Assembly (NCBI GenBank): GCA_013362805.1 | Contig: JABFVL010000001.1 | Location: 1 to 64,000, forward strand | Length of the DNA: 64,000 nt | Reading direction: 5' to 3' | Source: Mycobacteriales bacterium | Lineage (GTDB): Bacteria > Actinomycetota > Actinomycetes > Mycobacteriales > QHCE01 | Shown: piece by piece, positions 1-64,000 of the stretch | How positions within the stretch are numbered: the first letter of the stretch is position 1 | How the letters are laid out: each line of letters begins with the position of its first letter | Notes under the pieces: model-generated | Told to the model about the DNA's origin: nothing | The model's input: the letters and a program-made list of their open reading frames with translations, nothing else | Database searches by the model: none | Translations under genes and position numbers: made by a program

Positions 1-212
1 ACCATATGTTCAGCGTCATCTTCGGCGACGGCGAGGAACAACGCTTCTTTGTCATTGAAATGGTGAAATATCGCTCCTCGCGACAAGCCCGTGGCTTCCT
101 CCAACCGTCGGACGGTTGCCCCCTCGTAGCCGAACTCGGCGAAACAAGCACGCGCGCCGGTAATGATCTGCATGCGCCGGGCGGCGAGATGGTTTTGGCT
201 CACTTTGGGCAT
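1..212 (-). CDS. TetR-family transcriptional regulator, N-terminal part (cut by window edge)
   Basis: The minus strand from the ATG at 212 reads MPKVSQNHLAARR..., then FAEFGYEGATVRRL, GLSRGAIFHHF and NDKEALF. This is the classical TetR helix-turn-helix, with the recognition helix around residues 40-55. Only about 70 codons are present; the ligand-binding domain lies beyond base 1. An AAAGGAG ribosome-binding site stands a few bases upstream. The gene follows the aconitase gene on the same strand with a gap of about 60 bases. In Corynebacterium the same position is held by acnR, a TetR repressor of acn, so a role as aconitase repressor is a reasonable inference from position. The ligand and operator are not visible here. 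Confidence 0.88.
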   Translation of the reverse strand, partial: MPKVSQNHLAARRMQIITGARACFAEFGYEGATVRRLEEATGLSRGAIFHHFNDKEALFLAVAEDDAEHM

Positions 213-275
213 CGCGGCTCCTTTCACATAGTTGCGCTGCGCACCCGATTGCGGATGCGCAGCGCGCCTGACGAG

Positions 276-3068
276 CTAGCTCGCCAACGACCTCAATACA
301 TACGGCAAGATGCCACCGTGCCGGTAGTAGTCGGCCTCGCCCGGTGTATCTATGCGTACCACGGCCTCGAATTCGACAGCGCCGCCTTCGATGCGCGCGG
401 TGACGTGCACGGTTTGCGGCGTGTCACCGTTATTGAGATCGGTGATGCCGCTGATATCGAAGGTTTCTTTACCAGTGAGTCCCAGACTTTCAGCAGTTAC
501 GCCTGCTGGGTATTGCAAAGGAAGCACACCCATGCCGATCAAGTTGGAGCGATGAATCCGCTCGTATGACTCGGCGATAACCGCCTTCACGCCAAGCAGC
601 GCCGTGCCTTTGGCGGCCCAGTCGCGTGAAGAACCTGAGCCATATTCTTTGCCGGTCAGCACCACCAATGGCGTCCCAGCATCGGCGTAGTCCTGTGCGG
701 CGTCGTAAATCGTGGTTTGTTCGCCGTCTGGGCCGACTGTGTAGCCACCCTCGACTCCGGGGACCAGCTGGTTACGAAGCCTAATGTTCGCGAAAGTGCC
801 GCGAATCATCACTTCATGGTTGCCGCGCCGTGATCCGTATGAGTTGAAGTCTCGACGCTGCACGCCGTGAGAGTGCAGATACCGCCCAGCCGGTGAGTCC
901 ACTTTGATGGCACCGGCTGGGGAAATGTGGTCGGTTGTCACCGAATCGCCGAGCATCGCCAGTACGCGAGCCCCGGAAATGTCCTCGACCGGTGCCGGTT
1001 TGGCGGGCATGCCGTCGAAGTACGGGGGTTTGCGGACGTAGGTTGAGTCCGTTTCCCATTCGAAGGTATTGCCCGTCGGGGTGGGTAGTGATTGCCAGCG
1101 CTGGTCGCCAGCGAAAACATCGGCGTAGTCCCGGGTGAACATGTCCGAGCTGATCGAGCTGTCGATCACCTCTTGGATGTCTTGTGGGGTGGGCCAAATA
1201 TCGCTCAAGAACACTGGTTGGCCGTCGTTGCCAATGCCCAACGGTTCGTTGGTGATGTCGATGTCCATGCTGCCGGCGAGCGCATAGGCGACCACGAGCG
1301 GTGGTGAGGCGAGGTAGTTCAGTTTGACGTCTGGGTTGATGCGTCCTTCAAAGTTTCGGTTGCCCGAGAGCACCGCGGCCACTGCGAGGTCGTGTTCGTT
1401 GACGGCCGCCGAAATTTCTTCGGGCAGCGGTCCAGAGTTGCCTATGCAGGTGGTGCAGCCGTAGCCCACCAGGTGAAAGCCGAGCTTTTCTAGGTAGGGG
1501 GTGAGCCCGGCGCGTTCGTAGTAGTTCATGACGACTTTGGAACCCGGAGCCAGCGTGGTTTTCACCCATGGTTGCCGGTTCAGGCCTTTATCCACGGCGT
1601 TCTTGGCTAGCAGCGCGGCGCCGATCATCACTTCTGGGTTTGAGGTGTTGGTGCATGAGGTGATGGCGGCGATTACTACGGAGCCATGGTCAACGCTGGT
1701 GCGGGTGCCGTCGGCCAAAGTGACGGGGGTGGGGGTGGATGCCCGACCCGCGACGGGGGCGAAGTGCCCATTTTCCGGTGCGTCAGCTGGGTCGCTATGC
1801 CCGATGGCTGGGGAATCGCTGGCTGGGAACGATTCTTCGGATGATTCATCGGTCATGCCGTGTGGGCCGACGTCGGTGTAGTTCGGCAGTACGGTGCGGA
1901 ATTTGGCTTTTGCGTCTGAGAGGGCTACCCGATCTTGGGGTCGCTTGGGCCCGGCGATCGAAGGCTCCACAGTAGACAGGTCAAGTTCGAGGGTTTCGGA
2001 ATAGTGCGGCTCGGCGTCGGGATTGTGCCATAGTCCCTGTTCTTTACTGTAGGCCTCGATCAACGCGAGTTGTTGTTCGCTGCGCCCGGTGAGGGTGAGG
2101 TATCGCAGTGTTTCCTCGTCGATGGGGAAGATGGCGGCAGTGGAGCCAAATTCTGGGCTCATGTTCCCAATGGTGGCGCGGTTCGCGAGCGGCACCGCGG
2201 TTACGCCTGAGCCGTAGAACTCGACGAATTTGCCGACAACGCCGTGCTTACGCAGCATTTCGGTAATGGTGAGCACCAGGTCGGTGGCTGTGGTGCCATT
2301 GCCTAGTTCGCCGTGCAGTTTGAAGCCGACGACGCGGGGGATAAGCATGCTCACCGGTTGGCCGAGCATGGCGGCTTCGGCTTCGATGCCGCCCACGCCC
2401 CAACCGAGTACGCCAAGTCCGTTCACCATGGTGGTGTGTGAGTCCGTGCCCACCACGGTGTCGGGGTATGCCTGTCCGCCACGCGACATGATGACGCGCG
2501 CTAGGTGTTCGATGTTGACTTGGTGCACGATGCCGGTGCCGGGCGGAACCACTTTGAACTCATCGAATGCGGATTGGCCCCAGCGCAAGAACTGGTAGCG
2601 CTCTCGGTTGCGTTCGTATTCAAGCTCTACGTTGCGTTCGAAGGCATCCTGCCGACCGAAAATGTCGGCGATGACTGAATGGTCGATGACGAGTTCTGCG
2701 GGGGCGAGTGGGTTGATTTTGGCTGGATCTCCACCCAGGTTGACCATCGCCTCGCGCATGGTGGCGAGGTCAACGACGCAGGGCACGCCGGTGAAGTCCT
2801 GCATAATCACCCGGGCGGGGGTGAACTGAATTTCTGTGCTCGGTTGTGCTTGTGGATCCCAGCTCCCGAGAGCGCGGATGTGGTCAGCGGTGATGTTGGC
2901 GCCATCTTCGGTGCGGAGTAGATTTTCGAGCAAAATTTTTAGGCTAAAGGGGAGTTTGTCGGAGCCAGGCACGGCTGACAAGCGAAAGATTTGGTAGCTC
3001 TCATTGCCGACGTGTAGCTGGTGAGCTGCGTCGAAGCTGTTTTTGCTGGTGGCTGTCTCGGACGGCAC
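276..3068 (-). CDS. acnA: Aconitate hydratase A (aconitase)
   Basis: A 930-residue iron-sulfur enzyme of the citric acid cycle that interconverts citrate and isocitrate through cis-aconitate in the cytoplasm. GTDSHTT lies near residue 207. The three 4Fe-4S cluster cysteines are in SCTNTSNP (C472) and [14 protein letters not shown] (C538 and C541). The swivelling C-terminal domain carries [12 protein letters not shown]. An acidic, Ser/Pro-rich insertion around residues 405-445 ([15 protein letters not shown]) sits between domains, as in other actinobacterial AcnA proteins. The start is GTG, with GGGAG about seven bases before it. The gene is transcribed away from the PhoD-like gene and is followed on the same strand by a TetR regulator. 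Length and motifs are complete. Confidence 0.97.
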
Positions 3069-3194
3069 GGTTAACTCCCGATACTAGATTTGAGGCGAAT
3101 TGTCCCGTTTTCTAGATAGTAAACGCCTGGTTCTTAAACCGTACGTCCGTCTTGCTAGCTAGGTCAAGTTGGTGCACACCGCTAACCTCGATAC
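3069..3194. promoter_or_regulatory. Divergent intergenic region of acnA and the PhoD-like gene
   Basis: These 126 bases separate two divergent genes and must hold both promoters. I see AT-rich patches around 3105-3120 and 3130-3140 and a short CTAGCTAG palindrome near 3155, but no convincing -35/-10 pair. No obvious match to the Corynebacterium AcnR operator was found by eye. Confidence 0.4.
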
Positions 3195-4772
3195 ATGAGC
3201 AGCACACTGACGTTAGGTCCGCTCCTTCGATATGTAGACGAAACCACTGCCAGCATTTGGCTGCAAACCTCACGCGCCGGCACCGTCGAAGTTCGCGCGG
3301 GAGACAGCGTTGCTCAAGCGCCAACCTTCACCGCTCATGGCTACCACTATGCCCTGGTCACTCTCAAAGATCTGACACCCGCGAGCAGCGTCGCCTACAC
3401 GATCCACTTTGGAACCGAACAGCTCTGGCCGGAACCTCAGATGCCGCCATCCCTCATTCACACCCAAGGCACACCGACTAGCAACCAATTCATTTTCGGA
3501 TCATGCCGCGCACCCATGCCCTACGACGAAGCTCATCAAAAAACTCATGGCACCGATGTGCTCAAGGCATATGCGCATCAACTAATGGGCTCTGAGGTGA
3601 AGCCACCGACAGCATTGATCTTGCTCGGAGACCAGGTGTATGCCGATCACCTTCCGCCGGCCATGCGTGAATATATTGCCGCCCGACGCGATCTGAATGT
3701 CGAGCCAGGGGCGGAACTTTCCAACTTCCACGAATATGCAGAAATGTACCGGCTGAGCTGGGACGATCCCGCGATACGGTGGCTGCTCGCCAGTGTTCCC
3801 AGCGTGATGATCTTCGATGACCACGACGTGCGGGACGACTGGAACACCTCTGCCGCTTGGCGTGCCGAAATCGAAGCCAAACCCTGGTGGGGTCCGCGCA
3901 TCACTTCCGCGCTTGGAAGTTATTGGATCTACCAACACATTGGAAATCTCTCACCCACCGAGCGTGCCCACGATCCACTGTGGAGGCTTGCAGAACGCGG
4001 AGGTGATCTCACCCAGGCACTTGACGAATTCGCTCAAGTCGCCAACGCCGACCCGAGCAGCTATCGATGGAGCTACCGACGCGATTTCGGGCACACGCGC
4101 CTGCTCATGCTCGACACTCGTTGCGGGCGTGATCTCACCCCAGGCGCGCGCGACATGCTTCCCCAATGGCAATGGATGCACGATCAAAGCGAAGGTGACT
4201 ATCAACATTTGCTCATCGGATCCTCTCTACCCGTTCTGCTTCCACCGGCGCTGCATCACGCCGAACAATGGAACGAGAAAATCGCCGATGGTAGCTGGGG
4301 CAAGAGATGGGCCGCCTTCGCCGAGCGACTACGACAAACGTTGGATCTCGAACACTGGGCCGCGTTTATCCGCTCATTCGGCCACCTTACGGATCTAGCT
4401 GAGCGGGTAGCCCGTAAAGCTCCCGTCACCTTCCTATCTGGTGATGTGCACTATTCATATCTGGCCCGTGGTGACATCGCCGGAATCAATCAGGTCGTAT
4501 GTTCGCCCATCCGAAATCCGCTCAGTCCGTTTTTCCGATATGCCAATGTGATCGCCTCCTGGCGCATCACCGCATGGTGTACTCGCCTGCTCGCCAAAGC
4601 GGCCCGCTGCGAACCGCCACGATGGCGTTGGAAAATGACCACGAAACCCTTCTTCAACAATGTCCTGGCGCGGCTGGATATCAAGGACCAAGCCCAGCAC
4701 GTCGCCTGGTTCACCGCGGAGAAGGACACCAGCAGAACTGTGGAATTGCACCAAAGCAAACTCGCGCCTTGA
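3195..4772 (+). CDS. PhoD-like metallophosphatase / alkaline phosphatase D-type protein
   Basis: A 525-residue protein. The N-terminal 95 residues form a beta-rich Ig/fibronectin-like domain, as at the front of PhoD-type enzymes. The metallophosphatase core follows: FIFGSCRAP near residue 98, LLGDQVYAD near 143, [12 protein letters not shown] near 205 and [10 protein letters not shown] near 415. These Asp, His and Asn residues form the usual binuclear metal site. I see no signal peptide, which suggests a cytoplasmic member rather than the exported Tat-dependent PhoD. The substrate is unknown; phosphodiesters or phosphomonoesters are possible. Transcribed alone, upstream of ruvC, with a weak ribosome-binding site. 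Confidence 0.85.
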
Positions 4773-4845
4773 GGTGTTTCCCGGCTTGCTCATCGATGCG
4801 GTAGCGTGTCGAACGTCTGTTCGGTGCGGTGATCGGGGGCTATGC

Positions 4846-5385
4846 GTGCGGGTTTTGGGAGTAGACCCCGGGCTCACCCGATGCGGAATCAGCGTTGTCG
4901 ACGGTGCCACTGGCCGTCGCTGTTCGCTTGTCCATGTTGAAGTGGCCGGTACTAGTCCAGACGTCGAACTAGGCCAACGACTTCTTGCCGTCGAGGAAGC
5001 GATCGTAGCGGCAATCAACAAGTTCGAACCCGAAATCGTCGCGATCGAGAGAGTGTTCAGCCAACACAACGTCCGCACTGTCATGGGCACCGCACAAGCG
5101 AGCGCTATCGCCGCTGTCGCGGCGGCCCGTGCCGGGCTGTCCGTCGCGCTGCACACGCCGAGCGAAGTCAAAGCCGCAGTCACCGGTAATGGGCGTGCGG
5201 ACAAGGCGCAGGTCGGCACCATGATCACCCGCATACTGTCGCTCAAAGAGCTGCCACGGCCTGCCGATGCGGCCGACGCCATCGCCATCGCCGTATGTCA
5301 CCTCTGGCGGGCTCCAACGCAAAATCGAATCAACGCCGCACTAGCGCGGACGCGAATAATGGCCAAAGGAGGCCGGAGCGCGTGA
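4846..5385 (+). CDS. ruvC: Crossover junction endodeoxyribonuclease RuvC
   Basis: Resolvase that cuts Holliday junctions as a dimer together with RuvAB. 179 residues from the GTG at 4846, the usual family length. The acidic active site is visible: [12 protein letters not shown] (D7), IVAIERVF (Glu near 70) and the C-terminal cluster [12 protein letters not shown]. The open frame extends upstream to 4660, but those codons have no RuvC similarity and overlap the PhoD-like gene. GTG 4846 puts the conserved Asp at position 7 and follows a GGGGG stretch. It overlaps ruvA by GTGA, so ruvC-ruvA-ruvB form one transcription unit. Confidence 0.96.
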
Positions 5386-5981
5386 TTTCACATATTCGTG
5401 GCGAACTGGTTTCAGTCGGTTTGAGTCACGTAGTTATTGAAGTAGGCGGCGTTGGCCTGTCCATTCAATGCGGACCAAATACCATCGCTGGGCTCCATCT
5501 GGGCGCGAAAACGCACCTTTCGACCAGTCTCGTGGTGCGCGAAGATTCCCTAACCTTGTACGGGTTCGCCAGCGAAGACGAACGAACACTATTCGAGCTC
5601 TTGCAAACCGCGAGTGGCGTTGGCCCCCGGCTTGCTCAAGCTATCTTGGCGGTGCACAGCCCAAACATGGTGCGTGCGGCTATTGCCAACGGCGACACCA
5701 AAGCACTCACTCAAGTCTCTGGCATTGGGAAAAAGGGCGCCGAGCGTTTGATCTTGGAACTCAAAGACCGTATCGGCCCGATCAGCGACACAGAGTCCCC
5801 ACAGAGCGGGCCGAGCAACACTCACACGCGCGACCAGGTTGTCGGTGGCATCGTCGCCTTGGGCTGGAGCACCCATCAAGCCGAAAAGGCGACCGACCGG
5901 GCCATGGAAGAACTCGACGAGAACGTCACAGTGCCCGCCGCACTCAAATACGCCATCGGATTGCTGGGGCGGATTCGATGA
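5382..5981 (+). CDS. ruvA: Holliday junction DNA helicase subunit RuvA
   Basis: Junction-binding tetramer that loads the RuvB motor. 199 residues starting at a GTG that overlaps the ruvC stop. The N-terminal OB fold starts [11 protein letters not shown]. Two helix-hairpin-helix motifs follow ([17 protein letters not shown] near residue 70 and [17 protein letters not shown] near 108). The C-terminal three-helix domain that contacts RuvB is around residues 148-199 ([15 protein letters not shown]). A good AAAGGAGG ribosome-binding site lies at 5365-5372. The gene ends in an ATGA overlap with ruvB. Confidence 0.96.
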
Positions 5982-7030
5982 AAGAGGAAGAAGCGCTCAC
6001 CTCAGTTTTCGCCGAAGAATTCGAACGCGATGCTGAACTAAGTTTGCGTCCCCGAGTGCTCGAAGAGTTCATCGGCCAACCTAAGGTGCGCGAACAACTC
6101 GATTTGCTGCTGCGCTCGGCGCAACAGCGCGCCAAGCCGCCAGACCACATTTTGTTGTCTGGGCCTCCTGGTCTAGGCAAAACCAGTCTTGCCATGATTA
6201 TCGCCGCTGAACTAGGTGCCGCTATTCGAGTGACGAGCGGCCCCGCTATTGAACGCGCGGGCGATCTCGCCGCCATACTCACCGCCCTGGCCCCCGGCGA
6301 TGTGCTGTTCATCGACGAGATCCATCGCATCGCTCGGCCAGCCGAAGAATTGCTTTACTCGGCGATGGAAGATTTTCGCGTCGACGTTGTGGTGGGCAAA
6401 GGGCCGGGAGCAACCGCCATTCCCCTTGATCTCGAGCCCTTCACCCTTGTGGGAGCCACAACCAGATCGGGCCTGCTCACCGGCCCGATGCGGGATCGAT
6501 TCGGCTTTGTCGCCCATCTCGACTTTTACGGCGAGATGGAACTACGCGAGGTTGTCCGGCGTTCAGCTTCCCTGCTAGATGTTGAGATTGAGGTTGGCGG
6601 GATAGCGGAGATTGCGGGTAGATCACGCGGCACGCCCCGCATCGCGAACCGTCTCTTGCGTCGAGTTCGGGACTACGCGCAAGTTCGGGCTGGTGGAATC
6701 ATCAGTCAAACAGTGGCTCGCGCGGCGCTTGGGGTGTACGACGTCGACGAGCTGGGCTTGGACCGGCTAGACCGTGGTGTCATCGAAGTGCTCATCATGT
6801 CTTTTGGTGGTGGCCCAGTTGGGCTCTCCACCTTGGCGATTGCGGTAGGTGAAGAACAGGAAACCATCGGTGAGGTGGTAGAGCCCTATCTGGTGCGTGC
6901 GGGGCTATTGTTGCGAACACCGCGAGGTCGTGTCGCCACCCCGGCGGCCTGGCGCCATCTGGGCAAAGAACCGCCTGAGAATGGCCTGGTCGACGAACCC
7001 GGCCCGATGTGGTCCCGAACCGCAGAGTAG
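5978..7030 (+). CDS. ruvB: Holliday junction DNA helicase motor RuvB
   Basis: Hexameric AAA+ ATPase that drives branch migration with RuvA. 350 residues from the ATG that overlaps the ruvA stop. Walker A GPPGLGKT is at 62-69, Walker B with DEIH at 113-116, sensor 1 GATTRSG near 159 and the arginine-finger region MRDRFG near 171. The C-terminal winged helix starts near residue 265 ([14 protein letters not shown]). All motifs are intact and the length is typical. The gene is read in an overlapping series with ruvC and ruvA and is followed closely by yajC, as in most actinobacteria. Confidence 0.97.
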
Positions 7031-7067
7031 GTTAACGACACACCATTACAAAGAGGGGAATTTCATC

Positions 7068-7454
7068 GTGAGTGTGGCCGTAGCAAGCGCGGAATTGGCC
7101 GCGGAAGGTGGCGGAGGCAGCCTAGTTCCGTTGCTGCTCATTGTTGGTTTGCTCGCGCTTACCTATTTCATGATGATTCGCCCGCAGAGTAAGCGGCGTC
7201 GCGCGATGCTGGAGATGCAAGCGTCCATCAGCGCAGGTACCGAAATTGTCACAATTGGCGGGCTGTATGGCACCGTCGTGGAATCAGATGAGGAAACCAT
7301 TCGTCTGGAAATCGCCCCTGGCACCGTAGTTCGTTTCGCCCGTGGCGCCGTTTCAAAGGTTATCGAGCCTGAAACTGAGGCTGCTGAGCCACAAGAGGAA
7401 CCAGAGAATAACGACACCCCAGAAAATCCCGAGGCACCAAAGAAGCCGGAATAG
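7068..7454 (+). CDS. yajC: Preprotein translocase accessory subunit YajC
   Basis: Small single-span membrane protein that associates with SecDF at the Sec translocon. 128 residues from the GTG at 7068, preceded by AAGAGGGG. One transmembrane helix spans about residues 17-37 (LVPLLLIVGLLALTYFMM), followed by the family signature IRPQSKRRR and the compact domain with IGGLYGTVV. The last 30 residues form an acidic, Pro-rich tail (EPQEEPENN...). An open frame upstream overlaps ruvB and is not YajC-like. Located directly before secD as usual. Confidence 0.93.
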   Translation: MSVAVASAELAAEGGGGSLVPLLLIVGLLALTYFMMIRPQSKRRRAMLEMQASISAGTEIVTIGGLYGTVVESDEETIRLEIAPGTVVRFARGAVSKVIEPETEAAEPQEEPENNDTPENPEAPKKPE

Positions 7455-7605
7455 ACACCGTTGCGAGGGCGCTGCACATGGTGTGGTTAGCACCCGACAT
7501 ACTGGGGGCTCGGCGTGATTTTCGCCGCACACGTCGCCGAAGCGGCGCGCCCATTGAAGCCGCTTCGCTGCGCTTTACCCCAGTTTGGCAAGGAGAGTTA
7601 ACGTC

Positions 7606-9258
7606 GTGGCACCATCTGGACAGCCGCGAGTGTCGCGATATCTGATCGCCCTCGCGCTCCTTATCGTTGGCCTTTATGCGCTGGTGTTCCTCACCGGTCC
7701 AGCCGGCTCTCCTAAAGACAAGCTCACTCCCAAGCTCGGGCTCGACCTACAAGGTGGAACAACCGTCACGCTGCGCGCCGCGTTGCCTGACGGGGGCAAG
7801 CCCAGCAAAGGTCAGTTGAATGAGGCCCGGCAGATCATTGAGAACCGGGTAAACGGTAGCGGCGTCTCAGAATTTGAAGTGCTGACCGAAGGCGATCGCA
7901 ACATTATCGTCAACGTGCCTGGCAAAAATGAGGAAGACCTCAAAAAAATCGGCGAGCCGGCGCAGCTGCGGTTCCGACAAGTCATCGCGGAACTTCCAGG
8001 CACCGACCGGCCCGAAAACGATCCGAGCCTGCAGAACCCAGTCGGCGCCAAACGCCCCACCAAAGACGAAGTGTTGGCGAAGTTCCCCGCTGAAGCACAA
8101 CCCATTGTTGCCGCGGCCGCTGGAGCTCAGACACCCGTTGACCTTGCCGCCAACCCCGGCGTCTTCGATGTCGTGAACACCCTCACCCCGGCTGAGGTCG
8201 CGGCTCTGCCCGCCGATTACCAGTTCTACATCCCAAGCATCGGCTGCGATGTGCTTAACGCCCGCCCCGCCGGAAGTATCACTCAGGAAGACCAGCAGGT
8301 AGTTTCCTGCCGAAAGAGCGGGACCGGCAAGCTGCTGCTGGACAAGGCTGAGGTTCTTGGCACCGACGTGAAAAGCGCGGACTTCGGGTTCGACAACTCA
8401 CAAGGTTGGGTTGTTTCCATCAAGTTCACCGGTAAAGGTCAAGACCGCTGGACCGAACTTACTAAAAAAGCTCAGGGCCAGCAGGTAGCGATCGTTCTGG
8501 ACAATCAAACCGTTTCCGATCCCACCATCGAAAACGTCATCACCGGCGACGCGCAGATCAACGGTCAAGGAATCGGCAAGAGCGAAGCCGAAGATATCTC
8601 TAACAAGTTGAAATATGGTGCGCTGCCGCTGACCTTCAGCACTGACACCGTCTACGAAATCAGCCCCACCTTGGGAACATCGCAGCTCAAAGCTGGTCTG
8701 CTGGCCGGCGGCATTGGGTTGGCGCTCGTGGTGTTGTACTCCATGCTTTATTACCGCCTTTTGGGGCTCATCACGATCGCGAGTCTCATCGCCTCCGGCA
8801 CCATCATTTACGCTTCCATCATTTTGTTGGGCCGGGAAATGGGCTTCACACTCACCTTGGCCGGTGTAGCTGGATTCATCGTCTCGATCGGCATCACCGC
8901 CGACTCGTTCGTGGTGTTCTTCGAACGGTTGAAAGACGAAGTGCGTGACGGGCGCACAGTGCGAAGTGCCGTGCCCCGAGCATGGGCGCGATCACGGCGG
9001 ACAATTTTGTCCGCGGACGCCGTGTCCTTCCTCGCGGCCGCGGTTTTGTACATCCTCGCCATAGGCGCCGTGAAAGGCTTCGCCTTCACGTTGGGCCTGT
9101 CCACGATTGTGGACGTGCTCATCGTTTTCTGGTTCACCCACCCACTCGTTGTGCTGCTTTCGCGCACCAAGATTTTTGCCTCGCCCAAACTGTCGGGCTT
9201 GGTCAAATCTGAACGTTCGAACTCAGCCGTTTCCGCTACCGCGACGAAGGAGGCCTAG
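7606..9258 (+). CDS. secD: Protein translocase subunit SecD
   Basis: Polytopic membrane protein that uses the proton gradient to help pull secreted proteins across the membrane. 550 residues from the GTG at 7606, placed about nine bases after AAGGAGA; a TTG 21 bases upstream would swallow that site and is less likely. One N-terminal membrane helix (about residues 8-27), then LGLDLQGG, the large extracellular P1 domain including the QARQIIENRV-type region, then five more helices from about residue 360. Conserved GIGKSEAEDISN and AGVAGFIVSIGITAD motifs are present. Its stop is two bases before secF. Confidence 0.96.
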   Translation: MAPSGQPRVSRYLIALALLIVGLYALVFLTGPAGSPKDKLTPKLGLDLQGGTTVTLRAALPDGGKPSKGQLNEARQIIENRVNGSGVSEFEVLTEGDRNIIVNVPGKNEEDLKKIGEPAQLRFRQVIAELPGTDRPENDPSLQNPVGAKRPTKDEVLAKFPAEAQPIVAAAAGAQTPVDLAANPGVFDVVNTLTPAEVAALPADYQFYIPSIGCDVLNARPAGSITQEDQQVVSCRKSGTGKLLLDKAEVLGTDVKSADFGFDNSQGWVVSIKFTGKGQDRWTELTKKAQGQQVAIVLDNQTVSDPTIENVITGDAQINGQGIGKSEAEDISNKLKYGALPLTFSTDTVYEISPTLGTSQLKAGLLAGGIGLALVVLYSMLYYRLLGLITIASLIASGTIIYASIILLGREMGFTLTLAGVAGFIVSIGITADSFVVFFERLKDEVRDGRTVRSAVPRAWARSRRTILSADAVSFLAAAVLYILAIGAVKGFAFTLGLSTIVDVLIVFWFTHPLVVLLSRTKIFASPKLSGLVKSERSNSAVSATATKEA

Positions 9259-9260
9259 CG

Positions 9261-10409
9261 ATGATGGGCCTAATGCGACGCCTCTACCGAGGCGAAACGA
9301 ACATAGACTTCATCGGCACCCGCAAGCGGTGGTACATCGCCTCTGTGATCATCGCGCTGGTCTGCATCGGCAGCATGGCTTTCCGAGGCTTCGAATGGGG
9401 TATCGAGTTCGCTGGCGGAACACAATTCGTTTTCGACAAGCCGAGCAGTATCAGCCTGGATGAAGCCGAAAAACTTGTCGAAGATGGCGGAGCCGAGGTG
9501 CAGTCCGCGCAGGTCGCCGGTCAAGGCGGCGACCAACGGTTCATCATCAAGACCGCTGACCTGGCTGATGGAACAGCAGACAGTATCAAGAACTCTTTGG
9601 CCGATGAAACCGGGTTGAAGGCAAACGAAATTACCGTTAACTCGGTGAGTTCGTCCTGGGGTGAACAAGTCACTAAACAAGGTTTGATAGCTCTTGCCGC
9701 GTTCCTAGTACTGGTCAGCATTTACATCGCCATTCGCTTCGAGCAAAAGATGGCTATCGCCGCTATTGGAGCTCTGCTCCACGACCTTTTGCTCACCGCC
9801 GGTGCGTACTCACTGATCGGTTTCGAAGTTACGCCTTCCACTGTCATCGGTTTGTTGACGATTTTGGGCTTCTCGCTCTATGACACCGTGGTTGTGTTCG
9901 ACAAGGTGGATGAGAACACTAAAGGCTTGCTGAACAGCTCGAAGTCGACTTATGCCGAAGCGGCGAATCTTGCCGTGAACCAATCATTGATGCGCGCTAT
10001 CAACACGTCGTTGATTTCGTTGCTTCCAGTGGGCGCGTTGCTTTTCGTTGGTGCTGGTCTGCTGGGTGTGGGCACCTTGAAAGACCTCGCGCTGGTGCTC
10101 TTTGTGGGTCTTGCCGCTGGCGCCTATTCCTCGCTGTTCTTGGCAACGCCCTGGCTTGTCGATCTCAAAGAGCGTGAGCCACGCTACAAAGCGCTGCGCA
10201 AACGGGTCCTTGCTCGACGTGCCCAACGGGCCGAAGACGCCGAGGTCAGCGAAGCTGACGAAGACGCCGAGGAGGGCGAGTTCGCCGGAGTTGGTGGGCG
10301 CTCGCGGGATGCCGAAAAAGCGGCGCGTGATCGGGCAAGCGAGACCAGTGATGGGGGTGCTCGTCGCGGCAAACATGGCCGAACGGGTTCACGTAAACGC
10401 GGCCGCTAG
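9261..10409 (+). CDS. secF: Protein translocase subunit SecF
   Basis: Partner of SecD in the Sec translocation motor. 382 residues: first membrane helix at about residues 27-45, the FEWGIEFAGGTQF motif, a short extracellular domain, then helices from about residue 135 with GFSLYDTVVVFDKV. The ribosome-binding site AAGGAGG lies inside the end of secD, so the two are translationally linked. The C-terminal 75 residues form a long hydrophilic, charged, probably disordered tail (EDAEVSEADEDAEEGE..., then Arg/Lys-rich), longer than in many SecF proteins and possibly lineage-specific. Confidence 0.96.
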   Translation: MMGLMRRLYRGETNIDFIGTRKRWYIASVIIALVCIGSMAFRGFEWGIEFAGGTQFVFDKPSSISLDEAEKLVEDGGAEVQSAQVAGQGGDQRFIIKTADLADGTADSIKNSLADETGLKANEITVNSVSSSWGEQVTKQGLIALAAFLVLVSIYIAIRFEQKMAIAAIGALLHDLLLTAGAYSLIGFEVTPSTVIGLLTILGFSLYDTVVVFDKVDENTKGLLNSSKSTYAEAANLAVNQSLMRAINTSLISLLPVGALLFVGAGLLGVGTLKDLALVLFVGLAAGAYSSLFLATPWLVDLKEREPRYKALRKRVLARRAQRAEDAEVSEADEDAEEGEFAGVGGRSRDAEKAARDRASETSDGGARRGKHGRTGSRKRGR

Positions 10410-10518
10410 CGCGAACCGCGCTCAGCAGGTACTGTGTCGGCCCGCGTAGCATAGAGACTTGGCACTAAAGCTTGCCGCCAAAAGGTCCGGCAGGAAGCTT
10501 ATTCAGGGGGCTGTGGTG

Positions 10519-12807
10519 GTGTCCGACGCAAGTACTAACCTTCCTGGCCAGCGCGGTGCGGGCGGTTTGATGCGGCAAGCTTTTGCCCGTTTCACCTCCT
10601 CGCCTGGCCAGGTCAGCGTGGTGCTTGAACCGCTGGTGCAAACGCACCGGCAGTCGCATCCGCGCGCTGATGTGCAACTTTTGCAACACGCGTATCGTGT
10701 GGCTGAGCAGTTTCACCGGGGCCAGTTGCGTAAGAGTGGGGACCCCTACATCACTCACCCACTGGCGGTTGCCCATGTTCTCGCTGAACTAGGCATGGAC
10801 ACCGTCACTTTGGCGGCCGGGCTTTTGCACGACACCATCGAGGACACTGGCTACACCCTCGAGCAGCTAAAAGCGGATTTCGGCGGGGAAGTCGCGCACT
10901 TGGTCGATGGCGTCACGAAGATCGACAGCATGGAGTTCGGTGAAGCCGCCGAATCTGAGAGCATCCGCAAAATGATTGTGGCCATGGCGCGGGACCCCCG
11001 GGTTCTGGTTATCAAACTCGCCGACCGGTTGCACAATATGCGCACCATTCGCTTCCAACCCGAACACAAGCGGATCAAAAAGGCCCGGGAAACTCTTGAG
11101 GTGCTAGCCCCATTGGCGCACCGCCTGGGCATGAATACCATCAAGTGGGAGCTTGAAGATCTAGCTTTCGACACGATGTATCCGCAGCGTTACGACGAGA
11201 TTCGCCGCTTGGTCACCGAACATCAACCAGCGCGGGAAAAGTCGCTGACCGCGATCACCGAGCAAGTGATCGCCGACCTTGGCGCCGCGAAAGTGAAGTG
11301 CGAGGTTACGGGTCGACCAAAGCACATGTATTCGATTTATCAAAAGATGATCGTGCGCGGGCGGGACTTCTCTGACATTTACGATTTGGTCGGAGTGCGA
11401 GTGTTGGTGCAGAGCGTGCGGGACTGCTACGCCGCGCTCGGCGTCATCCACTCCACCTGGCAGCCCGTGCCCGGGCGGTTCAAAGACTACATCGCGATGC
11501 CCAAGTTCAATATGTACCAATCACTGCACACCACCGTGATTGGACCGTCGGGAAAGCCTGTCGAGTTCCAGATCCGCACCCACGCGATGCACCGCACCGC
11601 CGAATACGGTATCGCCGCCCACTGGAAGTACAAAGATACCAAGGGCGCTGAAGTCGCCGGTCCGATCGCCAACGTCGATGACATGACCTGGCTGCGGCAA
11701 TTGCTTGACTGGCAACGGGAAGCAACCGACCCAGGCGAGTTTTTGGAGTCGTTGCGTTTCGACCTGGGTGGACAAGAAGTGTACGTATTCACCCCCAAGG
11801 GTGACGTCGTCGCGCTTACCCCAGGCTCGACCCCGGTGGACTTCGCCTATGCCGTGCACACCGAGGTTGGCCATCGCTGTGTCGGAGCCCGCGTAAACGG
11901 CAAACTTGTGTCGTTGGAATCGACGTTGGCGAACGGCGACACCGTAGAGATCTTCACGTCTAAATCGGAGTCGCACGGCCCGTCGCAAGACTGGCTGTCG
12001 TTTGTCAAAAGCCCACGGGCCCGCACCAAAATCCGGCAGCACTTCGCGAAAGAGCGCCGTGAGGACTCCATCGAAGCGGGCAAAGAAGCGCTACAAAAGG
12101 CGGTCCGTAAGCATCGTCTTCCGCTCCAGCGAGTGCTTTCTGGCGAGGCTTTGCTGACGATCGCTCGCGATCTGCATTACACGGACGTCACCGGTTTGTA
12201 CACCGCAATTGGTGAGAGCCGGGTGTCGGCGCAATCTGTCGTGCAGCGCCTGATCGCCGCGCTGGGCGGGATGGAAGGCCTCACCGAAGACGCCGCGGAA
12301 GTCACACCTGTTACCAAGCGCCTGCGCACGATCGGCTCCAACGACCAGGGCGTGATTGTTAAGAGCGAGGCCGATGGTTCGGTCAGCAACGTCTGGACCA
12401 GGCTGGCGCATTGTTGCATGCCAGTGCCGGGCGACAAGGTGTTTGGTTTCGTCACGCGCAGCGGCAGCATTAGCGTGCACCGTGAAGACTGCACGAACGC
12501 CTCTGGGCTCAAGCAAACACCTGAACGCATTGTCGAGATTGTGCTCGCGCCAACTGCTGGGTCGTCCTTCATGGTGTCCTTGCAGGTGGAGGCCTTGGAT
12601 AGGCACGGATTGTTGTCGGACATCTCTCGGGTGCTTTCCGAGGAGAAGATCAACATCTTGTCCGGGACCGTAACTACCACTCGGGCGAGGGTATGCATTT
12701 CGCGGTTTACGTTCGAGATGGCTGACCCAACCCACTTGGATCATCTAGTCAAAGCTGTGCGCAAGATCGACGGAGTGTACGACGTGGAGCGCGCATCCTC
12801 CGTTTAG
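10519..12807 (+). CDS. rel: Bifunctional (p)ppGpp synthetase/hydrolase (Rel)
   Basis: Makes and degrades the alarmone (p)ppGpp in the stringent response. 762 residues from the third of three consecutive GTG codons, eight bases after an AGGGGG stretch; a TTG 60 bases upstream is an alternative. The hydrolase domain has [10 protein letters not shown] and [11 protein letters not shown]. The synthetase domain has [20 protein letters not shown] and AAHWKYK. TGS ([11 protein letters not shown]), the Cys-containing region [10 protein letters not shown] and a C-terminal ACT domain follow. HD and synthetase residues are both intact, so it should be bifunctional. It follows secF directly, without the apt gene often found here. 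Confidence 0.95.
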
Positions 12808-12916
12808 GTGGGTCGTTCGATAGTCCGATCACTTCTCAGGGTTTTGGGGCGTTACCGCTCGGTAGTGGGTAAGAATCGAGAGCCGAATCTCGGCACCAAT
12901 CCCACCAGGAGCGGCA

Positions 12917-15900
12917 ATGTCGAACGACGCACGGGCTACCCGCGCCCAAAAATTCACGCAGTGGATCACCGAAGGGCGTAAGCGTCTCGCCTACTGTGTT
13001 GATCGTGACTCTCGTGCTAACAGCATGGGAGGGTTGAACTATTGGCATTTGCTAGAGCCTTTACGAACCTCGGCGATTCCAACTTTCAACGAGGACGGTG
13101 AATGGCAGCGGCCCGACCGGGCGGGTGTGCTGCACCCTGACGTGGTCGCGATCGCCCGGCCGGGAACCCGTCGACCGCTGGGTTTCGCCGTCATTCCTAA
13201 CGGGGCCGATGAACAGAATTCGTTTGCCGATCAGCCCCATATAAAGATCAAACTGCTGAGCAATCAGCTGCGCTTGGTGGCCAAAACGGTAGAGGGCACG
13301 CCCGAGGACGGGAGCCGAGGGGTCGCCTATCTGTGGGGGCTGCCCGAGGCCAGCTTGATCACTGATTTGGTGGGACATACCTCAGCGAGTTCGGTGAGCT
13401 TCGACATCGCACGAGATTTGGGTGCGAGCGCTGTGGCCGAGGCGGTCAGCGATCTGCTTAAGCCCCAGGTGGATGGGGCTTCCCCGCGGGTTTCGGTGAA
13501 TGTTTACGCCCGCACAGGGGAAGACGTTCAGGAACGCATGCGCTTGTTGGATCGTTTGGAGCGTTTAGCGCAGGCGAACGCCGGCAAACTCACCGTGCGA
13601 GCTAGTCCTAGTTTGGTCAATCCCGAAATCGCCAACGATCTTGACTCCGTGACTGTCCGCGCGCAGATGGCCGATGACCCCGAAGCGCTGGGGAAGGTGC
13701 TCGAACTGTGGGCTGATGGGGAACGCCCCCACAAGCCACCTGTCGCCATCCGACCGCTAACTAAGTCGGCGGCGGCACATTTGGAATTTCCTCGGCTCGA
13801 GGAAATTGACCATCTTTTTTGTGCGATGGACCGAGAAACCGCTGAAGCCCAGGCCGCTGATTTCGCCCGGGCTCAGCGAAGCCCAGATATCAAACGGTTT
13901 GGCGCTCTGCGCACCTGCATGCCGGTTGAACTCGCGAAAACGCTGAAAAATCTGCGGCGGAACAACCGTGTTGTTGTTTTGCACATGGGCGGCGGGGAGG
14001 CAGTCCCTATTAGAGCCGTGTTCGACCAACTGCCTAGTGAACTGCGTCCTGATGCCGTAGTGGGTTCCTTTCATGAGTTTGCTGTACTCAGTGCGGACCG
14101 CACGTTGCCAGCCACCGTGGTCGCGCAACGGTATACCGGTATTGCTGGAGCACGCGCGACCCGGGGGCTGGTAAATCGCGGAGCGTTAGACAAGCTCCGC
14201 GACACGTTGAGTCGTCAGCAAGTCATCGCGGCGAAGGTGAAATCGGGTCGGCGGGCTCTAGGTGAACGCGACGTGCCAGCCGAGCTTGCGGACATTGTGG
14301 ATTCGCTGCGCAATGAGAATTTTAGTCCCATGCTGCCGGTAAAATATTCGCCGCAGGATGCTCGCAAGATTTCACCAGCTGTCGACGTGGTCACGAACGA
14401 TGACGCCACCTTGGTGACCATTTGGCGCGGTTCACCACATAGCTCGCACCGAGAATTCCGATTGCTGTTGCCCGCTAACAGTGAACGCTGTGCATTCGCG
14501 GCCACCGACGGCGTGGGACCAACCACCGACTCAGCATGGGCGGTGAGCTTGGGCGTCGAAGATGTGGATCATTATCTGAGTCTTATTCGGACCGCATCCC
14601 CCTCCCGAGAACTGAACTTCATCGTGGGTCGTGGCCGTGATCCACGCGTCATCGCCGAGACAATTCGGCGCGCCCAACAGCGGCACTTGATCGCTGATGA
14701 CACGTTGGTGTCGGTCACTTTGACCGATGCCGAAGGAACTCATGGGGCCGCAGCGTTACGCGAGTTGGGCGCCCTGCAGCGCACATGGAAAGGCGCCGGG
14801 AAGCTGAGCTTGCGGTGCGCTGTTTTCGACCCCACCACCCGGTCGGCTTTGACCGGCATCGTTGAGCGCCGAAAGCTACCAGAGAATCCGTTGGCCTGGC
14901 AGCGCGTAATAGAAAATCACGACCGTCGGAGCCGGGCACACCGGAGCGCGGAACTGACACCAGCCCCCATGGTCGCGCCTACGTTGCCATCCTGGGAAGC
15001 GGCGTTAGAGCTCAAAACGCTGGGCGTCGATATTGACGGGGTCGGCCAGACTGGTGCCGCGGATTTCATAATCGTGACAGACCCGGGAACTTACACAGCG
15101 CTTAACTTTCCTGACTCGCTCGCCGTGGAGTTGCTTTCCCGTGAGCGTCCCGTTGAAACGATCCAATGCCCGCCGAGTCAACTGGGCGAGCTCATTGAGC
15201 GACTGCGCGGTGAAAATGCCGAGCGTCACCCGCGGATTGCGGTATGTGCGTTCAGCATGGAGGCGGCCGCTCGCACATATCGCATCGTTTCTGAACTGCC
15301 CACCGCGCAGGCGCCGCACTCACTTGTCATCAATAGGCAGTGGCTACGGGGGAGCGCGAAAGACTCGCAGCGGATTCTCGCGCCACACCTTTTCCAAAAT
15401 CAAGTGGCCGTGCTGGAAAATCAATCAGCACGCACCGCAGGGGAAGAACGAGACGCCTCCTATCGCCTGGCACATGCTGAGGCGGCGCTTAAGTCAATGG
15501 CCAGTAGTGCGCAGCAGCAGGAAAACACGGCGCATGCCTTGCGTGTGCTTGAGAATCCGGACGATGCGATGCTGCTCGGGCCGATTCTGGAGCATGCTCG
15601 ACATTGGGCATTGAGCGATTCACGTGAGCCATCTGGGCTCGAAATCGGCCACGATTATGCCGTAATTCATGTTGGGATTCGGCCCCAAGCTCAACATCGG
15701 ACAGTTGTGATCGCGCCGAACACAGTTGACGCCGCGCATGCCGCCAGCACACAACGCCTCGATACCGCTCGATACGCCGTGTCGACGTATTTCAGCGTCG
15801 CACCCGATTCGCGCGAGTTGGTAGCGCTGGCCTTTGAAGGCATAGAACCGCAAGAGCTTGTCTTTCAAGTTGATCGCGTAGGGGCCGCGGATGCCGTGGC

Positions 15901-18900
15901 CGATGCGCTAATTGTGGCTGGCCAAAACATGCGGGAGCTTGGTCCGCGCCCGGATGGTCGCATGCGGCGAGTGATAGTTCGGGTGGGAAACAGCGATGCG
16001 CTCCTGGAATTTCAGCAAGCTTGGCAGGCGCGGCTGGAGGAAGCTCCTGACGACCTGCCAATCTTTATCCATCTGGACGACGATAAGCTTCGGCCGCTTC
16101 TCGCCCGTGCGGAGCGGCCCGCACCGACTAAATCGGCACAGCAGCCACCACCACGTGGTTGGCAGCGCCAAGACAAAGCCTGGCATCACCTAGGCGGCCC
16201 AAAGCCCGGCGCGGCCCGACATGTCTTGCTGCTCACGGTCCCCGATGAGGAAATGCTCGATTGGGATGGGCTCGCATCGCATGTGCCTGACGATCTGCCC
16301 GCTGACACAGCGGTGACCGTGTGTGCGCCAAGGCAATTCACCCGCACGTTGGCTCAGTTGGAAGACCTCAAGCACACGGAGAGCGTCACGGTTTTCGCTC
16401 CGCCCCTGTCCGGAAATGGCGCACGCAACCTGGATCGGGACGTCAAGCGACGGCCGACAACGACCACTTCGCTTATGTTGCCCCCGCCCGTCGATGTTGA
16501 TGGCTTCACCGTTGCCGGGCAGTTCGTATCCGCAGATGGCCAATTTGCACGAGTTCCGGGTGTGGGACGACCACCTCGTCCACCGCGCCGGCAAACAATG
16601 GCCCGCTTGCCTGACTGGGCGGCTCCACGGGCATCGAATGCGACACAAGATGACCGTCCGTCGACCTTTGCCGCATTGACGGAACTTCGATCGCGACTCG
16701 CCGGAACATCAAAGACGACAAAAGCTCCTCGGGCTACCGACGATGTGCAACACCTCGAGTCTTTGCATGTGGACGGACCCACCCTCGAGCACGCATCAGA
16801 CATTGTTGTTGTCATCGGTGGCGGGAACATGAGAGTCTCGCGGCTTCGCCAGATGGTGAAGACGCACCGGCGACCAGATAGCGATGTGCTTGTGTTGCGC
16901 CCCAGCAGCGGTGATGCCAAAGCCGCGCTGCGCGAGGTGCTGGCTGAAAAGCGTGAGGACGCGAGAATATCGATCCTGACTCTGCCTGACGCTATGGCAG
17001 TGATCGGTGAACTGGAAATAAGTGGTGTGGATCGGGTTTGGGTTCCTAGCGCGTTGGCGAGCGGGCGCGATACGGGCAGATTGCCCGAAAATCTGGTCCA
17101 TGAGTACCGCTGGAACAACGCGGCGTTCCCCACAGACGTAGTGAACGGCTGGTGGGCTTTACAAGGAACAGAGCAGGACTCTCCAAATACGCTCATACTG
17201 TGCGCGGACTGGAATGCGGAACGGCCTGCCCCGGTCGATGTATATGAAGAACCGCATGCCGCGGTTGTACACGCGATAGAGCCGTTGCCTACCGCCTGGG
17301 CATGCCGACCAGCGCAGTTGCGGGAACTGCTACACAAGGTACTGCGCGACACGCCCAATGCCCGAGTCGCTGTCGTGGGTGGTCGCGAAACTCATGCGGT
17401 TGTTGCCGCATTGGGTCAAGACGAATTCGCGATAGCGCCCTCGATGCTTTTCCTCGAACATGACGATGAGGAAGAGCTCGGCGCTCTTGGATTGCCGCCA
17501 GCTACCGTGCTTGCACCTTTGCCTGAGCTGGAAGATGACCAAATAGACGCCATCGAATGGTACGGCGCGCGGCAAGCGGCCATTGAGGCGTTTGCTCAGG
17601 AATTTGTCGCGGACAAGGCGAATTTGCCGGGCGCCGCGAGTGCGCTATCCGATCTGGTGCCCGAAAGCGAACTCGGCCGGGGTGCCCTGATCACGCAGGG
17701 TCGAGCAGTCGCCTATCTACCGACGGCTGCTGGGTTTCTTCTCACCCCGCAGCGACGCATCGTTATCGGCGCGGTGGATGTTAATCAAACTCGTCCCGCT
17801 TCTCCGTGGGAAGGCGTCGCGACTATCGTCTATGAGCCGGGCCAGCTTGGGTTGGCCGACGCGGGTGTGTTGGCATCGCGTTTGGCAACCGTAGGAGATC
17901 GGCCTGAGCAGTTCATCGTCGAAACCACTGATCCCGAGTTGGCGCAAACGGTTGCCGCGCTTGAGGCCGAATTTGCCGAACGGGTGGAGGCAGAACAGGC
18001 GGATGCTCTGGTGGCTGATGCGCCGCCGACGCTGGAAGAGCTAAAGCGGACTTTGAGTGCCGGGTCGGCCCATGAACGCGGATTGCGCGCTCCACAATGG
18101 GTCCGATGGCCAACCGATAACAGTGAGCTTGAGCCAGGCACGCGCGTCTTGGTCGCCTGCACTCCCTCTGAAGAGCAAACCGGCCTGCTCACTCGCACAG
18201 CCCTTGATGCGCCCACTGCCCTTGGCGAGTTTGATGACGTTGTTAACGGGCTGCTGTTGGCCAGAGAAGTGGGGCCGCGATCACCCGTGGCGCTGGTTGC
18301 CTGGCCAGGGCAACTGCGGTCAGTTTTGGAGCAGATGGAGCAGGCGGGTGAACGGTGTGTTCTGCCAGATGCTCTGCTCACCTCACATCAAGACGTAAAC
18401 GAGGTATGGGGTGGGACAACACCGAACGAGTTGTTTGGGCATCCCGTGGCTATCTTCAGTGATGGCGTGGCGACAGGCGCGTTCGGGAAGAAAAGTGTGA
18501 ACAACACCTTTGGTTTATTGACGCCGCCACCAGAGGCACAAGAGCCAATTAAAGTGCGGGCTCAAGAGTTCTTGCCCACTGAGCCGGCACGGGAGCCAGA
18601 GCCGCCGCTCATTGAGCTCCCACCCGCGGACGTTGATCTTGTGGCAGCAGACGTGGAAGTGGCCGTGCAGACGGGTCAGTCGCAACCATTGGTCGCGTCT
18701 GGGCAATCAACTATGCCAAAGCCAGCCCCTCCACGCGCTCCACTGAGCGTTGTCCTACCGACGACTACCGATCAATACCTGCCCGGCGACGTGGGGACAC
18801 ATTCATCCGTCATCGACCAGATAACCCCACGCACTGATTCGACCAAGGTCGCTGTCGTGGTTTTCGCCCGAATCCCGCCGGGACGACGGCCTGCCTTTGC

Positions 18901-20674
18901 CGAGGAAATCCTTGAACGTTTTCCCGAATCCGCCGCCACTCAGGTGCACTATTTCGGGCCGCAGAAGTCCATTGAGTGGGAACCTGCTTTACTCGCGGCA
19001 AGGGAAAACCATGCAGGGCTTCCGCTGGTCGCCTGTCTGCATTCAAGCGTCACCGCCGCGGTAGGTGCGCGGTGGGCGCGAGTGCCCGTTGAAGCCTTGC
19101 CCAATGTGGTCATGGTCAGGGAGGGAAGGCTGCTTGACGAGTTTTACCGGCGTTTGCCAAATTTCGTGCTGCCGACGCATTTTTCGGATCCGCTCCCCGC
19201 AAGACCGATGGTTGAGGACGCGATTGCCTCCGCATCGCGGCATGCCGAACTCTTCAAAGGTATGCGGGCGGCCACCCAAACCGCTAATGCGAAGAGAACC
19301 TTTTGGCCCGGCATGGAGATCGTTGATGGGGGCGAAGACCTGCCTGGGCTCCTGACTTATCCCTCGGCGAAGGTTGGCGCGAGCGAACGCACCCTGTTGT
19401 TGAGCTCGCCGCACATGCTCGAGCGCCGCTCCGGAGACGGCTTGACCGCCGATGTGCTGGGCAAGGTGTCAGAGGAGACACTGTATGGCTTTATGTGCGG
19501 AGCTCGGCGGCTGACTGTGCGGTTGTCTGACCATCCGTCGCTGGACGCGGCGCTAAGCGCGCTTGACCGCTTTAGCAATGACACGGGCATTGAGGCTAAC
19601 GTTCACGTTGAGGTGCAGGGCATTCTCGGGTGGGAGGCGACCGCACGGGTAAGAAATCTGGTCAGACGGAACGTGACGCTATGGCCCAACCCTGATCGAG
19701 CTCGCATCAGCGAACCGGTCTCAACGCTAACCCTCGACGTCTCAAACAGCCCCACGGAAATGCCGGCATTCGAGGTTAGGACACAAGCGGAGCACCGCCT
19801 AGTAATCCCACCTAATGAGGATGGCCTTGCGCGATATCGCGAACGCGTAAGGCGATTAGGCCACGACACGCGAGTCCTCGCGCGATGTCTACCTGGCCAG
19901 GAGCCGGCGCTCGCCGAGTTTTTGAACACGCTGCCAGCTGATGAACTACCTCTGGCTGTATTCGTCGATGCGGCTGGACTTTCACCGTTCGCCGACGCAG
20001 ATGTGCCCGACTGGCTGCCCATCATCGCTAACAGCGCGGGTAATGGACTACCTGAGCTGGACCCGAGCAAGGTTCACGCTGCCATACGTGACCGAGAAAG
20101 ATCACGCATCGCTCACCGAGTGCTCAGCGCGGAAGTCAAGCACAACCCGACGCTGTACGAGGCAGTGCGCCAAGCGGGGCAAGTGACCTTCGTGCCCAGG
20201 GGTCATGCGCGTTATGGGAGAGAAGCGGATAGCCAGCTCTTTTCGCCAGCTCTATGCGTCACTGTCGATGACAACGCGACGCCGCGAGGCGCGATTTTTA
20301 GCGGCGGATCGCCCGCGTTCGCTGACGAAGCGCATATCTTTCTATCTCGTGTGATGCCAATTGGGTTCAAGGGGCGACACCAGTTGATCCGGCGAAGCGA
20401 CGTGCTCGGAGATGTTCAGCCAGAAACCCTGCTCGGGATGGTGCCAGAGCAAGGCGTCTCTACGTTTCGGCTCACCCCGCATCCCGCGCTCGCTTCAGCT
20501 GTTGAAGCGATTAAGACGCTGCTCAGCATGGACCGACCCGTGCGGCTTGAGCTCCGAGAGTCGGAACGTTCCGCTGAGCTACGTGAGGCTGTGCACGCCC
20601 TACACCAGCATCCGAACAGCCGCTGGCTCAATCGGCACGATCCACCGGCATCACCAAGGCCACAAAGTCTGTAG
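12917..20674 (+). CDS. Giant 2585-residue protein of unknown function with degenerate internal repeats
   Basis: One uninterrupted frame starting at ATG after AGGAG. I do not recognise the family. No signal peptide or membrane helix is evident, so it is probably cytoplasmic. By eye it is built of degenerate repeated units. The two clearest lie at the C-terminus: WPGMEIVDGGE at 2130 with ADVLGKVSEETLYG at 2178, and SPALCVTVDDN at 2443 with SDVLGDVQPETLLG at 2494, a period of about 315 residues. Weaker copies appear near 73-240, 352-620 (SPAVDVVTNDD at 486), 700-830, 913-1070, 1296-1500, 1590-1690 and 1725-1820. Units have alternating hydrophobic strands and helices, as in Rossmann-like alpha/beta domains. 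Pro-rich linkers fall near 1190-1270 and 1865-1955. It stands between rel and asnB, ends at a strong hairpin, and appears to be a monocistronic insertion in otherwise conserved gene order. Confidence 0.85.
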   Translation: MSNDARATRAQKFTQWITEGRKRLAYCVDRDSRANSMGGLNYWHLLEPLRTSAIPTFNEDGEWQRPDRAGVLHPDVVAIARPGTRRPLGFAVIPNGADEQNSFADQPHIKIKLLSNQLRLVAKTVEGTPEDGSRGVAYLWGLPEASLITDLVGHTSASSVSFDIARDLGASAVAEAVSDLLKPQVDGASPRVSVNVYARTGEDVQERMRLLDRLERLAQANAGKLTVRASPSLVNPEIANDLDSVTVRAQMADDPEALGKVLELWADGERPHKPPVAIRPLTKSAAAHLEFPRLEEIDHLFCAMDRETAEAQAADFARAQRSPDIKRFGALRTCMPVELAKTLKNLRRNNRVVVLHMGGGEAVPIRAVFDQLPSELRPDAVVGSFHEFAVLSADRTLPATVVAQRYTGIAGARATRGLVNRGALDKLRDTLSRQQVIAAKVKSGRRALGERDVPAELADIVDSLRNENFSPMLPVKYSPQDARKISPAVDVVTNDDATLVTIWRGSPHSSHREFRLLLPANSERCAFAATDGVGPTTDSAWAVSLGVEDVDHYLSLIRTASPSRELNFIVGRGRDPRVIAETIRRAQQRHLIADDTLVSVTLTDAEGTHGAAALRELGALQRTWKGAGKLSLRCAVFDPTTRSALTGIVERRKLPENPLAWQRVIENHDRRSRAHRSAELTPAPMVAPTLPSWEAALELKTLGVDIDGVGQTGAADFIIVTDPGTYTALNFPDSLAVELLSRERPVETIQCPPSQLGELIERLRGENAERHPRIAVCAFSMEAAARTYRIVSELPTAQAPHSLVINRQWLRGSAKDSQRILAPHLFQNQVAVLENQSARTAGEERDASYRLAHAEAALKSMASSAQQQENTAHALRVLENPDDAMLLGPILEHARHWALSDSREPSGLEIGHDYAVIHVGIRPQAQHRTVVIAPNTVDAAHAASTQRLDTARYAVSTYFSVAPDSRELVALAFEGIEPQELVFQVDRVGAADAVADALIVAGQNMRELGPRPDGRMRRVIVRVGNSDALLEFQQAWQARLEEAPDDLPIFIHLDDDKLRPLLARAERPAPTKSAQQPPPRGWQRQDKAWHHLGGPKPGAARHVLLLTVPDEEMLDWDGLASHVPDDLPADTAVTVCAPRQFTRTLAQLEDLKHTESVTVFAPPLSGNGARNLDRDVKRRPTTTTSLMLPPPVDVDGFTVAGQFVSADGQFARVPGVGRPPRPPRRQTMARLPDWAAPRASNATQDDRPSTFAALTELRSRLAGTSKTTKAPRATDDVQHLESLHVDGPTLEHASDIVVVIGGGNMRVSRLRQMVKTHRRPDSDVLVLRPSSGDAKAALREVLAEKREDARISILTLPDAMAVIGELEISGVDRVWVPSALASGRDTGRLPENLVHEYRWNNAAFPTDVVNGWWALQGTEQDSPNTLILCADWNAERPAPVDVYEEPHAAVVHAIEPLPTAWACRPAQLRELLHKVLRDTPNARVAVVGGRETHAVVAALGQDEFAIAPSMLFLEHDDEEELGALGLPPATVLAPLPELEDDQIDAIEWYGARQAAIEAFAQEFVADKANLPGAASALSDLVPESELGRGALITQGRAVAYLPTAAGFLLTPQRRIVIGAVDVNQTRPASPWEGVATIVYEPGQLGLADAGVLASRLATVGDRPEQFIVETTDPELAQTVAALEAEFAERVEAEQADALVADAPPTLEELKRTLSAGSAHERGLRAPQWVRWPTDNSELEPGTRVLVACTPSEEQTGLLTRTALDAPTALGEFDDVVNGLLLAREVGPRSPVALVAWPGQLRSVLEQMEQAGERCVLPDALLTSHQDVNEVWGGTTPNELFGHPVAIFSDGVATGAFGKKSVNNTFGLLTPPPEAQEPIKVRAQEFLPTEPAREPEPPLIELPPADVDLVAADVEVAVQTGQSQPLVASGQSTMPKPAPPRAPLSVVLPTTTDQYLPGDVGTHSSVIDQITPRTDSTKVAVVVFARIPPGRRPAFAEEILERFPESAATQVHYFGPQKSIEWEPALLAARENHAGLPLVACLHSSVTAAVGARWARVPVEALPNVVMVREGRLLDEFYRRLPNFVLPTHFSDPLPARPMVEDAIASASRHAELFKGMRAATQTANAKRTFWPGMEIVDGGEDLPGLLTYPSAKVGASERTLLLSSPHMLERRSGDGLTADVLGKVSEETLYGFMCGARRLTVRLSDHPSLDAALSALDRFSNDTGIEANVHVEVQGILGWEATARVRNLVRRNVTLWPNPDRARISEPVSTLTLDVSNSPTEMPAFEVRTQAEHRLVIPPNEDGLARYRERVRRLGHDTRVLARCLPGQEPALAEFLNTLPADELPLAVFVDAAGLSPFADADVPDWLPIIANSAGNGLPELDPSKVHAAIRDRERSRIAHRVLSAEVKHNPTLYEAVRQAGQVTFVPRGHARYGREADSQLFSPALCVTVDDNATPRGAIFSGGSPAFADEAHIFLSRVMPIGFKGRHQLIRRSDVLGDVQPETLLGMVPEQGVSTFRLTPHPALASAVEAIKTLLSMDRPVRLELRESERSAELREAVHALHQHPNSRWLNRHDPPASPRPQSL

Positions 20675-20676
20675 GC

Positions 20677-20710
20677 GTGGTGGCGTCGAATTTGTGTTCG
20701 ACGCCACCAC
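20677..20710. terminator. Bidirectional hairpin terminator between the giant gene and asnB
   Basis: A perfect 14-base inverted repeat (GTGGTGGCGTCGAA at 20677-20690 and its complement at 20697-20710) with a 6-base TTTGTG loop. It begins three bases after the giant gene's stop and ends six bases before the stop of the convergent asnB. There is no long U tract, but position and symmetry suit a shared terminator. Confidence 0.8.
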
Positions 20711-20715
20711 ACGAT

Positions 20716-22641
20716 TTACACCAATGACTCGGCCGCCGCAACGACCGGTTCCTGCTCGGAAGCGGGCAGCGCCCAGGTAGTTGGATCTACGTCGATGAAT
20801 TCGCGCATCCACAATTCGACGTTCAACAAACGCCAGAAGGTCATTGTCTCGGCGCCACCACGACCGTTAACGAAGTCAGTCCAGACTTTCATCACGGCTT
20901 CTTGATTGAAGTACGGGCGTGAGCCGAACTCTGGAGAGGAAAAGACATCCTGAAGATAGTCCTTAATGTGGACGAACCATGCGTCTTCAGGTGTGGTGAA
21001 GCCGATCTTGTTACGGCGTCGGTTGATCATCGGCGGAAGCAGCTCCCGGGTCGCGTCGCGCAAGGCCCGCTTATTCCAGCTCGCGTGCAAGATTGCCTTT
21101 TCGTCTAGTGCCCATAGTTCTTTGAGTAGATCCATGTCCAAGAACGGGACTCGACCCTCAAGGGAGAATCGCATGGTATTGCGGTCTTCGTAGCGCAGAA
21201 GCGAGGGCAGGCTATGCCGGAAAATGTCGTGCACCAGGCGCGGTTTGAGGTCGTTGCCGATCACGTCGAACCGTTCGCCTTTGTGGGCTTGCACGAATTC
21301 GGGTTCCAGCAGATCGGTAGGCGGAGTGTTGGAGCGCCGAAGAAGCTTGTCGGCGAGCAGAAACCGGCCAAGTCGCCACATGACATCGCTTGCTCGCAGC
21401 GATTCGACGGTGAGTCGTCCCAGTTTCTTGCGACGCTTGAGTTGTCGCAGGTAAACAAGGAAGTAGGGGGAGTAGCCCGCCATCATTTCGTCAGCGCCTT
21501 GCCCGTCGAGCATCACGGTGACGTGCTTGGTGGCTTCCCGCATCACGCAGTATTGCGCGTAGGGCCCGGTGGAGATGATGGGCTCTTCTTGGGTGCGGAT
21601 GAAATCGCGCATGTCGGCTTGGAATGAGTCTACCTGTGGGTGCACCTTGTGGACCTGAAGGTGCTCGGTGAGGCCCATGGCTAGTTCGTTGACGTAGCGT
21701 TCTTCGTCGTTGCGTTCACCTGGGAAAACAGCGGAGAAGGACTGTTGACGAGAACCTACTGAGGCCACGTCTGGGTCGTGCTCGCCGATGAGTTTGTTCA
21801 CCATCGCCACGACAGTCGATGAGTCCAGGCCGCCGGAGAGCGCGGTTCCAACTGGCACTTCGGCGACGAGCCGTGCGTGAATGGCTTTGTGGAGTGCGGC
21901 CGCGATGCGTTCCCGTGCGCCATTGTCGTATGGCTTTGGGTTGGCGGCGAGCTTTTCTAGGTCTTCGTAGAGCGTGGTGTAGGTTTCGCGGCGTACGGTG
22001 CCATCTGCGGAGATGGTTGCCATTTGACCGGGCATGAGCCGGGTGATGCCGGCGAAGAATGTGCGTTCGGTGTCGTCGTGCACGCGGAATCGCAGATAGC
22101 GGAACAGGGTGACGTCATCTGGGCGACGTGGGATTATCCCGGCTGCGATGATGGGTCGCAGTTCGCTGGCGAATACCACGGTTCCGGCGCCGTCTTCGGC
22201 AAGGTAGACGGGTTTAATGCCGAATTGGTCGCGGGCGAGGATGATCTCGCCGGTACGAGTGTCGGCGATGGCTAGGCCAAACATCCCGTTAAAACGGTCG
22301 AATGCGGCGGTGCCCCATTGCAGCCAGGCGTTCAGCACGACTTCGGTGTCGCTGGCGGTACGGAATGTGTGGCCGAGCTCGATTAGTTCGGCGCGCAGCT
22401 CGCGATAGTTGTAGACCTCGCCGTTGTAGCTGATCACATAACGGTCATCGACCGAGCGCATCGGCTGTTCGCCGCCGGCTCGGTCGATGATGGATAGGCG
22501 GCGGTGGGCTAGACCGATCCGCTCGTGAGTGAAGAACCCTTCGCCGTCTGGGCCGCGGTGGGCCTGGACGCGCGCCATGCGGCGCAACACCGCATGACCG
22601 TTTTCAGTACTTATACCCGTATATCCAGCGATACCGCACAT
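20716..22641 (-). CDS. asnB: Asparagine synthetase, glutamine-hydrolysing (class II)
   Basis: Converts aspartate, glutamine and ATP to asparagine in the cytoplasm. 641 residues. The N-terminal class II glutaminase domain begins MCGIAGYTG with the catalytic Cys2, followed by RGPDGEG and SYNGEVYNYRELR. The synthetase domain has the ATP-pyrophosphatase loop ALSGGLDSSTV near residue 260 and LDGQGADEMMAGY near 375. All catalytic elements are present. The gene lies downstream of the cyclophilin gene on the same strand with a 72-base gap and converges on the giant gene. A role in making another amide-containing product cannot be excluded, but the length and lack of tailoring genes favour primary metabolism. 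Confidence 0.94.
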   Translation of the reverse strand: MCGIAGYTGISTENGHAVLRRMARVQAHRGPDGEGFFTHERIGLAHRRLSIIDRAGGEQPMRSVDDRYVISYNGEVYNYRELRAELIELGHTFRTASDTEVVLNAWLQWGTAAFDRFNGMFGLAIADTRTGEIILARDQFGIKPVYLAEDGAGTVVFASELRPIIAAGIIPRRPDDVTLFRYLRFRVHDDTERTFFAGITRLMPGQMATISADGTVRRETYTTLYEDLEKLAANPKPYDNGARERIAAALHKAIHARLVAEVPVGTALSGGLDSSTVVAMVNKLIGEHDPDVASVGSRQQSFSAVFPGERNDEERYVNELAMGLTEHLQVHKVHPQVDSFQADMRDFIRTQEEPIISTGPYAQYCVMREATKHVTVMLDGQGADEMMAGYSPYFLVYLRQLKRRKKLGRLTVESLRASDVMWRLGRFLLADKLLRRSNTPPTDLLEPEFVQAHKGERFDVIGNDLKPRLVHDIFRHSLPSLLRYEDRNTMRFSLEGRVPFLDMDLLKELWALDEKAILHASWNKRALRDATRELLPPMINRRRNKIGFTTPEDAWFVHIKDYLQDVFSSPEFGSRPYFNQEAVMKVWTDFVNGRGGAETMTFWRLLNVELWMREFIDVDPTTWALPASEQEPVVAAAESLV

Positions 22642-22713
22642 TCCGTCATTATGTCGGCTTGGCCCCCTAAACGAGACCCCGTAATCGCCCGATTACAGAA
22701 CTTTGTTTGACCC

Positions 22714-23496
22714 TCAGCCCTCAATCGTCACGGTATTGATCTTGATTTCCTGGTTAGGAGCGCCACCGCCAGGATTGGGGTCCATCGACCCGTCATTACC
22801 AAGTGCCCGCAAAGTTTCCAGGATGTCCAGGCCCTCGGTGACCTTGCCGATCACGGTGTATGCCGGGTCGAGGTCCCAGTCTTGGGTGACAATGAAGAAC
22901 TGACTGCCCACAGAGGGGTCTTCCTGTCCCTTAGCCATGGCCACGGTGCCCGTGGGGTAGGAGGGGTGCATGCCCGTGGGCAAATTCTCCGTGTTGTACA
23001 CGTAGCTCGGCCCACCCGAGAGGGTGCCGAATGGGTTGCCGCACTGGATGATGTTGTCGCTATGACGTGGGCAAATGGTGTTGTCGAAGAACTTCTTGCC
23101 CACCAAATATTCCCAGCTATTGGCCGTGCATGGAGCCAGCGCGCGATCCATTTCAAATTTGATCGGTCCAAAATTCGTGTCAATAGTGACCGTCGCCGTG
23201 CCCGTGCGCTTGAATCCGCTTACCGGCGGCTTGCCCACATCTTTGATGTTCTCAGCGGTGGGCGGGTCGAAATATGTGCAGTCCTGGGTCGCGCTTTCCT
23301 TCTTTCCTGTGTCTTTCTCATCGTCATCCAGGAAATTCACCAGGAAAATGGCACCAGTGACCAGCACCGCAAGACCCACCACAGCCGCGATGCCAGCAAT
23401 GATTTGTCGACGCTTCTTAGCTGCCTCCGCGCGTCGCGCCATCTGGCGCTCGAGCTTCGCGCGTGCCTGGGCGCGCTGGCGGTCCTTCGTGCCCAC
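22714..23496 (-). CDS. Membrane-anchored cyclophilin-type peptidyl-prolyl isomerase
   Basis: Catalyses cis-trans isomerisation of Xaa-Pro bonds. 260 residues from the GTG at 23496, five bases after GAGGAG; another GTG 15 bases upstream is less well placed. A basic cytoplasmic head (QRAQARAKLERQMARRAE) precedes one membrane helix at about residues 35-57, so the enzyme faces outside. The cyclophilin domain runs from about 95 to the end, with NTNFGPIKFEM-type strand, IQCGNPFGTLSGGP, AMAKGQEDPSVGSQFFI and TVIGKVTEGLDIL. The family's Arg of FHR is not obvious (ICPRHSDNIIQCG), as in many actinobacterial homologues. Cyclophilin near rel and hisS is a common actinobacterial arrangement. Confidence 0.9.
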   Translation of the reverse strand: MGTKDRQRAQARAKLERQMARRAEAAKKRRQIIAGIAAVVGLAVLVTGAIFLVNFLDDDEKDTGKKESATQDCTYFDPPTAENIKDVGKPPVSGFKRTGTATVTIDTNFGPIKFEMDRALAPCTANSWEYLVGKKFFDNTICPRHSDNIIQCGNPFGTLSGGPSYVYNTENLPTGMHPSYPTGTVAMAKGQEDPSVGSQFFIVTQDWDLDPAYTVIGKVTEGLDILETLRALGNDGSMDPNPGGGAPNQEIKINTVTIEG

Positions 23497-23704
23497 ACGG
23501 GCTCCTCTCACCGAGCGGTGGGCGTTGTTGTTTTAGGGGATAACCCACCGAAAAGTCGTCGTGATCGCCCAGTGTACGAGCCACTGGCTAAAGGCCGTCG
23601 TACTGGGTCGAATACCCTGGTACGGGCTTGAGTAGAGTGGTCTTTCAGCCGTCCGACGTCGCCGCGAGGGCAGCGTGCCACTTGCGAGGAATGTACTAAA
23701 TCTG

Positions 23705-24961
23705 ATGACACTCTTTTCTGCCCCCAAGGGCACTTTCGACGTGCTTCCTCCGGCCTCGAGCACCATGCTCGCGGTCCGTGAAGCTCTCACCGCGCCACTG
23801 CGCACCGCCGGATATGGCTACATCGAAACGCCAATATTCGAAGACACCGCGCTGTTCGCCCGTGGCGTCGGCGAATCGACCGATGTGGTCAGTAAAGAGA
23901 TGTACACCTTCACCGACAAAGGTGGCCGCTCCCTGACCCTGCGCCCAGAGCTCACTGCCGGGCTGATGCGCGCCTTCATCGAACACAAGCTCTATGCGGG
24001 GCCACTGCCGATCAAGCTGTACACCGTCGGTTCCAACTTCCGGTACGAGCGCCCGCAAAAAGGGCGTTATCGTCACTTCACCCAAATAGATGTCGAGGCA
24101 CTGGGCTCAGACGACCCCGCACTCGATGCCGAAATCATCGCGCTAGCACTCGCCGCATATGACAACCTCGGGCTAAAGAACTTCACCACTCAGCTCACCT
24201 CGCTCGGTGACCAAAACTGCCGACCCGCCTATCGCGACAAGCTGCAAGCGTTCCTCGCCGAACTCGAACTCGACGCCGACACGCGCCGTCGTGCCGAAAT
24301 CAACCCACTGCGGGTACTAGACGACAAGCGCCCCGAAGTGGCGGCTCAGCTAGTGGATGCCCCCGTTATGTCCGCACATCTGTGTGACGACTGCAAAGCC
24401 CACTACGACGCGGTGCGCCAATATCTGACCGAGCTCGGACTGAGCTGGCAAGAAGCACCGAAGCTCGTGCGTGGACTCGACTATTACACCCGCACCACCT
24501 TCGAGTTCGTGCACAACGGGCTTGGCGCTCAAGCCAGCATCGGTGGAGGAGGCCGGTACGACGGGCTATCCGCGCAGCTAGGCGGTCCTGATCTCTCTGG
24601 CATCGGCTGGGCAATCGGTGTTGACCGCACCCTGCTCGCTCTCGAAGCCGAAGATCTCACGCCGGGAGAAGGCGGAAATGTCGCGGTGTTCATCGTGCCG
24701 ATGGGCCAAGCTAAATCAGCGGCGGTGCAACTCACCGCGCGGCTCCGCGCATCCGGTATAGCTACTGACCTTGCCTATGGCGACCGTGGGCTAAAAGGCG
24801 CTATGAAAGCGGCGAACCGTTCCGGGGCGCGATACGCGATTGTGATCGGGGACCGCGACATCGCGGACGGTGTCGCACAGGTCAAAAACTTGGAAACCGG
24901 CGAGCAAGACGCTGCCCCGCTGGACGCATTGGTTACCACCCTCAAGGAGAAGCTGGCATGA
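23705..24961 (+). CDS. hisS: Histidyl-tRNA synthetase
   Basis: Class II aminoacyl-tRNA synthetase that charges tRNA-His. 418 residues from the ATG at 23705 ([16 protein letters not shown]). A GTG at 23675 with GAGGG just upstream would add ten residues, and the choice is open. [10 protein letters not shown] and [20 protein letters not shown] form motif 2. [14 protein letters not shown] and GGGGRYDGL are HisRS-specific, and [13 protein letters not shown] is motif 3. The C-terminal anticodon-binding domain runs from about 325. The stop overlaps the aspS start by ATGA, so the two synthetases are co-translated. Confidence 0.96.
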
Positions 24962-26709
24962 GCCACCCCTATCGCACTATCGGCGCGGGCACCCTGCGCT
25001 CCGACCATGTTGGAGAAACAGTCACCCTCTCTGGCTGGGTGGCTCGTCGGCGTGACCACGGCGGGGTTATCTTCATCGACCTGCGCGACGCCTCGGGATA
25101 TGTACAGGTCGTTCTGCAAGACGATGAAAACTCGCATGGGCTGCGCTCGGAATATTGTGTGCGCATCGTCGGAGACGTACGCGCCCGCCCCGCTGGCAAC
25201 GAAAACCCCGAGCTTCCCACCGGCGCGATTGAAATCGCCGCCGCCGAACTGACCGTGCTCAGTGAAGCGGCCCCGCTGCCATTCCCCATTGATGGGCAAA
25301 CCGCGGGCGAAGTCGGTGAAGAGTCGCGCCTCAAATACCGCTACTTGGACCTGCGTCGTGGCAGCGCCCAAAAAGTACTGCGGATGCGCTCAGCGGCGAA
25401 CGCCATCGCCCGCGAAGTGATGCTCCGCCACGAATTCGTGGAGATCGAAACTCCAAACCTCACCCGCTCCACTCCAGAGGGTGCCCGCGACTTCATTGTT
25501 CCCGTGCGCCTGCAACCCGGACACTGGTACGCCTTGCCCCAGTCACCACAGTTGTTTAAGCAGCTCCTCATGGTGGCGGGCATGGAACGCTACTTCCAGA
25601 TCGCTCGCTGTTTCCGCGACGAAGACTTCCGCGCCGACCGCCAGCCCGAGTTCACTCAACTTGACCTCGAAATGAGCTTCGTCTCCCGCGACGAGGTGCT
25701 AGATCTGGCTGAAGAAATCATTGTGGCGCTGTGGCGTGAGCTGGCCGGGGTCGAAATTCCGCGGCCATTCCCACGGTTGAGCTTCGCCGATGCCCTGTCC
25801 CGGTATGGCTCGGATAAACCCGACGTGCGCTTCGGTAACGAGCTCGTGGACTGCACCGAATACTTCGCACAAACTCCGTTCCGCGTATTCCAAGCCGCGC
25901 ACGTTGGTGCTGTCGTCATGCCAGGTGGAGCCAATCAAACCCGTAAGGAACTCGACGGCTGGCAGGAATGGGCCCGGGCACGCGGTGCCAAAGGCTTGGC
26001 ATACGTGTTGGTTCAGCCCGATGGCGAACTCGGCGGTCCCGTCGCGAAGAACCTTTCCGATGCCGAAAAGGCCGGCTTGGCCGCCCATGTGGGCGCGCAA
26101 CCCGGAGACGCCGTTTTCTTCGCCGCCGGGCCGATCCGTCGTGAAGCTCTCGAGCTGCTCGGCGCCGCGCGCCTTGAAATCGGCAAACGTTGCGGGCTGA
26201 TCGACGAATCGCAGTGGGCTTTCCTGCATGTTGTTGACTTCCCGATGTTCCAACCCACCGACACGGGCTGGACAGCCGAACACCACCCGTTCACCGCGCC
26301 GACCGCCGAATGGCTGGACACCTTCGACAAAGACCCGGAAAACGCCCTCGCCGACGCATACGACCTGGTGTGCAACGGCTGGGAAATCATGTCGGGCTCG
26401 GTGCGTATCCACCAGTCCGATGTGCAGCGTCGCGTCTTCGAAACCATTGGGCTCACCGCTGACCAGACTGAATCCAAATTCGGGTTCCTGCTCGAGGCGT
26501 TCCAATATGGTCCGCCACCACACGCTGGTGCCGCGTTGGGTTGGGACCGAATCACCGCCCTGTTGGCTGGAGTGGACTCAATCCGTGAAGTCATCGCCTT
26601 CCCCAAGGTCGCCTCTGGCGGCGACCCACTCACCGGCGCGCCGACACCGATCACGCCCGCGCAGCGCAAAGAGGCGGGCATCGACGCGGTAATCGAATCA
26701 GCGAACTAG
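24958..26709 (+). CDS. aspS: Aspartyl-tRNA synthetase, bacterial type
   Basis: Class II synthetase that charges tRNA-Asp. 583 residues. The N-terminal OB anticodon-binding domain includes [21 protein letters not shown]. The catalytic core has [18 protein letters not shown] (motif 2) and [11 protein letters not shown] (motif 3). The large GAD insertion of bacterial AspRS lies around residues 290-420 ([10 protein letters not shown]). Whether it also charges tRNA-Asn cannot be decided here. It overlaps hisS by four bases and ends before a strong intrinsic terminator, closing the hisS-aspS operon. Confidence 0.96.
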
Positions 26710-26721
26710 TTCATGTTCAAG

Positions 26722-26754
26722 GCCCCATGCGTTCATTACGCGCATGGGGCTTTT
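26722..26754 (+). terminator. Intrinsic terminator of hisS-aspS
   Basis: A perfect 10-base stem (GCCCCATGCG at 26722-26731, complement at 26741-26750) with a 9-base loop, followed by TTTT at 26751-26754. It lies 13 bases after the aspS stop codon. Confidence 0.9.
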
Positions 26755-26870
26755 CCCAGTGTGAAGCGGGCTGTCGATCGAAAGCGCATTGTGGCGGGTT
26801 CGAACACTAAAGCTTTTGTGGGCTCTTATCGCCTTCAATTGCGTTATCGAAGTTATGACTGGTTGGGGCA

Positions 26871-28193
26871 ATGAGCGATTTAGAATCACTATTTTCCGAA
26901 GAACCTCAGCTATCAGTTAACCGCGCGTTCCTGAAGCTGTGGGATGAATTAGAGCGGCTCATGGCAGGCGACCCAGTTTTACGGCGGGTGCGATTGGACC
27001 TGCAGTCTGGCTTACACCCCATAAGGGATGTCGTGCGGCTTCTGTCCGATGAAAAAGAGCGTCTGCGGCGAAGCGTTGGTATCAATGATGTCTTATCGCG
27101 CCTCGCGGAGCTCGAACAGATAGCAGAGATCGAGGACCCTGTAGGCGTCCATGTTCGAGACAAACCAACTGACGCCCCTAATGCACTCACTGTCGTTCGG
27201 CAGCTCGCGGGCAACTTCGAGTCTGACTCAGCTGTTGTGCTTTTTACCCATGGAGGCCCCGCGGTTCCTGGGCTCGTCGCTCAATTGGATGGTCAAACCG
27301 CACGGTTTGAGGCGGCCGCTCAAGGCGTTCCGTCGGGAATGGCAGTTTTCGCGGTCGGAACCTCGAGCGCGGAAGTACCGGAAAAGGTTGTCAAAGAGGC
27401 GCTTGATCTGGTGGCCGAACTAGTACCGAATGCGCAGCTCGCGCCTGTTTTTGCGGAAGATCCGTACCAGCTCGCTTACGATGCGTCCGGTTTCGATTCG
27501 CATAATTCAAAGCGACTCGATGGAGTGCTAGATCCCGCCAATTTGGGTTCTGTGGCAGAAAAACTTGCGGCCGTCGTGGTGGAAGATGATTTCCTGACGA
27601 CCATAGATCACCCGCGTGCAGTGGTCCCCAATGGATTGTCTGTGCTCACCGCGGGTGACTTGCATTCTGGATATAGCGACTGGATGTCCGATCCGTCCGC
27701 GTGGGAGCGGATAGCTGACGAGCTCGCAAGTGTGAGGGAGACGCGCAGAGTTGAATCATGGCTGGCGGCCGAACACGTAAAAAACGTTGGTGTGCTCGAT
27801 AAGAGCATGGAAGGGATCCGCGGGCGGTTTTCGGCGAACCAAGATCGAGCTGATCATGCTAGAAGGATGCATTTCTTAGTTGCGGTTGACACAGCAAAAC
27901 TGACGGTGACCACGGCTAGATATCTCGGCGATGCTCGTCCGCGGGCCGTTCATTTCGTTCCTGATGATGGGAAGCCGATGGCTGTTCGGCCGGGCGAAGG
28001 GATCGTCGCTATTCACGGGCCGTGCCGCTCCGAGTTTCTGACGCAACTCACCGAGCACCTGCAACAGAATTGTTTCACTGACACTACTTATCCACCGCCG
28101 ACCTTCGTGGTCTCGGAGACACTCAGCCAGCCGGCTCGCTCAAAGTGGCGCGCCGTCGGGGGCGTGCCGCGACGTCCCACTCCGAAAAGATAA
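26871..28193 (+). CDS. Uncharacterised 440-residue protein
   Basis: I do not recognise this protein. It starts at an ATG close behind a GGGG stretch. The first 120 residues are mostly charged helix (LWDELERLMAG, LLSDEKERLRRS, LSRLAELEQIAE). The middle and C-terminal parts alternate hydrophobic strands and helices (AVVLFTHGGPAVPGLVAQL near 122, GMAVFAVGTSSAEVPEK near 155, GIVAIHGPCRSEFLTQL near 385). No signal peptide, membrane helix or nucleotide-binding loop is evident. The basic C-terminus ends RRPTPKR. It stands alone between the aspS terminator and rarA. Its overall alpha/beta texture faintly recalls units of the giant protein at 12917-20674, but I could not align them with confidence. 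Confidence 0.75.
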   Translation: MSDLESLFSEEPQLSVNRAFLKLWDELERLMAGDPVLRRVRLDLQSGLHPIRDVVRLLSDEKERLRRSVGINDVLSRLAELEQIAEIEDPVGVHVRDKPTDAPNALTVVRQLAGNFESDSAVVLFTHGGPAVPGLVAQLDGQTARFEAAAQGVPSGMAVFAVGTSSAEVPEKVVKEALDLVAELVPNAQLAPVFAEDPYQLAYDASGFDSHNSKRLDGVLDPANLGSVAEKLAAVVVEDDFLTTIDHPRAVVPNGLSVLTAGDLHSGYSDWMSDPSAWERIADELASVRETRRVESWLAAEHVKNVGVLDKSMEGIRGRFSANQDRADHARRMHFLVAVDTAKLTVTTARYLGDARPRAVHFVPDDGKPMAVRPGEGIVAIHGPCRSEFLTQLTEHLQQNCFTDTTYPPPTFVVSETLSQPARSKWRAVGGVPRRPTPKR

Positions 28194-28266
28194 AAGCGTA
28201 GGTACCACGCCAAGTCGGCGCGCGGTGGTTCCCTTAGTGTCGTAGTGCTCGCCTAGGCTGCACCAC

Positions 28267-29586
28267 GTGGCAGACCTTTTTGACGCGGCGGCCGAAGACC
28301 GAGCGCAACCACCGCTGGCGGTGCGGATGCGGCCCCGAACCCTCGACGAGCTGGTGGGGCAAGCACACCTGCTCGCCCCAGGATCGCCTTTGCGGCGGCT
28401 GGTGGAAGGCGATGCGCCGCTCAGCGTCATTTTGCATGGCCCACCGGGCGCGGGTAAAACGACAATCGCGCACATCGTGTCATTGGCCACGCAACGTCGA
28501 TTCGCCCAGCTCTCAGCGTTGAACGCGGGAGTTAAAGAGGTACGGGCTGAGATCGCCGCCGCGAAACAGGAACTGGCTACCAGTGGCCGGCAAACCGTTC
28601 TTTTCATCGATGAGGTTCATCGTTTCTCCAAAACACAACAGGATTCCCTTTTGGCTGCGGTTGAAGACAGACTGGTCACCCTTGTGGCCGCAACCACAGA
28701 GAATCCATATTTTTCCATCGTCTCGCCGTTGCTGTCGCGCTCGCTGTTGCTCACGTTGGAGCCCCTCAACGATGACAATGTGCGCGAATTGCTGAACCGC
28801 GCCCTCTCGCAAGATCGTGGGCTCGGCGGGCAGCTTGAGCTCAGCGAACAGGCGCAAGCGCATGTGGTTCGGATCGCCGCCGGTGATGCCCGAAAGGCCC
28901 TAACGGCGTTGGAAGCCGCAGCCGGTGCCGCGTTGGCACTCGGAGAGCGCACCATTGAACTTGACACGGCCGAGCAAGCAGTGAACCAAGCCGCGTTGCG
29001 CTATGACCGCGATGGCGACGCGCACTATGACGTCACCAGCGCGCTCATCAAAAGCTTGCGGGGCTCAGACGTCGATGCCGCTTTGCACTGGCTCGCCAGA
29101 ATGATCAGCGCCGGAGAAGACCCGCGATTTATCGCACGTCGTCTGGTTATTTTCGCCAGCGAAGATGTGGGAATGGCAGATCCGACCGCGATGGGCGTGG
29201 CGGTGGCAGCGGCCCAAGCGGTACAACTTATCGGCATGCCTGAGGGCAGGCTCAATTTGGCGCAGGCCGTCGTACATTTGGCCACAGCACCAAAGTCCAA
29301 TGCGGTAATCGTTGCGATTGACGCCGCGTTGGATGATGTGCGCTCCGGTCGCACGGGGGCGGTGCCGCCGCGGCTGCGCGATGCGCACTACGCCGGGGCG
29401 AAGAAACTGGGCCATGGGGCGGGCTACCGCTATCCACATGATGATCCAGCTGCCGTGGTTGAACAGCAGTATGCACCCGATGAAGTGCGCAATCGCGATT
29501 ATTATCAACCCAAATCGCATGGCGCAGAGCGTCCGTTGGTTGAGCGCGTAGAAAAATTGCGGCGACGTGTTCGAGGAACTGGGTGA
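28267..29586 (+). CDS. rarA: Replication-associated recombination AAA+ ATPase RarA (MgsA)
   Basis: Clamp-loader-like ATPase acting at stalled replication forks. 439 residues from the GTG at 28267. Walker [10 protein letters not shown] is near residue 59, Walker [12 protein letters not shown] near 112, sensor 1 [11 protein letters not shown] near 141, and the family motifs [12 protein letters not shown] and [21 protein letters not shown] follow. The C-terminal domain ends with GYRYPHDDP and VEQQYAPDE, diagnostic of RarA. All motifs are intact. It is downstream of aspS, as in many actinobacteria, with the unknown 440-residue gene between. Confidence 0.95.
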
Positions 29587-29686
29587 GATCTCGCCGACAT
29601 AAGGCGGTTCCGCGAAGAAGCGGCAGGGGCCGGTCGGCTACGGTTGACGGACAAGAATCACCAGCCAGCCAGGGGAGTGCGCCGCC

Positions 29687-30685
29687 GTGACGTTCGTGGG
29701 GCCGTTGGGGTTGACGATCGAAGACGACGCCCTGCAGGCTGACCTGGTTTCAGGTCTGGCCGAGGTCGAGCAAATTTTGCACAATGCCACTGTCGACGAC
29801 GACGATTTGATCGCTCAAGCGGCAAGTCATCTCATCGAAGCGGGCGGCAAGCGGTTTAGACCGTTGCTCACTTTGCTGTGTGCCCAGTTCGGCGATCCGG
29901 CCGCTGTAGGCGTTGTGCCGGTCGCCGCGGTGATGGAGCTGACGCACTTGGCTTCGCTTTATCACGATGATGTGATGGACTCGGCCGAGCAGCGTCGTGG
30001 TGCTCCGAGCGCGAATGTCGAATGGGGAAACAAAGTCGCGGTACTTATCGGCGATCTGTTGTTTTCTCGAGCTTCGGCGCTGATGGCCGGTTTGGGCGAC
30101 AACGTCATTCGGATTCAGTCCGAAACTTTTGCCCGGTTGGTGAGTGGCCAGATCCGCGAGACGGTCGGCCCCAGGGCTACCGAGAACCGCGTCGATCACC
30201 ATCGTTCGGTTGTGCGCGACAAGACCGGATCGCTCATCGCGACCTGTTGTCGCTTGGGGTCTCTATTGGCCGGTGCCGACGAACAGACCGTGGCGCGCCT
30301 GGCGGTGTTCGGTGAACACATTGGTGTTGCATTCCAGGTCGGCGACGACATTTTGGACATCGTGAGCAGCAGTGAGCAGTCAGGTAAAACACCCGGCACT
30401 GACTTGCGTGAAGGTGTTCCCACCTTGCCCGTTCTGTACGCGTTGGAATCCTCCGATCCAGCTGATGAGCGGCTGCGCTCTCTGGTGAGCGGGCCACTGG
30501 ACGATGACGAATTGCTCGCCGAAGCCCTCACGTTGCTGCGCGCCCATCCCGCGCTGGATCGGGTGCGTGCGGACTTGGCGAACATTGTGGAGCAGGCGCG
30601 TAAAGAACTGGTCGACCTCCCTGAATGCCCAGCGCGTGAAGCCCTGTCGGTGCTATGCGATGCCGCCGCTTGGCGAATCGCATAA
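29687..30685 (+). CDS. Polyprenyl diphosphate synthase (trans-isoprenyl type)
   Basis: Builds the long isoprenoid diphosphate used as a quinone side chain. 332 residues from the GTG at 29687. The first Asp-rich motif is in YHDDVMDSAEQRRG near residue 88, the second is GDDILDIV near 220, and GGKRFRPLLTLL is near 49. Small residues before the first Asp-rich motif favour long products such as hepta-, octa- or nonaprenyl, but chain length cannot be read with certainty. The next gene, 28 bases on, is menA, which attaches such a chain, so this is probably the menaquinone side-chain synthase. Confidence 0.92.
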   Translation: MTFVGPLGLTIEDDALQADLVSGLAEVEQILHNATVDDDDLIAQAASHLIEAGGKRFRPLLTLLCAQFGDPAAVGVVPVAAVMELTHLASLYHDDVMDSAEQRRGAPSANVEWGNKVAVLIGDLLFSRASALMAGLGDNVIRIQSETFARLVSGQIRETVGPRATENRVDHHRSVVRDKTGSLIATCCRLGSLLAGADEQTVARLAVFGEHIGVAFQVGDDILDIVSSSEQSGKTPGTDLREGVPTLPVLYALESSDPADERLRSLVSGPLDDDELLAEALTLLRAHPALDRVRADLANIVEQARKELVDLPECPAREALSVLCDAAAWRIA

Positions 30686-30712
30686 AGCTGGTACTACCTC
30701 TGGAGACACTTC

Positions 30713-31627
30713 ATGACGAAAACGGCCGCATCAGCTCCACCCACCGGTTTCGGATTGTGGGTAGCAGGAGCGAGGCCCAGAACGCTGCCAGCGGCCGTAG
30801 TCCCGGTGGCGGTTGGAACGGGTGTTGCGGCCGCGTTCGACGGTGTCATTTGGTGGCGGGCCTTACTGGCCCTGTTGGTGGGTCTTGCCCTGCAAATCGG
30901 CGTGAACTACGCCAACGACTATTCAGACGGGATCCGGGGAACCGATACGGAGCGGGTGGGGCCTTTGCGGCTAGTCGGCTCCGGGCTAGTGCCCGCCCAG
31001 CAAGTCAAACTCGCCGCGTTTGGTAGTTTCGCGGTCGCTGGCCTTGCGGGACTTGTTCTCACCGCGGTTAGTGGCAGCTGGTGGTTGCTGCTCGTAGGTC
31101 TTTCCGCCGTGATCGCGGCATGGACCTATACCGGCGGACCACGCCCCTACGGTTACATGGCGCTGGGCGAAGTGTTTGTTTTCATCTTCTTCGGTCTGGT
31201 AGCGGTATGTGGAACAGCATTTGTTCAGCTGGAACACTTGCCCGCCCTGGCTTGGTGGGTAGCTGTCCCAGTTGGGCTGTTGGCTTGCGCGATGTTGATG
31301 GTGAACAATATTCGCGACATCCCCGGCGATACAGCGGCGGGCAAGCGCACGCTGGCAGTTGTGTTGGGTGAGAAGATTTCGCGGCGAATGTATGCCGCTA
31401 CTTTGGCTTTAGCGTTTGTGTTGGTGGCGTTGGCGAGCGCGGTTGGACAAGACGACTCCTCTCCGTGGCTTTTGCTCGCTTTGTTGGCCATTCCGCTCGC
31501 TGTAATCCCAGCGAAGATCGTGCTCAAGGGAGCAGCTGGGCCGGCGTTGATTCCAGTGCTCGGGGCAACGGGCAAGTTGCAGCTCGCCTTTGGCCTGACG
31601 CTGACCATCGGATTGGTGCTTTCTTAA
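30713..31627 (+). CDS. menA: 1,4-dihydroxy-2-naphthoate polyprenyltransferase MenA
   Basis: Integral membrane prenyltransferase of the UbiA superfamily that joins the polyprenyl chain to 1,4-dihydroxy-2-naphthoate, giving demethylmenaquinone. 304 residues with about eight hydrophobic helices. The first Asp motif NYANDYSDGIRGTD is near residue 64, and the second NNIRDIPGDTAAGKRTL near 197. The N-terminal AGARPRTLPAAV is typical of MenA. It follows the polyprenyl diphosphate synthase closely and ends four bases inside the convergent dhaM gene. The other men genes are 8 to 14 kb downstream. Confidence 0.95.
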   Translation: MTKTAASAPPTGFGLWVAGARPRTLPAAVVPVAVGTGVAAAFDGVIWWRALLALLVGLALQIGVNYANDYSDGIRGTDTERVGPLRLVGSGLVPAQQVKLAAFGSFAVAGLAGLVLTAVSGSWWLLLVGLSAVIAAWTYTGGPRPYGYMALGEVFVFIFFGLVAVCGTAFVQLEHLPALAWWVAVPVGLLACAMLMVNNIRDIPGDTAAGKRTLAVVLGEKISRRMYAATLALAFVLVALASAVGQDDSSPWLLLALLAIPLAVIPAKIVLKGAAGPALIPVLGATGKLQLAFGLTLTIGLVLS

Positions 31628-33963
31628 TTCGCGATAGAGCTGCGCAACGCCGCTTTCACGGTGCCAATAGCGGTTGGATTCATCGACAGCTCGGTGACGC
31701 CCAGCTCGATGAGTCGGGGTGCGAACTTCGCGTTGGTCGCCATCTCGCCGCACACCGCGACTCGACATTGCGTTACGCCGGCCCCAGCGGTCAACAGCTC
31801 CAAAATGCGCCATAGCGCGGGATGATCGGGTTGGTAAAGCTGGCTGACGGCATCATTTGTGCGTTCGGCCGCCATCACGTATTGCACTAGGTCGTTACTG
31901 CCCACGCTCACGAAGTCCACTTCGGCGCACAGTTGCTCGGCGGCGAGCGCCGCCGCTGGAACTTCCACCATGATGCCCACTTCGGCTGGTGCCCGAAAGT
32001 CCGCGTTGTCGGCGCGCAAGCTGCGAATTGCCTCATCGATAGCGGTTCGAAACGCCCGAACTTCCTCAACGACAGTGACCATGGGCGCCATGATCGCCAA
32101 TTTTCCGGGCCATCCTGCGGCAGCCCGCATAATGGCCCGTAGCTGCGTGTGAAGCGTGTCGGGATAGGCGAGGCTGTATCTCAGACCGCGTTCCCCCAAA
32201 AAGCCGTTGCGAACTGGGTCCAGATGCAAGGCAGGCATCGTTTTGTCCCCGCCGACATCCAAAGTGCGCACTACCACCTGACGAGCACCGATTTCGGCGA
32301 AAATCGCCGCCAGCGCGGCGCGCTGCTCATCTTCGGTGGGCATGTTTTTGCGCTCAAGGAAAAGCAGTTCTGTGCGCAAAAGTCCAACGCCATCAGCGCC
32401 GTTGGCTCTCGCCGCTCGGGCTTCGGCGACAGAGGCCACATTGGCGGCGACGTGAATGCGAGCGCCATCCTTACCGAATACGGGCGCATCGGCCATGGAG
32501 GCGGCGGCTTCTTTTTCAAGTTTGGCGGCCGCTTGCCGCACTCGCGCGCTGCTTATATGGCCCTCAGTGGGTTTTATATTTACTTTGCCAGTTTCACCAT
32601 CCAAGATCACCGTGGCGTGCGCTGGGAGTTTGTCTAGCGCCTCATCCAGGGCAACGACGGTCGGAATTCCCAAACCGCGGGCCACAATGACGGTGTGTGA
32701 GGTTAGGCCGCTGTGTGCCAACGCCAAACCAGCCACTCCAGCCTCGGCGAGTGTGGGCACCAAAGAAGGGACCACATCTTGCGCTGCCACAATGGCGCCA
32801 CTGCTTTCGGGGGGCAGACTGAAATCCCCGACGGCCTCGGACCCCAGTTCGCGAAGCACCCGCAGACCCACATCAGTCACATCGCTAGCCCGTTCCGCGA
32901 TGAGCGCATCAGTCGACTTCGCGAGCTGGCCGCGCGCGTCTTTGACCGCTTCCCACCACGACCACGAGGGATCGTGCCCCGCATCGACCAGCGCATATGC
33001 GGTGTCGTGAAGAACCGGATCAGCTAGCAAAGCCCGATGTGCTTGAGCTAGACCCAAACTGGTGCCTTCGGCCACCAATGCGGTGTCCACCCGAGACAAC
33101 GCTTGTTGCAGGGAGAGACGGGCTTGCGCGATATCCGGCGCGGGAGAGTCGCGAATGTCGGGTTCGATCTCGGTGAGTCGCACGACTTGGCCGACGCCGA
33201 TGCCGGGGACCGCGCCGACGCCTTGCAGTATGTGGGCTTCTAGAGGCGCAGATGGCTTTATTCCGGTGGGCGGGGCACTGGCGGTGACGGCGTCACCAAG
33301 TTCGCCGAACCCGTCTTCGACCAGTTCACTAATCCGGCGAAGTACGCCAGCGCTGGATGGTCCGGTGATGCGCACCGTCATGTCGTTTCCACCACGAAGG
33401 CCGAGCCCGACTACGCCGAGCACACTACGGGCATCAATCAGTTCACGGTCGTTGGCACCGATGTGGATGCCGACCCCGGCCTCAGCGGCGAGCCGCGCTA
33501 GGGAGGCCGCTGGACGGGCATGGAGTCCCAGTGGGTTTCGCAGCCGAAACGTTTCGCTTACGGTTTCCTGATCAGGGGCGCTTTCTGACTCTTGAGTGCG
33601 CCCTTGGGCGGCCGCGGCGACTATGGTGAGGCCAGCTCCGCTTTGAGCACTCACCGCGGCGGCGATGGCGCCCTCCACCAAGGGGGCATCAACGAGTAGC
33701 ACGTTTTTTTGTTGCTCTTCGTCCAATACTTCGAGAACAAGTTCACTGGTCATCCGGGCGCTTCCTAGGTCAAAAAGCACCACAGTTTCGCCGCTAATTT
33801 CATTGATCGCGTCGAGGGTTTTCTCAAAGCTGGTGCCAACTGTGCCCTCATCGGTGCCGCCAGCGGCGACCATATGCACATCGGGTGCCATTTGGCGCGC
33901 GACTTCGCACACGCCTTCCGCAAGTTGCGCGCTATGCGAGACGATGACCAGGCCCACCGTCAT
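31624..33963 (-). CDS. dhaM: DhaM-HPr-enzyme I fusion: phosphotransferase for dihydroxyacetone kinase
   Basis: A 779-residue relay that takes phosphate from phosphoenolpyruvate and passes it to DhaL. Residues 1-125 are the EIIA-type DhaM domain with H10 in VSHSAQLAEGV. Residues about 138-225 are HPr, with H148 in GLHARPAA. From about 240 it is enzyme I, with H423 in GLTSHTVIVARG, then the PEP-binding barrel with GIMVEVPAAAL, GSNDLVQYVMAAERTN and CRVAVCGEMA. E. coli DhaM carries only a truncated enzyme I; here the domain reaches the normal C-terminus, so one polypeptide may hold the whole chain. Its start overlaps the dhaL stop, making it third in a dhaK-dhaL-dhaM operon. Confidence 0.93.
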   Translation of the reverse strand: MTVGLVIVSHSAQLAEGVCEVARQMAPDVHMVAAGGTDEGTVGTSFEKTLDAINEISGETVVLFDLGSARMTSELVLEVLDEEQQKNVLLVDAPLVEGAIAAAVSAQSGAGLTIVAAAAQGRTQESESAPDQETVSETFRLRNPLGLHARPAASLARLAAEAGVGIHIGANDRELIDARSVLGVVGLGLRGGNDMTVRITGPSSAGVLRRISELVEDGFGELGDAVTASAPPTGIKPSAPLEAHILQGVGAVPGIGVGQVVRLTEIEPDIRDSPAPDIAQARLSLQQALSRVDTALVAEGTSLGLAQAHRALLADPVLHDTAYALVDAGHDPSWSWWEAVKDARGQLAKSTDALIAERASDVTDVGLRVLRELGSEAVGDFSLPPESSGAIVAAQDVVPSLVPTLAEAGVAGLALAHSGLTSHTVIVARGLGIPTVVALDEALDKLPAHATVILDGETGKVNIKPTEGHISSARVRQAAAKLEKEAAASMADAPVFGKDGARIHVAANVASVAEARAARANGADGVGLLRTELLFLERKNMPTEDEQRAALAAIFAEIGARQVVVRTLDVGGDKTMPALHLDPVRNGFLGERGLRYSLAYPDTLHTQLRAIMRAAAGWPGKLAIMAPMVTVVEEVRAFRTAIDEAIRSLRADNADFRAPAEVGIMVEVPAAALAAEQLCAEVDFVSVGSNDLVQYVMAAERTNDAVSQLYQPDHPALWRILELLTAGAGVTQCRVAVCGEMATNAKFAPRLIELGVTELSMNPTAIGTVKAALRSSIAN

Positions 33964-34607
33964 GTCGCGGCTCCCGAATTTTCGGCGGCCGTGTCGGCCA
34001 AAGCCCGCAGAAACATCGCCGATGAGGTAGCCCCGGGGTCTTGGTGTCCCGCGCTGCGTTCACCGAGATAGCTAGCGCGACCTTTTCGAGCGATCAACGG
34101 AATCGTTCCCTCGGCTCCTTGCTCGGCGGCTTGCGCGGCGAGGGACAAAATTTCCTTTACCGGCGAGTTAGTGGCCGCGGCGTCCTGGGCGGCCAATACC
34201 GCTGGTTCCCAGGCATCCACCATCGTTTTATCGCCGATTTCTGCTTTGCCCCTGGCCACGATGCCGTCCCTGGCGGCGACTAGCGCGGTCACCGTCGCGG
34301 CCCCATCGAGGGTTTGTTGATCGCCGACGGCGATGCTGGCTCGCAACAATGCGGTGCCATATAGCGGGCCCGCAGCTCCACCCACTTTGGAGATGAGGGT
34401 GGTCGCCGCGGTTTTCAGGACTTCAGCGGGGGTGTTCCCTGGCTTGTCCGCCAGGGCAACTACCACCGCTTGCATGCCGCGATCCATGTTGGCTCCGTGA
34501 TCGGCGTCGCCGATCGCGGAGTCCAGCTCAATCAAATATTCTCGTTGTTCGGTGATGCGTTTGGCGTAACGGGTCAGCGCGTCACGCATCCAAGCGGCGT
34601 CGATCAT
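33960..34607 (-). CDS. dhaL: Dihydroxyacetone kinase ADP-binding subunit DhaL
   Basis: Carries ADP as a bound cofactor that is rephosphorylated by DhaM and then phosphorylates dihydroxyacetone held by DhaK. 215 residues, all-helical family. The Mg-ADP-binding aspartates are in LDSAIGDADHGANMDRG near residue 28-44. GGAAGPLYGTALL near 75 and the C-terminal GRASYLGERSAGHQDPGA are diagnostic. Start and stop are tightly packed: four bases after dhaK and overlapping dhaM by ATGA. Confidence 0.95.
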   Translation of the reverse strand: MIDAAWMRDALTRYAKRITEQREYLIELDSAIGDADHGANMDRGMQAVVVALADKPGNTPAEVLKTAATTLISKVGGAAGPLYGTALLRASIAVGDQQTLDGAATVTALVAARDGIVARGKAEIGDKTMVDAWEPAVLAAQDAAATNSPVKEILSLAAQAAEQGAEGTIPLIARKGRASYLGERSAGHQDPGATSSAMFLRALADTAAENSGAAT

Positions 34608-34611
34608 ATGT

Positions 34612-35610
34612 TTACACTCCCCAGCGCAGCGCCGGCGTGTTCACAGGCGCATCCCAAAGTTCCCGGAGCTCATCGTCGAGCTTGAGCACACTGATTGAGA
34701 AACCTTGCATCTCCAATGAGGTGATGTAGTTGCCTACGAGTCGACGTTCGACGGTGATGCCCCGGTCCGCGAGCTGCTTTTCCGCTATTCCGTAGGCCAA
34801 GTACAGCTCAATGAGCGGGGTGCCGCCCATGCCGTTGACAAACAGCAGCACATTGTCGCCGCTGGCGAACGGGAGATCGTCGACAATGGGATCCAACAGC
34901 ATCGGCACGAGCTCGTCTGCGGGCACAAGGTTTACTCGTTGCCGGCCCGGTTCGCCGTGGATGCCAATGCCAATTTCGATTTCGTTGTCGGCGAGTTCAA
35001 AGGTGGGCTTACCAGCGTGAGGCACGGTGCATGAGCTCAGCGCCGCCCCCATCGATCGCACATTGGCGTTGACGCGTTCGGCGAGCTCTGTCACGGCGAG
35101 CAAGTCGTCGCCTCGTTCAGCCGCACTGCCAACAATTTTTTCGAGCAGTACGGTTCCGCCGACTCCACGTCGACCAGCGGTATACAAACTATCCTTTACC
35201 GCCACGTCATCATCGACGATGACCGCGCGGACTTCTACACCTTCGGCGGAGGCGAGTTCAGCGGCCGTCTCGAAGTTCAGCACGTCACCGGTGTAGTTCT
35301 TCACGATGTGGAGCACGCCGGCCCCGGAGTCGGCGGCCTGGGTCGCGGCCAAAATCGGGTCCGGGGTCGGTGAGGTGAAGACCGCACCGGGCACAGCGGC
35401 ATCCAACATGCCGGTACCTACAAATCCGGCGTGGAGCGGCTCGTGTCCGCTGCCGCCTCCAGAGATCACCCCGACTTTTCCGGTTTTTGGCGTCACCCTC
35501 GTGACGAAATCGGGGTCGTAGTGCACCTGGACGAGATCTGCGTGTGCGGCGGCGAAGCCGCGGAGAGAATCCTGTACGACGGTGTTCGGATCGTTGATGA
35601 TCTTTTTCAT
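34612..35610 (-). CDS. dhaK: Dihydroxyacetone kinase substrate-binding subunit DhaK
   Basis: Binds dihydroxyacetone covalently and presents it for phosphorylation, feeding glycolysis. 332 residues from the ATG at 35610 (MKKIINDP), the standard family start, behind GGGAGG. The open frame extends 37 codons upstream but those residues are not DhaK-like. [15 protein letters not shown] is near residue 51, and the covalent-binding His is H218 in GIGIHGEPG, the same number as in E. coli. First gene of the dhaK-dhaL-dhaM operon. A divergent two-component system lies upstream. Confidence 0.96.
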
Positions 35611-35852
35611 GGCAGCAATGCCTCCCGGCCCGGATGGGTGGTTCTCTATGCGTTCATACCTCTGTTGGGCGGGGTAAGTCACGTGTCGGCGCGATTTCGG
35701 GACTGAGTTGTTGTGGCTCAACCCCCAATAAGGGGGATGACGCTCCCTGAGCGGAGGGAGGTTTCAAGTAGCCTTGCTGAGTCAGGCTTGCTCCATGATT
35801 CTTAGGATCAGGCATTCTGAGTGTGAATATCGTTTCGTGCCATCATCTGCAC
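35611..35852. promoter_or_regulatory. Divergent control region between dhaK and the histidine kinase gene
   Basis: About 240 bases without a gene. It contains several short inverted repeats: CCCCC/GGGGG at 35722-35736 with loop AATAA, and CTCCCT/AGGGAG at 35743-35760 with a 6-base loop. A near-palindrome TGATTCTTAGGATCA lies around 35798-35812. They could be operators or 5' leader structure for either gene. No clear promoter hexamers were identified. Confidence 0.4.
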
Positions 35853-37085
35853 ATGGGTAACAGAATCGGCTGGGTCGCCCGTGCCTTGGTTGGGCGTCGA
35901 GCCTGGATGCGCTGGGCGTATCTCGTCGTGGGCGGCGCTTTGTTCACCCCGTTTTTCTTTGTGACTTTGGCGGTGGGCCAGCTTTTTGGTCCTTTTGAGG
36001 ACGAGCGAGAGTTGCTCATCCTTCAGCTTCTCGGATGGGTGGCCGCTTTGCCCCTCGTCGCCTTGGTTGGGTTGTTTCCTATCGTTGGCGTTTTGGAACG
36101 TTCCGCCGTGGTCGCGATGTTGGGTGTGCCGGCGGACCGGCTTACCGCTCAGGAGTCGTGGAACGCTCGGCTCAGAGTTTCAGCATGGTGTGTCCTGCAT
36201 GTGGGGCTGGGCGCGGTAATCGCCGCACTCAGCCTAGCGACCCCGCCCGCCGCCGTGTTGATGCTCTTGGCTCCGTGGAAGCATTCCCAACTGGAATGGC
36301 TTGACTCAACGTACAGCGCGATCGGTGCGTTCGCTCTGCTACTTGGCGTCGCCGCGCTGCTATTGTTGCTGGTCATCGCCGCTGTTGCTGGTGCGTTGTT
36401 GACTCGATGTGTGCCGTTCTTTTTGGGCATTTCGGCGGCCGACCGGGCGGCCCTGGCTGAGCGTCGGGCGGCCCAATTGGCGCAACGCAATCGGGTAGCG
36501 CGTGAATTGCACGATTCCGTGGGTCATACCCTCAGTGTCATCACGATTCAGGCCGCGGCCGCGGCTCGGGTTTTGACGACAAATCCGGATTTTGCGGAGG
36601 TGGCGTTGCGGGCCATCGAGGAGGCGGGTCGGGGAGCTCTGGTCGATTTGGATCACGTGTTGGGCATATTGCGTGAGGAAACCGCTAGTAGGTCTGTTCC
36701 GCCCGATCTTTCGCGCCTCCCTGAGCTGCTCGCACAGGTGAGATCCACGGGTGTCGAGGTGGTCCCGCGCATTGCCGATGACGTGCATCAGGTGCCGATA
36801 TTGGTATCCCGGGAGGCTTACCGCATTGTGCAAGAAGGAATGACAAATGCGATGCGGCATGCTCCAGGTGAACCCGTTACCTTGCGCGTTGAAACAAACC
36901 CTGAACGCTTGCGGATCGAGATCCTCAATCACATGCGGGTGGGCGGTTCGCGCCATCGATCGGGTGAGCGAGGTTTGCTGGGCATTTCCGAAAGAGTCGC
37001 CGTTTTGGGTGGCGAGATGATTGCGGGTGCACAGCAAGGTCAATGGCAGCTACAGGTGGATATTCCGTTGAGGATAATGCGATGA
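35853..37085 (+). CDS. NarL/DesK-type sensor histidine kinase
   Basis: Membrane sensor of a two-component system. About 410 residues from the ATG at 35853; a GTG 30 bases upstream is in frame and neither has a good ribosome-binding site. Hydrophobic helices at about residues 18-38, 58-80, 105-130 and 150-185 form the membrane sensor, with no large extracellular domain. The HisKA_3 dimerisation box has the phospho-acceptor His in RVARELHDSVGHTLSV. The ATPase part has N-box EGMTNAMRHAPG and G-box RGLLGISERVAVLGG. Its stop overlaps the response regulator start. The stimulus is unknown; the divergent dha operon is a possible target. Confidence 0.92.
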   Translation: MGNRIGWVARALVGRRAWMRWAYLVVGGALFTPFFFVTLAVGQLFGPFEDERELLILQLLGWVAALPLVALVGLFPIVGVLERSAVVAMLGVPADRLTAQESWNARLRVSAWCVLHVGLGAVIAALSLATPPAAVLMLLAPWKHSQLEWLDSTYSAIGAFALLLGVAALLLLLVIAAVAGALLTRCVPFFLGISAADRAALAERRAAQLAQRNRVARELHDSVGHTLSVITIQAAAAARVLTTNPDFAEVALRAIEEAGRGALVDLDHVLGILREETASRSVPPDLSRLPELLAQVRSTGVEVVPRIADDVHQVPILVSREAYRIVQEGMTNAMRHAPGEPVTLRVETNPERLRIEILNHMRVGGSRHRSGERGLLGISERVAVLGGEMIAGAQQGQWQLQVDIPLRIMR

Positions 37086-37720
37086 CAATTCGAGTTTTGA
37101 TTGCTGACGATGAAGATCTCGTCCGTGGCGGCTTGCAGGCAATCGTCGAATCGGAGCCCGAAATGACGGTGGTGGCACAGGCCAATACCGGCGCGCGGGT
37201 GCCCGGGTTGGTGAGACAGCATCGCCCCGATGTCGTTTTGATGGATGTACGTATGCCCGAGATGGATGGCATTGAAGCGACACGTTATGTCACCAGCAAA
37301 ATGGATAATCCACCGAAAATTATTGTTGTCACCACCTTTGAAAATGACGATTACGTCTATGAGGCGCTTCGAGCCGGAGCGGCTGGCTTCTTTCTGAAGC
37401 GAACCAAACCCGATGAGATGATCGCCGCGATTCGGCTCGTCGCCTCGGGGGATTCTTTGCTGTTTCCCGCTGCGATTCGAGCGATGGCTTCGGTCCGTTC
37501 CCCTAAATTTGCCGAGTTTTATCTCACCGAGCGCGAGGGTGAGGTTTTGCGACTTATGGCGAAAGGAATGTCGAACACCGAGATCGCGAGCGCGCTGTTC
37601 GTTGGGCACGAGACCGTGAAAACCCATGTTGGCAATATTTTAACGAAGCTGAATGTTCGAGATCGCACTCAAGCGGTCATTGCCGCCTACGAGTCAGGGT
37701 TTATCAATCCAATGCAATAG
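37082..37720 (+). CDS. NarL/LuxR-family response regulator
   Basis: Cytoplasmic DNA-binding partner of the preceding kinase. 212 residues from the ATG at 37082 that overlaps the kinase stop by ATGA. In the receiver domain the acidic pair is D9/D10 (IADDED), the phospho-acceptor is D55 in VVLMDVRMPEMDG, and Lys is in FFLKRTKPDE. The LuxR-type helix-turn-helix is at about residues 147-205 (LTEREGEVLRLMAKG, SNTEIASALFVG, ETVKTHVGNILTKL). All key residues are present. Nine bases separate its stop from the next gene, which may be co-transcribed. Confidence 0.95.
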   Translation: MTIRVLIADDEDLVRGGLQAIVESEPEMTVVAQANTGARVPGLVRQHRPDVVLMDVRMPEMDGIEATRYVTSKMDNPPKIIVVTTFENDDYVYEALRAGAAGFFLKRTKPDEMIAAIRLVASGDSLLFPAAIRAMASVRSPKFAEFYLTEREGEVLRLMAKGMSNTEIASALFVGHETVKTHVGNILTKLNVRDRTQAVIAAYESGFINPMQ

Positions 37721-37729
37721 TGTCGATTT

Positions 37730-38989
37730 ATGGCTCAGAGATATCGGGTAGTGATCGTTGGTGGGGGAGCTAGCGGCGTTCTTGCGGCCCTGCATGTGCG
37801 TGCCGCCGGTGTCGATTCGTTCGCGGTGATCGAGCCGGGCGCGCTCGGACACGGCGTTGCGTTTGGCACGGTCGAACCTGCCCATTTGCTCAATGTGCGA
37901 GCGCACGCCATGAGCGCCTACGGCGACGACCCTGAGCATTTTGCACACTGGATCGCGCCCACAGGAGCGTCCAACAAAGATTTCGTCCAGCGGGTCTCTT
38001 ATGGCGCGTATCTGACCGAACAGGCCGAATCCGCGGTGACCGACGTTTTCGCCACGACCGCCGATTCTCTCCAACCCGATGATGAAGGTGTGGACATTAT
38101 GTGCGCCGACGGGCGCCACCTTCGAGCCGAGCACGTGGCGCTGGCGACTGGACACGGACACAACCGCACATACGAATCTGTGCTATCGGCCAGTCCTCGC
38201 TTTCACCCCGATCCATTCGCTGACGTTGACATACCCAGCACCGATGACGTGTTGATTTTGGGCACGGGATTGACGGCTGTTGACATGGTGGTCTTGCTGG
38301 CCGCGCGGTCGCATCGAGGGCGCATCACCATGGTGTCACGGCGAGGCCTATTGCCATTGCCGCATAAAGATGTGCCTCCTTTGCCGCCCATCGACCCTCC
38401 CACAGCAGAGACCCTAGGTCCGCTAGTGCGAGAAATTCGAGAGTTCGCGGCGCATTGCGGTGCTGATTGGCGCGCGGCTGTCGATGCATTGCGTCCGCAT
38501 ACCAACACCGTATGGGCAAAGCTGAGCCTGGCCGATCAGCGTCGGTTCTTGCGCTCTTTTCTCCGGTTCTGGGAGGCGCACCGTCATCGGATGCCCGAGG
38601 TTTCGGCGGACATTATGAGCCAGATGCGTGAGAAGGATCAGCTGCGGGTAGTGGCAGTAAGGCATCCCTCTTTCGTGATCGCTGATGAATTCATTGAGCT
38701 TCGCGGTGGTAGCGTGCCGGTGCGCTTCGCGCAGGTGGTGAATTGCACTGGTGCCGCGACGCCAGCTGTACAAGACCCATTTAGCTTGCCCTCACGTCTA
38801 GTCGAGGAGGGAATCGCGGAACGCGATCCGTTGGGTTTGGGTCTAGTTGTGCGTCAAAACGGGATGCTGTCAGGCCAGGAGCGCATCACCGCTATTGGCT
38901 CATTGCGTCGAGGGCGTCTTTTCTGGGAAACCATTGCGATTCCCGAAATTCGTAAGCAGGCGGCGCGGTTTGCCGCTCGGGTTGCCTAG
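37730..38989 (+). CDS. FAD/NAD(P)-binding protein (HI0933/YdhS-like)
   Basis: A 419-residue flavoprotein. The dinucleotide-binding loop VVIVGGGASGVLAAL is at residues 7-21, and the family motifs LGHGVAFGT and HLLNVRAHAMSA follow. A second Rossmann loop, ILGTGLTAVDMVVLL, is near residue 178. This architecture is that of the FAD-NAD(P)-binding family next to the putative NAD(P)H-dependent enzymes; the substrate is not known. It follows the response regulator after nine bases, and its end overlaps the convergent cysteine-dioxygenase-like gene by four bases. A link with sulfur amino acid oxidation is only positional. Confidence 0.82.
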   Translation: MAQRYRVVIVGGGASGVLAALHVRAAGVDSFAVIEPGALGHGVAFGTVEPAHLLNVRAHAMSAYGDDPEHFAHWIAPTGASNKDFVQRVSYGAYLTEQAESAVTDVFATTADSLQPDDEGVDIMCADGRHLRAEHVALATGHGHNRTYESVLSASPRFHPDPFADVDIPSTDDVLILGTGLTAVDMVVLLAARSHRGRITMVSRRGLLPLPHKDVPPLPPIDPPTAETLGPLVREIREFAAHCGADWRAAVDALRPHTNTVWAKLSLADQRRFLRSFLRFWEAHRHRMPEVSADIMSQMREKDQLRVVAVRHPSFVIADEFIELRGGSVPVRFAQVVNCTGAATPAVQDPFSLPSRLVEEGIAERDPLGLGLVVRQNGMLSGQERITAIGSLRRGRLFWETIAIPEIRKQAARFAARVA

Positions 38990-39477
38990 GCTCGGGCTGC
39001 CGATACGTCATCTGTCATATATGCCGCGGGCCCCAATGAGTTCCAGTGATAGCGGGTCAGTGTCGTCAAACTGGGCGCGTAAATGTGGATGCTGACCGCG
39101 GGTGTGATTTCCACATTGGTCATGTCATGGATATACGTTGTTCCGAATACTCGCGTGTCCCCAGTTTGGTGGGTTTTCTCTCGTATTTCGTACGTGCCGC
39201 GGACCGTGCGGGTGGCTACCTGTTCGCGCACAACCCCTGAGACAACATGAAACGCGCCGCTGGACCCACCATGATCGTGCAGTCCCGTTCCTTGTTCTGG
39301 GAGCCAGGTCATGAGCCGTATTTCGGCTGCTTCAATGGGACAGGGCCAGGTTCGAAACCAACGGTTTTCGGGGTCATATTCCAATGTCGACCACCACTGA
39401 TCGCGTTGGGCTAGTACGTGGGTCAATGCTTGTTTCAACACGGCGGGGCTGTGTGTCATAACCGCAAAGTGAACCAC
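38986..39477 (-). CDS. Cysteine dioxygenase-like cupin protein
   Basis: Probable iron-dependent thiol dioxygenase that oxidises cysteine to cysteine sulfinate, or a related thiol such as 3-mercaptopropionate. 163 residues from the GTG at 39477; an ATG 18 bases downstream is an alternative. The three-His iron site is visible as HDHG (H67 and H69) and H117 in TTYIHDMTN. SIHIYAPSLTTLTRYHW near the end carries the conserved second cupin motif and the Tyr region of cysteine dioxygenases. Convergent with the FAD-binding gene. Confidence 0.88.
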   Translation of the reverse strand: MVHFAVMTHSPAVLKQALTHVLAQRDQWWSTLEYDPENRWFRTWPCPIEAAEIRLMTWLPEQGTGLHDHGGSSGAFHVVSGVVREQVATRTVRGTYEIREKTHQTGDTRVFGTTYIHDMTNVEITPAVSIHIYAPSLTTLTRYHWNSLGPAAYMTDDVSAARA

Positions 39478-39499
39478 ATATGCACACTTTTATGCGGAG

Positions 39500-40669
39500 T
39501 TACTTGGGCCATATCTGACCAACGGGCAAAGTTCGCAACGCGATCCGATCGAGTTTTCCGGAAGCCAGTTCAGGCAAGGTATCAATAATGAGCAGCTCTT
39601 TTGGGGCATGAGCGGGGCTCAGAGCTGTAGCTACCGCTTTCCTAAGGTCGGCGAAACTAACGTCAGTTTTTGTAGTGATCACCGCGACGACTCGCTGCCC
39701 CCATTCGTCGTCGTGGCGGCCAAAAATTTCGACATCTTGAATTCCTGGATATTCTGCGATGACAGCACCTATTTCACCCGCGGCGACTTTGATGCCGCCG
39801 GTGATGATGACGTCGTCGACGCGTCCGCGCACCCGCAGGTGTCCATCGGATGTGATCTCACCTACATCAGCGGTGTGGAAACCTTCGTCGGTGAAGTGTT
39901 GAGTGGTCAGCGCGGCGTTTAGGCGATAGCCGGTCGCCAGGGTGGGGCTCTTGATGACTATGCGATCTTCGTAGTCGGTGCTGATCCTGACTCCGGGCAA
40001 GGGCTCTCCGTCATATACGCAGCCACCGGCTGTTTCTGCCATGCCGTATGTGGAGGTGAGTCGTGCTCCGTGGCGTTCGGCACGTGTGCGCAACTGTTCG
40101 GGAATAGGGGCGCCACCGAGCAGGATGCGAGAGAACCGACTGAGGTCAACCTCGGCGTCCAATAGTCGAGTGAGCATGGTGGGGACAACCGAGATGAATG
40201 CGGAGGGCGTGCGGGCGACGAGTGCCGTGTCAAATTTTTGTGCTATTTCCAGTGGCGCTTGACAGAGCAGCGTCCGAACGATGATTTGAAAGCCGGCGAT
40301 GTAGTGGGCGGGCAAGGAGCACATCCACCCCATTGAGTGATCCGCGTTCAAATGTTGCAGTGTCAGGGACGCCGATGTGATGAGAGCGTCTGTACTCAGC
40401 ACCACGCCTTTGGGGCGACCGGTGGAGCCGGAGGTGCAAATCACCGCGCCTGTCTCGGGGGAGACCTCGATGCCGGGCAAGGGCGGGGCTAGGGCCCCTT
40501 GACGTGTGACAACTTTGTGCGGGCGCAAAGTCGTGAGAATTGTTTCGAGCTGGCTCGCGGGAAGCGTGGGGTCTAAGGGCAAAATCGCTGGGCCGCCGGC
40601 TAGGGCGTCTTGTATCGCCTCAACGAGGCGAGGTCCATTGGGTAGTAGGAAGGCATGCAGCTCACGCAT
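39500..40669 (-). CDS. menE: o-Succinylbenzoate-CoA ligase MenE
   Basis: Activates o-succinylbenzoate to its CoA thioester in menaquinone synthesis. About 389 residues from the ATG at 40669 (MRELHAFLLPNG). The frame extends to a TTG at 40738, but the extra codons are AT-rich and unlike MenE. The ATP loop CTSGSTGRPKGVVL, STYGMAETAGGCVY, FHTADVGEITSDGHL and RVDDVIITGGIKV are the standard motifs of the adenylate-forming superfamily, and the C-terminal Lys is in ASGKLDRIALR. The shortened N-terminal domain is usual for actinobacterial MenE. Divergent from menB, its next pathway partner. Confidence 0.93.
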   Translation of the reverse strand: MRELHAFLLPNGPRLVEAIQDALAGGPAILPLDPTLPASQLETILTTLRPHKVVTRQGALAPPLPGIEVSPETGAVICTSGSTGRPKGVVLSTDALITSASLTLQHLNADHSMGWMCSLPAHYIAGFQIIVRTLLCQAPLEIAQKFDTALVARTPSAFISVVPTMLTRLLDAEVDLSRFSRILLGGAPIPEQLRTRAERHGARLTSTYGMAETAGGCVYDGEPLPGVRISTDYEDRIVIKSPTLATGYRLNAALTTQHFTDEGFHTADVGEITSDGHLRVRGRVDDVIITGGIKVAAGEIGAVIAEYPGIQDVEIFGRHDDEWGQRVVAVITTKTDVSFADLRKAVATALSPAHAPKELLIIDTLPELASGKLDRIALRTLPVGQIWPK

Positions 40670-40875
40670 GCCCTCACGGTAGCTGGCCCGCGAAAATGAC
40701 CATTGAAAAATATCCTTGTGAGTTAATTGATTACTCAACTAATTTAAAAATTCATAAAAAAACACTTCCTCAAAAAGAGCGGAGGCCCACATCTGAAGTG
40801 CCTCGGAGTGGTGGAGCAAGAGGCGAAGGAATAATGAGACGGGCAGAAGCGGCATGACGAAACGAGGAGACCCCG
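40670..40875. promoter_or_regulatory. AT-rich divergent promoter region of menE and menB
   Basis: About 200 bases between divergent genes. The part at 40695-40790 is strikingly AT-rich, with runs of A, in a sequence otherwise near 60% GC. TGAGT at 40719-40723 and ACTCA at 40733-40737 form a small dyad inside it. An eight-codon reading frame (MRRAEAA plus stop) with GAAGGA in front ends at 40857, just before the menB ribosome-binding site. Promoters for both genes are expected here. Confidence 0.5.
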
Positions 40876-41721
40876 GTGATTCCAGCCGACGCAGAGCTAC
40901 GTGCACCTATCAAGTGGGAACGCTCAGGCGAGTACGAAGATATTTGGTACGACACGGCCGAGGGGATCGCGAAGATCACGATCAATCGTCCGGAAGTGCG
41001 AAACGCGTTTCGGCCCACAACCTTGTTCGAGTTGACTCATGCCTTCAACGAAGCTCGCGATAACCCGGAGATCGGCGCCATCATTTTGACGGGTGCCGGC
41101 GATTTGGCTTTCTGCTCCGGTGGCGACCAGCGAGTGCGTGGCGACGACGGTTACAAGGATGCCAATGGGATCGGGCGACTAAACGTGCTCGATCTGCAGG
41201 TTCAAATACGACGGACTCCCAAGCCTGTCGTGGCTATGGTCGCCGGCTACGCGATTGGTGGCGGTCACGTGTTGCATGTGTGCTGCGATCTGACGATTGC
41301 GGCGGACAACGCCCGTTTTGGCCAGACCGGCCCTCGGGTTGGTTCGTTTGACGGCGGCTACGGTTCGGGCTTGTTGGCGCGCATGGTGGGTCAGAAGAAG
41401 GCGCGCGAAATATGGTTCCTATGTCGTCAATATGACGCTCAGGAAGCTTTGGATATGGGCTTGGTCAACGCGGTGGTGCCCCTGGCTGAGCTCGAGCGTG
41501 AGACTGTGGCTTGGTGCCGCGAGATGCTCACTCATTCGCCGCTGGCTATGCGGATGCTCAAGGCCTCCTTGAATGCGGCCGACGACGGTTTGGCGGGTAT
41601 TCAACAACTGGCGGGTGACGCGACGTTGTTGTATTACCTGAGCGAGGAGGCTCAAGAGGGTCGTGACGCCTATGTGAACAAGCGCCAACCGGATTTCGGC
41701 AAGTTCCCCAAGCGTCCTTAG
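40876..41721 (+). CDS. menB: 1,4-dihydroxy-2-naphthoyl-CoA synthase MenB
   Basis: Crotonase-fold enzyme that closes the naphthoquinone ring from o-succinylbenzoyl-CoA. 281 residues from the GTG at 40876, six bases after [26 protein letters not shown]-type start, [12 protein letters not shown] near residue 78, [18 protein letters not shown] near 118 and the MenB-specific [14 protein letters not shown] near 155 are present. The C-terminal part [16 protein letters not shown] is diagnostic of MenB rather than of other crotonases. Divergent from menE. Confidence 0.96.
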
Positions 41722-41855
41722 GAAAGCGGTTGTTGCGGAGTTGTGCGGGCGGCTCCGCAATGTACGTCCGAAATGTCGGGTATGTTCACAATTATCACAG
41801 CTTATGTATATTATCGAGTGTCATGTCGCAAAAGGCCGATGAGAGGACATTCGAC

Positions 41856-42158
41856 ATGCAGGCCATTAAGCGCACGCTCGCGTCAGTTGCCATAGTTGGT
41901 GCAATCGGCATGGGCGGTGTATTCGTATCGTCCGCGGCTTTCGCCGCGGAACCGGCGCCGATCGCACCGGCCGTGCCCGCGGTGCCCGAAGTACCTGGTG
42001 TCCCTAGCGTTCCTGGGGTTCCAGACGTGCCCAAACTACTGGAAGCTCTGCAAGACATTTGCGAGATGATTTCCGGTGGCGCGCCACAAGTGCCCGCAGT
42101 CCCAGGTGTGCCGGCCGTGCCCGCGGTACCCGCGGTGCCGGGCGTTCCCAGCCTGTAA
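41856..42158 (+). CDS. Small secreted Val-Pro-repeat protein
   Basis: A 100-residue precursor from the ATG at 41856, nine bases after GAGAGG; upstream in-frame starts lack this site. The signal peptide is at residues 1-30, with a basic head, hydrophobic core and a likely cut after SSAAFA. The mature 70 residues have two arms of Val-Pro-Xaa repeats (about 40-59 VPAVPEVPGVPSVPGVPDV, and 79-99), joined by a short amphipathic helix LLEALQDICEMISGG that holds the only Cys (C69). The VPGVP units recall elastin-like sequence and would form extended, flexible chains. I do not recognise a family. It sits inside the men block but looks unrelated to menaquinone, and ends at a strong hairpin. Confidence 0.8.
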   Translation: MQAIKRTLASVAIVGAIGMGGVFVSSAAFAAEPAPIAPAVPAVPEVPGVPSVPGVPDVPKLLEALQDICEMISGGAPQVPAVPGVPAVPAVPAVPGVPSL

Positions 42159-42167
42159 AACTCGCTC

Positions 42168-42203
42168 AGTGGTGGGGTGGGGTGCATATCCCACCCCACC
42201 ACT
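42168..42203. terminator. Hairpin terminator after the VP-repeat gene
   Basis: A perfect 14-base inverted repeat, AGTGGTGGGGTGGG at 42168-42181 and its complement at 42190-42203, with an 8-base loop. It lies nine bases after the stop codon, and the menC start is 17 bases beyond. The U tract is weak (CGTGTTT). Confidence 0.8.
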
Positions 42204-42220
42204 CGTGTTTAGCTAGACCC

Positions 42221-43168
42221 GTGCACGAGCTCGCCGTTTACTCAATCCCACTGCGGACCAGCTTTCGAGGCATCACGCATCGCGAAGGCATGATTGTCCA
42301 AGGCCCCCACGGAGTCGCGGAATTCTCACCATTCCCCGAATACAACGACCACGAAGCCGCCCGCTGGCTCGCCTGCACTCAAGAAGCCGCGCAAGGCCAT
42401 TGGCCAGTGCCAGTGCGCGACACAATCCCCGTCAACTGCATTGTGCCGGCCGTAGCGCCCGACACAGCGGCGCGCCTCGTGCGCGAAAGTGGCTGCACAA
42501 CAGCCAAAGTTAAAGTGGCTGAACGTGGGCAAAGCGAAGCGCACGACATCGACAGAGTAGAAGCCGTCCGGCACGCCCTCGGGCCACACGGCAAGCTCCG
42601 AATAGACGCCAATGGCGCATGGGACATAGACCAAGCCGTTCGGATGATTAGCAAACTCAATGGCTACGACCTTGAATACGCCGAACAACCCTGTGCCAGT
42701 GTCGATGAGCTTGCGGCCGTGCGGCGACAAGTTTCCGTCCCCATCGCCGCCGACGAATCCATTCGCCGTGCCCAAGATCCGCTCCTGGTCGCCCGAGCCC
42801 AAGCCGCCGACATAGTTGTCGTGAAAGTCCAACCACTGGGCGGAGTGCGGGCGGCGCTACGCATTGCCCAAGAATGTGGGCTTCCAGCCGTGGTTTCCTC
42901 AGCGGTAGAAACATCGGTAGGTTTGGCCGCTTCAGTTGCTCTAGCCGCCGCGTTGCCGGAACTTCCTTATGCCTGCGGTATAGGCACCATGTCATTGCTC
43001 GACGGCGACCTCGTCGAAGAGTCCCTCATACCCGTCGACGGAAATATCGCCGTACGACCAGTTGCCACCGCGCTCAACCGCCTAGACCAGTTTCGTGCCT
43101 GCGCCGAACGAGAGGCCTGGTGGCGGGCGAGGTTCAAGCGGGTTCAGCGGATAACGTTGAGTGTGTGA
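42221..43168 (+). CDS. menC: o-Succinylbenzoate synthase MenC
   Basis: Enolase-superfamily dehydratase that makes o-succinylbenzoate. 315 residues from the GTG at 42221; the longer open frame upstream runs back through the hairpin and the VP-repeat gene. The catalytic Lys is in TAKVKVAE near residue 93. The metal ligands are in RIDANGAW, YAEQPC and IAADES, and the second Lys is in IVVVKVQPLGG. This set is typical of actinobacterial MenC. The stop overlaps the menD start by GTGA, so menC and menD are translationally coupled. Confidence 0.95.
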   Translation: MHELAVYSIPLRTSFRGITHREGMIVQGPHGVAEFSPFPEYNDHEAARWLACTQEAAQGHWPVPVRDTIPVNCIVPAVAPDTAARLVRESGCTTAKVKVAERGQSEAHDIDRVEAVRHALGPHGKLRIDANGAWDIDQAVRMISKLNGYDLEYAEQPCASVDELAAVRRQVSVPIAADESIRRAQDPLLVARAQAADIVVVKVQPLGGVRAALRIAQECGLPAVVSSAVETSVGLAASVALAAALPELPYACGIGTMSLLDGDLVEESLIPVDGNIAVRPVATALNRLDQFRACAEREAWWRARFKRVQRITLSV

Positions 43169-44874
43169 ACGAAACTTCGCAGAACCCGGCGACAGTGCAA
43201 GCGGAGACAATCGTCGACGAACTTGTCCGCTGCGGGGTCGTTGAAGCTGTGCTCAGTCCCGGCTCCTGGTCCACTCCGCTCGCCTTGGCTTTCGCACGGC
43301 GAAAGGACATTCGGCTACATGTACGCATCGACGAACGCAGCGCCGCGTTTGTGGCTCTCGGGCTGACCAAAATCTCTGGACGCCCCGTGCCGGTGGTGTG
43401 CACATCCGGGAGCGCCGTCGCGAATTTTCATCCAGCCGTGATGGAAGCGGACGCGGCGCATCTGCCTTTAGTCGTGCTGACCGCCGACCGGCCACCCGAG
43501 ATGCGTTACACCGGGTCCAGTCAAACAACAGACCAGATCAAGATCTTCGGCACCTCAGTGCGGATGTTTGCCGAGCTAGGAGTGGCCGAGGCGCGTGCCG
43601 GCTCCAACGCCTACTGGCGCTCCCTGATCGCTCGGCTTATCGGCACGGCGCTCGATAGCAGTCACGGCGGCCCGGTCCACGTGAATGTCTGTTTTCGTAA
43701 GCCGTTCTTCGAATTGAGCCCAGGAAATGATTGGCCCGAATCAACAGTTGGCCGTGTTGATGGCGCACCATGGGTCAAGATCGCCTCCCACAGTTCCCCG
43801 GCTGTCGATATCGCCGCTCCGGCAAAGGGGCTACTCGTGCTCGGTGAAGGAGCGCCAGATCCAGTTGCGGCACTACTGTTCGCCGAGCACGCCGGCTGGC
43901 CCGTGATTGCCGAGCCAAACAGCGCCGGTGGGTCGCACTGGAATGGCCGCACGGGTGCGCACGCATTGAGCGCGGGCGGCGCGCTGGCTTCAGTTCCTGA
44001 GTTCCGCGCATCGCATCAGCCGGACATGGTCATAACCGTCGGAAAACCCACCTTGAACCCGGCGCTGACCGCGTGGTGTGCCACCGCGCCCGCGCACGTG
44101 GTTGTGGATCCGCGTGGACAGTGGGCGGACCCAGGCCGAGGCGCGTCCAAGGTCATTCCCGCTTTGGGGATGCCTCTTGAGGCACGGCCCGATGGGCAAT
44201 GGTTGGAATCGTGGCTACGATGCGATCGCGCCGCCAGAGCCGCGATAGATGACGCCGTGAACGGTGATGTGCTCAATGAGCCGTTGTTGGCAAGGGAACT
44301 TCTCGAGGCGATGCCAACAGATAGCTTGTTGTTTGTCGGGTCGTCCATGCCTATCCGTGATGTCAATCTGATGATGCGTCCTCGGTCCGGGGTACGGATA
44401 TGCACAAACCGAGGCGTGAGCGGTATCGATGGTGTGGTCTCTAGCGCCGTTGGCGCCGCGTTGGCACATCAGCGCGCGGGTGGTGGCCAGGCTTATGCGT
44501 TGCTCGGTGATCTCACGTTGCTGCATGATCACAACGGTTTGTTGATCGGTCCGGATGAGCCGCGTCCAGACCTGACTTTCATCGTGCCAAACAACGACGG
44601 GGGCGCGATCTTCTCCACGTTGCCGGTGTCCCAAGTGGATGCGTTTGAGCGTGTGTGGGGCACTCCGCACCGGGTCGATTTGGCCCACATGGCCGCCGCG
44701 CTGTCGGTGCCGTATCAACAATTGGGTTCAGTTGCCGAGCTTAAGGAACTGATCTCATCGGGTGAGTCGGGCATCCGATTGGCGGAGGTGCGGACCCATC
44801 GAGCTACTAACGCTGAATTGCACGAAAAGTTGGCCACGGTTGCGCGGCGTGCCGTGCTTAGTGTTCTCCACTGA
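43165..44874 (+). CDS. menD: 2-Succinyl-5-enolpyruvyl-6-hydroxy-3-cyclohexene-1-carboxylate synthase MenD
   Basis: Thiamine-diphosphate enzyme that joins isochorismate and 2-oxoglutarate in menaquinone synthesis. 569 residues from the GTG at 43165. The catalytic Glu is in VRIDERSAAFVALG near residue 55. The cofactor and metal region has GSSMPIRDVN, RGVSGIDGVVSSAVG and NNDGGAIFSTLP. One oddity: the conserved N-terminal motif SPGSRSTPL reads SPGSWSTPL here (W35), replacing an Arg known to line the substrate pocket in E. coli MenD. AEPNSAGGSHW also departs from the usual Arg-containing AEPSSxxR motif. Other motifs are intact, so loss of function is not implied. Overlaps the convergent isochorismate synthase by 17 bases. 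Confidence 0.93.
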   Translation: MNETSQNPATVQAETIVDELVRCGVVEAVLSPGSWSTPLALAFARRKDIRLHVRIDERSAAFVALGLTKISGRPVPVVCTSGSAVANFHPAVMEADAAHLPLVVLTADRPPEMRYTGSSQTTDQIKIFGTSVRMFAELGVAEARAGSNAYWRSLIARLIGTALDSSHGGPVHVNVCFRKPFFELSPGNDWPESTVGRVDGAPWVKIASHSSPAVDIAAPAKGLLVLGEGAPDPVAALLFAEHAGWPVIAEPNSAGGSHWNGRTGAHALSAGGALASVPEFRASHQPDMVITVGKPTLNPALTAWCATAPAHVVVDPRGQWADPGRGASKVIPALGMPLEARPDGQWLESWLRCDRAARAAIDDAVNGDVLNEPLLARELLEAMPTDSLLFVGSSMPIRDVNLMMRPRSGVRICTNRGVSGIDGVVSSAVGAALAHQRAGGGQAYALLGDLTLLHDHNGLLIGPDEPRPDLTFIVPNNDGGAIFSTLPVSQVDAFERVWGTPHRVDLAHMAAALSVPYQQLGSVAELKELISSGESGIRLAEVRTHRATNAELHEKLATVARRAVLSVLH

Positions 44875-46069
44875 GCGCGGCACGCATCGCGTCGAATTTC
44901 ACTTCGGTTTCCGCTAGTTCCGCGGCTGGATCAGAATCGGCGACAATGCCGCAGCCAGCGAAAAGTCGGGCCCGATCGTTGTCAATATGGGCACAGCGCA
45001 ACGCTATGCCCCATTCGCCGTTTCCTTCGGCGTTCATCCAGCCAACGGGCCCACAGTATCGGCCACGATCCATCCCCTCGGACTCTCGAATGAGGTCGAG
45101 CGCGGCCATGGTGGGGGTGCCGCACACGGCCGCGGTGGGATGCAGAGCCCCGGCAATCGCCAACGCGCTGGTGCTTTCATCGGCCAGAGTGCCGACCGCG
45201 CGAGTGGCCAAATGCTGCACGTTCGCTAGGCGCAGTAGCCACGGTTCGGCGTCTAGTTCGAGCTCTTTACACAAGGGAGCTAGCGTCTGATGCAGTGATT
45301 CCACCGATAGTTTATGTTCAATCGCATCCTTTGTGGACTCCAAAAGCGCGGTGCCCAGTGCCTCATCGATGGTCGGGTCCGCGGATCGTCGCGAAGAACC
45401 GGCAAGCAAGAGCGATTCCACTCGGATGCCATGGCGTGCGGCAAGTAGTTCGGGCGTCGCGCCAATGAGACCGTCACAGGCGAACGTGAAACAGTCAGGG
45501 AATCGGTCGGTGAGACGGCGCAGCACTTCGGACGTCACGATGGGTTGTTCGGCCCGCGCGACGACATCGCGGGCTAGCACCACTTTTTCCAACTCGGTGG
45601 TGTGAATTGCCCGCACCGCGTGAGCGACGCTATCCGTCCACTGCTCGGGCGTACTCGATCCGCTGGTGAAGTTGATGGGCGTGGGGAGGCCTTGCGCGCG
45701 GTACTTTTCGATCGGCGGTGGTTCTCCGATGCTGGTGGCCCACATCTGGCCATCGCGGCGAGTGATGCTCAGCTGGGGAACGATGAGGGTGGAGCCCGCG
45801 GTGCGCGGGTCAAAGGTGAAACTTCCGAAAGCGACGATGTCCGAACTGCCCACTTGGTTCGCGAATTCGGCGAATACCTCTTCGGCTCGCGCGAACCGGT
45901 CTGGACCAGCGGGGATGGTGAATCGCGCCGCTTCTCCTAGGCCGATGACCCCTTCGCCGTTTCGGATCCATGCCAACGGCGCCGACGGCGGAACATAGTC
46001 CAGCAGGTCAGCGGCAGGGTCGAGCGTCCACGACCGTACGGCCGAAGTACGCAAAGTCGGGGCGTTCAC
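44858..46069 (-). CDS. menF: Isochorismate synthase (MenF/EntC/DhbC type)
   Basis: Converts chorismate to isochorismate, the substrate of MenD. 403 residues of the chorismate-binding family. VVLARDVVARAE near residue 163, FTFACDGLIGATPELLAARHG near 217, the LAGSSRRSADP region near 245, GALHPTAAVCGTPT near 315 and GRYCGPVGWM near 339 are standard, and Mg-binding Glu residues follow (LAETEVKFDAMRAAL at the end). Its location beside menD favours menaquinone rather than siderophore synthesis; no siderophore genes are nearby. Convergent with menD, divergent from the TPR gene. Confidence 0.93.
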   Translation of the reverse strand: MNAPTLRTSAVRSWTLDPAADLLDYVPPSAPLAWIRNGEGVIGLGEAARFTIPAGPDRFARAEEVFAEFANQVGSSDIVAFGSFTFDPRTAGSTLIVPQLSITRRDGQMWATSIGEPPPIEKYRAQGLPTPINFTSGSSTPEQWTDSVAHAVRAIHTTELEKVVLARDVVARAEQPIVTSEVLRRLTDRFPDCFTFACDGLIGATPELLAARHGIRVESLLLAGSSRRSADPTIDEALGTALLESTKDAIEHKLSVESLHQTLAPLCKELELDAEPWLLRLANVQHLATRAVGTLADESTSALAIAGALHPTAAVCGTPTMAALDLIRESEGMDRGRYCGPVGWMNAEGNGEWGIALRCAHIDNDRARLFAGCGIVADSDPAAELAETEVKFDAMRAALSGEH

Positions 46070-46193
46070 CGCTCGTCAGCCTACGTGGGTGCGGCTAACT
46101 ATGTGAACGTGGGCGCGGTGGTGGCGATCACAGCCGATGCGTGCAATCGCCTACCTGTGCGGTCCGCGTAGAGTTTGACGAAGGAGGTGTCGG

Positions 46194-46931
46194 GTGAACA
46201 CGGGAAGAACGCAGGACCGTCAGCCGGGAAAACGGCCTGCACGGGGGCCAGCGCTGGCGCAAGATATTGATCTTAAGGAACTCGATTCGTCGGTGCGTTC
46301 CGATTTGCGGGTGCTGCCCAAAGAGCTCGCGGAACTAGTTGGCGGCCATTTGGTGATGGCGACCCGTTTGCTCGATGAGGATCCAGCGCTCGCTTTGGAA
46401 CATGCTCAGGTGGCGCGCGACAAAGCAAGCAGGCTTGCGGTCGCGAGGGAGGCCGCGGGTGTGGCCGCATATCACGCCGGCGAGTGGAAAATCGCCTTGT
46501 CGGAGCTACGCACAGCCCGACGGATGACGGGCACTGATGTCTATGTGCCGATGATTGTGGACTGTGAACGGGCGTTGGGCCGACTCGAAAAAGCGCAGGA
46601 GTCGGCGCGTGATGCGCTATCTGGCAAAGTCTCAGCCACGGTGAAAGCTGAGCTGACCATCATCTTGGCGGGCATGGCTCGTGATGCTGGCCAGCTCAAA
46701 GAAGCCGCTGACATCGTGCTGTCGGCTAATCCTGCGCAGGGCCCCAAAGAGGACTACGTCGCCCGTCTTCGTTATGTGCTGGGCGACATCTATGAAGAAC
46801 TGGGCGAGCGTGAGCAGGCTAGAACGTGGTTTGAACGGGCCGCAGATGTGGACCTTCATGGGATAACCGACGCGGGTGATCGCGTGTTGGAGCTCGACGG
46901 TTTCGCGGTAGTGGAGGACGACGAGTCGTAA
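46194..46931 (+). CDS. Tetratricopeptide-repeat protein
   Basis: A 245-residue soluble helical protein from the GTG at 46194, preceded by an almost perfect AAGGAGGT site at 46181-46188. The first 25 residues are disordered and basic (RTQDRQPGKRPARG). The rest has repeated helix pairs with TPR-like spacing (LALEHAQVARDKASRLAVA, AAYHAGEWKIALSELRTA, DIYEELGEREQARTWFERA). Function is not known; such proteins serve as binding scaffolds. A TPR gene immediately before a HAD hydrolase, SCP2 and tlyA is a common actinobacterial arrangement. Its stop overlaps the next start (TAATG). Confidence 0.85.
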   Translation: MNTGRTQDRQPGKRPARGPALAQDIDLKELDSSVRSDLRVLPKELAELVGGHLVMATRLLDEDPALALEHAQVARDKASRLAVAREAAGVAAYHAGEWKIALSELRTARRMTGTDVYVPMIVDCERALGRLEKAQESARDALSGKVSATVKAELTIILAGMARDAGQLKEAADIVLSANPAQGPKEDYVARLRYVLGDIYEELGEREQARTWFERAADVDLHGITDAGDRVLELDGFAVVEDDES

Positions 46932-47734
46932 TGGATTTCGCGCTGTCTCAATACGATGGTCTGCTCTTTGACCTCGATGGGGTGCTGGTGCATGTGAGCG
47001 ATCCTGTGCCTGGCGCCCCCGAGGCGTTGGCGAAGCTGCGCTCTGCGGGCGTGCCCATGATGTTTGTGACGAACAATGCGTCACGCACCGGGGAGCAAGT
47101 CGCACAATTGTTGGAGCGGGTCGGTATCACGGCGCATACAGATGATGTGATTACGGCCGCTCAGGCCGCCACCGCGCAGCTGGCCGATCGCTTGCCAGCG
47201 GGTGCGCGGGTGTTGGTCATTGGTTCACCAAATCTGGCCGAGGAAGTTCGCACGGTCGGGCTGACCCCGATTGCCAACGCCGATGACGATCCGGCCGCCG
47301 TATTGCAGGGGCTTGGCACAAATGTGGATTGGCCGCTGCTCGCTGAGGGCGCGGTTGCGCTGCACCGGGGCGTGTTGTGGGTGGCGACGAACGCTGATGC
47401 GACATTGCCCTCCGCGCGGGGACCATTGCCGGGCAACGGGGCGTTCGTGGCCGCATTGGCCACCGCCTCTGGGCGAACTCCCGATTCGGTGGTAGGTAAG
47501 CCTCACCCTGAGTTGCTGCGGCGGGCCGCGGAGCGCATTGGCGCCAGCCGCCCGTTGATGGTGGGCGACAGGCTGGACACCGATATCGCCGGGGCGAAAG
47601 CCGCCGGGTTTGACAGTGCATTGGTGCTGACGGGGGCGACGAGCCAGGAGCAGGCAGCTCACGCATCCGATCACCAGCGGCCCACATTTGTTTTCGCCGA
47701 TGTGAGCGCGCTGGTGCACGGTCAGGACCTATAG
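46931..47734 (+). CDS. HAD-superfamily hydrolase, subfamily IIA (NagD-like)
   Basis: A 267-residue phosphatase of the HAD-IIA group. The nucleophile motif is LLFDLDGVLVH near residue 11, followed by the motif II region MFVTNNASRTG. A C2-type cap covers about residues 80-180, and motif III/IV is VGKPHPELLRRAA with VGDRLDTDIAGAKAAG. All four HAD motifs are intact. Relatives act on sugar phosphates, glycerol phosphate or nucleotides; the substrate cannot be told. Overlaps the TPR gene by one base and the convergent SCP2 gene by six. Confidence 0.92.
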   Translation: MDFALSQYDGLLFDLDGVLVHVSDPVPGAPEALAKLRSAGVPMMFVTNNASRTGEQVAQLLERVGITAHTDDVITAAQAATAQLADRLPAGARVLVIGSPNLAEEVRTVGLTPIANADDDPAAVLQGLGTNVDWPLLAEGAVALHRGVLWVATNADATLPSARGPLPGNGAFVAALATASGRTPDSVVGKPHPELLRRAAERIGASRPLMVGDRLDTDIAGAKAAGFDSALVLTGATSQEQAAHASDHQRPTFVFADVSALVHGQDL

Positions 47735-48061
47735 CAGAGAGCGAAGTTTCAACAAATCCATGAAGCTGGCGTCTACTTTGAGTTTGCCCGATGCCCAAGC
47801 ATTGGCGAAGTTCAGCTCGCCGTTGGACAGAGCCACCAAATCGTCGCTGTTCGCGGTGAGAGTGATTTGCGCGTCTTCATCCGTGCCATCGGTGATGTCT
47901 TGCAGTTTCCCTTCGGCGAGTCGACCGTGAAAACCGGTGCCCAGGTCGGGAATGTTGGTGGATACGGAGCGCTCTAGGGTCGATTCTTGGCTGCCAGACT
48001 TCTTTTCAATGGCCGCGGCGAGGCGTTCCAATGCCGCGCGGGTTTCTTCGATCGTCGCCAT
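47729..48061 (-). CDS. SCP2 sterol-binding domain protein
   Basis: A single-domain 110-residue protein of the SCP-2 fold, which binds lipids in a hydrophobic tunnel. The pattern GTGFHGRLAEGKLQDITDG, then ITLTANSDDLVALSNGELNFANAWASG, then KLKVDASFMDLLKLRSLL is characteristic. The lipid ligand is unknown. It is read against its neighbours and converges on the HAD gene, a placement also seen in other actinobacteria between a HAD hydrolase and tlyA. Confidence 0.88.
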   Translation of the reverse strand: MATIEETRAALERLAAAIEKKSGSQESTLERSVSTNIPDLGTGFHGRLAEGKLQDITDGTDEDAQITLTANSDDLVALSNGELNFANAWASGKLKVDASFMDLLKLRSLL

Positions 48062-48150
48062 GTCGGTGCTCCCTAGAGTTTTAGTGTTCTCCGCGGCTTC
48101 ACGCTGCGGTGGTACAAGGCGGACGTTACCCGATCCAGTAGTTTTGGCTT

Positions 48151-48348
48151 ATGGACACACCTTCTGCGCCTTCACCAGTTGAGTTCGCGCGACCTGGCCC
48201 CGATGAGATCGCTGGGCAGCTGGACGCGGCTGTGGCACAGCTCAATCAACTCGACAACACTCCGGTGGCTGAACATGTTGCCATGTATGAGGACATTCAT
48301 GGCGTGTTGCAAGACGCGTTGACGCGCATCGATAGCGACCAGCGATGA
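48151..48348 (+). CDS. Small conserved protein upstream of TlyA
   Basis: A 65-residue acidic, mostly helical protein (LDAAVAQLNQLDNTPVAEHVAMYEDIHGVLQDALTRID, read in two halves). I cannot assign a function. A protein of this size and character commonly precedes tlyA in actinobacteria. The start is ATG; the stop overlaps the tlyA start by ATGA, so it is translated with tlyA and nadK. The region before it (48062-48150) should hold the promoter for this run. Confidence 0.75.
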   Translation: MDTPSAPSPVEFARPGPDEIAGQLDAAVAQLNQLDNTPVAEHVAMYEDIHGVLQDALTRIDSDQR

Positions 48349-49127
48349 CTCGGCTAGATGCGGAGATGGTGCGCCGCGAGTTGGCTCGGTCTAGACAGCA
48401 CGCCACCGAGCTGATTAGTCGCGGTGTGGTCACCGTTGCCGGCCGCCCGGCGAAAAAGTCGTCCATGTCGGTGACTGAGGACACTGAATTGCTGGTAGAG
48501 GGCGGCCAGGAATATGCCTCTCGGGCGGGCCACAAGCTCGCTGGTGCCTTGACTCACTTCACCGGCTTGTCGGTGCGGGGCCGGACTTGTCTCGATGCTG
48601 GTGCTTCTCACGGCGGTTTCACTGACGTGTTACTGCAAGCGGGAGCTCGCCAGGTGCACGCCGTTGATGTGGGGTCGAATCAGTTGGTGCCTCGGTTGCG
48701 CGAGGATTCTCGGGTGCGGGTGCTTGATCGGACAAATGTCCGAACCTTGACGCCGGAGCAGCTAGGCGGCACTGTTGATCTCACCGTGGCGGACGTTTCG
48801 TTCATTTCGTTGACCTTGGTGCTTGAGGCGCTGGCCGCTTGTACTGATCCAGATGGGGACATTGTGCCAATGGTTAAGCCGCAGTTTGAGGTTGGCAAGA
48901 GCCGCCTTGGCTCCGCTGGTGTTGTGCGGAGTCCAGCTTTGCGGGCGGGGTCGATAATGCAGGTGGCTAAGGCAGCTCACGAGTTGGGCTGGGGCACGCG
49001 TGCGGTTATTCCTTCTGGCTTGCCCGGTCCATCGGGCAATGTGGAGTTCTTTTTGTGGTTGCGGCGCGATGCGCCCGCGCTTGCGCGTGTCGATGCGGAG
49101 CAGGCGGTTAAGGAGGCGGCGCAATGA
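48345..49127 (+). CDS. tlyA: TlyA family rRNA (cytidine-2'-O)-methyltransferase
   Basis: Methylates 2'-hydroxyls of specific cytidines in 16S and 23S rRNA; this activity underlies capreomycin sensitivity in mycobacteria. 260 residues: an N-terminal S4 RNA-binding domain (LDAEMVRRELARSRQHA, LISRGVVTVAGRP), a short linker, then the FtsJ-like methyltransferase core. RAGHKL supplies the first catalytic Lys, and VADVSFISLTLVLE, MVKPQFEVGK and the Glu of VEFFLWL follow. The SAM loop reads DAGASHGGFTDVL, where most relatives have Thr in place of His. The stop overlaps nadK by ATGA. Confidence 0.93.
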   Translation: MTRLDAEMVRRELARSRQHATELISRGVVTVAGRPAKKSSMSVTEDTELLVEGGQEYASRAGHKLAGALTHFTGLSVRGRTCLDAGASHGGFTDVLLQAGARQVHAVDVGSNQLVPRLREDSRVRVLDRTNVRTLTPEQLGGTVDLTVADVSFISLTLVLEALAACTDPDGDIVPMVKPQFEVGKSRLGSAGVVRSPALRAGSIMQVAKAAHELGWGTRAVIPSGLPGPSGNVEFFLWLRRDAPALARVDAEQAVKEAAQ

Positions 49128-49999
49128 CTCGTGCGGCGTTGTTGGTGGCGCACGTCAGTCAGTTGGGCAATATTGAGCATGCTCAGCGGGTGGCGCAGGG
49201 TTTGATGGCGGCGGGGTTCATAGTTCGAGTCCTGGAACCTGAGGCCGCGCGGCTCGCTATTCCTGGCGCGGATCCTGTGCGTGACGCTGGTGGCACCGAA
49301 ATGGTTATTGCTTTGGGCGGCGATGGCACCTTGTTGCGAGCCGCTGAATTGGCTTTGCCTCATGAAGTTCCGTTGTTGGGCGTGAATTTGGGCCGGGTTG
49401 GCTTTCTGGCTGAGGCTGAGGCTGAGCATCTGGATGAAGTGGTGCGCCGGGTAGCGGCTTGTGAATATGACGTCGATGAGCGACTTACCGTCGATGCGAT
49501 TGTTCTTGATGAGCAAGGGCGGGAGGTCGCCCGCAACTGGGCCTTGAACGAGGTGTCAGTTGAGAAAGCGGCTAGCCGACGCATGGTTGAGGTGGTGGTG
49601 CGTATCGATGGTGAGCCGGTATCCCAGTGGGGCTGTGACGGCGTGCTGTGCGCAACGCCTACGGGTTCAACCGCTTATGCGTTTTCGGCTGGTGGTCCGG
49701 TTGTGTGGCCGGAGGTTTCGGCGTTGTTGTTGGTTCCGGTGAGCGCGCACGCGTTGTTTAACCGTCCATTGGTGGTGGCGCCAGAATCCATGATTGAAGT
49801 GGAGCTGCTCGGCAATGCGCCGGCGACAATTGCCTTTGATGGTCGGCGCGTGGTTCAGGCGGCTGACCGGGGGCGGGTGTTGATGCGCCGGGGCGCACAT
49901 TCGGTGCGGGTGGTGCGGTTGCGTCAACGCACTTTCACTGGTCGCCTGGTGGCGAAGTTTGGCCTTGATGTGGATGGTTGGCGCGGGCGTTCTTCATAA
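49124..49999 (+). CDS. nadK: NAD kinase
   Basis: Phosphorylates NAD to NADP in the cytoplasm. 291 residues. The catalytic loop ALGGDGTLLRA is near residue 64, LLGVNLGRVGFLAE near 84, the NE motif NWALNEVSVEKA near 137 and CDGVLCATPTGSTAYAFSAG near 170. FDGRRVVQ and a basic C-terminal tail follow. All motifs are complete. Third gene of the small protein-tlyA-nadK overlapping run that leads to recN in most actinobacteria. Confidence 0.96.
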   Translation: MTRAALLVAHVSQLGNIEHAQRVAQGLMAAGFIVRVLEPEAARLAIPGADPVRDAGGTEMVIALGGDGTLLRAAELALPHEVPLLGVNLGRVGFLAEAEAEHLDEVVRRVAACEYDVDERLTVDAIVLDEQGREVARNWALNEVSVEKAASRRMVEVVVRIDGEPVSQWGCDGVLCATPTGSTAYAFSAGGPVVWPEVSALLLVPVSAHALFNRPLVVAPESMIEVELLGNAPATIAFDGRRVVQAADRGRVLMRRGAHSVRVVRLRQRTFTGRLVAKFGLDVDGWRGRSS

Positions 50000-50095
50000 A
50001 TATTCGCGTGTCACTGGCCGTAGCGGCTTCACTTTTATACGTTAGTTATTTGAGTTCGCTTTTGCTCAGTTTCAGCGGATAAGGGGCGGCGCGCT

Positions 50096-50383
50096 ATGTC
50101 TAAATTGGATGAGTCGCCGGCAGCTCGGTTGTCAGCACGATGGCTATTTGTGAGTCGTCGCTGGTGGTCGCGTTTTCCACAGTGGTTGCGTGATTATGTC
50201 CCAGTAGGGGCGCTGGCCGGTGTGGTCGTCGGCGTGGTGGTTGCCCCTATCGCGGGCTCGTTTTGGCGGGTGTTGGTAATCACCGCGGTGGTCGCGCTGT
50301 TTTTTGGAGTGGTGACCGCGGTGTTGAATTCGGCGTCGCGGAGTTCAGACCGTCCGCGACGCCGAAACGATCAATTAGCTTGA
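50096..50383 (+). CDS. Small membrane protein of unknown function
   Basis: A 95-residue protein with an ATG start. After a basic, Trp-rich N-terminal segment (LFVSRRWWSRFPQWLRDYV) come two hydrophobic helices, about residues 36-55 and 60-80, and a basic, hydrophilic tail (RPRRRNDQLA). I do not recognise a family. The gene stands between nadK and recN, where most relatives have nothing, and its last nine bases overlap the convergent sortase-substrate gene. GGGGCGG lies about ten bases upstream. Confidence 0.65.
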   Translation: MSKLDESPAARLSARWLFVSRRWWSRFPQWLRDYVPVGALAGVVVGVVVAPIAGSFWRVLVITAVVALFFGVVTAVLNSASRSSDRPRRRNDQLA

Positions 50384-50953
50384 GGCTTGCCGACGGCGGG
50401 CCATCACCATGGCGCCCGCACCTACGGCGAGCAGTACGGCGCCAGCGCCGATGGCCAGAGTGACGCTGGTTCCAGTGACGGGCAGGGCTTTTCCGCCTTC
50501 GCCAGGAGCTTCGGTGGGAGCAACGGACTCTGAGGGTGCGGGGGTTGGCGTTTCCTCAACCGGCGTGCTGGGTGAAGGTTGCTCTTCACATCCCTTTGGC
50601 GGTGCGGTTTCGGCGACCTTGCTGCCCGAGTGGCGGTCTGGACCAGTTTTGGTCCATTTAAGAATGTAGATGGCGGCTTCGCCAGTGGTGTCCTCGACGC
50701 TGGCTTCAGTCTGCGAGCCAGCGAATTCGATGACCTTAACTTCAACGCCGTTGCGGAGAACCTGAACTTTGTTGTTCTTGGCGGGATCCCCGGTCTTGTT
50801 CTCTTGGAACTTGGTGAGGGAGAAATTCACGACGTCGCAGTCGCGTTCGATGGCTCCGTTGTGGGCCTGCGCGATGCTGGCAGGGGCGAGGAATGCCGCT
50901 GTTGCGCCGATGGTGCTTACGGCGAGAACGCCTAACTTTGTGTATGCACGCAC
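50375..50953 (-). CDS. Secreted cell-wall-anchored protein with LPVTG sorting signal
   Basis: A 192-residue surface protein. The signal peptide is at residues 1-30, with a likely cut after SIAQA. A single small beta-rich domain of about 90 residues follows (FSLTKFQENKTGDPA, KVQVLRNGVEVKVIEF, AAIYILKWTKTG), with Cys at 39 and 122 that could pair. A Pro/Thr/Ser/Glu stalk covers about 123-156. The LPVTG motif is at 157-161, then a membrane helix and the ARRRQ tail. This is a complete sortase substrate; no sortase gene is in the window. The ligand or role is unknown. Confidence 0.85.
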   Translation of the reverse strand: MRAYTKLGVLAVSTIGATAAFLAPASIAQAHNGAIERDCDVVNFSLTKFQENKTGDPAKNNKVQVLRNGVEVKVIEFAGSQTEASVEDTTGEAAIYILKWTKTGPDRHSGSKVAETAPPKGCEEQPSPSTPVEETPTPAPSESVAPTEAPGEGGKALPVTGTSVTLAIGAGAVLLAVGAGAMVMARRRQASS

Positions 50954-51158
50954 TGTTTGTGCTCCTTGGGGAACGTCACGACCGACGATCAGTCGTGAGC
51001 TATACCCCTATCGAGGTTGCACAATGATCTATTACGACAGTGCACAATGTTCACCCAAAGGGCTGAGCTGGTGGTCAGCCATTCATGTGAGTGTAGTTAA
51101 CGCCCGGCGCACCCAGCGGCGGCTTAGCGCATCATCAGGCGGCATATAGGCTGCTGAG
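50954..51158. promoter_or_regulatory. Divergent region between the LPVTG gene and recN with a 9-base direct repeat
   Basis: Two copies of TGCACAATG lie at 51018-51026 and 51041-51049, 23 bases apart start to start, about two helical turns, which suits a regulator dimer or tandem sites. An inverted repeat TCACGAC/GTCGTGA lies at 50976-50982 and 50992-50998. RecN is often damage-induced, but I see no clear SOS box. Confidence 0.4.
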
Positions 51159-52898
51159 ATGCTCTCAGAGATGCGGATCACCAACCTAGGCGTCATCGAC
51201 GACGCGACTCTGACGCTGTCCAAAGGTTTCACCGTTGTCACCGGTGAAACCGGAGCCGGCAAAACCATGGTTGTCGCCGGCCTAGGACTGCTCTTTGGCG
51301 GTCGCGCCGAAGCCGCGCGAGTCCGACCAGGCGCCGAAAAAGCCATTATTGAGGGTCGAATAGAGGCCCCAAACGACCCAGAACTGCACGCGAACCTATC
51401 AGCGCTAGATGCGGATTTGGACGAGGACGGCAGTGTCATCATCGCCCGCACAGTCCACGCGGCTGGACGCACACGTGGCCACGTAGGAGGTCGCTCGGCG
51501 CCCGTGGCTTTCCTGGCCGAACTTGGCGAACGGCTCGTGGCCGTGCATGGCCAATCCGACCAACTACGCATCCTCAAACCCGGAGAACAACGGGCGGCAC
51601 TCGACGAATTCGGACAACTCGCCGACCAGCTCGCCGAACACCGAGCGCTCTATACGCAATGGCGCGCCGTCAGCGCTGATCTCGCCGACCGCACTGAACA
51701 CGCCCGTGAACGTGCTCGAGAAGCAGACCTGCTACGTCACGGACTGCAAGAAATTGAGAGCGTCAAACCCCTTCCCAACGAAGATATAGAGCTGAAAACC
51801 GAAGCGCAGCGCTTGGAATACGCCGAGGCGCTCCGCGCCGCTGCCTACACCGCGCATCAGGCCCTGGCTGGCGACGCGAGCGAGACAAGCGAAGCCGCCA
51901 ACGTCAACGCTTTGGCCGGCGCCGCGCACCGCGCACTCGCCGAACAAGAAGAACACGACGTCGCCCTCGCCGGATTCAGCACTCGGGCCCAAGAGCTCGC
52001 GGCCCTGTCAGGAGACCTGGCGACCGAGCTGGCGTCCTATGCCGAATCCGTCGAAGGAGATCCGGCAAGGCTCGAACAAGTGCATCAACGCCGTGCCGCT
52101 CTTGCCGCCCTGACAAGAAAATACGGCGAAGACATCGATGCCGTATTGGGCTGGGCGGAGAATGCGCGAACCACCCTGGAGTCGTTGGACACCTCGGAGG
52201 AAACTCTCACGGCCTTGGCGGCGCGTCGGGACGCACTGGCCACAGAGCTCGCCGCCAAAGCCCTGCAGGTCAGTGGACTACGCGCCCAGGCCGCCACGGT
52301 GTTTTCCACCGCTGTCACCGATGAACTCGCCGGTTTGGCTATGCCACACGCGAGCGTTGTCGCGCACCTGAGCCGCCGAGCCGCCCGGGCCGGTGAAGCC
52401 GAAATCGTGGTTGACGGCGAGCCCTGCGCAATTGGGCCCGAAGGGATCGATGAAGTTGAGCTATGCCTGCTCGCCCACCCCGGGGCGCCGGCGTTGCCGC
52501 TCACTAAGGGCGCATCCGGTGGCGAGCTTTCTCGTGTCATGCTGGCTATAGAGGTGGTATTCGCGGGGCGAGCAGGGCCCGCGACAATGGTGTTTGACGA
52601 GGTAGACGCTGGCGTGGGTGGCAAAGCGGCGATCGAAATCGGTCGACGTCTCGCTCAACTCGCCAAGAGTCATCAAGTGCTGGTCGTCACGCACCTACCG
52701 CAGGTCGCCGCATTCGCGGACCACCACCTCGTTGTAGTGAAAGACAACGATGGCACAGTGACAACCTCCGGCGTCGCTCCCGTGCGTGGCTCGGCTCGAG
52801 TCAAAGAGTTGGCCCGTATGCTCGCCGGATTGGATGATTCGCAGGTGGGGTTGGCCCATGCCGAGGAGCTCCTGGCTCTGGCCAGTCAGCACCGCTAG
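51159..52898 (+). CDS. recN: DNA repair ATPase RecN
   Basis: SMC-like ATPase used in double-strand break repair. 579 residues from the ATG at 51159. The N-terminal ATPase half has Walker A GETGAGKTM near residue 29 and VHGQSDQLRIL near 128. A central coiled coil spans about residues 155-370 (KTEAQRLEYAEAL, ARLEQVHQRRAAL). The C-terminal half has the signature KGASGGELSRVMLAIE, Walker B TMVFDEVDAGVGG and LVVTHLPQVAAFADHHL. Full length and all motifs are present. The position between nadK and steA is standard for actinobacteria. Confidence 0.96.
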   Translation: MLSEMRITNLGVIDDATLTLSKGFTVVTGETGAGKTMVVAGLGLLFGGRAEAARVRPGAEKAIIEGRIEAPNDPELHANLSALDADLDEDGSVIIARTVHAAGRTRGHVGGRSAPVAFLAELGERLVAVHGQSDQLRILKPGEQRAALDEFGQLADQLAEHRALYTQWRAVSADLADRTEHARERAREADLLRHGLQEIESVKPLPNEDIELKTEAQRLEYAEALRAAAYTAHQALAGDASETSEAANVNALAGAAHRALAEQEEHDVALAGFSTRAQELAALSGDLATELASYAESVEGDPARLEQVHQRRAALAALTRKYGEDIDAVLGWAENARTTLESLDTSEETLTALAARRDALATELAAKALQVSGLRAQAATVFSTAVTDELAGLAMPHASVVAHLSRRAARAGEAEIVVDGEPCAIGPEGIDEVELCLLAHPGAPALPLTKGASGGELSRVMLAIEVVFAGRAGPATMVFDEVDAGVGGKAAIEIGRRLAQLAKSHQVLVVTHLPQVAAFADHHLVVVKDNDGTVTTSGVAPVRGSARVKELARMLAGLDDSQVGLAHAEELLALASQHR

Positions 52899-52981
52899 CG
52901 AGCCATACCAACCCAAGCGGCGCCGCTACCGGGTGCGCCGGTCCAAGGTCCGTCGATATGAAGTGAGATGATGGCCGAACC

Positions 52982-54178
52982 ATGCTACGTCAAATGCGTT
53001 TGTCCCCGTTTCGTCGTGGTCGTGACTCCGCCCGTTCGGCCGACGCCGTCGGTACCGCGCGCCTTGACCGTCGCACTAAGCGTCTGACAGGGCGTCTTAA
53101 GCAGGGCGATGTGGCGATCATCGACCACATCGACGTGGACCGAGTGGCCGCTGATGCCCTGGTTGCCACGTCACCAGCCGCGGTAGTCAACGCCGCCCCC
53201 TCCATCTCGGGCCGCTACCCCAACCTTGGCCCTGAAGTAATCGTCAACGCGGGCATTCCGCTGCTCGACAATGTGGGGCAAGAAGTCTTCGACAAGGTCA
53301 AAGAAGGAAAGAACGTGCGCCTTGATGGCGACACGTTGTATGTGGGGGATGAGCCGGTCGCCAAGGGCGTGCGGCACACCGCTGAAACCTTGGCCGAGGC
53401 CATGATTGAAGCCCGCAATGGGCTATCCACTCAGCTGGAGGCATTCGCCGCCAACACCATGGAATACATGAAGCGCGAACGAGAGCTTCTTCTCGATGGT
53501 GTGGGTGTGCCGAATGTGAAAACGAACTTTGAGGGCGAGCATGTGCTTGTCGTGGTGCGTGGTTACGACTACCGCGCTGACCTCGATGTTCTCACACCGT
53601 ATATTCGCGAATATCACCCGATTTTGATCGGCGTTGATGGTGGCGCCGATGCGCTTATCGAAGCTGGCTACACGCCCGACATGATCATCGGTGACATGGA
53701 CTCAGTGTCTGACGACGTGCTGCGTTGTGGCGCTGAAGTAGTAGTGCACGCCTACCCAGACGGCCGCGCGCCAGGTTTGGAACGCACCGAAGCTCTGGGC
53801 GTGGACGCGCTTACCTTCCCAGCGGCCGCCACCAGCGAAGACATCGCGATGCTGCTCGCTGATGAGAAAGGCGCCACCTTGATCGTGGCGGTCGGCACAC
53901 ATGCCACCTTGGTCGAGTTTTTGGACAAAGGCCGAGCAGGCATGGCTTCGACATTTCTGACCCGGTTGCGCCTGGGTGGCAAGCTGATTGACGCTAAAGG
54001 CGTGAGCCGGCTGTACCGTCAGCGGGTCTCACCGCTGTCGATGGTGTTTTTGATCGGTGCTGCCTTGTGTGCGCTAGCCGCGGCGGTCGCGGTTTCGACA
54101 GTGGGACGGTCGTATCTTCAAGTCTTCGGTGATTGGTTTGATGACCTCCTTTTCCAGATCCAAAGACTGTTCTCGTAG
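52982..54178 (+). CDS. steA: SteA-like cytokinesis-associated protein
   Basis: A 398-residue actinobacterial protein related to Rv1697 and Corynebacterium SteA, which with SteB affects cell separation and drug tolerance. The N-terminal part (to about 160) has the RLKQGDVAIIDHIDVDRVAA and GRYPNLGPEVIVNAGIPLLD features of the family. The middle resembles a thiamine pyrophosphokinase fold (IGVDGGADALIEAG, DMIIGDMDSVSDD). Two hydrophobic helices close the protein (about 350-372 and near the end), anchoring it to the membrane. A catalytic activity is not established. Followed by the SteB/MctB-type gene, as expected. Confidence 0.9.
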   Translation: MLRQMRLSPFRRGRDSARSADAVGTARLDRRTKRLTGRLKQGDVAIIDHIDVDRVAADALVATSPAAVVNAAPSISGRYPNLGPEVIVNAGIPLLDNVGQEVFDKVKEGKNVRLDGDTLYVGDEPVAKGVRHTAETLAEAMIEARNGLSTQLEAFAANTMEYMKRERELLLDGVGVPNVKTNFEGEHVLVVVRGYDYRADLDVLTPYIREYHPILIGVDGGADALIEAGYTPDMIIGDMDSVSDDVLRCGAEVVVHAYPDGRAPGLERTEALGVDALTFPAAATSEDIAMLLADEKGATLIVAVGTHATLVEFLDKGRAGMASTFLTRLRLGGKLIDAKGVSRLYRQRVSPLSMVFLIGAALCALAAAVAVSTVGRSYLQVFGDWFDDLLFQIQRLFS

Positions 54179-54226
54179 GCTGGCTCGCATCCAGCACGCA
54201 ACAGCGCACAGTATGGGGTTGAGTTC

Positions 54227-55150
54227 GTGATCAACTTTCGGTACCACGTCGTATCGCTGACGTCGGTTTTTCTCGCTTTGGCGATCGGGCTTGTGCTCGG
54301 CACGGCGGCTTTGAATGGACCGGTGGTTGACAACCTCAACGATCAGCTTTCAGGGTTGCGCAAGTCCAACAGCCAATACCGAGACCGAGTCGAAGAGCTA
54401 GAAGGCGCCGCCAAATCGCGCGGCTCATTTGTAGAGCAGGTCGCCACCTCCACAATGGCGGGCACTTTGACCGACAAATCGGTTCTGGTTGTGCAGGCGC
54501 AAGGCGCTGGCCCGGAAGACCGCGAAGGCGTCGTGAAGATGCTGCAAGACGGCGGCGCGACCATCACCGGCGATGTGCGGTTGACGAATGACTTCACTGA
54601 TCCTAAGCGCGATGAGGCTCTGCACGACCTATCGAGCCAGCACGTGCCAGTCGGCGTTGACATGCCTAACAGCGGGGAAGGCGTGGACACCGCATCGGCC
54701 CTGTTGGCGTCGGTGTTGCTCAAGGGCGTCGATGTTTCAGAGCAAGACCGCAATAACGTCTTGCAAGCTTTTGCTGGTGCCGGGTTCATCGTGGTGGAGG
54801 GTCGTATCGTGGCCCAAGCTGACGCGGTGGTATTCGTCCTCGGTCCAGCGGCGACCGACGGTGAAGCTGGCGCCCGCAATGACGCCATTGTCAAGACCGT
54901 GAAGCAGTTCGATCGGGTGTGCCAATACGCTGTGGCCGCCGCCCCATTGGCTGGCGATGACGGGGACCCGTTGGTAGAGATGCGCAATGATGGCGATCTA
55001 TCCGACTCACTATCTACTGTGGATGGCGTGTCCACGCCCGAAGGCAGGCTAGCGACAGCTATGGCCGTTGTGGAACAGTTCGCTGGCAACGCTGGTGCCT
55101 ATGGTGTTGGCCAAGGGGCCAAAGCCCGGGTTCCGCAGATCCGCCAATAA
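54227..55150 (+). CDS. SteB/MctB-like membrane-anchored protein (copper transporter family)
   Basis: A 307-residue protein of the family that includes mycobacterial MctB (Rv1698) and Corynebacterium SteB. The start is GTG, reading INFRYHVVSLTSVFLALAIG, with a single N-terminal membrane helix at about residues 8-28. A coiled coil follows (LNDQLSGLRKSNSQYRDRVE), then a globular domain outside the membrane. The name copper transporter comes from the mycobacterial homologue; no metal-binding cluster is visible, and a partnership with SteA in cell division is equally likely. It lies 48 bases after steA. Confidence 0.88.
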   Translation: MINFRYHVVSLTSVFLALAIGLVLGTAALNGPVVDNLNDQLSGLRKSNSQYRDRVEELEGAAKSRGSFVEQVATSTMAGTLTDKSVLVVQAQGAGPEDREGVVKMLQDGGATITGDVRLTNDFTDPKRDEALHDLSSQHVPVGVDMPNSGEGVDTASALLASVLLKGVDVSEQDRNNVLQAFAGAGFIVVEGRIVAQADAVVFVLGPAATDGEAGARNDAIVKTVKQFDRVCQYAVAAAPLAGDDGDPLVEMRNDGDLSDSLSTVDGVSTPEGRLATAMAVVEQFAGNAGAYGVGQGAKARVPQIRQ

Positions 55151-55202
55151 CCCCCAACTGGCTTCACAAGCCAGGTTCAGCGTGAATAGGAGCACAGCCA
55201 CA

Positions 55203-56099
55203 ATGGGTTTCCTCAAGCTACTCAAAGGCATTGGCCAGGTGGTGATGGCCGCGACCTCTGGGGCGAGCGCAAGCCGCGCCCTGATGGCTGGGGCGAGCAC
55301 TTTGCCTCTGAACACCACGGAGCCTTTGGAGCGGACCAATCACCGCGGTGAAACGGTCAGCTTGATTTCTGGCCCGGTGTTGACGTTGGCCGCCACGACC
55401 GCGGCGGCTGGAAGTACCGGTAATAAACGACTTGCCGCCGCTAGCGCGATCGCTGGACTGTCCTCTGGAGCGGTTGGCTTCTACGACGACATCATCGGGG
55501 CCCGTCCCGAGCAAAAGCGCGACAAAGGTTTCGCCGGTCACCTCAATGCCCTCAAAGAGGGGCGAGTAAGCGCTGGGCTGGTCAAAGTTGTGGGGATCGG
55601 CGCCGCTGGGCTTGCCGCCGGTGCGGTGCTACACCCTCGCAAGCCGGTCGATGCCCTGTTGGCTGGCGGCATTATCGCCGGAACCGCGAATCTGCTTAAC
55701 CTGTTGGACCTTCGTCCTGGTCGGGCCATCAAGGCAAGCATGATCATCGGCGCCCCGCTGCTGGGCGGGCCCGCACGCTCGGTGGCGGCAACGACGATGG
55801 GCGCCGCTGGCGCTTTGCTACCCGAAGACCTAGCTGAACGCACCATGCTGGGTGACTCAGGAGCCAATGCGCTGGGAGCCTTGCTTGGAGTCAGCATTGC
55901 CGCGCATTCCGGCCGCAAGAGCAAAGTGGCCGTGCTCGCCGGGCTTGTGGCCTTGACCGCGGCGAGCGAAAAGATCAGCTTTACCAAAGTGATTGAAGCC
56001 ACGCCTGTGCTTCGAGAAATCGATATGTACGGCCGGCGGCCTCCCGCACCTGTTGTTCCCGAACCGGCCAACGCGGAATCAACCTCGGGCCGGCCGTGA
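55203..56099 (+). CDS. MraY/WecA-like phosphosugar transferase (GT4-like membrane enzyme)
   Basis: A 298-residue polytopic protein from the ATG at 55203, about ten bases after TAGGAG. It resembles the polyprenyl-phosphate phospho-sugar transferase superfamily: GFYDDIIGARPEQKRDKGF corresponds to the first Asp pair, LLNLLDLRPGRAIKA to the NxxNxxDG motif, and MLGDSGANALGALLG to the later Gly-Asp-Ser motif. The second motif lacks the usual DGxDG and reads DLRPG, a version shared by a distinct subfamily, and no His-rich HIHH motif is visible. It probably loads a sugar phosphate onto a lipid carrier, but this is inference. Its stop overlaps murJ by GTGA. Confidence 0.78.
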   Translation: MGFLKLLKGIGQVVMAATSGASASRALMAGASTLPLNTTEPLERTNHRGETVSLISGPVLTLAATTAAAGSTGNKRLAAASAIAGLSSGAVGFYDDIIGARPEQKRDKGFAGHLNALKEGRVSAGLVKVVGIGAAGLAAGAVLHPRKPVDALLAGGIIAGTANLLNLLDLRPGRAIKASMIIGAPLLGGPARSVAATTMGAAGALLPEDLAERTMLGDSGANALGALLGVSIAAHSGRKSKVAVLAGLVALTAASEKISFTKVIEATPVLREIDMYGRRPPAPVVPEPANAESTSGRP

Positions 56100-57802
56100 C
56101 CGATCCGGTTGACGAAACCGCCGAAAGTAGCACCACCGCACCCACGCTCGAGGCGAACCGCCCAGCCGCGCAGGCCGAAGATCTTGGCAGTACCAAAGGT
56201 CTAGCTAGCGCGGCTGGACTTATCGCTGGCCTGACCGTGCTCGCGCGCATGGTCGGCTTTGGACGAATCTTCGTCTTCTCATGGGCCGTGGGTATTACCA
56301 CCCTTGGCACGGTGTATCTAACCATCAACACTTTGCCGAACATTGTGTTCGAAATAGTGGCTGGTGGCGCTTTGTCGGCGGTGGTCGTGCCACTGATTTC
56401 CGCCGCGCTCACCAAAGACGCCCAGCGTGAAGTTAACCAACTGTCATCAGCGCTGCTGACATGGGCGATTCTGACGCTCACCATTCTCACCGCCGCGGTC
56501 GCGCTATTCGCCCACCCCATCGCGAACGCTTTGTTGGGCAGCGAAGCCACGAATGCCGAAGTGGACTTTGGCGCAAGACTGCTCATTGTCTTCGCGCCGC
56601 AATTGGTTCTCTATGGCGTCGGAATTGTGCTCACCGGCATCCTTCAGGCACATCACCGATTCGCTTGGCCGGCGCTAGCGCCGATGTTGTCATCACTGAC
56701 CGTGATGGCGGCCTATGTGGTGTTCGCGCTGTCCGCGGGCCGCGCTGCCACAATTGACGAGCTATCCCTCACTCAAGAGCTCATCCTTTCCGTGGGAACC
56801 ACCGCTGCCGTCGCAGTGCTCACGCTTTGTCTCCTCATTCCGCTGCGGGGCACCGGCGTGCGGATCCGGCCCACATTGAAGTTTCCGGCGGGCGCGGGCA
56901 AAAAAGCGCGCGCGTTGCTTGGCAGCGGCATCGCCACCGTGGGAGCGCAACAACTTTCACTGCTCGTAGTGCTGATTCTTCTGCAACCCCCAGCACCAGA
57001 GGGCGCCGTTCCAGCGTTCAACCTGGCTCAGACCGTGTTCTTGCTGCCATGGGCGGTGCTCGCCGTTCCCGCCGCTACGTCGGCATTTCCCCGCCTGTCG
57101 GCCTCGCACGCCGACGGTGATCACGCGAGCTTTAATCGCACCCTGAGCATCACCGCCAAAGCGGTTGTTCTGTTGTGTGCCGGTGCCGCGGCTGTGTTGA
57201 TCGCCGCCGCCAATCCCAGCGCCGAACTTATCTCGGCGGTAGCCGCGGGTCGAAACAGCGTGCAAGAGATTGCATTCGCGATTGCGGCATTCGCTCCAGG
57301 GCTCGTCGGATACGGTCTTTTGGCACTTCTCTCTCGAGCGCTTTATGCCACCGGTGCCGCTGCCTCTACAGCGGCGGTGACTGTCGGTGGCTGGCTTGTG
57401 GTGATCGTCAGCGACATTGTGTTGGCCCTGGTCGTCGAACCTGAACAGCGCATTGCCGCAGTCGCTATCGGGAACAGCGTGGGCATGACAATCGTCGGGG
57501 TTGGGCTCGCGGTGCTGATCCGCCGGCAAGTTGGGCGTGAAGCGCTGCATGGCTTGACGGGCACGACCATGCTTGCGATACCCCTTACCGCGGTAGCGGC
57601 GCTGGCGGGACTTGGGGTGGGCATGCTCCTTCCACAGGTCAATGGGCTCGCCGCGATAGGGTCAGTGCTTGCGTCAGCTGGGGTGGCACTCGCGGTTTTT
57701 GTCACTCTGGTCGCACTCATCGATCGAGACGCCGTGCGTCCGGTACTTGAGCGACTGCGTCGTAGTCGTGGTGCCGCAACAAAGGAGGAAGAAAGTGGCT
57801 GA
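56096..57802 (+). CDS. MurJ/MviN-family lipid-linked precursor flippase
   Basis: A 568-residue membrane protein of the MOP superfamily with about 14 hydrophobic helices. A disordered 35-residue head precedes GLASAAGLIAGLTVLARMVGFGR, the typical first helix region (given here in two overlapping parts). TLPNIVFEIVAGGALSAVVV and FNLAQTVFLLPWAVLAVPAA are MurJ-like conserved loops. Actinobacteria usually carry the main lipid II flippase gene elsewhere, near parAB, so this copy may move a different lipid-linked sugar made by its neighbours. Start overlaps the preceding transferase gene, and the end overlaps the following glycosyltransferase gene by eight bases. Confidence 0.9.
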   Translation: MTDPVDETAESSTTAPTLEANRPAAQAEDLGSTKGLASAAGLIAGLTVLARMVGFGRIFVFSWAVGITTLGTVYLTINTLPNIVFEIVAGGALSAVVVPLISAALTKDAQREVNQLSSALLTWAILTLTILTAAVALFAHPIANALLGSEATNAEVDFGARLLIVFAPQLVLYGVGIVLTGILQAHHRFAWPALAPMLSSLTVMAAYVVFALSAGRAATIDELSLTQELILSVGTTAAVAVLTLCLLIPLRGTGVRIRPTLKFPAGAGKKARALLGSGIATVGAQQLSLLVVLILLQPPAPEGAVPAFNLAQTVFLLPWAVLAVPAATSAFPRLSASHADGDHASFNRTLSITAKAVVLLCAGAAAVLIAAANPSAELISAVAAGRNSVQEIAFAIAAFAPGLVGYGLLALLSRALYATGAAASTAAVTVGGWLVVIVSDIVLALVVEPEQRIAAVAIGNSVGMTIVGVGLAVLIRRQVGREALHGLTGTTMLAIPLTAVAALAGLGVGMLLPQVNGLAAIGSVLASAGVALAVFVTLVALIDRDAVRPVLERLRRSRGAATKEEESG

Positions 57803-58907
57803 GCCGCTGCGAGTCGCATTGGTGCTCGCCACCAGCACTGGCGGAGTTGGCACCCATGTGCGGTCATTGGCCGCGCACTTGGGCAAGCTAGGCCACCAGG
57901 TTGTGGTCTGTGGCCCGGCGGCCACTGAAGATGTCTTCCATTTCACCGAAGTGGGCGCACAGTTCCACCCGGTGAATATCGCCACTGGGCTCAACCCTCT
58001 GCACGACGCTAAAGCGGTTGTCGCGTTGCGAAAGGCGCTGAACAGCACCCGAGCTCAGGTTATTCATGCCCATGGCTATCGCGCGGGTTTGATCGCACAC
58101 TTGGCTCGCGCCAAAAAACCTCGGCCTGTTCCGTTGACGGTGACCTGGCACAACGTGCTGATGGCAACGGGAGCTAAACACGCCGTGCTGGCTCGCCTGG
58201 AACGCATTGTGGCGCGCGGCGCGAACATCACTTTGGGCGCCTCAGAAGATTTGGTAGAGCGCGCTATCGGCTTGGGTGCACCCGATGTGCGATTCGCGCC
58301 TGTCGCTGCGCCCCTGTTGGCGCAACCGGAACGAGATGCCACGCAAGTGCGCGTGGAACTAGATGCCCGGGATCGCCCGTTGGTGTTGTCGGTGGGGCGA
58401 CTTCACCCACAGAAGGGCTTCGATGTACTGGTAAGGGCCGCGGCGCGCCTGTCGCGGCGTGATCGCCCGCCGATGGTGGTTATCGCGGGTAGCGGTCCAG
58501 AAGAAGACAATTTGCGCCTGCTGGCGCAAGAGTTGAACGCTCCGGTTCGGTTTTTGGGTCGTCGAAGTGACATCGCGGATCTGATCGCGGCCTGCGATAT
58601 TGCCGTTGTGACGTCGCCTTGGGAAGCGCGCCAGCTATTCGCGCAGGAAGTTTTGCAGGCCGGCAAGCCGCTAGTGGCAACCGCTGTTGGGGGTATTCCT
58701 GGTCTGGTTGGCAATGGTGCTCGCTTGATTCCAGCTGGCGATGTGAATGCCGTTGAGGAAGCGGTTGCGGCGCTGTTGGATGATCCAACTGGGGCCGAGC
58801 AGCTGGCTGAGCGCGGTAAGGCGCAGGCTAAAACGTGGCCCACCGAAGCGGAAACCACGGCGATGGCCGTTGCGGTTTATGCGGAACTCTTGGGGGTGCC
58901 AGCGTGA
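57795..58907 (+). CDS. Glycosyltransferase family 4 protein
   Basis: A 370-residue cytoplasmic GT-B fold enzyme from the GTG at 57795, seven bases after AAAGGAGG. The N-terminal Rossmann domain starts RVALVLATSTGGVGTHV. The donor-binding domain has VLSVGRLHPQKGFDVLVRAA near residue 195, VIAGSGPEEDNL near 229 and a modified EX7E region EARQLFAQEVLQAGKPLVAT near 279. It transfers an unknown sugar from an activated donor. Its overlap with murJ in front and with the next membrane protein behind suggests assembly of a lipid-linked glycan. Confidence 0.9.
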   Translation: MAEPLRVALVLATSTGGVGTHVRSLAAHLGKLGHQVVVCGPAATEDVFHFTEVGAQFHPVNIATGLNPLHDAKAVVALRKALNSTRAQVIHAHGYRAGLIAHLARAKKPRPVPLTVTWHNVLMATGAKHAVLARLERIVARGANITLGASEDLVERAIGLGAPDVRFAPVAAPLLAQPERDATQVRVELDARDRPLVLSVGRLHPQKGFDVLVRAAARLSRRDRPPMVVIAGSGPEEDNLRLLAQELNAPVRFLGRRSDIADLIAACDIAVVTSPWEARQLFAQEVLQAGKPLVATAVGGIPGLVGNGARLIPAGDVNAVEEAVAALLDDPTGAEQLAERGKAQAKTWPTEAETTAMAVAVYAELLGVPA

Positions 58908-61090
58908 GCATTGCCTTGCGCCGGGCATGCGGTATCGCACTGGCGATGATGCTGGCTTTGGCGACAGTCGTCGTCCCCATGCCAGCGGTGGCTCAAGCCG
59001 CACAAACTCCCATGGACCATGTTGTAATCGTGGGAGTTCCTGGGCTGCGCTGGGTAGACATTGATAAAGAAAATACTCCCACTTTGTGGCGTTTGGCTGA
59101 CACTGGCGGCATGGGCAACATGTCGGTGCGTGCGGCAGCGGCATTGACCTGCCCGGCCGATGGCTGGGTGACGTTGGGTGCGGGAAACCGGGCCCGCAGC
59201 CCCGAGCCGCGAGCACATCGCTGCCCGCCAGAATTTCCCATCGCCGAGCCCGTCCCAGCTGGTGATGGTTCTTATCGACTAGCTGAGCAGTCTCAGATCG
59301 CCGATGACAACAACGAGCTAAATCATGGTGCTCGACCGGGAATGCTGGCTAGCAGCGTGCGTTGTTCTAGTGCGGTCGGTCGGGGTGCGGCGACCGCGGC
59401 GGCCCGACCGAATGGGCGGGTGGAAAATTACAGTCCCACGATGCCAACTGATCTAGCGGAGTTTCTGCGACGTTGTCAGATCACGGTGCTCGAGCTCCCA
59501 CAGGTGAGCGGCGAGTTCCGCAAAGAAATGGCAAACGATGTAGATCAGCAGGTAGCGGCGATTGAGGCAGCGCTTCCTGAGCGGACCATGCTGATGGTCG
59601 CCGGGGTCGCGGATCTGACGGGGCCGCCGGCATTGCACACGATGATCATCAACGCGCCTGGCTATGAACACACCTGGCTCACTTCGGCCAGCACCCGGCG
59701 GCAGCCATATGTGCAGCTCATCGACCTTGCCCCCACAGCATTGAAGGCGCTGGATGTGGGCGCGCCGAAAGCCATCGTTGGGCAACCAATGACAGCTGGG
59801 CAAACCCGAGACCGATCGACTGATGTGTCCATCGATGGATTGGAAGACGCACAGGAAGCGACCGCGGCTCAGCGTCCGCTGGTGCCCGACTTCTATTCGA
59901 TTCTGGTCACGTTGAACTTGCTGTTGTTGGCTGTTGGCGCGGTATATTTCCGTCGCCGCAGTAAACGAGTAGGGGAGACCTTGCCCGACCCGGCCGCTGG
60001 TCACAGTGGGCGGCCCCATCTGTTGGGATCGCTGCGTGAACGAAGGGTCGCGCGCATTATTGAGATCGCGGCCACCGGCATCGCGGCTATTCCGGTGTCG
60101 GCCTTCCTGGCGAATTTGTTTCCTTGGTGGCGCGCGGACGACACTCGCACTGTTCTATTTGGAACAATCGCGGCGCTTAGCGTTGTTATTACCTTGGTAG
60201 CCTTGCGTGGCCCGTGGCAGCGCCATCCCTTGGGCCCACCAGCTGTGGTCGCGTTGTTCACTGGCGCCGTGTTGGGTGTTGACGTAGTGATGGGTTCACA
60301 CCTAGAACTCAACTCGATGCTGGGATATTCACCACTTGTCGCCGGACGGTTTACCGGGTTTGGTAACTACGGTTTCGCGATTTTCGCCGGCGGCATCATT
60401 TTGGGTGCGGCTTATGTGGCTCAACTGTTGAACGGTTGGAACCGAGTCGGCTTCTTGATCGGGCTTGGTTTGGTGGTGGTGATCGTTGATGGAGCTCCAA
60501 TTTGGGGTAGCGATGTCGGCGGCATCATCGCGCTCACGCCCGCCTTCATGATTTTGGCGATGCGCGCCTCAGGGGTGTGGCTGTCTCCTTTGCGTATCTT
60601 GGGCAGTCTGGCAGGCGGTCTGGTGGCGGTAGCTATCTTCGGCTGGATTGACTATTTGCGTCCTGAGGGTGAACGCACTCACCTGGGTCGTTTTGTGGCT
60701 CAAATGCTGGACGGCACCGCGGGCACGATCGTGCAACGCAAAGCCGAGGCCAATGTGAACTTGCTGGTCAGCAGCCAACTCACCATTTTGGTGATTGCCG
60801 TGGCGTTGTTCGTGCCGCTGATTTTGTTGCCCCGCAGTGCTGGTTTGCGTCGGGTTTTTGGTCTTTACCCCTGTGTCAAGGCCGGGGCGATAGGCGTGCT
60901 CATCGCCGCTGTGGTGGGTTTTGCCGTCAACGACTCGGGCATCGCGATTCCCGCGTTTATGTCCGCGGTGGTGGTTCCGCTGATTATCGCCACCATTTTG
61001 CGAGTGCTCGCCTCGTCCACGAGAAGCGTGGCCACTACGCAACGGAGTCCTGTTGCCGAGGCTGTTCTCACCGAAAAGGCTGAGGGCTGA
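58904..61090 (+). CDS. Polytopic membrane protein with degenerate alkaline-phosphatase-like domain (copy 1)
   Basis: 728 residues from the GTG at 58904, overlapping the glycosyltransferase stop. A signal peptide (about 1-30, cut after AVAQA) leads to an extracellular domain to about residue 325, then about ten membrane helices. The extracellular part follows the phosphodiesterase/alkaline phosphatase layout: VVIVGVPGLRW, TPTLWRLADTGG, LTCPADGWVTLGAG, and VQLIDLAPTALKAL. The metal-binding Asp usual in the first strand (xxDGLR) is Pro, and no SDHG motif is present, so the site looks inactive. The membrane part has SMLGYSPLVAGRFTGFGN, VGGIIALTPAF and DYLRPEGERTHLGRFV. The next gene is a paralogue. 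Role unknown, probably in the envelope. Confidence 0.82.
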   Translation: MSIALRRACGIALAMMLALATVVVPMPAVAQAAQTPMDHVVIVGVPGLRWVDIDKENTPTLWRLADTGGMGNMSVRAAAALTCPADGWVTLGAGNRARSPEPRAHRCPPEFPIAEPVPAGDGSYRLAEQSQIADDNNELNHGARPGMLASSVRCSSAVGRGAATAAARPNGRVENYSPTMPTDLAEFLRRCQITVLELPQVSGEFRKEMANDVDQQVAAIEAALPERTMLMVAGVADLTGPPALHTMIINAPGYEHTWLTSASTRRQPYVQLIDLAPTALKALDVGAPKAIVGQPMTAGQTRDRSTDVSIDGLEDAQEATAAQRPLVPDFYSILVTLNLLLLAVGAVYFRRRSKRVGETLPDPAAGHSGRPHLLGSLRERRVARIIEIAATGIAAIPVSAFLANLFPWWRADDTRTVLFGTIAALSVVITLVALRGPWQRHPLGPPAVVALFTGAVLGVDVVMGSHLELNSMLGYSPLVAGRFTGFGNYGFAIFAGGIILGAAYVAQLLNGWNRVGFLIGLGLVVVIVDGAPIWGSDVGGIIALTPAFMILAMRASGVWLSPLRILGSLAGGLVAVAIFGWIDYLRPEGERTHLGRFVAQMLDGTAGTIVQRKAEANVNLLVSSQLTILVIAVALFVPLILLPRSAGLRRVFGLYPCVKAGAIGVLIAAVVGFAVNDSGIAIPAFMSAVVVPLIIATILRVLASSTRSVATTQRSPVAEAVLTEKAEG

Positions 61091-61092
61091 CT

Positions 61093-64000
<2,908 letters not shown>

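Follow-up and report, generated by a model that had tools for sequence, protein, structure and literature searches.

Giant proteins restricted to single bacterial lineages are already known. Apilactobacillus kunkeei encodes Giant1 to Giant5, which are presented as extracellular surface proteins specified by five consecutive genes (PMC12863079), and a survey of huge proteins counts those of more than 5000 aa (PMC11573180). Type VII secreted giants of the WXG/LXG kind offer a further comparison. Here we describe a protein of 2585 residues encoded in a 64-kb stretch of DNA, the whole of which was analysed and is called the window below. Like the A. kunkeei Giants, it is a lineage-restricted, very large bacterial protein of thousands of residues; unlike them, it is the product of a single gene, has no export signal and is built of alpha/beta domains. 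It resembles the proteins of the survey in being a large outlier without clear function, but is only about half of 5000 aa long. Its N-terminal cap is helical in a low-confidence model but lacks the W-x-G expected in the N-terminal helical hairpin of WXG/LXG giants, the first instance of W-x-G falling at residue 503. The two domain families that build the protein (termed X and Y), their alternation and its apparently intracellular nature are undescribed in the libraries searched, and we found no literature on a protein family of this kind.

The giant gene and its surroundings

The giant gene (12917..20674, +) is an intact frame of 2585 codons with no internal stop, in agreement with an earlier note on this DNA that had claimed one intact 7.7 kb frame. 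Its G+C content by codon position (0.70/0.49/0.62) is of coding type, as in other coding sequence here, and the pattern is similar across all sixths of the gene. A ribosome-binding site, AGGAG, can be read at 12907..12911 (+), 5 nt upstream of the ATG. The product is acidic (pI 5.7), has a mass of 281 kDa and contains 16 Cys. Profile searches of the genome showed the gene to be single copy, and it takes up ~7.8 kb of a genome of 3 Mb. It lies 110 bp 3′ of rel and is convergent with asnB; between the two convergent genes there is an inverted repeat whose 14-bp arms match perfectly around a 6-nt loop (20677..20710, no strand assigned), likely a strong bidirectional terminator.

The only relative of the protein, found in an Antarctic genome (see below), is encoded in a different setting. 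There, the genes that come after rel are ppiA, one for a membrane protein, and hisS; the giant gene is located elsewhere, flanked by an SGNH hydrolase on one side and DUF393/hemolysin III-like genes on the other. The rel-asnB position, which the earlier note had proposed checking for synteny, is thus not kept in the only relative genome. Since the neighbours differ in the two genomes, there is no conserved partner and no evidence for a multi-gene system, and the suggestion of an undescribed system finds no support for this single-copy gene.

Elsewhere in the window, a 440-aa frame (26871-28193, +) sits between aspS and a rarA-like gene and has a GC3 of 0.56, below that of its neighbours. It has no match in Pfam, NCBIfam or PADLOC and none in the relative genome; as a short relative of the giant it was rejected, with X and Y profiles giving at most 3.8 bits. 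Two adjacent and similar large proteins (58835-61090 and 61093-63261, +) have a signal-like start, similar N-terminal halves and multi-spanning C-terminal halves, apparently the outcome of tandem duplication. The pair adjoins glycosyltransferase-like and MurJ-like genes.

Two domain families in alternation

The giant protein begins with a helical cap and continues with copies of two domain types, X (~190 aa, six copies) and Y (~110 aa, eight copies, many with the motif C-x-P-x-Q-L), arranged mostly as X-Y-helical-linker modules. The two types were resolved by phmmer segment searches and profiles, profile methods being needed because a plain BLASTP self-comparison of the protein returned no match. 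In the strictest control, each copy was scored by a profile from other orthologous groups only and set against 500 composition-preserving shuffles; 27 of the 29 X and Y copies that the window protein and its relative contain between them scored above every shuffle. The two that failed were X4 (66/500) and Y7 (3/500) of the window protein, and the orthologs of both pass. Pairwise Smith-Waterman comparison gave scores of 79 for X5 against X6 (null 30.8 ± 4.9) and 73 for X1 against X2 (null 32.5 ± 5.8), each with 0/1000 shuffles, and was without significance for X1 against X3 and X5 against X3. Nothing long is repeated at the DNA level within the gene, which argues that the duplications are old. 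Judged from sequence, the X and Y repeats are genuine but ancient. No homology between X and Y was found by hhalign; the Y profile gives 6–9 bits on a few X copies, and descent of both from a common Rossmann-like ancestor is possible.

Much of what the earlier note had read by eye stands. The motifs that it quoted were all found (residues 73, 142, 486, 2130, 2178, 2443 and 2494), the C-terminal pair that it aligned corresponds to X5 and X6, and the weaker N-terminal copies that it suspected are real by the X1/X2 comparison and the leave-one-out profiles alike. The chain of degenerate alpha/beta repeats is borne out by profiles, shuffles and models, and profile and Smith-Waterman comparison within the chain reveals significant internal similarity. 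What falls is the single unit of ~315 residues: in its place are two domain families with helical linkers, with consecutive X copies ~405–415 aa apart over the N-terminal third and ~310 aa apart at the C-terminal end, so that ~315 fits the last two X copies only.

All features of the map are on the forward strand, and bit scores are those of the leave-one-out profiles, with 0/500 shuffles unless stated. The helical cap (residues 1–62; 12917..13102), which is ~35% identical to the relative, is followed by X1 (63–265; 13103..13711; 11.9 bits), Y1 (290–403; 13784..14125; motif RTCMPVEL; 19.6 bits) and a first helical linker (404–467; 14126..14317), supported by linker alignment and by low-confidence model helices at 422–450 and 455–465. 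X2, the copy modelled alone (468–665; 14318..14911; 9.9 bits), and Y2 (707–828; 15035..15400; motif IQCPPSQL; 21.8 bits) precede X3 (882–1086; 15560..16174; 14.7 bits) and Y3 (1094–1183; 16196..16465; motif TVCAPRQF; 14.8 bits). Next come a degenerate Y copy (1286–1391; 16772..17089; 10.9 bits) and Y4 (1416–1531; 17162..17509; motif WACRPAQL; 15.9 bits). The degenerate X4 (~1570–1722; 17624..18082) is not significant alone and was assigned via its ortholog in the relative (1604–1811; 35.1 bits, 0/500), the direct match joining residues 1591–1713 of the giant to 1629–1752 of the relative. Y5 (1735–1840; 18119..18436; 22.4 bits) is separated from the degenerate Y6 (1971–2085; 18827..19171; 10.2 bits) by a segment whose sequence is proline-rich (~1850–1960; 18464..18796), where the relative has an extra X (1988–2170). 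The two C-terminal units of the earlier note are X5 (2112–2280; 19250..19756; 19.1 bits) and X6 (2421–2580; 20177..20656; 10.5 bits). Between them is the degenerate Y7 (2295–2368; 19799..20020; 7.5 bits, 3/500), whose region aligns co-linearly (SW 95) with the relative's C-terminal piece; the ortholog there (195–315) scores 36.1 bits with 0/500. As single degenerate copies, X4 and Y7 are uncertain.

An AF2 model of the first unit (residues 1–470, 7 sequences) reached pLDDT 63 and pTM 0.48; at this mediocre confidence strands alternate with helices in both X1 and Y1, and no PDB entry matched it below E 0.001. The fold of Y is that predicted by this weaker model. X2 by itself, modelled from 13 copies, reached pLDDT 75 and pTM 0.74, with core residues 70–130 above 90, and shows leading strands first and strands alternating with helices after. 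Foldseek searches of the PDB with X2 returned ARF-type GTPases as best (E 3e-4, prob 1.0, TM 0.37–0.42) and alpha/beta hydrolases with TM up to 0.43 (PETase) and E ~1e-3; for this model from 13 sequences, no TM reached 0.5 and all were below 0.45. The same two classes were nearest to X among viral structure models. ARF/Ras small GTPases (best 1rrg_A, with relatives) are like X in their alternating strands and helices of similar length, but the rmsd is 6.7, and GxxxxGK[S/T] and NKxD are absent from the giant and both pieces of its relative. In alpha/beta hydrolases (PETase 8etx, feruloyl esterase 7xrh, phage esterase A0A3G3M680) the order of elements is parallel to X, but TM stays below the usual 0.5, and by alignment and scan every X copy lacks the G-x-S/C/D-x-G elbow that would carry the nucleophile behind strand 5, the corresponding turn from strand to helix having sequences such as GRGRD, GQGRE, ARDLG and ADPAA. 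The model supports X as a mixed alpha/beta domain, best called Rossmann-like, outside any assigned family.

Motif scans found no P-loop, HExxH or CxxC in the giant or its relative and no G-x-S-x-G in the window protein. The relative has pattern matches to the latter at 1595 (GPSAG) and at 439 of its C-terminal piece (GGSLG), neither at the strand-5 elbow position. The giant has no membrane helix (highest 19-residue Kyte-Doolittle mean 1.45), and hydropathy and motif scans detected no Tat/RR motif, LPxTG, anchor or hydrophobic signal stretch. The earlier description of a soluble protein without signal peptide, membrane helix or catalytic motif agrees with these scans.

An Antarctic relative and the limits of distribution

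The sole relative found is a giant protein in the only other searched genome of the same family (QHCE01, which we take to be a GTDB family name within Mycobacteriales), an Antarctic MAG of a different genus. Its contig, QHCE01000022.1, was deposited as 'Acidimicrobiales bacterium isolate RRmetagenome_bin2 antarctic', the order name being the depositor's. The gene there encodes 2393 residues and runs to the contig end, whilst a second contig of that genome starts inside a 584-residue frame (L044:6812-8566, −) containing X-Y-linker-X. Since this frame is co-linear with window residues 2290–2541, the two pieces probably belong to one protein, which would be at least 2977 residues long (2393 + 584) and have one more X than the window protein. 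Its C-terminal tail, in the same frame, is basic and proline-rich (RRRVTRRRAQLPGHRPGADEPTPRGPAAQR); the proline-rich tail of the window protein is short. The giant and its relative are ~27% identical overall, compared with 72% for rel between the same two genomes. By block, identity is 25–35%, with one block at 44%, and is nearly flat along the chain, on two sequences per orthologous position. The ~7.8 kb given over to one single-copy gene, together with a frame that appears to have stayed open for 2977 aa or more in a second genus even though identity has fallen to 27%, is in our view strong evidence of a function particular to this lineage.

Profiles of the N-terminal part, X and Y were run against 399 genomes from the order, 297 from the class and 396 from the phylum, together with a scan of genome contigs, and yielded no further credible member. 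No relative was present in IMG/VR or in the phage and plasmid collections, and PDB sequences gave no match to the giant. Against Pfam, NCBIfam and PADLOC neither the giant nor the 2393-aa relative had a match (best 14.8 bits, cut-off 27). The verdict of no recognisable family is upheld, and no confident match of the whole chain to a known multi-domain family emerged from these libraries or the PDB sequences. By these searches, the giant protein is restricted to one family among the genomes searched.

Of the weak matches that profiles A2, A5 and A6 gave elsewhere in the order (E 1e-5 to 5e-3), those opened were put down to chance or convergent motifs and rejected, the genes being named by reading the sequence. 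Those of A2 fell in acetaldehyde-dehydrogenase-like genes (G073, G071) and a methyltransferase neighbourhood (G282), that of A5 in a CaiB-like gene (G085), and those of A6 in stretches like the histidine-kinase N-box (G187, G284) and in a frame that lies opposite a region resembling a CoA ligase (G049). The Y motif V-x-R-C-x-P-x-Q-L-x-x-V-L (for example at 13916-13940 and 15164-15187) is reminiscent of the histidine-kinase N-box at its strand-helix start (D-P-x-R-L-x-x-V-L-x-N-L) and matches histidine kinases weakly; the likeness is probably convergence.

Scaffold, enzyme or exported array

Could the internal similarity simply reflect an alpha/beta composition rich in alanine and leucine, or the frame be long but non-functional? 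Single copies are very divergent and plain BLASTP is blind to them. However, composition-preserving shuffles fail to reach the observed scores, X and Y profiles give at best 5.7 and 9.9 bits on the other ORFs of the window, and the frame persists in a second genus. We consider this explanation highly improbable; it is refuted for the protein as a whole, with X4 and Y7 uncertain alone. An unlikely but more serious alternative is a giant enzyme or ligand-binding machine in which at least one X/Y module would keep an undescribed active site, for example around the loop of Y that bears C-x-P-x-Q-L or in a pocket of X resembling, in degenerate form, that of a hydrolase or GTPase, with the others structural. 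The recurrence of C-x-P in Y of both proteins and the nearest PDB classes of the X model speak for this, but the TM-scores are low, the P-loop and G-x-S-x-G elbow are missing from the giant (the isolated matches of the relative lying off the elbow), and no clear conservation peak is seen along the chain. A real active site could nevertheless be missed because each orthologous position is represented by two sequences.

We likewise think it improbable that the protein is exported or located at the surface, for example released by a type VII (ESX-like) system or when cells lyse, and acts as a conflict protein or an array resembling an adhesin, its fast divergence then reflecting interaction with the outside. 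The gap in divergence between giant and rel fits such a role. Moreover, the genome encodes an EccC-like 1339-aa frame (L051, G000:C3:10179-11513; 262 bits to TIGR03924, below the family cut-off), so a type VII-like ATPase for secretion may exist in the organism, and it is this ATPase that gives the route some chance. The match is weak, however, and the control set also matches in 9/14 genomes; the export and anchoring signals sought are absent, as is W-x-G from the cap, and the chain ends in an X domain with no toxin domain at its C-terminus.

We tentatively favour a non-catalytic, cytoplasmic string of domains serving as scaffold or multivalent binding array, which is the default reading for catalysis-free repeats. 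Duplications within the gene, long ago in the ancestor of one actinobacterial family, would have built up the array, and rapid divergence would have followed. Behind its helical cap, the alternating X and Y domains, joined by helical linkers, would form an extended platform on which each module offers a variable alpha/beta surface to partner or neighbouring molecules. The lack of a conserved catalytic motif, together with flat conservation, favours this scaffold over an enzyme, and the absence of any block standing out as a conserved catalytic domain fits a structural role. Fast, flat divergence with the architecture kept is expected if selection acts on overall shape and hydrophobic cores and not on one active site, although the C-x-P-x-Q-L of many Y copies could be functional. 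Rather doubtful is the bolder form of the idea, namely that two undescribed alpha/beta families, which arose in one uncultured actinobacterial family or changed there until unrecognisable, form a giant scaffold inside the cell, as a rod or filament, without counterpart in other bacteria.

With the repeat map, single modules can be expressed and deep profile searches run directly. Despite the low identity, the protein persists in a cousin genus in a still longer version, and its domains are absent from every curated library searched. Should X and Y turn out to represent new folds or a new scaffold, two domain families would be added, together with a rare bacterial giant built of alpha/beta repeats.
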